Origin: a virus
Virus record (IMG/VR): IMGVR_UViG_3300032053_000268
Span: 1-34,475 of that record
Reading direction: 5' to 3' (one strand)
DNA length: 34,475 nt
Of this stretch, positions 1-34,475 are shown piece after piece (the stretch's first letter is position 1; each line of letters begins with the position of its first letter). A model generated the notes under the pieces. That model was not told the origin of the DNA and ran no database searches. It saw nothing but the letters and a program-made list of their open reading frames with translations. The position numbers and the translations under genes were made by a program.

Positions 1-2
1 CA

Positions 3-848
3 TTAAAATTATATCAAACTGCTTCTGCACCTTTGGCAATTCCAGTAACTGATTTTTTTGATATGGGTTTTCCATATCGTGTTCTGACTGAAACCTGTGA
101 TGGAGTATTGACTACAAACTGGGTAGATAATGGCTGGCCAAATGGAAGCTATCAAGGTCATGCTGCAGGAATGACAAGTGGTAGAATTTATCAATATGCA
201 TTTGCTACATATCTAAATTCTGGATGTAATTTATTAGCAAAAAATTTGATTCCTTCAAATTCTTATCTAATGTTTGAATATCAACATTGTCCTTGCTATA
301 ATATGAGTGGTGGATATTTTGGCAATAATGAAAGTGCTATTTATATTGTGAAATCAAATCCTACTTATGCAACTGCTTCCTATACTTTTAGGAGACCAGA
401 ATATGGTGTAGGAACAAATAGCTTTATTGCATTGATTCTAAGTGCTGGCCCTACGTTTACATTGATTCAAAGAATAAATGGAGTAGATACAATATTGAGC
501 GGATTTAGAGATGCTCATCATTCTGTATCTAATTCTCAAGGTATAGGTTTAATGGAAAATGAAAAATTAATTGTAGATTTTAGATCATATAAGATTTTAT
601 TTTTTATGAGAGGTATTAAGCAAATTGAAGTTTCCTTTGATCCTTCTATTGTTTCTTATTTTGGATCTTCTGTGCAAATAAATCTTCATCAAACAAATTA
701 TTCAGGAGATTCGTATAGTGAATATTATGATAATTTAAAAATATCTCATTCACAAACTGGAATTATTGCTCCACCAATGATTAGCTGTAACATATATCAG
801 ATGTCATCTATAATCGGCCGCGGCCATGTAGCAACGGCAACAATTTAA
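3..848 (+). CDS. Probable virion receptor-binding / fibre protein, C-terminal part (5'-truncated)
   Basis: The reading frame is open from the first codon in the window, so the gene starts upstream; the TTG at 33 is not a convincing start. About 281 residues are visible, ending at a TAA followed by the Shine-Dalgarno of the next gene. The sequence is rich in Tyr, Ser, Asn and Gly with alternating hydrophobic residues, as in an extracellular beta-sandwich. Near the C-terminus a YYDNLKIS-like strand resembles the last strand of lectin-like jelly-roll (LamG/concanavalin-type) domains. Its place directly upstream of a DUF2793 fibre-like protein suggests a tail or host-binding role. No catalytic motif is visible. 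The family was not recognised outright and the function is inferred from composition and context. Confidence 0.6.
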   Translation, partial: LKLYQTASAPLAIPVTDFFDMGFPYRVLTETCDGVLTTNWVDNGWPNGSYQGHAAGMTSGRIYQYAFATYLNSGCNLLAKNLIPSNSYLMFEYQHCPCYNMSGGYFGNNESAIYIVKSNPTYATASYTFRRPEYGVGTNSFIALILSAGPTFTLIQRINGVDTILSGFRDAHHSVSNSQGIGLMENEKLIVDFRSYKILFFMRGIKQIEVSFDPSIVSYFGSSVQINLHQTNYSGDSYSEYYDNLKISHSQTGIIAPPMISCNIYQMSSIIGRGHVATATI

Positions 849-860
849 AGGAGAATTCAA

Positions 861-1805
861 ATGGCAAATATTCTTGGAATAACAGAAATGACCGCGGCTC
901 AAGCTCAGAAGTATGTTACTGTAAATAACACTACAAAATATCTTACTACATTAATGACAGGTGCCCGTGATATCATTGCCGCTCTTCCAACTGGAATAGA
1001 AAATGCCTGCTGGATTATTGGCACTGCATTTACGCCATATACACAGTATCATATTTTGTTTTACTTTGGTGGTGCCTTTTATTCTATGGCTCCGGTTGAA
1101 GGTCTTGCTCTATGGGTATGGGATGAAAATTGCTTCTATGAATATACTGGCTCAATCTGGCAGAAGAGAACTCTTCCAACAATACCTGCAGCTGGCAACT
1201 GGAAAGTTTTTTATTCAAATGGTTCTGCAGTTATAACAGAACTTGGTCTTGGAACAACTGGGCAAGTACTGGTGGGACAAGGCGTAAGTGCTGCTCCTAT
1301 TTTTGGAAACCTAACAAATATGATTACAGCTGGCAACTGGAAAATATTTCATTCAAATGGCTCTGCAGTTGTAACTGAATTGACTTTACCAGCAGAAGGT
1401 CAGGTCTTAAAATCTGGTGGTGTTGCTGCAGCTCCTGCATTTGTTCCAGGTATTATTAGATTGGCTTCAGTTACAGTAGGAATGCAAACGGCAGATGGGA
1501 AGCAAACAATCTATACTGTTCCTACTGGATTAAAAATGATTCCTACTTATGTGGTGGTTCGTAACCCCACTGGTTCTTTGGCTGGTGGAACTGAGTATGA
1601 TTTTGGTGATGGAGCAAACTGCGATAACTGGAAGCAAAACGTTGACCTTTCAAGTATGACTGCTACTGATGACTGTAGAGTTATTTCAAACTTTGATGCA
1701 AATTTTAAACCCTATGATGCTGCTGATGTTTTTGGAATCAAAGGCATTACTGGATCCACTGGCGACTATAATGCAACCATTGAACTCTTTGGATACCTCT
1801 ATTGA
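861..1805 (+). CDS. DUF2793-containing tail fibre-like protein
   Basis: 314 residues, starting at an ATG after AGGAG. The N-terminal 105 residues match the DUF2793 pattern: a TAAQAQKYVTVN-type opening, then a WIIGTAFTP stretch, aromatic-rich strands and a YTGSIW-type end. This domain is common in phage tail and fibre proteins. A middle section holds two near-identical copies of about 42 residues beginning AGNWK and ending near AAP (residues about 112-195). The C-terminal 110 residues (YTVPTGLKMIPTYVVVRN and onward) look like a compact beta-rich fibre tip. The role is probably a structural fibre or adhesin component. Which step of adsorption it serves cannot be seen from sequence. Confidence 0.75.
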   Translation: MANILGITEMTAAQAQKYVTVNNTTKYLTTLMTGARDIIAALPTGIENACWIIGTAFTPYTQYHILFYFGGAFYSMAPVEGLALWVWDENCFYEYTGSIWQKRTLPTIPAAGNWKVFYSNGSAVITELGLGTTGQVLVGQGVSAAPIFGNLTNMITAGNWKIFHSNGSAVVTELTLPAEGQVLKSGGVAAAPAFVPGIIRLASVTVGMQTADGKQTIYTVPTGLKMIPTYVVVRNPTGSLAGGTEYDFGDGANCDNWKQNVDLSSMTATDDCRVISNFDANFKPYDAADVFGIKGITGSTGDYNATIELFGYLY

Positions 1806-1831
1806 TAGAGGAGGTGAAGAGGTGATTACAC

Positions 1832-2062
1832 ATGAACGACGGATGGGCGGAACTTGGAAAGGCGTTGATAGACGTGTTCAAACATCAACCGGGCGTATTG
1901 GCCCTAATGGTTGTAATTGGATTGCTGTTCTACCTTCTGATCAAAAGGGAAGTGCTTCTGAAGGAAATAATGACAGGGGCGAGGGAGGATTCAGACAGAA
2001 TTTCTCGAATGCTAACTTTATTGGAAGTACTGTCCCGTGTAAAAAATGGAGGACAGACATGA
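1832..2062 (+). CDS. Small membrane protein, holin-like candidate
   Basis: 76 residues. A soluble N-terminus of about 20 residues is followed by one strong transmembrane helix (about residues 20-37, GVLALMVVIGLLFYLLI), then a charged helical tail that could form a coiled coil. This size and layout are common among phage holin-like and BhlA-type small membrane proteins, but no diagnostic motif is present. GAGGTG-type Shine-Dalgarno sequences lie upstream. Its stop overlaps the start of the next gene as ATGA, indicating translational coupling. The location just after fibre genes and before other small membrane proteins fits a lysis cassette, although no endolysin was identified nearby. Confidence 0.6.
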   Translation: MNDGWAELGKALIDVFKHQPGVLALMVVIGLLFYLLIKREVLLKEIMTGAREDSDRISRMLTLLEVLSRVKNGGQT

Positions 2063-2316
2063 CAAAATTAAAAGAAAGATTATATTCATTTTTTCATCTT
2101 GCAGAAGAAAAGCGTCAATTGAACGAATTAAAAAATGAGCGCATTCATCAAGCAGATCGCCTTGAAAAAATAGTCAGGACAACAATAGTAAAAGCTGCAC
2201 TTGATGGTGAAGAAAAATGGTTTCTTCAATTAGTGGAAGAAGATCCAACTTGTGTATTGAGAGTAGTAGATGAATGTTCAAGTAAAAGAAAGGAGAAAAA
2301 TAATGATCAATTCTGA
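2059..2316 (+). CDS. Small charged helical protein, unknown function
   Basis: 85 residues from the ATG at 2059, preceded by GGAGG at about 2048 and overlapping the previous stop. The frame stays open upstream to 1669, but that part reads as a shadow of the neighbouring genes, and the ribosome binding site supports 2059. The protein is highly charged and helical (LAEEKRQLNELKNERIHQADRLEK), probably a short coiled coil, with no membrane segment. It ends inside the beginning of the next gene. Its cassette position between two membrane proteins suggests a partner role. No family was recognised. Confidence 0.6.
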   Translation: MTKLKERLYSFFHLAEEKRQLNELKNERIHQADRLEKIVRTTIVKAALDGEEKWFLQLVEEDPTCVLRVVDECSSKRKEKNNDQF

Positions 2317-2695
2317 TATCACATTTTATATATATTTTTTAGCTGTGTTTGTAAGTTTATTTGGGTTTTTTCTTTTTGGCTGGTGGTGGATAAGAATTGG
2401 CTCTGCAACAGATGTATATATTTATGTGTCATTAATATTTTTAACAAATGCTTTTTCAGATTCTATCGCACTGTATGCAAGATATTTGAGAAACATAGAT
2501 CCTTCGTGCATGACCATTTTCCACAATACTTATTTGTGGGATTTTAGAAGAATACCAGAATTGACTATTTTAATTATTTTCATAGTTAGAATGCTTATGA
2601 GAGTTAATGAAGTTTATAAACTTGAAAAAAGAGGCGAAGTAGTCATTGGGAAAAGGCAAGCAAACCTAAAATCAGAAAAGGAGAAAGAGTCATGA
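2303..2695 (+). CDS. Membrane protein with about three transmembrane segments
   Basis: 130 residues from the ATG at 2303, preceded by AAAGGAG. Hydrophobic stretches at about residues 5-28 (FYIYFLAVFVSLFGFFLFGW), 37-55 and 85-100 predict about three membrane passes, and the C-terminus is basic and cytoplasmic-looking. The stop overlaps the next start as ATGA. It belongs to the small-gene cassette that also contains a single-pass protein and a lipoprotein. It could be a holin or another inner-membrane factor; no signature residues decide this. Confidence 0.6.
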   Translation: MINSDITFYIYFLAVFVSLFGFFLFGWWWIRIGSATDVYIYVSLIFLTNAFSDSIALYARYLRNIDPSCMTIFHNTYLWDFRRIPELTILIIFIVRMLMRVNEVYKLEKRGEVVIGKRQANLKSEKEKES

Positions 2696-3165
2696 AAAAA
2701 GGTCTGTTCATCGTAGTTATCGGGATCATTGCTTCTGGATTTATTTTTGGCTGCGCTCTGAAGGGTGTAAAATCACCGGCTACTCCGGTAACTGTCTGCG
2801 ATTCATTTCCTGGAGACAGTTTGATAGAAAAATATATCCCTGATCTGAGAACAGCAAATACTATCATCAAACTTTCTATCTATGAAATCAGTAAGCTTGA
2901 TCAGGTAAAAAAGAAAGACATCGTAAAGATCCTTGATGAAGTTGAAAACCTTGCAAACTCGAGTACTACCTACAATCAAATGTTTGTCTATCTGATGTCA
3001 AAAATTAAATACATTAGAGAAAATATGGGTGCAGAGATAGTGATTGCTGGTGATGATCTTATAGCTTTCCAGGATGTAGCTACACCCATTAGTCCGAAAG
3101 ACATTTGTTACATTAAGTATCAGGTCAAAGAGGATAGAGATAAAGTTTTGCCATGGATTAAATAA
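2692..3165 (+). CDS. Predicted lipoprotein
   Basis: 157 residues. A classical lipoprotein leader is visible: MKK followed by about 15 hydrophobic residues and FIFGC, with Cys21 as the expected acylated residue (Phe two positions before Cys is a little unusual). The mature part is polar and helical, with no enzyme motif. The start overlaps the preceding stop. A phage lipoprotein next to small membrane proteins could be an outer-membrane spanin or an exclusion lipoprotein. It is longer than typical o-spanins and no Rz-like partner with the usual coiled coil is obvious, so neither label is assigned. Confidence 0.65.
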   Translation: MKKGLFIVVIGIIASGFIFGCALKGVKSPATPVTVCDSFPGDSLIEKYIPDLRTANTIIKLSIYEISKLDQVKKKDIVKILDEVENLANSSTTYNQMFVYLMSKIKYIRENMGAEIVIAGDDLIAFQDVATPISPKDICYIKYQVKEDRDKVLPWIK

Positions 3166-3187
3166 GACCTTCAACTGATGATTAAAT

Positions 3188-3225
3188 AACTTCACCTCTG
3201 ACTTCTCTCAATCAGAGGTGAAGTT
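3188..3225 (+). repeat. 14-bp perfect inverted repeat (3'-UTR stem-loop)
   Basis: Arms 3188-3201 and 3212-3225 are perfectly complementary with a 10-nt loop. The hairpin lies 23 bases after the lipoprotein stop. On the + strand it is followed by a few A's rather than a T-run, so it is not a canonical intrinsic terminator. It may protect the mRNA 3' end or act as a weak terminator. Confidence 0.6.
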
Positions 3226-3266
3226 AAAAATCAACATACACAGGGCAGTAAAGGCAGAAAAAAGAG

Positions 3267-3377
3267 ATGAACCTTCTACAGATTGTAAAACCTGGAAAAT
3301 TAGGACTAACAGGTTCTCTTTCTTCTTCCTCTACTAACTGGAATCTGATAAAGTTATATCAAGTGGAAGAGGTTTAA
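3267..3377 (+). CDS. Possible 36-residue small protein
   Basis: An ATG at 3267 opens 36 codons ending in TAA at 3377, two bases before the next gene's start. Only a weak purine-rich sequence (AAAAAAGAG) precedes it. The peptide has a Ser-rich middle and an aliphatic/aromatic C-terminus (NWNLIKLYQVEEV), with no family match. It may simply be untranslated leader for the following gene, whose Shine-Dalgarno lies in its last codons. Low confidence. Confidence 0.25.
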   Translation: MNLLQIVKPGKLGLTGSLSSSSTNWNLIKLYQVEEV

Positions 3378-3379
3378 AA

Positions 3380-3823
3380 ATGGCAAAGCTCAGATACAAA
3401 ACAGGATATAAATATCAACTTGTAAATGACTTAATTGTTCAAACCGATATTTTTCCAGATATAGATATTGAAACTGAATTTCTTGGTTTAACAAGGTCTG
3501 GCATTCTTACAATTCGCCATGGCTACGCCTGGGATGGCCCGAGTGGTCCTACCTTCGACACAACAAATTTTATGCGCGGATCTTGCGCACATGATGCCCT
3601 TGCCCAACTTGTCCGAGATTACTATCTGGACAAAAAATGGTTTACTAAAATAAATCTCACATTGAAAAGATTATGCCTTGAAGATGGGATGTGGAAGATC
3701 AGGGCGCTTTGGGTTTTTATTGGAGTAGAATATCTTACTGATAAAAAATGGTGCTGCCCTGGCTGTGATGGTGGAAAGAAGTTGATGGAAGTTCCTGATG
3801 ACAATAGATTGATTATACTTTAA
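3380..3823 (+). CDS. DUF1353-like phage protein
   Basis: 147 residues from the ATG at 3380, with GGAAGAGG upstream. The central motif GYAWDGPSGPT followed by RGSCAHDALAQL resembles the core of DUF1353 proteins (a Trp/Asp-Gly turn, then a conserved His-Asp pair before a helix). These occur frequently in phages near head, tail or lysis genes. Three cysteines near the C-terminus (WCCPGCDGG) could bind a metal. The biochemical function of DUF1353 is not established. The placement here between membrane proteins and the portal gene adds no specific clue. Confidence 0.6.
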   Translation: MAKLRYKTGYKYQLVNDLIVQTDIFPDIDIETEFLGLTRSGILTIRHGYAWDGPSGPTFDTTNFMRGSCAHDALAQLVRDYYLDKKWFTKINLTLKRLCLEDGMWKIRALWVFIGVEYLTDKKWCCPGCDGGKKLMEVPDDNRLIIL

Positions 3824-3835
3824 AAGGAAACCTCA

Positions 3836-3988
3836 ATGGAAACTTTGCCAGTTCAAATTTGGGAAATGATAAAGTGGTGCGGAATCATCTCATGTATTGG
3901 CTTCTGGCTTATCCTTATTGCCAGATGGGCATATAAATTTTTCTTTGAAAATATTGAGCCAAAAAAGGAGCCATTGAAAAATGAATAG
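3836..3988 (+). CDS. 50-residue single-pass membrane protein
   Basis: A small gene with an AAAGGAAA Shine-Dalgarno, ATG at 3836 and TAG at 3988, overlapping the portal start by 8 bases. Residues about 14-30 (KWCGIISCIGFWLILIAR) form one transmembrane helix, followed by an aromatic and then a lysine/glutamate-rich tail. The tight overlap with the portal gene indicates co-translation. Function unknown; a lysis or membrane-anchoring role is possible. Confidence 0.6.
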   Translation: METLPVQIWEMIKWCGIISCIGFWLILIARWAYKFFFENIEPKKEPLKNE

Positions 3989-6083
3989 AGCAGCTATGAT
4001 TGGCAACTTTGTGAAAGAAGTTATTCGGAAAGGTGCCATTGATGATGTCTTTCTTAGAAATAGGCCGGCTCCTTGGGATGATGAAAACCTTGATCGGCTC
4101 TATGAAAAGTCTGATCTGGTTTACATCTGTATTTCCACAACTGCAAGAGCCATTTCTCAAATTCCATTAATTTTCCTACAAAAAAATAAAAAGAATAAAT
4201 GGGAAAAGGTTCCCGAAGAGGATCCTCGCTATTCGCTTCTTCACCGTCCAAACTATATGATGGATATGGCTTCATTTGTAGAAGCTACAGTCAGTTGGCT
4301 TCTGCTTGATGGAAACATATACTACATTCCATGGCCTCTGCAACATCTAAATCCTACTGGACTTCCAGATTCGATGTGGCCTGTTGCCCACAGATATATG
4401 AAGGCTGTAAAAGGTTCCTCTGGAAACCTAATAGGATGGAACTACAACCCAGATGGGAAGACAAATATTGCAATCCCATTATCAAGTACCTGTCACATTT
4501 TCTTCTGGAATCCATATGACCCAATCGTGGGTTTTGCTCCATCAAGTGCTGGAAAAATTGCAATCACAACAGATTATAAGGCAGCTAAGTTCAATCAACT
4601 TTTCTTTAAACAAGGAACTTCAATTGGTGGCGTTGTTTCTACAGATGCAGATTTGACTTCAGAACAAGTCTTTCAGATTCAAGGTGAAATAGATAAAAAG
4701 TATGCTGGCATTGAAAAGAGCCATAAGCTTCTTGTTCTTTATGGCGGCTTGAAATATACAGCTACATCACCGACTCACAAAGACATGATGTGGAATAAAC
4801 TTCGTGACATGGACAAGGAAAGAATCCTCCAAATCTATGGCATGAAAAAGAGCATCATCAGCGTGACCGACGATGTGAACTATGCTACATCAAGAGAGCA
4901 AAGAAAATCTTGGTGGCAAGATACAAACTTGCCAATCATGAAAATGATCTGCTCTGCTCTGAATTTTACCTACTTCCAAAATGAGCAAATAAAGATAGCA
5001 TTTGACATTTCAAAGGTGGAAGCTTTACAAGAAGCTTTTTCTGAAAAGGTAGATACTGCAGAAAAACTTGTGAAGATGGGATTCACTCCAAATGAAGTCA
5101 ACGAAAAACTTGAACTTGGCTTCATGGATGCTACTTGGCGCAACTACATCTTTGTTCCTGGAAACTACATTGCAATTGGTCCTGATACAGAACTTCCTCA
5201 AGCTCCAGATCCTGATGCCACTGAAGAAACACCTACAGAAACACCTCCTGAAAATAATGATTCAGAAGATACTGAAGAAGATTTGATTGAAGGTGAAGAT
5301 CTTCTTTCTGCAGAAAAAGCAGAGCCATTTGTACTTACACAGAGTACTTCCGAACTTGAAGGTCTATCTGAAAAACCTTTTAATAAATTGAAGCTTGAAG
5401 CGAAAGCTATTTATGAAGCTGTTGGAAGAGTAGGAATAGAAACCATTTCAGGAGAAATAGGCGTAGCATTTGATCCAGAATGGATGGCACGACCTGAAGC
5501 TGTGGCCTTTATAGAAAGGAAGCTGATTCAGCTTACTGGAATGGATGGAATCAGGAGACCAGTTACGAGCAGGTTAAATAAGGAAATACAAGTTGGCCTT
5601 GAAAAAGGTGAGAACATTTCAGAAATTGCGGCAAGAATTAAAAAGGTTTTCCAATTTACTGGAAACCGTGCAAAGATGATTGCTCGCACAGAATCGTACG
5701 GGGCACTTAACTTTTCAAGGAACAGTGCATTGAAGGATAGTCCGTTTGATGAAAAAAGATGGGTGACTTCACTTGATGAAAAAGTAAGAGGCAGTCATCA
5801 GGCGATGGCTGGCATGGTTATAAAGACAACGGAATTCTGGGACGTCAATGGATCTATTCTGCAATACCCAGGTGATCCTTCTGGTGCTGCAAAAGAAGTT
5901 ATCAATTGCCGCTGCATCGAAATTCCTTTAATTGGAAAGAAAGTTATTGGTGAAGGTTCCTGGAAAGAAGTTATCAGAAAGGTCAATCCGCTCGAAAAGA
6001 AATTTGAAAGCAAGATCCGAAGAGCTTTCTTTGAATTTAGAGTTGCAGTGCTCTATTGGTTATATGATCAACAAAAAAGATAA
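3981..6083 (+). CDS. Portal protein fused to MuF-type head morphogenesis domain
   Basis: 700 residues. Residues about 25-420 follow the HK97-type phage portal pattern: a CISTTARAISQIPL-like early helix, LLLDGNIYYIPW, the APSSAGKIAI region and a later stem section. An acidic, proline/threonine-rich linker follows (about 415-450). Residues about 480-650 match the Mu gpF-like minor head protein domain, with IARTE near 567, RWVTSLDEKVRGSHQAMAG near 593-612 and an INCRC cysteine pair near 640. The portal forms the dodecameric DNA gateway and MuF proteins are minor head components. Here both are one polypeptide. The gene precedes protease and capsid genes in normal head-module order. The large terminase must lie outside the window. 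Confidence 0.93.
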   Translation: MNRAAMIGNFVKEVIRKGAIDDVFLRNRPAPWDDENLDRLYEKSDLVYICISTTARAISQIPLIFLQKNKKNKWEKVPEEDPRYSLLHRPNYMMDMASFVEATVSWLLLDGNIYYIPWPLQHLNPTGLPDSMWPVAHRYMKAVKGSSGNLIGWNYNPDGKTNIAIPLSSTCHIFFWNPYDPIVGFAPSSAGKIAITTDYKAAKFNQLFFKQGTSIGGVVSTDADLTSEQVFQIQGEIDKKYAGIEKSHKLLVLYGGLKYTATSPTHKDMMWNKLRDMDKERILQIYGMKKSIISVTDDVNYATSREQRKSWWQDTNLPIMKMICSALNFTYFQNEQIKIAFDISKVEALQEAFSEKVDTAEKLVKMGFTPNEVNEKLELGFMDATWRNYIFVPGNYIAIGPDTELPQAPDPDATEETPTETPPENNDSEDTEEDLIEGEDLLSAEKAEPFVLTQSTSELEGLSEKPFNKLKLEAKAIYEAVGRVGIETISGEIGVAFDPEWMARPEAVAFIERKLIQLTGMDGIRRPVTSRLNKEIQVGLEKGENISEIAARIKKVFQFTGNRAKMIARTESYGALNFSRNSALKDSPFDEKRWVTSLDEKVRGSHQAMAGMVIKTTEFWDVNGSILQYPGDPSGAAKEVINCRCIEIPLIGKKVIGEGSWKEVIRKVNPLEKKFESKIRRAFFEFRVAVLYWLYDQQKR

Positions 6084-6097
6084 GGAAGGAGAAAAAG

Positions 6098-7522
6098 ATG
6101 GCCTACATTCTGAAAAATTCTGATGGAAGTGAAATCAAGCACAATGGGAAATCGGTACTTGGCTGCGACTACAGCGGGGTAGTTAAAGCTGTCAACCTTG
6201 AAAAAAGACTTTTGACAATTGTGGGAACAGATGAAACTGTAGATCGTTATGGCGATATCGTTCGCGTCAAGGGCTGGTCACTGGAAAACTATATCAAAAA
6301 TCCTGTTTTTCTTTGGGCGCATGACTACCGACATGTTCCTATCGGGGCGGCTGTGAAGGTAGTCCGTAAGTCAAATCCAAAGAGGATGATTTTCACCAAT
6401 AGGTTTCCAACCGAAGGTGTCTGGCCCTTTGCAGATATGATCCTTCAGCTTTTCAACGAGAAGATCCTGAACGCTTCTTCCGTTGGCTTCATTCCTTTTT
6501 CTTGGGAAGATCTCGTTACTGAGATGGAAATTCCCAAAGGAAAGGAAAAAGAAAAGAAGGAAATTCATGGGCGAGAATTTACTTTCCAAGAACTACTCGA
6601 ACTTAGTGCAGTTCCAGTTCCTGCAAATCCTTCGGCAGTTCAGGAAATGTTTGATCAAGTGAAATCCTTCAGCGCAGCCAAGTTTGGAATTGTAGGTGAA
6701 AAGCTTTTCAATAATTTCACTGGCAAAGAAATTATAGAAGAAGGAATGGAGAACGTCAAGGACGAACTGAATGACGTTATGCAGAAAGGTTTGAAGTATG
6801 AAGAAGAAACCTCTGCAATGATCCAGGTGCCTTTCAATTTTAAGAGCGAAGCTGATTGTAGCGGCATGTGCGACATCGACGCTTCTGAAGTTATGGAAGA
6901 AAAGCCCTATGCAAACGAACATGCTTGTAGGCTTGAGGACCCTGCAAAGTTTGAGAAGTTTGCGCGCAAAAATTGCGATCAGAAGCATGAAGGAAAATGC
7001 ATCGACGTTATTTTCGGAATCAAGGGTGGCAAGACTTCTATCCAGGCCCTTCGGTACCCGAAGGATAGCTGGACCGCCGCTGCGGCAAGGAATCACTGTG
7101 CCGGGCGAGGCGGAAAGTTTGAAGCCGCTGCCCAGAGCGATGCCTTCACTTCTGAACTGCTGATTTTTGTAGAAAATCTTGGGAAGCAAGTTTCGGATCT
7201 TGGAAAATTTTTGAAGAGCAACAAATCGGAAGATTCTGAAGTCGTCCAGCCCGAGGAAGTCAAAGGAGATCCGTCGGCTGAATCTGCAAATCCTTCAGTT
7301 CCTGGTGATGAAGTTCCGCCTACTGAAAAAGAAGCAGATGAGGCAACGACGCTCTACGACGAACTCCTCGAAAAGGATGCAGACGCAGAATACATTCCAC
7401 CTCGGCAAGCGGTAGTCACTGTAAACTTGAAACCTAAAAAGAAATTTTCGACCAAGAAACTGATTAAGGTAGCAAATCTCATTCAGCAGATCGGGAAAAC
7501 TCTCGACACTGCGAAGAGATAA
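6098..7522 (+). CDS. HK97-family prohead protease with long C-terminal extension
   Basis: 474 residues, starting after GGAAGGAG. The first 200 residues are a typical prohead serine protease (peptidase family U35): VDRYGDIV, WSLENYIKNPVFLWAHDY with the likely catalytic His75, NASSVGF with the likely nucleophile Ser128, and ELSAVPVPANPSA. It would cleave the capsid N-terminal delta domain during maturation. An extension follows. Residues about 270-350 contain NEHACRL, four or five cysteines, and YPKDSWTAAAARNHCAGRGGKF, a small domain I have seen downstream of such proteases but cannot name functionally. The acidic, proline-rich tail could act as scaffold. No separate scaffold gene is present before the capsid gene. 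Confidence 0.9.
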   Translation: MAYILKNSDGSEIKHNGKSVLGCDYSGVVKAVNLEKRLLTIVGTDETVDRYGDIVRVKGWSLENYIKNPVFLWAHDYRHVPIGAAVKVVRKSNPKRMIFTNRFPTEGVWPFADMILQLFNEKILNASSVGFIPFSWEDLVTEMEIPKGKEKEKKEIHGREFTFQELLELSAVPVPANPSAVQEMFDQVKSFSAAKFGIVGEKLFNNFTGKEIIEEGMENVKDELNDVMQKGLKYEEETSAMIQVPFNFKSEADCSGMCDIDASEVMEEKPYANEHACRLEDPAKFEKFARKNCDQKHEGKCIDVIFGIKGGKTSIQALRYPKDSWTAAAARNHCAGRGGKFEAAAQSDAFTSELLIFVENLGKQVSDLGKFLKSNKSEDSEVVQPEEVKGDPSAESANPSVPGDEVPPTEKEADEATTLYDELLEKDADAEYIPPRQAVVTVNLKPKKKFSTKKLIKVANLIQQIGKTLDTAKR

Positions 7523-7550
7523 AATCTAAATTCTAAAGGAGATTTCAAAA

Positions 7551-8939
7551 ATGAAATTCTACATTCTCGTTGATGGCAAACTGGTTGAAGCTACGCCCGA
7601 GCAGGTGAAAGATCTTTCCGTCGTTCTGTACGCGGAAGATAGCACCATCATCCGTGAGGCCAAGTGTCTCGAGGAAGATCCGGGAAAAGAAGATGATGCC
7701 CTTGATACCTTGACCACTTCGGTTGCTACCTTGGCCAAGTCGGTTGGTGATTTCACCAGCGCGATGGGCAAGAAAGTCACTGAGCTGGAGTCCAAGGTTT
7801 CCAAGGGTCAGTCCTTCCCGCTCTTCGTTCCTGAAGGCACCACGCTGAGCCAGGAAAGCAATGGCCGCCGGGAAATCCTCGACTATCTCGGCAAGAAAAT
7901 GGTTCTGGCTCGCCAGGGCGAAAACCTGCGCCGCGATCACAAGTGGTGGGCGCCGAAGGAGAATGTCCTGGACGAGATGAAGTGCTACTTCGGCCTGGTG
8001 AACCTCATTGGGCGGCGGTACCCGGATCCTCGCGCCTACGACCTGTTCCAGAAGGTCTATGGCGGCGAACTCAAGACCGTGATCGGTGACAGTGGGAACG
8101 TGTTTCCGGTTCCTGACATTGTCGATGCCGAGATCCTGGTCTTTGCCCGGGAAGTTTCCGTGCTTCTTCAGTATGCCCGCATGTGGGACATGACTTCAGA
8201 GAAGCAGTCCTTCCCGGCAGAAGATTCCGCCGTTGCCGTCAGTTGGGGCAATACCACGGCTGAATCCGAGCCTGGCCTGATCGAAGTCGAACTGACCGCA
8301 TCCGAACTTTCCGCGTACTCCGCGGTCAGAAATTCGACCCTGGCCGATTCCAGGTCCGACATCGTCAGCTGGCTGACCAGTGCATTGGCCGAAGCTGCTG
8401 GCCTGGAACTGGACAACAAGGGGTTCAATGGTCTCGGCACCGACAACCCCTTCATCTGCTCCGGCATTCTGTCCGCCGCCTGCGGCTATTCCGTCGTGAT
8501 GGGTTCGGGCAGCACGGCCTTCTCGCAGATTACTTCCACCGTCCTGTCTACCATGATTGCCAAACTGGATGGCATGAAAAAGCAAGGTGCCCGTTGGTGG
8601 CTCAATGGCGCCGTTCTGCATTTCGTCCGTGACCTGAAGGACAACAACGGCCGCCCGATCTTCATGGAAACGATCGGCAGTTCCGTGCCGGGTACGATCT
8701 TCGGCTATCCTTACACCGAAGTGATCAAGGCCCCGGGCAGCAGCGGCGCCAATACGCCGTTCATCGCCTTCGGCAATCTGCGGTACTTCGCCGTGGGCCG
8801 CAGGCTCCAGACTGCCGCTCTGGACGTCAACCCGTATCTGCTCTGGACCACCAACCGGACGGCCTACAAGCTGTACCACCGGTGGGCGCTCCGGATGGGG
8901 TTGCCGAAGGGCTTCGTGCGGTTGCTGACTGCAACCTAA
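7551..8939 (+). CDS. Major capsid protein, HK97 fold
   Basis: 462 residues, with AAAGGAGATTT upstream. The N-terminal 90 or so residues are charged and helical (delta/scaffold-like), followed by a HK97-type capsid body: SGNVFPVPDIVDAEIL, the LTASELSAYSAVRNSTLADS stretch, ELDNKGFNGLG, GARWWLNGAVLHFVRDLKD, GYPYTEV and LRYFAVGRR. The position after portal and protease confirms the call. The gene is distinctly G+C-rich compared with its neighbours (34 of 60 bases in 8281-8340, against 13 of 60 in 10981-11040), which fits codon selection for very high expression. Hairpins and a terminator follow immediately. Confidence 0.93.
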   Translation: MKFYILVDGKLVEATPEQVKDLSVVLYAEDSTIIREAKCLEEDPGKEDDALDTLTTSVATLAKSVGDFTSAMGKKVTELESKVSKGQSFPLFVPEGTTLSQESNGRREILDYLGKKMVLARQGENLRRDHKWWAPKENVLDEMKCYFGLVNLIGRRYPDPRAYDLFQKVYGGELKTVIGDSGNVFPVPDIVDAEILVFAREVSVLLQYARMWDMTSEKQSFPAEDSAVAVSWGNTTAESEPGLIEVELTASELSAYSAVRNSTLADSRSDIVSWLTSALAEAAGLELDNKGFNGLGTDNPFICSGILSAACGYSVVMGSGSTAFSQITSTVLSTMIAKLDGMKKQGARWWLNGAVLHFVRDLKDNNGRPIFMETIGSSVPGTIFGYPYTEVIKAPGSSGANTPFIAFGNLRYFAVGRRLQTAALDVNPYLLWTTNRTAYKLYHRWALRMGLPKGFVRLLTAT

Positions 8940-8952
8940 ACCTTAATCATTT

Positions 8953-8979
8953 TTGCTCTATTCAGTAGCAATGGAGCAA
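8953..8979 (+). repeat. Stem-loop directly after the capsid gene
   Basis: Bases 8953-8961 pair with 8971-8979 (9 bp including one G-U) around a 9-nt loop. It starts 13 bases after the capsid stop and just before the main terminator hairpin. It lacks its own T-run, so a 3'-end protecting structure is more likely than termination. Confidence 0.5.
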
Positions 8980-8983
8980 ACGC

Positions 8984-9060
8984 AGGCCAGTGGAGGTTTT
9001 CCATTAGGAATGGTTTCCCCTCTCTTTCCATCCTGATGAAGACTTCCACTGGCCTTTTTT
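8984..9060 (+). terminator. Intrinsic terminator of the head operon
   Basis: Left arm 8984-8997 and right arm 9042-9055 form a 14-bp stem with one G-U pair, followed by a run of six T's ending at 9060. The long loop contains a smaller hairpin (CCATT/AATGG near 9001-9013). The position after the capsid gene fits termination or 3'-end stabilisation of the abundant capsid mRNA. Confidence 0.8.
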
Positions 9061-9089
9061 CATATGATATAGATAGAAAGGGGGAAATC

Positions 9090-9281
9090 ATGTCTTTAAA
9101 TCCTTACAACAGAACGAAGTACATTACTTACGAATGCCCAAACTGCTTTGACACAAAAGATCTTCAGTTTCCAAATTTCCAATCAGAAGTTAAAGTCAAG
9201 TCAGATGTTATTTGTAAAAAATGCAACATAAAAATGAACCTAAAAAAAGAAATTATCGAAAGGAGAATTATTACAAAATGA
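9090..9281 (+). CDS. Small zinc-ribbon protein
   Basis: 63 residues from the ATG at 9090, supported by AAAGGGGGAAATC; the open frame to 9036 overlaps the terminator. Two CxxC knuckles (YECPNCFD and VICKKCNIKM) spaced by about 27 residues form a zinc ribbon, and the tail is lysine/isoleucine-rich. The stop overlaps the next start as ATGA. The next two proteins begin with comparable ribbons, so this may be a paralogous set. No enzymatic domain is present; nucleic acid or protein binding is possible. Confidence 0.65.
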   Translation: MSLNPYNRTKYITYECPNCFDTKDLQFPNFQSEVKVKSDVICKKCNIKMNLKKEIIERRIITK

Positions 9282-9745
9282 ACAACAGACTTCACTGCAG
9301 ATGCCTTAACTGTACAAGGGTTTTTGATGTTTCCTACAATTCACCAGTAACGCTTACATGCTCACAGTGTGGAAGCATTAACATTGAATTTGAAAGACCA
9401 GCTTATATGACTTGCATGAATGGTCACAGGTCATATAAGGTTATAAAGAATTTTTCACGTGAACCAATCTGCGATAGGTGTTTACCTTCTGAAAGAAATA
9501 TAATGAGAACTTTGACAGTTGTTGGAAAGGATCTTGATTTTGCAAAAAAGTATGCTTCTGACAAAGAAGAATTGCAAGAAGCTGCTGCCGCCTCTGAACC
9601 TGCTCCTGAACCTGCCCCTGAACCTGCTCCAGTAGAAAAGGAAGAATCTACCAAAAGCAAAATCGATGACATCAAAAAACCGAAGCCGGTCAAAACCTTT
9701 CCGGCAGTAAAGGTGGCTGAAAAGAAGAAAAGAAAAACTCGCTAA
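9278..9745 (+). CDS. Zinc-ribbon protein with Pro/Glu repeat and basic tail
   Basis: 155 residues from the ATG at 9278 (AAGGAG upstream). N-terminal CRCLNC and CSQCG knuckles around a VFDVSYNSPVTLT strand form a ribbon very like the one at the start of the next protein. CMNGH and CDRC may form a second site. A helical section follows, then an EPAPEPAPEPAP tract (about residues 105-118) encoded by a short tandem repeat near 9596-9634. The C-terminus is Lys-rich (EKKKRKTR). The layout suggests a tethered adaptor. Function unknown. Confidence 0.65.
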   Translation: MNNRLHCRCLNCTRVFDVSYNSPVTLTCSQCGSINIEFERPAYMTCMNGHRSYKVIKNFSREPICDRCLPSERNIMRTLTVVGKDLDFAKKYASDKEELQEAAAASEPAPEPAPEPAPVEKEESTKSKIDDIKKPKPVKTFPAVKVAEKKKRKTR

Positions 9746-9772
9746 AAACCTTAAAGAGAGGGGAGTACTTCA

Positions 9773-12040
9773 ATGCCTGTCACAAAAACCTGCACCACCT
9801 GTGGCAAATTTTTTGATATTCCTTTTGAGATTCCAATAAATCTAACCTGCCAAAGTTGCGGTTCTGTAGAATTAAATGTGACAAAAAATGTAACAGGAAA
9901 ATGTTTAAAGTGTGGTAAAAATATAAACTTAAAAAAAAATTTCAAAAATATTGCAGTTCATTCGTGCGAAGATACAAATCAACAGACATCCACATTTATT
10001 TTTTCAGATAAAGTTATTTTGCCCGATGCTGTAGTATTGAGAGAATCTTCAACTACTGTACTTGCAATTCCATATTATCAAGGAGATCAAAGAGTAGAGC
10101 GCGCAACAAGAACATGGATCTATCCAGAAACTGTTTTTATTCTTACAGATGAAGGAATAATTCCACCAGGAAGTGGAGTATGTAAGCAACTTTTTATTTC
10201 TTCAACTGGAAAGAGTTCTGGAATCTGCAAAAAAACCATTCCATATATAAGAGATATTTTTGCAAATCTTCTTATAAATTTTCCAGGAAAAGAATTTTAC
10301 GGATTTTCAAATTCAGATATTATCCTACCTCCAGGAAAGTCAATTTCTTCTCTTCTTCCAAGCAATAAAAAAGAAATATCAATTCATCATCGTAATGATG
10401 TATCATTTAATCATGATGAACCTTTTATTTGGAAAATGAAAGATCTTGGTCAGGTTGTAATTGGAAAAGATGCTTTCTTTGTGAGTGAAAGAGTATGCAA
10501 AATAATTGTAGAAGAATTTACAAACATGTTTATAGGTGCCCCCGCCTGGGATACGCTTCTTGCTTGCTGGCTTTATAAAAGATTTGGCGGAGCTATGGTA
10601 GAATTTTGCTATGGAGAAATTTGGCATGAATCACATAAATCAAACATAGTCACTGCAGCTGAAAATGATCTTCCAGAAAGCAAATTTAATAGAAAGCAAA
10701 TGCAGACGTTTTTAAATTCACAAAATTTTTCAATTGGAGAAATTTGGCAAACTATCTGCAATGATACTGGCATTGCTCGTACAAAAAGTGTAGTGAAGAA
10801 AAAAATAGGTTTAATTCAGCCAGGAAGAGTTGGAGACATAATCATTTGCCTTCCAATAGCAAAGTATTTTTTTGACCATGGCTATGAAGTAGTTTGGCCA
10901 GTACAACCTTCCTTTGCCTCTATTTTTGAAAGAGCGCCTTATGTAAATGTAATTCAACTCGATACTGACAACAATAGTTATAATGCAGCAAAAACATTTT
11001 TTGAAAAAGAAAAGAATTTTGAAAAAATAATAGATCTTGGAATTGGATTTGGTAGAGAACAAGATTCTTGGCACAGATCAAAATTAAAATTTGACGAATG
11101 GAAGTATGCAGAAGCTGGAGTTCCAATAGAAGAAAAATACAAACTTTTTATAAGACGTGAGCCAGAGCAAGAATTGTCACTTGCAAAGGATCTTGGTCTG
11201 GATAACTTCAGGTCAGGATATATGGTCACACATAGTACGAGTTCATTTGCTAAATGGGATTTCATGATACCTGATTCTGTAGAAATAAGGCAAGTCGATG
11301 GCTATCATCTTTTTGATTGGCTTCTGATCATAGAAAATGCTCTTCAAATATATTGTGTGGATAGTTCTATTTGCAATCTTATAAATCAGCTTGATATAGG
11401 TGTGGGCAAAAGGTTTATTAAGACCTGGCATGATATTAGACCATTCAATCTGGCAAATATTCTTACTCCTCAGCTTGGAGGAGGCTGGAGGCACTACAAT
11501 CCTATCAAATACAAGACTAACTTGTACCCAGAATATATAAATGATAATAATGCAGCCTCTCACATTATAGGTTATGCAAAAAAGTATTGCATTGGTGAAG
11601 GTTTAGACCTTGGTGGTGGAGCAAATCCATTTCCAGGAGCAGATAATTTAGAAATAAAAAAAGGAAGAAATGTTCTTGAATCTTTGATGGAAATGGAGTA
11701 TGGAATTTATGATTTTATTTTTTCATCTCATTTTTTAGAGCATGTTGAAAAAGAAGAACAACAAAAAATAATAGATCATGCATATCAAGTGCTTTCACCT
11801 GAGGGAATTTTGTTTTTTTATCTTCCACATAAAAATATGGAGTATTGGTCAATCAAGAATCCAGCAATGATTGGTCCTTATGGTCATAAAGTAGATCTAA
11901 ACCCAGAAGAAGTTAAAAATATGTTGTTATCTTCTGGATTTGAAATTATAGACTACACAGATACACCTGATCATTACTGGTCTTTCATTGTAGTAGGTCA
12001 AAAGAAAAAAAGAACTCCTAAAAAAAGGATCAGAAAATGA
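9773..12040 (+). CDS. Zinc ribbon / GT-A-like / GT9-like / methyltransferase fusion protein
   Basis: 755 residues. Residues 1-70 hold zinc knuckles (C7, C10, C26, C29, then C44, C47). Residues about 85-330 look like a GT-A glycosyltransferase: LAIPYYQGDQRVERATRTW, then a YGFSNSDIIL motif in the place of DxD. Residues about 344-580 resemble GT9 (heptosyltransferase-type) GT-B enzymes: KIGLIQPGRVGDIIICLP and a late CVDSSICNLINQL helix. Residues about 600-740 form a class I SAM methyltransferase with GLDLGGGANP at 610-619 and FLEHV later. The C-terminus is a basic KKKRTPKKRIRK tail. It probably builds or caps a glycan, with several steps in one chain; the substrate is unknown. The stop overlaps the next gene by 4 bases. 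Confidence 0.75.
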   Translation: MPVTKTCTTCGKFFDIPFEIPINLTCQSCGSVELNVTKNVTGKCLKCGKNINLKKNFKNIAVHSCEDTNQQTSTFIFSDKVILPDAVVLRESSTTVLAIPYYQGDQRVERATRTWIYPETVFILTDEGIIPPGSGVCKQLFISSTGKSSGICKKTIPYIRDIFANLLINFPGKEFYGFSNSDIILPPGKSISSLLPSNKKEISIHHRNDVSFNHDEPFIWKMKDLGQVVIGKDAFFVSERVCKIIVEEFTNMFIGAPAWDTLLACWLYKRFGGAMVEFCYGEIWHESHKSNIVTAAENDLPESKFNRKQMQTFLNSQNFSIGEIWQTICNDTGIARTKSVVKKKIGLIQPGRVGDIIICLPIAKYFFDHGYEVVWPVQPSFASIFERAPYVNVIQLDTDNNSYNAAKTFFEKEKNFEKIIDLGIGFGREQDSWHRSKLKFDEWKYAEAGVPIEEKYKLFIRREPEQELSLAKDLGLDNFRSGYMVTHSTSSFAKWDFMIPDSVEIRQVDGYHLFDWLLIIENALQIYCVDSSICNLINQLDIGVGKRFIKTWHDIRPFNLANILTPQLGGGWRHYNPIKYKTNLYPEYINDNNAASHIIGYAKKYCIGEGLDLGGGANPFPGADNLEIKKGRNVLESLMEMEYGIYDFIFSSHFLEHVEKEEQQKIIDHAYQVLSPEGILFFYLPHKNMEYWSIKNPAMIGPYGHKVDLNPEEVKNMLLSSGFEIIDYTDTPDHYWSFIVVGQKKKRTPKKRIRK

Positions 12041-12783
12041 AATGTATTTGCTGCGATGGAAATCTGGAAATATTTTCTTTAAATACTTCGTATTTGAAAT
12101 GTAATTCTTGTGGAAGTTATCGAATAAAAGAATTTCCATCAGTAGAGTGGTTTAAAAAATTTTATGATCTTGATTTTTACTGGAGAAAGCATCAGACAGA
12201 TATAGGAAATCCAGTTATTGAAAAAAGAAGGGCCACCGATATAGCTGATGGAAGGTTAGATAGTTGGTGGACTGTTTTGAGTGAATTTATAAAGGATAAA
12301 AGAGGAACAATTCTTGAAGTAGGCTGCGCCCACGCTGCTTTTCTTGAATATCTTCTTACAAAAGGTTTTCGTCAGGCAGTAGGAATAGAAATTTCAAGGG
12401 ATGTTTCTGAATGGGTCATAAATAATGTTCCTGGAATTGATATGAGGACAGGAATTTTTCCAGATATTGAAGTAAATCAATGTGATTTATTTGTAGCAAC
12501 TGACGTTCTTGAGCACGTTCTTGATCCAGTTAGATTTATTGAAGGAATAATGAGGGTTTTGAGGCCAGGAGGATTTTCTTTTGTTCAAGTTCCCATTGAT
12601 GAAGGTTTAAATCCACCTTTTGGACATGCATTTTTTAAACTTTTTTTTGAATCACATGAACATTTGTGGATTTTTAGTAGAATTGGCATTTCAAATATTT
12701 TTAAAAATGCAGGATTTGAAATTATTTCTAATGATAGAAAATGGCGCGTTGGGCATGAGATTATTATAGCTAAAAAAGGATGA
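12037..12783 (+). CDS. Class I SAM methyltransferase with N-terminal zinc ribbon
   Basis: 248 residues, start overlapping the previous stop. CICC (residues 3-6) and CNSC (about 22-25) form a zinc ribbon. The catalytic domain shows motif I ILEVGCAHAAFLEYL, acidic EIS at the end of strand 2, ATDVLEHVLDPVRF (motif IV region) and VLRPGGF (motif VI), as in the Methyltransf_23/11 type. Such zinc-ribbon methyltransferases commonly modify sugars or small metabolites. Its place between a GT/methyltransferase fusion and a GT4 enzyme points to glycan methylation. The acceptor is not predictable. Confidence 0.82.
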   Translation: MKCICCDGNLEIFSLNTSYLKCNSCGSYRIKEFPSVEWFKKFYDLDFYWRKHQTDIGNPVIEKRRATDIADGRLDSWWTVLSEFIKDKRGTILEVGCAHAAFLEYLLTKGFRQAVGIEISRDVSEWVINNVPGIDMRTGIFPDIEVNQCDLFVATDVLEHVLDPVRFIEGIMRVLRPGGFSFVQVPIDEGLNPPFGHAFFKLFFESHEHLWIFSRIGISNIFKNAGFEIISNDRKWRVGHEIIIAKKG

Positions 12784-12789
12784 AAACTA

Positions 12790-13773
12790 ATGAGAAACCT
12801 TGACGAGATCAGACTTTTATGGGGTTCAGATTTTAAAAGAGGTGAAGGAAATCAGTTTGGCTACTATAAGCACAATGAAAATTTAAGATCAGCTACTGAA
12901 AAACTGATAAAACTTGTGAATGAAGATCCTACAGATGCCTTATATATACTGAGCCCTGAATTTTTTAAAGGAAAAATCCCTGGAGTAAAAACTTGGATTT
13001 TTACTATGTTTGAAGGCACTACAATTCCTAAGATTTATGAAGAGCAACTTGCAAAAGCAGATCATCTCTTGGCACCGAGTACCTGGGTAAAATCACTTTT
13101 TGACAAATATTTTCCACCAGAAAAAACTTTTATTGTTCCTCATGGTGTAGATAGTAAATTCAAATATGTTCCAAGGAAATTTCCACTCAGAAAACCTTTT
13201 AGGTTTTTATGGGTTGGTGCTCCAAATCCTCGTAAGGGGTATGAAGAAATTGCAGTTGTATGGCAGGCTATGTTTTCAAAATATAATCAAGTCGAACTTT
13301 ATATGAAAACTACTCTTGTAGAAGGAATTCAAAAAAAGGGAAATGTAATTCTTGATGGAAGAAAAATATCAGATGAAGAATTGATAAAATTATATCACTC
13401 TGCCCACTGCTTTGTCTTTCCTACAAGGGGTGAAGGTTTTGGATTGACATTGGCAGAAGCAATGCGAACTGGACTACCATGCATTTCTACTAACTACTCT
13501 GGAGTAACAGATTTTTTTGATTCAAGTGTTGGCTATACTTTAAAATATAATATGGGAAAAGGAAAGATAACCTTCGTTGGTGAAAAGTATGAAGAAGAAA
13601 CAGAGATGGCTTTTCCAGAGCCAGAGGACCTCGCCAGGAAAATGACTTTTGTTCTTGATAATTATAAAGAAGCAACAAAGAAAGCAAAACTTGCCCATAA
13701 GCGCATTTTAGTTTTTAACTGGAAAAAGTCTGCGGAAAAATTGTTAGAAGTTATGACTTCAGTGTCTTTATAG
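12790..13773 (+). CDS. GT4-family glycosyltransferase
   Basis: 327 residues in GT-B layout. The N-terminal acceptor half ends with the APSTWVKSLFDKYF and VPHGVDSKF motifs. The C-terminal donor half begins FRFLWVGAPNPRKGYE and includes the hallmark PTRGEGFGLTLAEAMRTGLP, with the two glutamates of the EX7E motif of retaining GT4 enzymes. It should transfer a sugar from an activated nucleotide donor. It closes the sugar-modification cluster that began at 9.1 kb. A short gap with no terminator precedes the repair gene. Confidence 0.87.
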   Translation: MRNLDEIRLLWGSDFKRGEGNQFGYYKHNENLRSATEKLIKLVNEDPTDALYILSPEFFKGKIPGVKTWIFTMFEGTTIPKIYEEQLAKADHLLAPSTWVKSLFDKYFPPEKTFIVPHGVDSKFKYVPRKFPLRKPFRFLWVGAPNPRKGYEEIAVVWQAMFSKYNQVELYMKTTLVEGIQKKGNVILDGRKISDEELIKLYHSAHCFVFPTRGEGFGLTLAEAMRTGLPCISTNYSGVTDFFDSSVGYTLKYNMGKGKITFVGEKYEEETEMAFPEPEDLARKMTFVLDNYKEATKKAKLAHKRILVFNWKKSAEKLLEVMTSVSL

Positions 13774-13817
13774 GTGGTTCAACTTTAATAGTATAGTTTT
13801 AGAAAGGAAAATTACCT

Positions 13818-14204
13818 ATGCGTATGTGGATGCTGCCTACAGAAATTCTTTGTAAGAATCATTTGCTTGGAGAACATAAAGAAATCCATACTCAGCTTGC
13901 ATTTGTTTTAAAGCACTATAATCCTTCTGGCTGGATTAGACAAGAGTTTATTTTTCCATCATATTTATTAAGTCGTCATAAAGAACTCATAAAAGAATTA
14001 AAAGCCAGAAAATATAATCATCAATCTGAAATAACTACATTGCAATTTAAAGAATTCATTTCAATACTCGCCAAGATGAAAATAGAAAACTACAAAAACA
14101 AAGTTTCAAAATCCAACCGAATAAAAAATTTGAAAGATCTTCTCAAAAGATGTCCAATTTGCTCTGCAAGGCATTATGACTATATTCACAAAGAGGATTT
14201 TTAA
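13818..14204 (+). CDS. Endonuclease V / pyrimidine-dimer DNA glycosylase family protein
   Basis: 128 residues. The N-terminus MRMWMLPTEILCKNHLLGEH is characteristic of the Pyr_excise family related to T4 endonuclease V (DenV). The segment HLLGEHKEIH aligns with HLMAEYREL of DenV, placing Glu22 where DenV has its catalytic Glu23. A FPSYLLSRHKEL and RKYNH stretch continues the family pattern. A C-terminal CPIC pair near residue 114 is extra. The predicted role is base-excision repair of UV photoproducts. The gene heads the DNA-replication block. Activity is inferred from the family. Confidence 0.75.
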   Translation: MRMWMLPTEILCKNHLLGEHKEIHTQLAFVLKHYNPSGWIRQEFIFPSYLLSRHKELIKELKARKYNHQSEITTLQFKEFISILAKMKIENYKNKVSKSNRIKNLKDLLKRCPICSARHYDYIHKEDF

Positions 14205-14205
14205 C

Positions 14206-14919
14206 ATGAAGAGAACAAAGAGAGGGATTGATTCTTCTGTCCTACCTTTATCAACAAGAAATACAGATATAAGAAATAATAACAATATTAAGAAAGTAAG
14301 AACTAAAAGAAATTTATCAAATATAGATATTAGAGATTCATATTTTCTCAAAGATTTCTCTAAAGAGAAATCTTCTCTAAAATATATGGGAAAACCCCAT
14401 GAATGTTCTGAAGAGACAAACCAAAATCATCCAAGCCTGAAGATTCTTCTGATAGAAAATCTACAACTGAAAGCGAAGATTGTACATCTTCAAGAGCGAA
14501 TAGAAGTCTATGAAGAAAAGATCCGCGAACATTACAAACTGAAGTCAAAGAAAATTCCAACCCCTTCTTCCAAGCCTGATTATATTCCAGGTTCAATTTC
14601 AGCTTCCAATAGCTTCATGCATAACAAAAGACTCGCTGAAATTTTTAAAAAGGAAACTGGGATCAAGTTTCATTATGGAAAGAAAGAAAAATTTATTCTC
14701 TACAATTTTATCAAGAAGGTTAGAAAGGAGATTCCACCTAAACTGAAGAGCATAAAAGAACCAGAAGAATTTTTCATCAGGTATCATATCAGAACCATCA
14801 AGCGTGAAAAGGGAAGTTTTATACTCACTCCTAATTTACTTTGTTCAAACTGGGCATATAACTTTACACTGACCACAATGGAAAAGGAAAAACGTGAGCA
14901 TGGCAAACTCTTCCTCTGA
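14206..14919 (+). CDS. Basic coiled-coil protein upstream of the helicase, unknown function
   Basis: 237 residues from the ATG at 14206, one base after the previous stop, with AGAGG upstream. The N-terminus is very basic (MKRTKRG). A coiled coil (LLIENLQLKAKIVHLQERIEVYEEKI) covers about residues 80-110. The C-terminal half is a basic helical domain with a conserved-looking NWAYNF segment. It overlaps the DnaB-like helicase gene by 20 bases. Position and charge would suit a helicase loader or primosome partner, but no Walker motif or known loader signature is visible, so this is speculation. Confidence 0.55.
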   Translation: MKRTKRGIDSSVLPLSTRNTDIRNNNNIKKVRTKRNLSNIDIRDSYFLKDFSKEKSSLKYMGKPHECSEETNQNHPSLKILLIENLQLKAKIVHLQERIEVYEEKIREHYKLKSKKIPTPSSKPDYIPGSISASNSFMHNKRLAEIFKKETGIKFHYGKKEKFILYNFIKKVRKEIPPKLKSIKEPEEFFIRYHIRTIKREKGSFILTPNLLCSNWAYNFTLTTMEKEKREHGKLFL

Positions 14920-16369
14920 AAATTATGAAGAAGTCCTCAGAAAGCTTCCACCACTTGGTACAGTTGAAGGAAAGGACTATGTGGACAAGTTTTTCTTCCT
15001 GGCTATAACAGATTCAGAATTTTTAGATCAGCTTTTGCATAAGTTCCCTGTAGAATTTATGGCTGGTGCTTTCCAGCGGAAATTTTTGCAGGTGCTTTAT
15101 GAATACTACGAAAAGACTTTGAAGGCACCTTCTACAAATCTGGAAAGCTATTTGAACATTGGAAAGAAGAAGCTTGGAGACGAAAACTATTCCTTCATTA
15201 TAAATTTTCTTTCGAGGATTTCAAAGATAGATCCAGAAGATGTTGATCGTGAATTTATGTTTGATAGTATTGATGATTTTATCTATACAAGGAAGGGTTT
15301 TCATACTTCATTAAATCTTGTAAAAGCTTTTGATGTAGGAAATACAGACAAGGCCGACGAACTTGTTTCTGCAATGGCAGATATACGTGATGACCGAATG
15401 AGGAAGTATCGAGAAGAATCGCATTATGTAGAAATAGAATCTGTAGAGAAAAGGATCTACAGAAGAAGTGCCCTTCAGGATAACTACTTAATCAAGTGGG
15501 GAATAAAACCCTTTGATGATAATGGAATTTTTTTAGATAGAAAACAAATGATCATTGTTGCTGCTCCTGAAAAAATGGGTAAAACTTGGTGTGGTATATA
15601 CCTTGCAAAGAATGCGGCCTTGAGTGGTCTTAATGTTCTTATGAGTAGTCATGGTGATCTTTCTAAGGAAGAAATGGAAGAGCGTCTTGATCAGTCTGTG
15701 ACTTCATCTTTTAATTTTAGGCAACGCGAAGATGATAGTTATGAAGTCAAGTATTTTGATAAAGATGACCGTGAAACTTCTTCTTTAAAAGAAGTCGGAA
15801 CCACTGCAGATGCAGGAAAGCTTTGGTCAAAAATAAATTTCATTAGATCTATGGGTGGAAAGATAATATTGAAATATTGGCCCATGAATACTTGCTCTGC
15901 CGAAGAATACAGGCAATATATAATAGACCTACGAAGGCGTAAAAACTTTGTTCCCGATGTTATCATAAATGACTATCCAGAAATTATGAAGCTTCCAAGT
16001 ACAGAGCGTTCTGGAATTGATTATATTTTTAAAGAGCATAAGCGATGGGCAGGTGAATTTAATTGCCTTGTTGTAGGTTTCAGTCAGGTAAAGGCCATTG
16101 CGTATAAGCATAAGTGGATTACAATGTCTGATTTTGCAGAAGATAAAAGAAAGGCTGCACACTGTGATGGCGCCTACGCTTTATGTAGGACTCCAGAAGA
16201 AGAACTCGAAGGAAAGGCTCGATTTGTGCTTTTTGTAGATCGTAATTTTGGAAAGAAAGGCTTGGCAGCAGAACTGATTCAGGATTATAAAATTGGTCAG
16301 TTTTGTATTAGTTCACGTCGCATCCAAAATATAGAAGAAGGTGAAGAAAAGGAAAACCAAGATGAATAA
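14900..16369 (+). CDS. DnaB-like replicative helicase
   Basis: 489 residues from the ATG at 14900; a GTG at 14894 is possible, but the AAGGAAA spacing favours 14900. The N-terminal ~190 residues are helical, as in DnaB N-domains. The RecA-type core shows Walker A APEKMGKT (222-229), a Walker B-like PDVIINDYPEI (352-362), VVGFSQ (392-396) and a late ADGAYAL-like segment (HCDGAYALCR, 421-430). It would unwind the phage fork as a hexamer with the separate primase encoded two genes on. Walker A is slightly unusual, with Glu-Lys-Met in place of small residues. Confidence 0.82.
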   Translation: MANSSSENYEEVLRKLPPLGTVEGKDYVDKFFFLAITDSEFLDQLLHKFPVEFMAGAFQRKFLQVLYEYYEKTLKAPSTNLESYLNIGKKKLGDENYSFIINFLSRISKIDPEDVDREFMFDSIDDFIYTRKGFHTSLNLVKAFDVGNTDKADELVSAMADIRDDRMRKYREESHYVEIESVEKRIYRRSALQDNYLIKWGIKPFDDNGIFLDRKQMIIVAAPEKMGKTWCGIYLAKNAALSGLNVLMSSHGDLSKEEMEERLDQSVTSSFNFRQREDDSYEVKYFDKDDRETSSLKEVGTTADAGKLWSKINFIRSMGGKIILKYWPMNTCSAEEYRQYIIDLRRRKNFVPDVIINDYPEIMKLPSTERSGIDYIFKEHKRWAGEFNCLVVGFSQVKAIAYKHKWITMSDFAEDKRKAAHCDGAYALCRTPEEELEGKARFVLFVDRNFGKKGLAAELIQDYKIGQFCISSRRIQNIEEGEEKENQDE

Positions 16370-17750
16370 CCTTAACCCTGTGCGGATCCACATCATAGAT
16401 CATAGTATGTCAAGACTTCTTTCTCCTGAATATCTACCAGACCTGCGAGAACTTCTATCATACACTGAATCAAATTATTATTATGGTGAAATGGCTTTTA
16501 GGAAGAAATCTGAAATTGGAAGGACGGGTCTTTTTCTTACTGGTTATGTAGATCTTATCAAGAAGCATTTTCCAGTAAGGATTGTTCGCGATGATTCTTG
16601 TAAAGGTATTTCTGTAAAAAATAATATTGAAGGATTTTCTGGTGGTGATTTTAAGTTTTTTCGAGATCAAGTTGATGTCTTTGAAAAGATAAAAAATACA
16701 AGAAGAGGTTTCATAAAATATCCTACTGGAAGTGGAAAGACTGTGATTGCTGCTGGTGTTATCTATATGTATGATCCTGAGATGTGTTTATTTATTGTGC
16801 ATACAAAGGATCTACTTGTTCAGACGATAGAAAATTTTCAAAATTATTTTGGGAAGAAAATGATTGGCTGTATAGGTTCTGGAAAATATAAGCCAGGAAG
16901 AATAACTGTCGGAACAATTCAAAGTCTTGGAAATAGGTTTTCAGAAAAGGAATCTCAGAAGGTTGATATGATTATTGTGGATGAAGGCCACCACCTTCAT
17001 TCTTCTTCATATCGAAAATTTATAAATACATTGACAAACTGTTCTGTAAGATATGCACTGACTGGTACGATGCATAAGAAAAACAAAGCGGCTATTCTTA
17101 TTCGTGAAGGTTTGATAGGTCCAGCCATAGCTGAAATAACCAGTTCGACCTTGATAGACCGTGGCAGGCTTGCAAAACCTAAGATTTATTTTTGCTCTTA
17201 CAAAGATCTTCCTGTAGATGAATTTGACCCAGAAGAATATAAGTCAGATGACTATCGAGCCATTTACCAGCTTGGAATTGTACAGAATCGCGAAAGGAAT
17301 AAAACCATTGCCAAGGTTTCAAAAGAATGTGTAATGAGGGGTGAAAAAATACTTATAATTGTGAAGCATGTTAGGCATGGAAAATACCTGGAAGCCCTTG
17401 GTGCTGGTGTCCTCGTACAGGGTAGTACGAAGATAGAAGAAAGGACATTTGTAAAAAAACTTTTCGGATCTACCTCTACAGGATTTTCTGTAATAGCTAC
17501 GCCAGTATGGGATGAGGGTACAGATATACCTTCTGTAAATGCTATCATTCCTGCCGGTGCTGGAAAGAGCGAAATCAAGGTGATTCAGTGGATAGGACGT
17601 GGGCTACGTGTCACTGAGAGCAAGAAAACCGTGGATGTATATGATTTTATAGATTCTGTACATCCAATCCTCCTCAGGCATTCTAAAAGTCGTGCCGCTC
17701 TTTTCAAAAGGGAAGGTTGGCCCATTCAGGTTGTAGATATGGTTGAATGA
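16362..17750 (+). CDS. SF2 DEAD/DEAH-type helicase, UvsW/RadD-like
   Basis: 462 residues from the ATG at 16362, overlapping the previous gene by 8 bases. Motifs in order: FFRDQVDVFEKI (Q-like, about 99-110), PTGSGKT (121-127), VGTIQSL (183-189), DEGH (207-210), ALTGTM (232-237), ATPVWDEGTDIP (379-390) and QWIGRGLR (409-416). This is the full set for a superfamily 2 DNA helicase of the UvsW/RadD/type-III-Res type. T4 UvsW remodels recombination intermediates and removes R-loops. A similar recombination or late-replication role is likely here, between replicative helicase and primase. Confidence 0.85.
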   Translation: MNNLNPVRIHIIDHSMSRLLSPEYLPDLRELLSYTESNYYYGEMAFRKKSEIGRTGLFLTGYVDLIKKHFPVRIVRDDSCKGISVKNNIEGFSGGDFKFFRDQVDVFEKIKNTRRGFIKYPTGSGKTVIAAGVIYMYDPEMCLFIVHTKDLLVQTIENFQNYFGKKMIGCIGSGKYKPGRITVGTIQSLGNRFSEKESQKVDMIIVDEGHHLHSSSYRKFINTLTNCSVRYALTGTMHKKNKAAILIREGLIGPAIAEITSSTLIDRGRLAKPKIYFCSYKDLPVDEFDPEEYKSDDYRAIYQLGIVQNRERNKTIAKVSKECVMRGEKILIIVKHVRHGKYLEALGAGVLVQGSTKIEERTFVKKLFGSTSTGFSVIATPVWDEGTDIPSVNAIIPAGAGKSEIKVIQWIGRGLRVTESKKTVDVYDFIDSVHPILLRHSKSRAALFKREGWPIQVVDMVE

Positions 17751-17751
17751 A

Positions 17752-18693
17752 ATGGATTTTTCCGAACTTTACAAATCTTATCTTGACCATACTGGCAGGC
17801 CTCATAAGGACTATGGAACACCAGACCGTCCTTATATCGCCTGCCACTGTCCGACTTGTAACTATGATGGAAAAATTTTCCGTCAGATCTGGATTTCTGC
17901 AAATAAAGGAAACTGGGGCTGCTGGCGCTGCGGTGATAGTGGGAAAGATATAGTTTCACTGATAGCTTATCTTGAGCAGGTTAGATTTAAAGAGGCAAGG
18001 AAGAAAGCGCAGACATATCAAACTATTTCTAACCTATCAAAAGATGATTCTACGATAGAGGAAATCCTTTCTGAAAAAAAACCAGAAGAGGCAAAGGTCT
18101 ACAGAAAGTCCAACTATTTTCCAAAGTTCATGCGCGATATAAAACCAGACAGCAAAGCCTGGGCCTACCTTATTCGCCGTGGCTTTGATCCTTGGAAGGT
18201 TATAGAAAAATGGGAACTGTCTTTTTGTTATGATGGAAGGTATGCTCATCGGATAATGATGCCCATCCAAGATCCTGATGGGCGCTACATTTGCGCTTGG
18301 CAGGGAAGGGATATTACAGGAAAGCAAGAACTCCCATACCTTTCCACATCTGAGCAGGAGACTGGTGTTAATATAAAATGGCTTGTTCTAAATATCCACC
18401 GTGCTGATAGTCCTTTGGTGGTGACTGAAGGTTATATGGACACGATGACGGTAGGATGTGCCCATGGCATATGTGCCTTCGGAAAAAAAATTACGCGCGA
18501 TCAGTTGAAACTTATCAGAGACAAGGCTCCTTCTAAAGTCATAGTGGGCTTTGACGGAGATGCAATTCGTGAAAATGAAGATCTATCAGCTGACCTGGAA
18601 ACCTTTACTGAGTCAGCGTTTCTACGCCTTCCATACACACAAGATATAAACAGCCTCGGTCTGTCCTTCCAAAAGATCCTTTCCAGGATCTAA
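17752..18693 (+). CDS. DnaG-like primase (CHC2 zinc domain plus TOPRIM)
   Basis: 313 residues, taking the ATG at 17752 just after the helicase stop; an upstream in-frame TTG at 17743 is less likely. The zinc domain is CHCPTC (31-36) with CWRC (57-60). The TOPRIM part has VVTEGYMD (Glu226) and VGFDGD (Asp268, Asp270). It should synthesise RNA primers for lagging-strand DNA. It lacks a fused helicase domain, consistent with the separate DnaB-like gene upstream. The C-terminus is short. A perfect 7-bp hairpin (18674-18680 with 18685-18691) lies over the last codons. Confidence 0.87.
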   Translation: MDFSELYKSYLDHTGRPHKDYGTPDRPYIACHCPTCNYDGKIFRQIWISANKGNWGCWRCGDSGKDIVSLIAYLEQVRFKEARKKAQTYQTISNLSKDDSTIEEILSEKKPEEAKVYRKSNYFPKFMRDIKPDSKAWAYLIRRGFDPWKVIEKWELSFCYDGRYAHRIMMPIQDPDGRYICAWQGRDITGKQELPYLSTSEQETGVNIKWLVLNIHRADSPLVVTEGYMDTMTVGCAHGICAFGKKITRDQLKLIRDKAPSKVIVGFDGDAIRENEDLSADLETFTESAFLRLPYTQDINSLGLSFQKILSRI

Positions 18694-19013
18694 AGTAGGC
18701 CCAGTAAGGGTTTACATCGATTTTCCTTTGTAAAATGGCTTCCAGTCACACTTTACAGATACCTACCTCGAAAAATGTCCCAGTCCAGTTTTAAGGTTTC
18801 CATTTAGTCTATAATGTATTGATTTTATTATATAAAATAGCATTCCTTTAAAGGAGACGGGTTTGTTGTTGATTTTATTGATAAATTTGATCATATTTTT
18901 TCATCCTTTTAATAGGAAAAATAAATTTTTTTTTGCTTGTAAAAACAATATGTTATAAGATTGTCAAAAATTTCCTTTTCTTTAGGTTTTAAAAAATGTA
19001 AAATAGGTTCAAC
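18694..19013 (+). other. A+T-rich leader without protein gene; possible promoter(s) for the large RNA
   Basis: No open frame with a ribosome binding site is visible. The sequence becomes very A+T-rich from about 18790 to 19010, then changes sharply to G+C-richer at the structured RNA. Promoter-like elements are a perfect TATAAT at 18810-18815 with a weak -35, TTGCTT 15 bases before TATAAG (18933-18959), and TGTAAAAT at 18997-19004, which would start transcription near 19011. None is convincing alone. The same stretch could be an unwinding region for replication, given the adjacent primase and helicase genes; no iterons were recognised. Confidence 0.35.
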
Positions 19014-19580
19014 AACTTAAAGAGAGGAGGTGATAAGGAAATCATAGCGTTTCTTGGCCGGTCGCAAGATTAAAAAGACCGGGGCGGACGAAGGCCACCT
19101 AAAAAATCCTTTAAGTTCTTTGAAGTCTGGAGGGGCTCACAGCACAGGGAGCCTTTTCTAAGTAAGCTAAAAAAGAAGGTTTTCCGACCTTCAAAACCGG
19201 CTCCAGACAAATAAGGGTTAAATCGAAGGAAAGCTTCTGAAAGTCCGGCGCGAGCGTGCTCTAACTGGAAGAACCAGCGGATGGAAAGAAAGATCGCCTT
19301 CGAGCCCGAAACGACACTACCTAAGATCCAAGGTGGGAAGGGACGCCAGAATGGGCTGGCAAACTATATATACCATGCCGAAGTAAAGTAGGCTTGCAAG
19401 ATCCTTTCAGCTATACACAGCCTCTCTCAAGGAGGCACCGCATAGTACCACGGAACCAGCCTGAAAAAATTAGTAGGGCCGCAGGATCTTAGGTAGGAAA
19501 AAATCGGTTGAAACCGATTACAGCTTTCGCAAGGCCCCCCAAGGGTTTTGCGAAGGCTGTTAAGGCAAATCAACCTCCCG
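19014..19580 (+). ncRNA. Large structured non-coding RNA (about 570 nt), ROOL/GOLLD-like candidate
   Basis: No coding frame spans the region. Hand-folding gives many long helices: 19014-19022 with 19109-19117 (9 bp); 19058-19063 with 19077-19082; 19125-19132 with 19201-19208 (8 bp) enclosing 19134-19138/19149-19153 and 19175-19180/19187-19192; 19223-19229 with 19297-19303 (7 bp); 19317-19329 with 19484-19496 (13 bp, perfect) enclosing 19345-19349/19356-19360 and 19420-19424/19432-19436; 19502-19508 with 19513-19519; and 19520-19532 with 19548-19560 (13 bp, one G-U). Bases 19026-19031 can pair with 19573-19578, joining the ends. Size, ornate multi-branch fold and phage location fit the ROOL class (and less so the longer GOLLD), but membership was not tested. 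The 3' boundary lies before the Shine-Dalgarno at 19604. Confidence 0.82.
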
Positions 19581-19597
19581 CAATAAACCACACACAC

Positions 19598-19621
19598 CTA
19601 ACGAAAGGAAAAAGAAAATGA
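19598..19621 (+). promoter_or_regulatory. 24-nt translation leader, copy 1
   Basis: Bases 19598-19621, covering CTAACG, the AAAGGAAAAAG ribosome binding site and the ATG, are identical to 21257-21280 upstream of another small gene. An identical leader on two otherwise different genes points to a duplicated or selected initiation cassette. Confidence 0.6.
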
Positions 19622-19869
19622 AAAAGACCAATCCGAGTGAGCGCGATCAGATGGTAGTCCAGATCAAGAATCAGGTTGCCACCCTTCAGAATGCCGGTCT
19701 GGATATAGAATGGAATATGGGCACCGATCCTAATTGGTTATTCGAAAATGTGCTCGTAAACGGTGAAGAAGTTTTCACCAAGTGGAACGTGAATCTGAAA
19801 GAACTTAATCACTACCTGGCCGGCATGATAATGGCTTTCCGGTGTGTCAACGTGATCCGCTCCTGCTAA
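19618..19869 (+). CDS. Small protein of unknown function
   Basis: 83 residues with a good GAAAGGAAAAAG ribosome binding site, the first gene after the large RNA. Mixed alpha/beta composition: a charged N-terminal helix, then LDIEWNMGTDPNWLFENVLVNGEEVF, which looks like a small beta-rich core, and a C-terminal helix ending in Cys. No signal peptide, membrane segment or known motif. Its stop is followed within 10 bases by a type A structured element. Early accessory gene of unknown role. Confidence 0.65.
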   Translation: MKKTNPSERDQMVVQIKNQVATLQNAGLDIEWNMGTDPNWLFENVLVNGEEVFTKWNVNLKELNHYLAGMIMAFRCVNVIRSC

Positions 19870-19870
19870 C

Positions 19871-19938
19871 TAAGCCGAAACCGGCCACCAAGGCCGGTCT
19901 TCAGAAGGTGGTTCTTCTGGACTGAAGATGGCAGCCAA
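19871..19938 (+). repeat. Structured RNA element type A, copy 1
   Basis: After CGAAA come hairpin P1 (19880-19886 with 19892-19898) and hairpin P2. P2 has outer CTTC/GAAG (19899-19902 with 19924-19927), inner 19903-19907/19914-19918, loop GTGGTT, 3'-side bulge GGACT, and a conserved GCAGCCAA tail. Copies at 20299 and 21562 keep loop, bulge and tail while changing stem bases in compensating pairs. This is good evidence for a selected RNA structure. Confidence 0.78.
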
Positions 19939-19980
19939 TCTACACAAACATAAACCTTAACAAAAAAAGGAAGGTGAACA

Positions 19981-20298
19981 ATGGCAAAAGGAACTTTGGG
20001 CATGATGGTAGAGGAATTCGGTGATCATCGTCGGCCGGTCTTTGAATCCTTCAAAGAACTTCGGGAAATGGTAAAAGTTTTGGAAGCTATGGTGAATCCT
20101 ACTTATCAGCGGCTCAACGACTGGGAGCAAGAAGGTGAAAGCAAGGAAATTCACGAATCCGCATATCAAGCCTTTAGTTCAGATATTGAAAGAGCGTTTA
20201 TAGAAGTTCAAGATGCTTTGAAAGCTTTTCAGGCTGCCGAACTTACGGCCATGAAGCGGAAAAGGATAGACAAGAAGTTCATCAAAAATTCTAACTAA
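19981..20298 (+). CDS. Helical protein of unknown function
   Basis: 105 residues with AAAGGAAGGTG upstream. Almost entirely helical and charged (FESFKELREMVKVLEAMV and IERAFIEVQDALKAFQAAEL), possibly a helical bundle, with a basic C-terminus. No cysteine motif or membrane segment. It sits between type A elements 1 and 2, so its mRNA would be flanked by structured RNA on both sides. No family recognised. Confidence 0.65.
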   Translation: MAKGTLGMMVEEFGDHRRPVFESFKELREMVKVLEAMVNPTYQRLNDWEQEGESKEIHESAYQAFSSDIERAFIEVQDALKAFQAAELTAMKRKRIDKKFIKNSN

Positions 20299-20362
20299 AC
20301 CGAAAGCAGCCGCAAGGCTGCTCTTCACAGGGTGGTGCCTGTGGACTGAAGATGGCAGCCAA
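20299..20362 (+). repeat. Structured RNA element type A, copy 2
   Basis: P1 is 20306-20311 with 20316-20321 around a GCAA (GNRA) loop. P2 has outer 20323-20326/20348-20351, inner 20327-20331/20338-20342, loop GTGGTG, bulge GGACT, then GCAGCCAA. Both P1 and the inner P2 stem differ from copy 1 but remain fully paired. Confidence 0.78.
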
Positions 20363-20381
20363 CTTAAAAGGAGGAAGGATT

Positions 20382-20630
20382 ATGGAAGAATACGAAGCCA
20401 GCCCAGACAAGGTTAAGGAAGTCAGGATGGTAAACAATCAGAAAGTGGTTATCTGGAACGAAGCCGTTTACGCCCCTTCAACTTCTGTAGAATGCGGATG
20501 CGACTGGTCGGAATTGAAGTTCGCTCTGGCTTATATCTCGAGGGAAACCAAAAAATCTGGCTACAGAAACAATACCTTTCACGTTATTCCTGGAATCGGT
20601 GGTCCCCCTTATTCGGTGTATCTTGACTGA
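20382..20630 (+). CDS. Small protein of unknown function
   Basis: 82 residues. The ATG at 20382 follows a strong GGAGGAAGG; the in-frame ATG at 20352 lies inside the type A element and lacks a binding site. The sequence suggests a small alpha/beta domain: KVKEVRMVNNQKVVIWNE strands, VECGCDW, a helix (WSELKFALAYISRETKK) and a Gly/Pro-rich end. Two close cysteines (CGC) are not enough for a metal site. The next gene follows after 29 bases without a structured element. Function unknown. Confidence 0.62.
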   Translation: MEEYEASPDKVKEVRMVNNQKVVIWNEAVYAPSTSVECGCDWSELKFALAYISRETKKSGYRNNTFHVIPGIGGPPYSVYLD

Positions 20631-20659
20631 AATCCAGTACCCACAAAGGAGAAAAGACA

Positions 20660-20971
20660 ATGACAACCTTTACACAGCTTCTGAAAGACCTCAAGAAAGC
20701 AGGTTTCAAGGTAGTTAGCAAGGAAACTACCGAAGGCGCTTATAAAGCCTGGTTGGAGCACAAAACACTTCTTCCTACAGACTGGGCAGGCTACATGCAT
20801 ACGGCCAATAAGGCTCTTCGGCCTTTCGTAACTAAGTTCACGATGGAAGAAATTTGGGGACCAGGATTTGTGATAGAATATCAAGATGAAATAGAATACA
20901 AAAACCTTTTTCTGGCTTTCTACAGAAAACGTCCGAGGGGCAAAGAATACCAAATGGGCATAGACTGCTAA
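20660..20971 (+). CDS. Small protein of unknown function
   Basis: 103 residues with AAAGGAGAAAAGAC upstream. The predicted fold is alpha/beta: LLKDLKKAGFKVVSKE helix-strand opening, several Trp/Tyr positions, and a central VIEYQDEIEYKNLFLAFYRKR strand pair. No recognised motif. It is followed by type B element copy 1. Its closeness to the preceding gene suggests a two-gene transcript unit. Confidence 0.62.
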   Translation: MTTFTQLLKDLKKAGFKVVSKETTEGAYKAWLEHKTLLPTDWAGYMHTANKALRPFVTKFTMEEIWGPGFVIEYQDEIEYKNLFLAFYRKRPRGKEYQMGIDC

Positions 20972-20972
20972 G

Positions 20973-21034
20973 TTTGACCCCGAGCAGGGTGGGCAAAGGT
21001 TTAAAGCTTTTGTCCATCCTTCAGGTCTGTCAAG
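20973..21034 (+). repeat. Structured RNA element type B, copy 1 (62 nt)
   Basis: Identical over 62 bases to 24087-24148. Nested pairing is visible: terminal TTGAC with GTCAA, a 7-bp middle helix (AGGGTGG with CCATCCT), and an apical CAAAGGTT/AGCTTTTG hairpin. It starts two bases after a stop codon and is followed by the CCTTAAC leader motif of the next gene. Confidence 0.75.
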
Positions 21035-21067
21035 CTTCATAAACCTTAACAAAAAGGAAGGTGACTA

Positions 21068-21253
21068 ATGTTTAGCAGAAGAAATTACAAAAAGGCCGGT
21101 GCTCGTGATTATATCAAGCAGATGTTAAAGGTTAAGGATCAGAGCGACGAAATTCAATCCAGCGTGAATAAAGCTTTACACAAGTTATCTTTCGAAGAAC
21201 TCAATGACCTCGAAGGTTTAATCTGGTCGGTGACCGAAGGCAAACGCAACTAA
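21068..21253 (+). CDS. Small helical protein of unknown function
   Basis: 61 residues, with AAAAAGGAAGGTG upstream. The N-terminus is basic (MFSRRNYKKAGARDYIK), followed by two helices (DEIQSSVNKALHKL and FEELNDLEGLIWSV). It could be a small DNA- or protein-binding factor, but there is no recognised helix-turn-helix. It lies between type B copy 1 and the gene with the duplicated 24-nt leader. Confidence 0.58.
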   Translation: MFSRRNYKKAGARDYIKQMLKVKDQSDEIQSSVNKALHKLSFEELNDLEGLIWSVTEGKRN

Positions 21254-21256
21254 CTT

Positions 21257-21280
21257 CTAACGAAAGGAAAAAGAAAATGA
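21257..21280 (+). promoter_or_regulatory. 24-nt translation leader, copy 2
   Basis: Identical to 19598-19621, including the CTAACG start, the AAAGGAAAAAG ribosome binding site and the ATG. The genes they serve are unrelated, so the leader itself is what has been duplicated or conserved. Confidence 0.6.
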
Positions 21281-21558
21281 TGACCGTAGGCGAACTGAAA
21301 GAAGCTTTGGAAGGTTTAGACGACGATGTGGAAGTTCACCTTGCTTTCCAACCCAACTATCCTTTGGAATTTGAATGTGGTCAAGCCGTGGTCGTGGATC
21401 TAAACGAACCTGATGAAGATGATTACCCGGAAAAGGATATGGACGGAAGCCCTTTTGAAGTTCCTGAATGGGAACCCAAGCAGGTTCTTTATCTTTCTGA
21501 AGGTTCATCACTTGATTATCTTTCTGGAAAAGTAAGTCGGGAACTTGGGTGGAAGTAA
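21277..21558 (+). CDS. Conserved phage-type hypothetical protein (MTVGELKEAL family)
   Basis: 93 residues (ATG at 21277 or 21280). The opening MTVGELKEALEGLDDDVEV followed by LAFQPNYPLEF and a late VLYLSEGSSLDYL / ELGW recalls small hypothetical proteins found in many phages and bacteria, in which a helix is followed by beta strands and a YL.EG turn. The function of that group is unknown to me. The middle is acidic (EPDEDDYPEKDMDG). Type A element copy 3 follows 3 bases after the stop. Confidence 0.65.
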   Translation: MMTVGELKEALEGLDDDVEVHLAFQPNYPLEFECGQAVVVDLNEPDEDDYPEKDMDGSPFEVPEWEPKQVLYLSEGSSLDYLSGKVSRELGWK

Positions 21559-21561
21559 ATG

Positions 21562-21622
21562 CGAAACCGGCCACCAAGGCCGGTCATCGTAGCGTGGTGG
21601 CTACGGTCTGAAGAGCAGCCAA
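21562..21622 (+). repeat. Structured RNA element type A, copy 3
   Basis: P1 is 21566-21572 with 21578-21584, the same sequence as copy 1. P2 inner stem is 21589-21593 with 21600-21604, loop GTGGTG, bulge GGTCT, GAAG and GCAGCCAA. The inner stem sequence differs from both other copies yet pairs perfectly. The outer CATC/GAAG stem has one mismatch. Confidence 0.76.
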
Positions 21623-21653
21623 AACCAATAACCTCAAACGGAAGGAAATCAAA

Positions 21654-22208
21654 ATGCCTAAAGTAAGAATCAGAACTGCCAGCGGTCGGATGAAGACGGT
21701 TGAAACCACGAAAGTGAAGGTGGAAGCCACTTTGGAAGAAAAAATCAAATACGAAATAGATAACATCGACTGGTTTTTTCAACATAACTTGAAGAGCATA
21801 GACAAGCGTCGTGAAGAATTTCTGACTGGTGTTCTGACCGACATCCTTTACGAACTTCGGAACTGCGAAAAGGTTATGGAAGCAGAACTTGAAAGGAAAG
21901 AAATCAAGAGGATGAAGGCAATCTACGATGAAAATTTTCAAATTGCAAGTTATGCAGGAGCCCTCAAAGCTTTACGGCAATATCAAGATATGGTTCTGGA
22001 AGATATTTTGAACTCACCTTATAAGCACAATAGCACTTGCGTCTTTTCAAATCTTTTCCAAGCCAAGGAAATAGAAGTTCGCGCCGGCGTATGGAGGAAG
22101 GGTGGTTGGAGCGGAAGCACTGTAAGGGACATCATTCGGTCTTTGGAAAAATTAGTCGAATATGAAAAAGAACTTTTTCAAAGGAATTGCGGATCTATCG
22201 CAAGCTGA
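21654..22208 (+). CDS. Protein of unknown function, helical
   Basis: 184 residues with GGAAGGAAATC upstream. A short basic beta-like N-terminus (MPKVRIRTASGRMK) leads into long charged helices (about residues 25-120), including EKVMEAELERKEIKRMK, and a C-terminal section with WRKGGWSGSTVRDIIRSLEKL. No catalytic motif or metal site. The largest protein in the small-gene block. The stop codon lies just before the 5' arm of type C element copy 1. Confidence 0.65.
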   Translation: MPKVRIRTASGRMKTVETTKVKVEATLEEKIKYEIDNIDWFFQHNLKSIDKRREEFLTGVLTDILYELRNCEKVMEAELERKEIKRMKAIYDENFQIASYAGALKALRQYQDMVLEDILNSPYKHNSTCVFSNLFQAKEIEVRAGVWRKGGWSGSTVRDIIRSLEKLVEYEKELFQRNCGSIAS

Positions 22209-22266
22209 CCAAGCAGCTATATAAAGCCATTAGGCTTGGTGCGGTACCGGTCTTCGGACCGGTACG
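22208..22266 (+). repeat. Structured RNA element type C, copy 1
   Basis: Hairpin 1: ACCAAGC (22208-22214) with GCTTGGT (22234-22240), around a 19-nt loop. Hairpin 2: 22244-22252 with 22257-22265, 9 bp capped by a UUCG tetraloop. Copy 2 at 23061 keeps hairpin 2 identical and changes hairpin 1 by compensating substitutions. There is no T-run. Confidence 0.74.
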
Positions 22267-22302
22267 TTGGAAGGTCTAACCCCTAACAGGAGGAAAAAAA
22301 CT

Positions 22303-22695
22303 ATGTGTAAACACGGCCTCATGTATGAGCAGTGTAGTTATTGCTGCCCGGCAAGGAAGGAAAACGACTTTGCGAAAAGAGCGCGCGAGCAGGTGAAGAA
22401 AGCCAAGAAGCTGGCTGCCCTGGTTACAAGAAGGAAGAAGCAGGCAGCCTACGACACTTACATCTGGAGCATTATTCATAAGTGCGAATGCGTGATGGGC
22501 GACTACCTCGGTGAATATTCTATTCAAGAATGCGGTCCCGACGGAATCGAAAAATTGACTTCAGGTTCTTGGTCCCCGACGAAAGCTATAATCAATGACT
22601 GCATGCACGAAGCGATTTCTTCCTACTTTCCGAATTTGGATTTTAAAGACAGGGCGGCCGTAATTAGAAAATGGAAAAAATATTCTTGGAGTTAG
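22303..22695 (+). CDS. Small protein with N-terminal zinc-finger-like cluster
   Basis: 130 residues from the ATG at 22303, supported by AGGAGGAAAAAAAC; the in-frame ATG at 22267 lies next to the type C hairpin. The N-terminus MCKHGLMYEQCSYCC contains Cys2, His4, Cys11, Cys14 and Cys15, a likely small zinc site. A very basic helix (KRAREQVKKAKKLAALVTRRKKQ) follows, then a mixed domain with CECVMGDYLGEY. The zinc site plus basic helix suggest nucleic-acid binding, which is inference only. Confidence 0.62.
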   Translation: MCKHGLMYEQCSYCCPARKENDFAKRAREQVKKAKKLAALVTRRKKQAAYDTYIWSIIHKCECVMGDYLGEYSIQECGPDGIEKLTSGSWSPTKAIINDCMHEAISSYFPNLDFKDRAAVIRKWKKYSWS

Positions 22696-22707
22696 GAAGG
22701 AGACAGT

Positions 22708-23079
22708 ATGGGCGAAGCAGATGATCTTATCGAAATGTCGCAGCAAGCAAAACGCTACTACAAAAAAATGGAGGAAAGAAAAATGACTATGCTGACCGCA
22801 GAAGAAGCAACTTCAAACATCATTCTTAGGCCAGAAGATAAGCGAAGATCAACCGATCTGATAAGGGAAATTAGGAAATACGCAGGCTCTATCATGACTT
22901 TGCTCCAAGAGGATTTCGAACCTGGCGAAGAGGTGAAGCAAATCGGAAACATGATTCTGGATATAGAACTCGATGCGAAGAATTTGTCTGCTTCAATTAA
23001 AGAACTTTCGGAAATAGAAACGGACGAAGAAAAGGAAGTTGAGCAGATTAGAAATCATCGACTTGGCGATGTAAAATAG
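22708..23079 (+). CDS. Acidic helical protein of unknown function
   Basis: 123 residues with GGAAGGAGACAGT upstream. An internal ATG at 22783 also has a GGAGGAAAG upstream and could give a shorter product starting MTMLTAEEA. The protein is helical and acidic (ELSEIETDEEKEVEQIRNH). Its last codons carry the 5' arm of type C element copy 2, so coding sequence and RNA structure overlap. No family recognised. Confidence 0.62.
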   Translation: MGEADDLIEMSQQAKRYYKKMEERKMTMLTAEEATSNIILRPEDKRRSTDLIREIRKYAGSIMTLLQEDFEPGEEVKQIGNMILDIELDAKNLSASIKELSEIETDEEKEVEQIRNHRLGDVK

Positions 23080-23118
23080 CCGTTAAGCCAAGTGCGGTAC
23101 CGGTCTTCGGACCGGTAC
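23061..23118 (+). repeat. Structured RNA element type C, copy 2
   Basis: Hairpin 1: ACTTGGC (23061-23067, inside the end of the upstream gene) with GCCAAGT (23087-23093). Hairpin 2: 23097-23105 with 23110-23118 with a UUCG loop, identical to copy 1. Three stem positions of hairpin 1 differ from copy 1 with matching changes on the other arm. Confidence 0.74.
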
Positions 23119-23162
23119 GTCGGAGATTCAAACCTATAACCTCAACAGAAAGGAATAGACCT

Positions 23163-23396
23163 ATGGCGAAACTTGAAGGTGGAAAGTACAGCTGCTGGAA
23201 TCTGGACGTTGGTCCTTTTAAGACATGGATCATCTGGGAGGAAGGATTTTACAGGGTCAGGGTCAACGACCGCTCTTTTAAAAACAAGTTCGAAACCCTT
23301 GCCCAGGCTGAAGCTGCTATCCGCGAATGGTTGAAGCGCAGGGCGACGGAAGTCCTCCGGATCCTCGAGCAGGACGAAAAGGAGGCAGGCAGATGA
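23163..23396 (+). CDS. Small protein of unknown function
   Basis: 77 residues with AGAAAGGAATAG upstream. The layout suggests an antiparallel sheet followed by a helix: YSCWNLDVGPFKTWIIWEE, YRVRVNDRSF, then FETLAQAEAAIREWLKRRATEV, similar to small dsRBD-like or DUF folds, but no firm match. G+C-richer than its neighbours. Its stop overlaps the next start as ATGA. Confidence 0.6.
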   Translation: MAKLEGGKYSCWNLDVGPFKTWIIWEEGFYRVRVNDRSFKNKFETLAQAEAAIREWLKRRATEVLRILEQDEKEAGR

Positions 23397-23533
23397 TTAT
23401 AATTATCTGCTGCATTTGTGGAAGAAAGACTGGAGAAAAGGAAGGTGGCAACGGAATCAGCCACACTTACTGTCCTACCTGTGCTCAGAAGGAAATGGAA
23501 AAACTGGAAAAAATACCAAACAGAAAGGAGTAG
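23393..23533 (+). CDS. 46-residue zinc-ribbon protein
   Basis: ATG at 23393, overlapping the preceding stop, with AGGAGGCAG upstream. Two knuckles, CCICG and YCPTC, spaced by about 22 residues form a minimal zinc ribbon, with a hydrophobic start (MIIIICC) and a charged helical tail. It is the third type of small zinc-binding protein in this window. The function may be as a nucleic-acid or protein adaptor; nothing more specific can be said. Confidence 0.6.
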   Translation: MIIIICCICGRKTGEKEGGNGISHTYCPTCAQKEMEKLEKIPNRKE

Positions 23534-23537
23534 TCAA

Positions 23538-23852
23538 ATGCCATGCTGGGAAGTTCAAACCTACAGCCTTGTATTTAAGGCCAAGAACAAAGATCTTCTG
23601 ATTGAGGCAGCCATGAGGATCGGTCTGAAAGTAGAGGATCATGGAAAGTACATGACCGTTTACGGATCAATCGTGGCAGACATCTACCTGGACGAAGAAA
23701 AGATCGTGACGACGTCCTACTACACACGTGAAGTAAATCGTCTGAAGATGGAATATTCAAAGGTGATAGTCGAAAAGGTTGCTAAGCTGAAGAAGTGGGC
23801 CCTGGTAAACAAGAATGCTCAAGGAACTCGGATGGAGCTCAAACGATTTTAG
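23538..23852 (+). CDS. DUF1257-like protein
   Basis: 104 residues from the ATG at 23538 (AAAGGAG upstream, four bases after the previous stop). The pattern of an early KDLLIEAAMRIGLKVE helix, a short strand region, then YSKVIVEKVAKLKKWAL and a final beta strand (TRMELKRF) resembles DUF1257 proteins (the Ycf35 group). DUF1257 genes commonly sit with DUF2997 and Ycf46-like AAA ATPase genes, as here. Function of the set is not established. The protein lacks the longer middle of many DUF1257 members. Confidence 0.5.
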   Translation: MPCWEVQTYSLVFKAKNKDLLIEAAMRIGLKVEDHGKYMTVYGSIVADIYLDEEKIVTTSYYTREVNRLKMEYSKVIVEKVAKLKKWALVNKNAQGTRMELKRF

Positions 23853-23867
23853 GTAGGAGGAAAAACA

Positions 23868-24083
23868 ATGATGACAAAAATAGAAGTTGAAATTTTGGAA
23901 GATGGCACCATAAGCGTGAGTACGGGCGATATTGCAGAAACTCAACATTTGTCTGCAGATGAACTTCTAAGCGAAATTGCTAACATGGCTGGTGGTGTGG
24001 TTACGAAGACCAAGCGCGATAATCCTTTCTGGAAAAATCGGAACGTACTTCGTGGTGGAAAAATTGTGAAGGTAGGAAGTTAA
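23868..24083 (+). CDS. DUF2997-like small protein
   Basis: 71 residues with GGAGGAAAAACA upstream. IEVEILEDGTISVSTGDI followed by a helix and a Gly-Gly turn (MAGGVV) fits the DUF2997 outline (two strands, helix, GG). It sits directly between the DUF1257-like gene and the AAA ATPase. The C-terminal 20 residues are basic. It may be a partner or substrate of the ATPase, based on gene order only. Confidence 0.5.
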   Translation: MMTKIEVEILEDGTISVSTGDIAETQHLSADELLSEIANMAGGVVTKTKRDNPFWKNRNVLRGGKIVKVGS

Positions 24084-24086
24084 CGA

Positions 24087-24148
24087 TTTGACCCCGAGCA
24101 GGGTGGGCAAAGGTTTAAAGCTTTTGTCCATCCTTCAGGTCTGTCAAG
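24087..24148 (+). repeat. Structured RNA element type B, copy 2 (62 nt)
   Basis: Identical to 20973-21034. It starts four bases after the DUF2997-like stop and lies upstream of the AAA ATPase leader. Full identity over 62 bases more than 3 kb apart points to recent duplication or strong selection. Confidence 0.75.
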
Positions 24149-24190
24149 TCTATTCAAACAACATAACCTCAAACAGGAAGGAGAAGTCAC

Positions 24191-25651
24191 ATGGAAGGTA
24201 AAAATGATTTGAAGGCTGGTGTCAGGGCTGGGTATGCATTTTTCTACTGCAGAACCTTAGAAGTCAAGAGCACGCTGGAAGCAATCAGGGAAGTTTCTTC
24301 TGAACTGCCCGATTTTCAAGTAGAGATTTTTGACCTGGAAGAAAATCAAGACCCAGAAGGATTCCTCTACAGCATCGAGAAGATGAAGCCACGCACCATT
24401 GTGGTAGCAAAAAACTTTCACTGGTTTCTGAAGGATGATTATGGTAACATCAACAAGGCAATGGTTCAGTATATTCAGAACCGTGTTGAAATTTGGATTT
24501 CTAAGGAATACAGAAAGACATTGATCATCTTGGGCGACATCAGCATGGACAAGGCAATTCCTGAATGTCTTCGGAAGGATTTTCTTGAAATCAATTTCCC
24601 ACTTCCTAATAAGGAAGAAATCAAAACGGTGTTTGACAGTATAGCTAACTCTGCAAAAGCTTCACCAAAGTATCAGCCTCCAACTGAAGAAGAAATCGAA
24701 CTGATTATCCAAAACAGTAAAGGTCTTTCAAGACGCGAACTTGGAAATGCTTACGCTTTCACCTTGATAAAGAACGAAGGAAAGTTTGATCCCAAGACTG
24801 TTGCGATGATTCAAGCTTCTGAAGTAGAAAAGACTGCTGGCCTGAAAATCGGCGAATACAAAGATCTTCCTGAACCGCTTGGCTACGATGCCATAAAGGA
24901 ATTTGTCCTGCCGACGATAAATCATCCGGATTCAAAAGGCATTCTTCTTCTTGGCCCTCCTGGTACTGGAAAGACGCACTTTGCTCAGTGGGTGGGATCT
25001 AAGTCTGGCCTGAAGGTTATAGAAATGGAAATGGCCAGGATGCAGGGTGAAGGTCTCTATGGTCAGGCAGAAAATGCTTGGGCGAAAGCAATCGAAGTGA
25101 TTATAGCAAATACACCATGCATACTTTTCATAGACGAAATAGAGAAAGGCTTGGCTGGCCTGAATTCCAGCGGACAGAACGATGGTGGTACTGGAAAAAG
25201 ATCTGCTTCACAATTCCTTAAGCTTCTTTCAAATCGTCCAGAAGGACTCTACGTTATAGCTACTTGCAATGATATAAGTCAGCTGCCCCCAGAATACGTA
25301 AGAGCAGAACGCTGGGACTGCGCGCCATTTTTCATTGATCTTCCTAACAAGGAAGAAGCTACAAAGATCCTGGACTTTTACAAGACTTCCTACAATGTCG
25401 ATGGCGAACCTTCTACACTGGAAGGTTGGTCAGGAGCGGAAATCAAAAGTGTTTGCCGGATTTGCTCCATGTTTAAAAAGACCAAGAAAGGAATCAAGCT
25501 TCAGGATGTAGAGCGTTTCGTTATACCGGTCAGCAAGACGTTGGGAGAACGGATTGAGGACCTTCGGAAATGGGCGAAGGATAGAACAATCCCTGCTTCC
25601 ACGAAGATCAATGGAAAGTCTGAAATCAAGCAGCGCGACATAGATCTTTAA
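24191..25651 (+). CDS. AAA+ ATPase, Ycf46-like
   Basis: 486 residues with AGGAAGGAGAAG upstream. The N-terminal ~150 residues form a diverged alpha/beta domain as in Ycf46-type ATPases (IEKMKPRTIVVAKNFHWFL, LIILGDI). A helical link leads to the AAA core: Walker A GPPGTGKT (255-262), Walker B ILFIDE (311-316), sensor VIATCND (355-361) and candidate arginine fingers R371/R374. A C-terminal lid follows. It should use ATP to remodel protein or nucleic-acid partners. With the DUF1257-like, DUF2997-like and DUF3150 genes it forms a module found in phages and bacteria whose job is unknown. Confidence 0.82.
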   Translation: MEGKNDLKAGVRAGYAFFYCRTLEVKSTLEAIREVSSELPDFQVEIFDLEENQDPEGFLYSIEKMKPRTIVVAKNFHWFLKDDYGNINKAMVQYIQNRVEIWISKEYRKTLIILGDISMDKAIPECLRKDFLEINFPLPNKEEIKTVFDSIANSAKASPKYQPPTEEEIELIIQNSKGLSRRELGNAYAFTLIKNEGKFDPKTVAMIQASEVEKTAGLKIGEYKDLPEPLGYDAIKEFVLPTINHPDSKGILLLGPPGTGKTHFAQWVGSKSGLKVIEMEMARMQGEGLYGQAENAWAKAIEVIIANTPCILFIDEIEKGLAGLNSSGQNDGGTGKRSASQFLKLLSNRPEGLYVIATCNDISQLPPEYVRAERWDCAPFFIDLPNKEEATKILDFYKTSYNVDGEPSTLEGWSGAEIKSVCRICSMFKKTKKGIKLQDVERFVIPVSKTLGERIEDLRKWAKDRTIPASTKINGKSEIKQRDIDL

Positions 25652-25653
25652 CC

Positions 25654-25698
25654 ACTATCCTGCCCTTGAGGAAAAGGATCTTCAAGGGCAGAGGTAGT
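25654..25698 (+). repeat. Intergenic stem-loop after the AAA ATPase gene
   Basis: A 12-bp stem (25660-25671 with 25680-25691, one G-U) is extended by a lower 6-bp helix (25654-25659 with 25693-25698). No T-run follows, so it is not a standard terminator. It occupies the same gene-end position as the A, B and C elements but has a different sequence. Confidence 0.6.
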
Positions 25699-25741
25699 TG
25701 TTAACTGGTCAACCTAACCCCAAGAAGGAGGAAGAAAAGGA

Positions 25742-25834
25742 ATGAGCGAAGAAACAAAAATCATTATCGGTTTTTCGGTGTTGGTAGTTTCCATGGTCAT
25801 TTGTCTTATTCTTACTTCAATCATCTACAACTAA
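25742..25834 (+). CDS. 30-residue single-pass membrane peptide
   Basis: ATG at 25742 after GAAGGAGGAAG, TAA at 25834. Residues about 7-27 (IIIGFSVLVVSMVICLILTS) are one hydrophobic helix, leaving short polar ends. The very strong ribosome binding site and placement between two real genes support translation. It could regulate a host membrane complex, as small phage membrane peptides often do, but no specific role is visible. Confidence 0.55.
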   Translation: MSEETKIIIGFSVLVVSMVICLILTSIIYN

Positions 25835-25849
25835 CAGGAGGAAGGTCTA

Positions 25850-27100
25850 ATGTCTAAAGAACTGAATGGAATCGTAGCTGGCTGGTACAAGGGTGGCAAG
25901 AGCGTTCATGCATGCAAAGAACTTCTTGAAGGTGGCTTTATAACCTGCTGCGAAAAGAAAGATGCACTTGTCTATCCGGTAAAAAGTAAATCAGAAATCA
26001 CTTGCAAATCTTGCCTGCGGTTGAAGAGCGTGAAAGAAGCCATGGTCATCGAAGAAAAAGTTACACCTCAATGTGAACCTGATGTTGTAAAGTCATCTGA
26101 AGTTAAGGAAGAAGAAAAGAAGATTGCCGAAGATTGCGCCGCGGTTTATGGCGATGCCCAGATTCGGCCGAGTGAAGAACCGAAAAAGAAAGTCGTTCGT
26201 GACGCGAAGTTGGATGAAGTTTTTGATCCTAAAGAAATTTTCAAACGCGGCGTGATGGTTACTTTATACGTCAGGATGTGGGGTGCTACTTCAAGAGTGG
26301 ACAACGCGGAAGTGATGGATGCGGATGTTCCAACTGAAGTTGTTAGAGCAGTTCAAGACTTGATTACAAAAGAAGATAAGGCAAGACTCGAACTTCTTCG
26401 CTCCATCAAGAATGAAGCTTTCGGAATCATTCGGCGTTACAGCCTACCTTCACCAATCAGGGAATTCTACTTCGTAGGCAAGCAGTTCATTTCTACAGTC
26501 AACGAAAACCTTCTGGACCTTCAAATCAAGTACATGGACATCGCGAAGGAAGTCGCCTCCTCTATCAAGAAGATGGAAGAAAATTTTTCGAAAGCATATC
26601 CTCAGATGTACAAAAAAGATAAGTACCCAACGGAATCGCGGTTGCTTTCTATCTTCCAGTTCAAGTTTAATTTCAGGGTGCTCGGTGTTCCTGATCAGCT
26701 TTCTGATCTTAGTCCTGAGCTCTACAAGGAAGAAACCAACAAGCTGAAGCAGGAATTCAGGAGCATGGGCGAAGACATTAAGAATATGGTCGCCACCGAA
26801 TTCTTTAAGCGAATCGAAACCCTGAAAGGTCAGTGCGAAAATAATAAAGTCAATATGCTCACTCTTCAAAGCCTGAACGACTTCCTCGGAAAGTTTGAAG
26901 AAATCTATGATGGCTTCGTATTCCACAGCAAACTGAAAGAAGCAATTAAGGACATTCGTGAATACGTAGAGGACAGTGATTCTGAAATGTTTAAATATTC
27001 TGATGACTACCGAAAATTGGTAGGTGAAAAGTTGGCCGATGTTTCTAAGGAAATCAAAGCGGCGAAGGACATCGAACTGAAGCGTGACATCCTTATCTAA
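25850..27100 (+). CDS. DUF3150 protein with N-terminal zinc-finger-like segment
   Basis: 416 residues with ACAGGAGGAAGG upstream. Residues 1-60 hold cysteines arranged as a zinc site (HACKELL, ITCCEKK, ITCKSCLR). An acidic linker follows. Residues about 125-410 match DUF3150: FKRGVMVTLYVRMWGATSRV, IIRRYSLPSPIREFYFV, SIFQFKFNFRV and long helices to the end. DUF3150 genes often accompany AAA ATPases in phages and plasmids, as here. The enzymatic role is unknown; a structural or regulatory partner of the ATPase is plausible. Confidence 0.75.
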   Translation: MSKELNGIVAGWYKGGKSVHACKELLEGGFITCCEKKDALVYPVKSKSEITCKSCLRLKSVKEAMVIEEKVTPQCEPDVVKSSEVKEEEKKIAEDCAAVYGDAQIRPSEEPKKKVVRDAKLDEVFDPKEIFKRGVMVTLYVRMWGATSRVDNAEVMDADVPTEVVRAVQDLITKEDKARLELLRSIKNEAFGIIRRYSLPSPIREFYFVGKQFISTVNENLLDLQIKYMDIAKEVASSIKKMEENFSKAYPQMYKKDKYPTESRLLSIFQFKFNFRVLGVPDQLSDLSPELYKEETNKLKQEFRSMGEDIKNMVATEFFKRIETLKGQCENNKVNMLTLQSLNDFLGKFEEIYDGFVFHSKLKEAIKDIREYVEDSDSEMFKYSDDYRKLVGEKLADVSKEIKAAKDIELKRDILI

Positions 27101-27183
27101 GGAAGGTGCCTATGGGTTGTACCTGTTGGCTGGGAATTTGTGTAAAACATGACTCTCACACTACTTTACAAGGAGATCAAAAA

Positions 27184-27480
27184 ATGAAAGCTTCTGAAAA
27201 AACTAAGTTGGACAAGATCAAGGCAGCGGCGAAGAAGGTGGTTGAAGAAAAGGCCAAGAAGCTGGATGGCAAGCGGGCTAACTTCAAGAAGAAACTCAAC
27301 TACAACCTGATGATGGTGGATCTGGTTAAGCGTAACACCGACGAAAAAGAAATCTACAGCATTTTCGCAGAAATCTACAAGAAGAAAGATGCAAAGGTGA
27401 CTAAGGATTATATCAAATCCCGCATAGAGATCTACAGGAAGAATGCCGAAAGAATCATTGCCGGAACCATGAAAATTTAG
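27184..27480 (+). CDS. Small basic helical protein (alternative upstream start)
   Basis: 98 residues from the ATG at 27184, with ACAAGGAGATC upstream. The same frame is open to an ATG at 27112, which also has GGAAGGTG and would add 24 residues with MGCTCWLGICVKHDSH, so two start sites may be used. The protein is Lys-rich and helical throughout. It has no known domain, but the composition suits nucleic-acid binding. A terminator follows within 16 bases. Confidence 0.62.
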   Translation: MKASEKTKLDKIKAAAKKVVEEKAKKLDGKRANFKKKLNYNLMMVDLVKRNTDEKEIYSIFAEIYKKKDAKVTKDYIKSRIEIYRKNAERIIAGTMKI

Positions 27481-27495
27481 TTTACATTCTATAAA

Positions 27496-27540
27496 AAAAG
27501 GGCTATGCTTCCTTTCCGGGGCATAGCCCTTTTGTGTTTT
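27496..27540 (+). terminator. Intrinsic terminator (possibly bidirectional)
   Basis: A perfect 13-bp stem pairs 27496-27508 with 27521-27533 around a 12-nt loop. It is flanked by an A-run on the left and TTTT then GTGTTTT on the right, so it could stop transcription from either side. It separates the AAA/DUF3150 transcript from the next unit. Confidence 0.85.
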
Positions 27541-27584
27541 AAAGGGGAAGCATAATTCATCTTCTCTTTCAAGGAGAATAGAAT

Positions 27585-27869
27585 ATGGCAAAGTGGAAAG
27601 TAAGTTTGAAAAATCAGCGATACAAGTCTATGGAGGATCAAGAAGTTCAGGGGATCCTTAAGAAGTTCAAGCCACCTTACAAGGATCAATTTCTACCTGT
27701 ATCAGTAGCTGCTTTGATTTTTTCAGTTAGCACTCAAACGATTAGATTGCTCATGTCTACTGGAAAAGTTCGCATCATTAAAACTCAAACTGGTCCTGCA
27801 CTTATATCAGTGGAGGACATTTACAACTTGCGAGGTGATGATGAAAGCAAAAGCGCAAAGTCAGCCTAA
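27585..27869 (+). CDS. Helix-turn-helix DNA-binding protein (excisionase/MerR-type)
   Basis: 94 residues with AAGGAGAATAG upstream. Residues about 37-82 show a winged helix-turn-helix of the excisionase/MerR kind: FLPVSVAALIFSVSTQTIRL (helix-turn-helix), STGKVRIIKTQTGPALI (wing) and VEDIYNL. The tail is Ser/Lys-rich. As the first gene after a terminator it may regulate the following operon. No integrase is present in the window, so a regulator is more likely than an excisionase. Confidence 0.72.
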   Translation: MAKWKVSLKNQRYKSMEDQEVQGILKKFKPPYKDQFLPVSVAALIFSVSTQTIRLLMSTGKVRIIKTQTGPALISVEDIYNLRGDDESKSAKSA

Positions 27870-28203
27870 GAAGAAAAGAAAGAAAAGAGGATTTGGTGCT
27901 CTGTCTACTTCACCTGATACAGTTCATTATGATCATGAAAATTTGACTTATTTTAGGATCATAAATGGACGCAGTTTCAAGTGCTTCAATTCTGGTTATC
28001 TGCGCGATTTTGAGGATGAAAAGGTTTCTATCAGTCATGGAAGGTATATGGAAAAACCATCTCTTGAAGCATGTAGGAAAATGAATATGGCTATTGATAA
28101 AAAGATGGCTGAGTGTTTTCCTGATAGTCTTGAAAGATGTGGTGAAATAAGATATGTAGAAATTTCTGGAACCTCAAAAAGAAGGAAGGAGAAGCGTGTA
28201 TGA
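27841..28203 (+). CDS. Small basic protein of unknown function
   Basis: 120 residues. The start is ambiguous: GTG 27835, ATG 27838 or ATG 27841, of which 27841 has the best spacing from CGAGG. It overlaps the previous gene by 29 bases and the next start by 4. The N-terminus is strongly basic (QPKKKRKKRG), then a compact domain with YFRIINGRSFKCFN and YMEKPSLEACRKMN, and a basic end. DNA or RNA binding is possible. No family recognised. Confidence 0.58.
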   Translation: MKAKAQSQPKKKRKKRGFGALSTSPDTVHYDHENLTYFRIINGRSFKCFNSGYLRDFEDEKVSISHGRYMEKPSLEACRKMNMAIDKKMAECFPDSLERCGEIRYVEISGTSKRRKEKRV

Positions 28204-29360
28204 AATTAATAGCATTGATCCCACACTATCGAAACATCGAACCAGAATGTCAAGCTTCCATTATAAATACTATCACTGCAATGAAGCAAATCGGAGTTTC
28301 TTTCGAACTGATCCAGACAGAGACAAATTTAGTTCCATTTGCAAGAAGTGATTTACTTCGGCTTGCCCTTGAATATGGGGCAGATAAGGTTTTGTTTATA
28401 GATTCTGATATTGAATTTAATCCTATTGATATAACCTTAATGCTGGATGCAAACAAACCAATCATTGGTGGTCTCTACGTTTCCAAGTTTTATCCTATGC
28501 GGTATCATGCGTACAATCTGCACGATAAATTAAATTATACTTTTGTAGAAATAACCAAACTTCCCGATGAACCTTTTAAATGCGATGGTGTTGGTGCTGG
28601 TTTTCTAATGATTGATCGTAAAGTGATAGAGCATATGTCAAAACCTGAAGTCATTAATAAATATGGAAGATCATTTAATTTGTGGCAGAAAGAAAATGGA
28701 ATTCAGATTGGTGAAGATTTTTCTTTCTGTGTTAGAGCAAAGCTTTTGGGATATGAAGTTTGGTGTGATCCAAGAGTTAACCTTTCACACATAGGAGTTA
28801 AAAAATACACCAAGCTTGAATACAATGTTTCACAAGGAAATTTCTACAATAATGATATTCAGGGCTGGATGTCAGTTGAAGAATTAAACTGGCTTTTCAA
28901 TCAGTCGAAGAAGATGGAAAGCATTATAGAACTTGGTGCATGGAAGGGAAAGAGCACTCATGCACTTTGTTCTGGTTGCCCTGGAACCGTTACCGTTATT
29001 GATCATTTTAAAGGAAGTGAAGAAGAAAAAGAAAATGATGGCCCTCATAAAGAAGCTGATGAAGTTGATATCAAGGAAGAATTTATGAGGAACGTAGGAA
29101 ACAGATTTAAAAACCTTTCTATAATACCTACTCACATTTCTGAATCATTACATCTTCTAACTCCTTCTGATATGGTTTTTGTAGATGGAAGTCATAAGTA
29201 TGAGGATGTCAAGGCGGATCTTCTCGCGCTTAGTCCTTTTGCTAAAAAACTTTTTTGTGGCCATGATATAAATTGGCCTGAAGTAAATCATGCAGTTGAC
29301 GACGTCATAGGAATAAACAACATAGAAATCTACGAAAGAATCTGGATTCAGAGGAGGTAG
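28200..29360 (+). CDS. GT-A glycosyltransferase fused to class I methyltransferase
   Basis: 386 residues. Residues 1-220 are a GT-A-type glycosyltransferase: MKLIALIPHYRNIEPECQ, ARSDLLRLALEYGADKVLF, the metal-binding DSD (68-70), GGLYV and a late GEDFSFCVRAKLLGY. Residues about 235-380 are a SAM methyltransferase of the Methyltransf_24 kind: SIIELGAWKGKSTHAL, VTVIDHF, MVFVDGSHKYEDVKADL and GHDINW. The order (sugar transfer, then methylation) suggests a methylated glycan product. The start overlaps the preceding stop by 4 bases. Second GT/methyltransferase fusion in the window. Confidence 0.8.
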   Translation: MKLIALIPHYRNIEPECQASIINTITAMKQIGVSFELIQTETNLVPFARSDLLRLALEYGADKVLFIDSDIEFNPIDITLMLDANKPIIGGLYVSKFYPMRYHAYNLHDKLNYTFVEITKLPDEPFKCDGVGAGFLMIDRKVIEHMSKPEVINKYGRSFNLWQKENGIQIGEDFSFCVRAKLLGYEVWCDPRVNLSHIGVKKYTKLEYNVSQGNFYNNDIQGWMSVEELNWLFNQSKKMESIIELGAWKGKSTHALCSGCPGTVTVIDHFKGSEEEKENDGPHKEADEVDIKEEFMRNVGNRFKNLSIIPTHISESLHLLTPSDMVFVDGSHKYEDVKADLLALSPFAKKLFCGHDINWPEVNHAVDDVIGINNIEIYERIWIQRR

Positions 29361-29366
29361 GTTTTA

Positions 29367-29819
29367 ATGAAAAGAAAACCACGTCGTCAAAATCTTCTAT
29401 TTCGTTTCCAGAAAATGCTGATGAAAATTTCAATGAGTTTTTACCGTTCAAACAAAGATCCTTCTATTGGCCTTGAAGATTTTTTTCAAGAAGCTGTTTT
29501 GATAATGTACGAAAATTATGATTATGAACTCTGGAATGATTCTGGTGGAGCATCATTTGGCACATTTCTTCACACTACTGTTATCAATCATATGATAAAC
29601 CTTCAAAGGAAAAGGGATGTTCATAAAAGACCAGGTGAAGTTGTAGAGTTTGATGAGATCAGCTTTTGCGAAGAGGATGAAATTGTAATTTTTGAAAAGC
29701 TTTCTGGCAATGGCGAAATGTTAAAGCTTTTGAACGACCTAAAGAAAGGAGGGTTCAGTAGGTTATTAAGCTTGAAGTCAGAACTTCTCGTAGAATTAAA
29801 ATTGTCACTTGAATCGTAG
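29367..29819 (+). CDS. Sigma-70-like factor (region 2), reduced
   Basis: 150 residues with GGAGGTAGG upstream. Residues about 30-90 follow sigma region 2: SIGLEDFFQEAVLIMYENYDY, then GASFGTFLHTTVINHMINLQRKRD, with the DL.QE-type and F.T.L...I.N....RK patterns. The C-terminus is short and only weakly like region 4, so DNA -35 recognition may be reduced or supplied by another protein. If active it would redirect host RNA polymerase to phage promoters. No matching promoter consensus could be derived by eye. Confidence 0.65.
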   Translation: MKRKPRRQNLLFRFQKMLMKISMSFYRSNKDPSIGLEDFFQEAVLIMYENYDYELWNDSGGASFGTFLHTTVINHMINLQRKRDVHKRPGEVVEFDEISFCEEDEIVIFEKLSGNGEMLKLLNDLKKGGFSRLLSLKSELLVELKLSLES

Positions 29820-29898
29820 GGTAGAGTTTCATAGAATAGTTTAGAAGGACAAACCGAAGTCAACCATAAACCAACAACAAAGTAAGGAGGATCAGATC

Positions 29899-30588
29899 AT
29901 GGGAAAGTACAAATTGGACGACAAACAAAATGCAAAACTTCAACTGATCGTAGAGGTGGTTGGTCTGAAGGTGGAACACGAAGATGGTATTCCCCTTCTG
30001 AACGAGATTATGGACCAGCTCGAGGACACCGACATCGTTTCTGAAAAGGCATTCAAAAAACTTCCTATCTCCATTCAGAACTTCTACAATGCCATGGCCG
30101 ACATCGACCTGGACAAGCATTCTTCTGAAGATGAAGAAAAACTTGACGAGGCCTTCGTTGAACTGGGCAGCCTGAAGTCCGCTGGCAAGGGCAAGGAAAA
30201 GGAAAAGGAAAAGGAAGAGGACGAGAAGCCTGCCAAGGGCAAGGGAAAGGCCAAGGAAAAGGAAGAGGACGAGAAGCCTGGCAAGGGAAAGGCCAATGGC
30301 AAGGAAAAGGAAAAGGAAAAGGAAGAGCCTGCCAAGGGCAAGGGCAAGGAAAAGCCCAAGAGTGATGTGAAGGACACACGTGAAAAGGATTTCCCCATCG
30401 GATCCAAGGTCGACTATGCAGGAAAGAAAGAAGGAATCAGCTTCAAGGGTGCCGAAGTAACTGGCTATCACCCTGCTCCTGCTACCGGAATCATCCTGAA
30501 GCTGAAGGATGGAACCAAGCGGGCCGTGACACCGAAGGCACTGGCCCTTTCCGGAGCAGCTGAAAAACCGAAGCGCGGGAAGAAATAA
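29899..30588 (+). CDS. Lys/Glu-rich low-complexity protein with small C-terminal domain
   Basis: 229 residues with AAGGAGGATC upstream. The N-terminal ~90 residues are a helical domain (VEVVGLKVEHEDGIPLL, FYNAMADIDLDKH). Residues about 95-155 are KEKEKEKEE and KGKGK repeats. Residues about 165-220 look like a small beta barrel (IGSKVDYAGKKEG, ATGIILKLKDGTKRAV), and the end is basic. The gene is G+C-rich and codon-biased like the capsid gene, suggesting high expression; it may be a nucleoid- or DNA-packaging-associated protein. It ends in a terminator. Function unknown. Confidence 0.68.
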   Translation: MGKYKLDDKQNAKLQLIVEVVGLKVEHEDGIPLLNEIMDQLEDTDIVSEKAFKKLPISIQNFYNAMADIDLDKHSSEDEEKLDEAFVELGSLKSAGKGKEKEKEKEEDEKPAKGKGKAKEKEEDEKPGKGKANGKEKEKEKEEPAKGKGKEKPKSDVKDTREKDFPIGSKVDYAGKKEGISFKGAEVTGYHPAPATGIILKLKDGTKRAVTPKALALSGAAEKPKRGKK

Positions 30589-30620
30589 ATACATACAGAA
30601 GAAAGAAGCATCGTGATAGA

Positions 30621-30657
30621 AGCCCTGCGGGCCTAAACAACTCGCAGGGCTTTTTTT
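30621..30657 (+). terminator. Intrinsic terminator
   Basis: Arms 30621-30629 and 30643-30651 form a 9-bp G+C-rich stem with a 13-nt loop, followed by seven T's to 30657. It closes the transcript ending with the Lys/Glu-rich gene and precedes the radical SAM operon. Confidence 0.9.
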
Positions 30658-30713
30658 ATGCCCAAAATTTGACTACCAAAAACCATATAATAATATTAGA
30701 AAGGAAGAAAGCA

Positions 30714-31637
30714 ATGAACAAAATAATACCTTATATCAAGTTGGTTCAGAGGACAATGCCAGCTTCACCGCTTCTGACTGTACAAATAAATTTAACTACA
30801 AATTGCGGTGGACTTAATTGCATGACATGTAAGCGAAGCACTTGGCCTTTCGCCCAGATAGATTGTGAAAGGATTCAATATTTATTTAGATGTCTAAATA
30901 ATATGCAAGTTGAAACTGCTTACATAACTGGTGGTGATCCTCTTTTATATCCTTATCTCTTTGATCTTCTGGAAAGATTTCGTGGCGATGTTAAAATTGG
31001 AATGGTTACTACAGCAGCTTTTAAAGTCTATCCGATAGAATTTTGGGAAAGACTTTATGCAAATGTAGAGTGGTGCAGGATTACTCTTGATGCAGTAAGT
31101 GATTCTACTTATGAAAAAATAAAGGGGAAAAATTTATTAAATAATGTAATTGATAATTGTGAACATATTTCACAGCTACAACTTCCAAAAGAAAAAGTAA
31201 GAATAAATACTCTTGAAATAAAAGATTTAAATGAAGAAGAAATCCCGCTCATAATGTATCAGGCAGAGCAGTGGGGATTTGATTTCAGGCTACATCAGGT
31301 TCATACCTTTCCAGAATTTAGATCTGATACAAAAGATATTGCACCGCACCTTTGTCCTACTACACAAATACACTGCATGATAGATGCTGATGGAGAAGTC
31401 TTTCCTTGCTCTGATATAGCCAGAGAAAATGGTTTTTTTAAAGATAGAAATATGAACCATTCATATGGAAATATAAATCGTCAATCAATAAATTCTATTT
31501 GGAAATATGGTTCTGAAAAAAGGCTTGAGCTATATTCTAAAAGATGTGAAGAATGTAGGTGGTGCTCACCTCGAGCAAATGAATCAAATAGGATCTATTC
31601 TGAATTCATAGCTTCTGACAGGGGGATATTTTTATGA
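30714..31637 (+). CDS. Radical SAM protein with SPASM-like C-terminus
   Basis: 307 residues from the ATG at 30714 (AAAGGAAGAAAG upstream); the open frame to 30669 lacks a binding site. The cluster cysteines are C31, C36 and C39, a CX4CX2C spacing rather than the usual CX3CX2C. YITGGDPLLYP is the GGE-like motif (Asp in place of Glu), and a SPASM-type region with CMIDADGEVFPCSD, RCEECRWC lies at the C-terminus. It would cleave SAM to start radical chemistry, often on peptides. Its stop overlaps the next radical SAM gene. The substrate is unknown. Confidence 0.8.
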   Translation: MNKIIPYIKLVQRTMPASPLLTVQINLTTNCGGLNCMTCKRSTWPFAQIDCERIQYLFRCLNNMQVETAYITGGDPLLYPYLFDLLERFRGDVKIGMVTTAAFKVYPIEFWERLYANVEWCRITLDAVSDSTYEKIKGKNLLNNVIDNCEHISQLQLPKEKVRINTLEIKDLNEEEIPLIMYQAEQWGFDFRLHQVHTFPEFRSDTKDIAPHLCPTTQIHCMIDADGEVFPCSDIARENGFFKDRNMNHSYGNINRQSINSIWKYGSEKRLELYSKRCEECRWCSPRANESNRIYSEFIASDRGIFL

Positions 31638-32668
31638 ATACTGTTTTTGATTATCTTGGCCAGAGGATTCTTTCATTTTATCCTGAAATTAAAAACTATG
31701 TTGATAATGGGGTTTTTCCAAGACCTCGTTTTTTGATTTTATATCCTACAAATATTTGTAGCTTCAAATGTACTTTCTGTGATTATAAAGAACTAAATTC
31801 ACTCGGGAAAGTATTCCTAAAAAGATTTGAATGGGAATATATTCTAAATGAATTTAAAAATGCCGGTGGTCAGGCTGTAGAACTATGTGGTGGTGGTGAA
31901 CCTTTAAATTGCCCTGATATTTATTCACTCTTAGAATATATCAAAAGTCGTAGTTTACATCTTGGTGTTTTAACAAATGGAATTTGTCTTGTAGATAGTA
32001 GCATTGCAAATTTTCTTGGAAAAAATGCAAGCTATGTTAGGATCAGTTTCGAATCTGGTTCTCCTGAAATGTTTGAAAAGATAAAGGGGGTCAAGGGAAT
32101 AAATTATATCAACATTATAAATTCTGCAGGTGAAATGATAAAAAGAAAGCGTGATGACTGTCAGGTTTCCTACAAATATACAATAGGAAAAGAAGTTGAC
32201 ATCAATGATATAGAAATGGCCATAAGAAATGCAGAAGATTTTGGATTTGATTCTATTCAATTCAAACTGGCTGCAAATGTTCCTGAAGCTTTTACAGATG
32301 ATAGAATTAGACTTACTGAAAAGATAGAATATCTTGCAGAAAAATATCTTCATCACACTGTACTTCTTACAAACTTCCTGAAGATAAATCTTCCTCAAAG
32401 AGTTGGCTGCTTCACTTCTGTAGTACATACATTGATAGACTATTATGGTGATATTTATATTTGCTGTTATTATCGCCACCGCATGGATACACACTGCATT
32501 GGAAATATTTTTAAATCTGGCTTTCAATCTGTCTGGAATTCGTATGAGCATTGGAAGAAGCAGAAAGGAATAAACTGCAATGACTGCAATCTTTATGATT
32601 GTAGGTTTATTAAATATAATTTGATGATGGAATCTGCTCTTCAGAATGGACAACTCGATTTTATTTGA
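31634..32668 (+). CDS. Radical SAM protein with SPASM-like C-terminus (second copy)
   Basis: 344 residues, start overlapping the previous stop as ATGA. The classic CX3CX2C motif is C42, C46, C49 (ICSFKCTFCD), with CGGGEPLNCP as the GGE motif and VRISFESGSPEMFEKIKG. The C-terminus has GDIYICCYY and NCNDCNLYDC cysteines typical of an auxiliary Fe-S site. It is likely a paired partner of the upstream enzyme. Together with the following glycosyltransferase it suggests modification of a peptide or sugar; no precursor peptide was identified in the window. Confidence 0.85.
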   Translation: MNTVFDYLGQRILSFYPEIKNYVDNGVFPRPRFLILYPTNICSFKCTFCDYKELNSLGKVFLKRFEWEYILNEFKNAGGQAVELCGGGEPLNCPDIYSLLEYIKSRSLHLGVLTNGICLVDSSIANFLGKNASYVRISFESGSPEMFEKIKGVKGINYINIINSAGEMIKRKRDDCQVSYKYTIGKEVDINDIEMAIRNAEDFGFDSIQFKLAANVPEAFTDDRIRLTEKIEYLAEKYLHHTVLLTNFLKINLPQRVGCFTSVVHTLIDYYGDIYICCYYRHRMDTHCIGNIFKSGFQSVWNSYEHWKKQKGINCNDCNLYDCRFIKYNLMMESALQNGQLDFI

Positions 32669-32681
32669 AAGGAAAATTTAA

Positions 32682-33884
32682 ATGAGAAAACTTCTTTACA
32701 TTCCATTTTATAGTCAGCAGGATAAGACAAATGGAAAGATCCTTTTGAATGCTGACGCGAATATGCGCGTAATGAAAATGCTCTTTTCTATTCTAAAAGA
32801 ATTTTTTGAAATTCACGTTGTAGTTCCATCTGTAGGTTTGCTTTCAAATGAAAATGATATTTTAATTTTTGATGATGCTAAATGGCTTCAAAGTTTAAAG
32901 GTTTTTCCAAATAATATGATTCAAAGATTTCATTTTGATGCATTTGAATATTGTAAGATATTTGATGGTGATGAATATGATTTGATTATAAATAATACAC
33001 CTGAACTAACAAAGAATATTCTTTCCTGCTATAAATATGTGACTGGAAAATTTACTCACATTATTTCTATAAATCATTTTCCTATGATAAATGAATTTCA
33101 TATTTCAGGGCATGATCAAGTTATTTCTTATGAGCAGCGCCAGCACGAATCATTATTCTGCTCTTCACTTTCAGTTGTCTTTTCAAAATATATAAGAGAA
33201 ATCTATCTTGATGAAGGTCCATGTGTTGATGAACAAATATCACAATGGCCACTTTCTTTTGATAGTAAAGAAATTGCCTCTCATTTTAATGATAAGCAAT
33301 TTTTTAATTATAAGTCAAAAAATGAAGTAAGGTTTGTTTTTCCTAATAGACTTTCAACTACAAATTATTCTAACCATATTCCTTTCATAGAGGGTGTAAA
33401 GATCTTTGCGAGAATTTTAAAGACAGTAACTGGTAAATCAGATTTTTCTATTGCTTTTACAAATACAACAAAATCAATTTCAAAAGAATGGCTTATGAAT
33501 AATGTTCCAAACTGCATATGCCCTGATACATTTGACAGAAAAGATTATTTGAAACTACTTGCTTCATCTGATTTTTCTATTAGTCTTATGGATGATCTTC
33601 ATGGTGGAATCGCAGTTCGTGAAGGTATGGCTCTTGGATGCCTTCCTATTATAAGAAATATTCATTCATTTGGTTTTACTATTCCAGAGAACTATCCTTT
33701 ATTTGTGAAAAGTTTAGAACCTACACATATTGCAGCTGTACTTCATAATGCATATTTAATGAAATCTAATTGTAGATCTTTGTATGAATCTTTTTATAAA
33801 ATATTTGATGATGAAGATTTTGGAATTGTAGAAAATAAAGATAAAATTATATGTGATGTTCTAAGATTTATTGGAGGAAATTAA
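32682..33884 (+). CDS. GT-B-fold glycosyltransferase, probable
   Basis: 400 residues with AAAGGAAAATTT upstream. The N-half has alternating strands and helices (LLYIPFYSQQD, FEIHVVVPSVG) and the C-half has VRFVFPNRLSTT followed by ISLMDDLHGGIAVREGMALG, which resembles the donor-binding EX7E region of GT4-type enzymes although the motif is loose. The tail is A+T-rich, like the neighbours. It lies directly after two radical SAM genes and may add a sugar to the same target. Assignment to a CAZy family is uncertain. Confidence 0.62.
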   Translation: MRKLLYIPFYSQQDKTNGKILLNADANMRVMKMLFSILKEFFEIHVVVPSVGLLSNENDILIFDDAKWLQSLKVFPNNMIQRFHFDAFEYCKIFDGDEYDLIINNTPELTKNILSCYKYVTGKFTHIISINHFPMINEFHISGHDQVISYEQRQHESLFCSSLSVVFSKYIREIYLDEGPCVDEQISQWPLSFDSKEIASHFNDKQFFNYKSKNEVRFVFPNRLSTTNYSNHIPFIEGVKIFARILKTVTGKSDFSIAFTNTTKSISKEWLMNNVPNCICPDTFDRKDYLKLLASSDFSISLMDDLHGGIAVREGMALGCLPIIRNIHSFGFTIPENYPLFVKSLEPTHIAAVLHNAYLMKSNCRSLYESFYKIFDDEDFGIVENKDKIICDVLRFIGGN

Positions 33885-33886
33885 TT

Positions 33887-34159
33887 ATGAAAACTTTTTT
33901 GGGTTTTGCAATAGTTTTTTTCTTGTTTTTTGGGTTTTCACTTTTATGGATAAAAGGATGGGATGAAGATACAAAGTTGTATGCAAAAAAAGAAATAGAA
34001 ATAATGAAGGATTTGATTCAAGGAAATTATATTAGTCGCCCAAGTGCAATTGTTTATCATGATGCAAGAACAATTAGGCCACTTCGTCAAATAGCTACTG
34101 GTGAAAAATATAGTTCAGGTCACACATATTATCTTAACAAGGTTGAAAGGACAAAATAA
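33887..34159 (+). CDS. Small protein with N-terminal membrane anchor
   Basis: 90 residues, 2 bases after the glycosyltransferase stop, with TTGGAGG upstream. Residues about 3-22 (TFLGFAIVFFLFFGFSLLWI) are one transmembrane helix, leaving a polar domain of about 65 residues probably facing out of the cytoplasm (KKEIEIMKDLIQGNY, then a Tyr/Arg-rich end). Its stop overlaps the next start as TAATG. No family recognised. Confidence 0.6.
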   Translation: MKTFLGFAIVFFLFFGFSLLWIKGWDEDTKLYAKKEIEIMKDLIQGNYISRPSAIVYHDARTIRPLRQIATGEKYSSGHTYYLNKVERTK

Positions 34160-34475
34160 TGATTATTGGGATTGAAGGACCAGACCTTGCTGGAAAAAGT
34201 TATCTGTGGAAAGTTATGCGCGATAGTGGTAAATTCCCTGGCTGGAATTTTGTGAGTTTAGGTGGCATCTCTAAGGATCTTCATGATCACATGGATGAAT
34301 TATCTAACTATCTTTCAAAGTTGTTCCTCCAGGTTCTCTCAAGTGGTGAGAACTACATTTTTGATAGGTTTATTGCATCAGATTTCGTATATGGAAGCTT
34401 ATATGGTAGGAAGGTCAGCAGTGAAAGTTTTATTTTGCTACAAAAAGCTTTTTATATCTACTTGAACTATGATTT
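34159..34475 (+). CDS. P-loop nucleotide kinase, N-terminal part (3'-truncated)
   Basis: The ATG at 34159 overlaps the previous stop. About 105 residues are visible before the window ends. MIIGIEGPDLAGKSYLWKVM contains a Walker A motif (GPDLAGKS) in the position and context of thymidylate/deoxynucleoside monophosphate kinases, and YIFDRFIASDFVYG resembles the DR(Y/F)..S motif of that family. It may supply dNTP precursors for phage DNA. The C-terminal half is outside the window. Confidence 0.75.
   Translation, partial: MIIGIEGPDLAGKSYLWKVMRDSGKFPGWNFVSLGGISKDLHDHMDELSNYLSKLFLQVLSSGENYIFDRFIASDFVYGSLYGRKVSSESFILLQKAFYIYLNYD

Follow-up and report, generated by a model that had tools for sequence, protein, structure and literature searches.

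Between its primase gene and a series of small genes divided by ribozymes, the 34.5-kb piece of tailed-phage genome analysed here (34,475 nt, hereafter the window) carries a long region that is real, untranslated and strongly structured. The position of this RNA and the layout of its locus recur across related phages; its sequence does not. We tentatively favour the reading that it is the long 5' leader of a ribozyme-divided phage operon, subject to boxA antitermination and made as a long stable RNA.

A structured, untranslated region follows the primase gene

Gene calls in the window include portal, protease, major capsid, DnaB-like helicase, UvsW-like helicase, primase and AAA ATPase genes. 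The primase stop codon lies at 18693 and the next gene starts at 19618, and the 924 nt between them (18694-19617) form the sole long gap without a + strand gene in the window. This gap opens AT-rich, with 28% G+C across 18694-18990 and folding at chance level over its first 300 nt (z -0.7). A likely promoter was recognised by eye; the consensus promoter scan demands 16-18 nt spacing, and this site, with its 15-nt spacer, is absent from the scan output. TATAAG..TTG sites are comparably placed in L222 (TATAAGCTATTGAT) and L220 (TATAAGTTATTGAT), two related phages described below. The untranslated transcript probably spans ~18966 to 19617, a slightly longer unit than the preliminary description of this DNA gave. 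The features of the locus are as follows.

18694-18932, no strand: AT-rich untranslated stretch, from the primase stop codon to the promoter (composition)
18933-18959, + strand: likely promoter with T-run, TTGCTT, 15-nt spacer and TATAAG (by eye)
18966-19617, + strand: untranslated structured leader RNA, from the putative transcript start to the first gene's start codon (fold and codon-signal analysis; putative ends)
19014-19117, + strand: 5' domain with closing helix 19014-19022 / 19109-19117 (9 pairs) and hairpin 19058-19063 / 19077-19082 (predicted fold)
19024-19034, + strand: Shine-Dalgarno-like AGGAGGTGAT, able to pair with ATCAACCTCC at 19569-19578 and join the RNA ends (sequence and constrained fold)
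19115-19126, + strand: weak boxA-like element GTTCTTTGAAGT with core GTTCTTTGAA, of the rRNA-operon antitermination type (pattern scan and comparison)
19125-19208, + strand: domain with closing helix GTCTGGAG / CTCCAGAC and two hairpins inside it (predicted fold)
19215-19307, + strand: three-way-junction domain, GGGU/GCCC and UCGAAGG/CCUUCGA (predicted fold)
19317-19496, + strand: domain with the 13-bp perfect helix CUACCUAAGAUCC / GGAUCUUAGGUAG closing it (predicted fold, shuffles)
19502-19519, + strand: 7-bp hairpin AAUCGGU / ACCGAUU (predicted fold)
19520-19560, + strand: 18-bp terminal hairpin, G-U counted, directly before the first ribosome-binding site (predicted fold)
19618-19869, + strand: first operon gene, 83 aa, no PHROG match (gene call, PHROG search)

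The preliminary description had placed about 570 nt without a coding frame at 19014-19580, and this part of it holds. No + strand frame of 40 codons lies inside the RNA and a six-frame check found no clear codon signal, in contrast to the adjacent small genes; on these negative results, readings of the RNA as a coding gene or a small ORF were rejected. At 48% G+C, 19005-19580 folds with -199 kcal/mol and a z-score of -5.3 against shuffles; ten 576-nt segments from elsewhere in the window scored +1.00 to -2.39, and the fold of 18965-19617 reaches z -6.1. When scanned in 300-nt segments, the excess stability is centred on 19300-19600 (z -4.8), and segments with starts between 19000 and 19200 show nothing notable (z -0.9 to -2.1).

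Every helix named in the preliminary description exists in this RNA, including the 9-bp helix at the 5' end. The long-range helix between 19317-19329 and 19484-19496 has 13 perfect pairs and a pair probability of 1.00, and the longest perfect helix in 500 dinucleotide shuffles averaged 8.5 bp and never reached 13 bp. The terminal hairpin at 19520-19560 is longer than the 13 bp first ascribed to it. The RNA has four helices of at least 8 bp, an ordinary count relative to shuffles (P 0.17). The suggested end-joining pairing, in which GGAGGU at 19026-19031 meets ACCUCC at 19573-19578 and is lengthened by GAU/AUC over one bulged A, is possible but not predicted by the unconstrained fold; when forced, it costs only 2.6 kcal/mol (-196.7 vs -199.3).

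The RNA body matches no Rfam family

Scanning 18690-19980 on both strands with all 4227 Rfam models (cmscan) returned, at E<5, just the downstream hammerhead ribozyme and chance-level matches, and nothing for the RNA itself. Group I and group II introns, RNase P, tmRNA and other Rfam RNAs were rejected on this basis, none of the 4227 models matching the RNA at gathering thresholds or at the relaxed one. The same search left the ROOL and GOLLD covariance models without a match at E<5. Additionally, the window contains no tRNA (the contig may be a fragment), unlike the frequent tRNA-island setting of ROOL, and no conserved 3' region of the GOLLD kind was found. Together with the lack of a conserved body in relatives, these results leave the suggested ROOL/GOLLD label unsupported. 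The broader proposal, a large structured noncoding RNA after the primase gene, is supported, and in two related phages an untranslated structured RNA occupies this same position. A general caution follows from this case: not every large folded phage RNA belongs under ROOL or GOLLD.

Searches for the RNA body in other sequences were equally negative, whether by BLASTN in named phages or by looking through viral contigs for an exact 26-mer taken from it. The segments 19209-19313 and 19314-19499, each turned into a single-sequence covariance model and run on 25 sources, yielded nothing convincing except the window itself, and running the 19314-19499 model unfiltered on L135 and L222 did not change this outcome. 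Smith-Waterman tests on whole leaders were considered uninformative, given the shifts in composition along these sequences. A conserved-motif reading of a 5' 12-mer shared with L222 (CTTAAAGAGAGG, then TCTTTGAA) was given no weight; a collection scan returned only L222 once more and a contig of a jumbo phage, in which CTTAAAGAGAGG precedes start codons and is ribosome-binding-site-like.

Position and layout recur in related phages

Scans with the primase and DnaB proteins singly found no relatives, and the primase alignment was too divergent for use as a search query. The AAA ATPase gene was conserved enough to retrieve relatives, with identities to the window protein of 50% in L135, 49% in L222 and 33% in L220. 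L135 and L222 carry pistol arrays and share the gene order of the window: the primase is followed by an AT-rich region, then by the long untranslated structured RNA, and then by small genes divided by ribozymes and the AAA ATPase. Their untranslated structured stretches measure about 450 nt (L135) and about 860 nt (L222) and surpass shuffles only moderately in fold stability (z -2.6 each). L220 likewise has a pistol array with a long untranslated AT-rich leader before it. In three further relatives, L134, L217 and L218, the untranslated leader measures about 350-750 nt and the gap enclosing it gives z -7.7, -2.9 and -8.3, respectively; these three carry no Rfam ribozymes and the leader is therefore not tied to ribozymes.

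By contrast with this recurrent layout, neither BLAST nor single-sequence covariance models found RNA bodies that could be aligned from one phage to another. Even L135 and L222 have unalignable bodies, although their AAA proteins are 76% and their primases 60% identical. With no alignable homologue found by these searches, the RNA is at most a candidate for a new class. In the leaders examined, a strong hairpin closes the relatives' leaders too, before the first ribosome-binding site. The first genes of the operon differ between phages.

Other elements were observed in these records. Within the L135 leader, 7034-7060 holds a type-II hammerhead-like core (GTGGTGGCTGATGAGATAGGCAGCC) with an unrecognisable 5' half and no Rfam call. 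The L220 leader contains a 46-nt stretch twice (about 5916-5961 and 6104-6149; 95.7% identical; AATAGTAAAGAGCAATGTCAATAAGTCTCCGAAAAGT), each copy apparently closed by a different complementary stem, that is, a repeated RNA element with changing stems. In L134, an untranslated 296 nt at 16720-17015 has an extreme fold (z -14, from 15 shuffles only). A further record, L142, has an untranslated 1.3-kb region (6919-8214, z -8.3) in which a TATTATCACTCG-like unit is repeated in both direct and inverted orientation, and this region looks like an iteron-type origin.

The RNA probably opens a ribozyme-divided operon

The genes 3' of the RNA are small and many have a ribozyme after them, the window containing three type-II hammerheads and two pistols. 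Taking the likely promoter and terminator together, the RNA would be a 5' leader, and the operon that it heads would measure 8.6 kb and contain the following elements.

19873-19940, + strand: type-II hammerhead ribozyme (Rfam RF02276, 58.4 bits)
20298-20364, + strand: type-II hammerhead ribozyme (Rfam RF02276, 49.4 bits)
20973-21034, + strand: 62-nt rod-like hairpin, copy 1 (not in Rfam)
21559-21624, + strand: type-II hammerhead ribozyme (Rfam RF02276, 71.7 bits)
22203-22271, + strand: pistol ribozyme (Rfam RF02679, 54 bits)
23056-23124, + strand: pistol ribozyme (Rfam RF02679, 63.8 bits)
24087-24148, + strand: 62-nt rod-like hairpin, copy 2, identical in sequence to copy 1 (not in Rfam)
27496-27533, + strand: strong intrinsic terminator, likely operon end (terminator prediction)

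Pistol ribozymes are known in association with phage genes (PMC4604425). The two copies of the 62-nt hairpin occupy gene junctions where ribozymes would be expected (z -4.5 and -5.3), making this element a candidate RNase III site or unrecognised ribozyme. A hammerhead-pattern scan turned up 119 contigs, none clearly related to the window phage, and a 24-mer common to two of the window hammerheads found no match. Two other observations concern the remainder of the window. A very stable hairpin at 25652-25720 (z -4.6), a possible further mRNA processing site, lies 3' of the AAA ATPase gene and is followed by a small ORF that likely encodes a membrane peptide. At 30669-33884, two radical-SAM proteins precede a protein without a PHROG match that is glycosyltransferase-like by eye, an unusual cargo.

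boxA-like elements lie in most of the leaders

On rRNA, boxA is the signal that brings in NusB and S10 and so keeps Rho from terminating transcription (PMC10250234, PMC4807359). The element in the window is weak: it no longer follows the consensus beyond TTGAA, and the predicted fold places part of it in base pairs. Its core GTTCTTTGAA, at 19115, is also found in L218, and comparable elements lie in L222 (GGTCTTTGAA), L134 (GTTCTTTAAA) and L217 (GTTCTTTGACAATC). Thus, four of the six other leaders have a boxA-like element and a fifth, that of L135 (GCTCCTTGAAAAT / GCTCCTTGAAAA), has one with one mismatch; a pattern scan of the L220 leader found none. The elements sit 24-190 nt after the assumed start, and the pattern [GT][GTC]TCTTT[GA]AA occurs elsewhere in the same records at 0-0.2 per kb. 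The boxA idea arose post hoc from looking at the leaders, and the starts of the relatives' leaders were partly set by eye. On a permissive 12-position score, only L222 and L218 are significant (P 0.005), and the window (P 0.69), L134 (P 0.23) and L220 (P 0.25) are not significant alone.

A predicted hairpin lies immediately upstream of boxA in L134 and L218 and within about 20 nt in L135 and L222; that of the window is farther off and weaker, and L217 has none. The rrn leader of a Syntrophobacterales metagenome-assembled genome has its boxA (GCTCTTTGAAAACT) 55 nt before the 16S gene, and AAA-bearing contigs were found in the Syntrophobacterales lineage.

An antitermination leader and its alternatives

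In the reading that we tentatively favour, transcription would start at the AT-rich promoter just past the primase gene and about 650 nt of structured RNA would precede the first gene. The boxA-like element, early in the leader, would load the host NusB/S10 antitermination complex onto RNA polymerase, which could then cross the untranslated folded leader and the ribozyme-studded operon as far as the 27.5 kb terminator without Rho stopping it, as polymerase does when it transcribes rRNA genes. At its 3' end, the leader is probably protected or delimited by the 18-bp hairpin, which would also leave the first ribosome-binding site accessible, and the leader may then persist as a stable RNA that may or may not have a task of its own. 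We infer where transcription starts, that boxA is used, that the leader is stable and that its body might act separately; what the sequences show is the non-coding character of the RNA, structure beyond chance, the gene order and leader position in two relatives, the ribozyme-divided operons and the boxA-like elements in most relatives' leaders. Against this reading we count the weak boxA of the window, the unalignable bodies, the moderate folds of L135 and L222 and the fact that a lambda-type nut site needs no 600 nt of structure.

A doubtful competitor is a discrete large phage RNA that acts in trans, a new ornate class like ROOL and GOLLD which perhaps forms a multimer or binds ribosomes or Nus factors; its place in a leader and its boxA would then serve only for abundant synthesis. 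Its size, extreme fold stability, perfect long-range 13-bp helix and possible end-joining helix would suit such an RNA, as would a boxA, a signal to be anticipated on rRNA and other long RNAs that are not translated (PMC10250234), and the precedent of ROOL and GOLLD, phage-borne RNAs of which GOLLD increases in expression in phage lysis (PMC12286853). This is countered by the lack of an Rfam match and of any homologue in relatives by BLAST or by single-sequence covariance models of two core domains, and by relatives' bodies of 350-1200 nt that are unlike that of the window, whereas ROOL and GOLLD retain conserved folds.

The other two explanations are both improbable. That the region is mainly a DNA element, a replication origin by the primase gene with an AT-rich DNA-unwinding stretch and a transcript that is primer or by-product, would fit the 28% G+C stretch immediately 3' of that gene and the equally placed AT-rich stretches in L135 and L222, and ColE1 plasmids have a structured preprimer RNA of similar size. 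The structured part, however, lies downstream of the AT-rich part and is itself 48% G+C, and in excess stability the + strand (z -4.8 at 19300) somewhat surpasses the - strand (z -3.5 at 19350). With a similarly small probability, the RNA could be a cis-acting translational or stability leader in which structure and terminal hairpin only protect the mRNA 5' end and regulate the first gene as a thermometer, riboswitch or RNase III processing site. The leaders examined all place a strong hairpin directly upstream of the first ribosome-binding site, and long hairpins also lie where other genes of the operon adjoin, which argues for such a role, but the RNA is much longer and more structured than known leaders of this type, no Rfam riboswitch family matches it and the first genes differ between phages.

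A more far-reaching reading, which we also consider doubtful, is that this phage lineage carries fast-changing large untranslated RNAs (about 350-1200 nt) at one recurrent site, with rRNA-style boxA antitermination and a function of their own in infection, the window RNA then belonging to a novel sort of large phage RNA unrelated to ROOL or GOLLD. If phages outside the lambdoids do open an operon with an rRNA-like antitermination leader of hundreds of nucleotides, host Nus factors would be a general resource for phage transcription, and such leaders would be a new source of large structured RNAs. The leader and its ribozyme-divided genes offer a testable model of a phage relying on RNA elements for transcription and mRNA processing.

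Comparison with known systems

ROOL resembles the window RNA in being phage-borne, about 570-600 nt long and rich in long helices; it differs in that the window RNA has no Rfam model match, no tRNA island and no conserved body among relatives. ROOL is also known to assemble into a homo-oligomeric nanocage. GOLLD is also large and phage-borne, but it has a universally conserved 3' region (PMC12286853), and the window RNA has nothing conserved and no Rfam match. The type-II hammerhead and pistol ribozymes of phages share an operon with the RNA, yet are separate elements downstream of the leader.

The locus resembles an rRNA operon leader (boxB-boxA-boxC) in its likely promoter, its boxA-like sequence and its long untranslated structured RNA, and four of the relatives add a hairpin shortly upstream; the Syntrophobacterales rrn boxA has nearly the same sequence as the leaders' boxA-like element. 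Unlike such an operon, the locus encodes no rRNA (no Rfam match) and protein genes follow the leader, and the boxA of the window is imperfect and lies inside a possible closing helix. In rRNA operons leader and trailer pair (PMC10250234), and the ends of the window RNA are also able to pair. The lambda nut and HK022 put sites are likewise phage leader RNAs, and the window RNA would share with them an action on RNA polymerase as it enters an operon; they are short, whereas up to 600-1200 nt are untranslated here, and the order of elements in the relatives, hairpin then boxA, is that of rrn leaders, unlike that of lambda nut or HK022 put.
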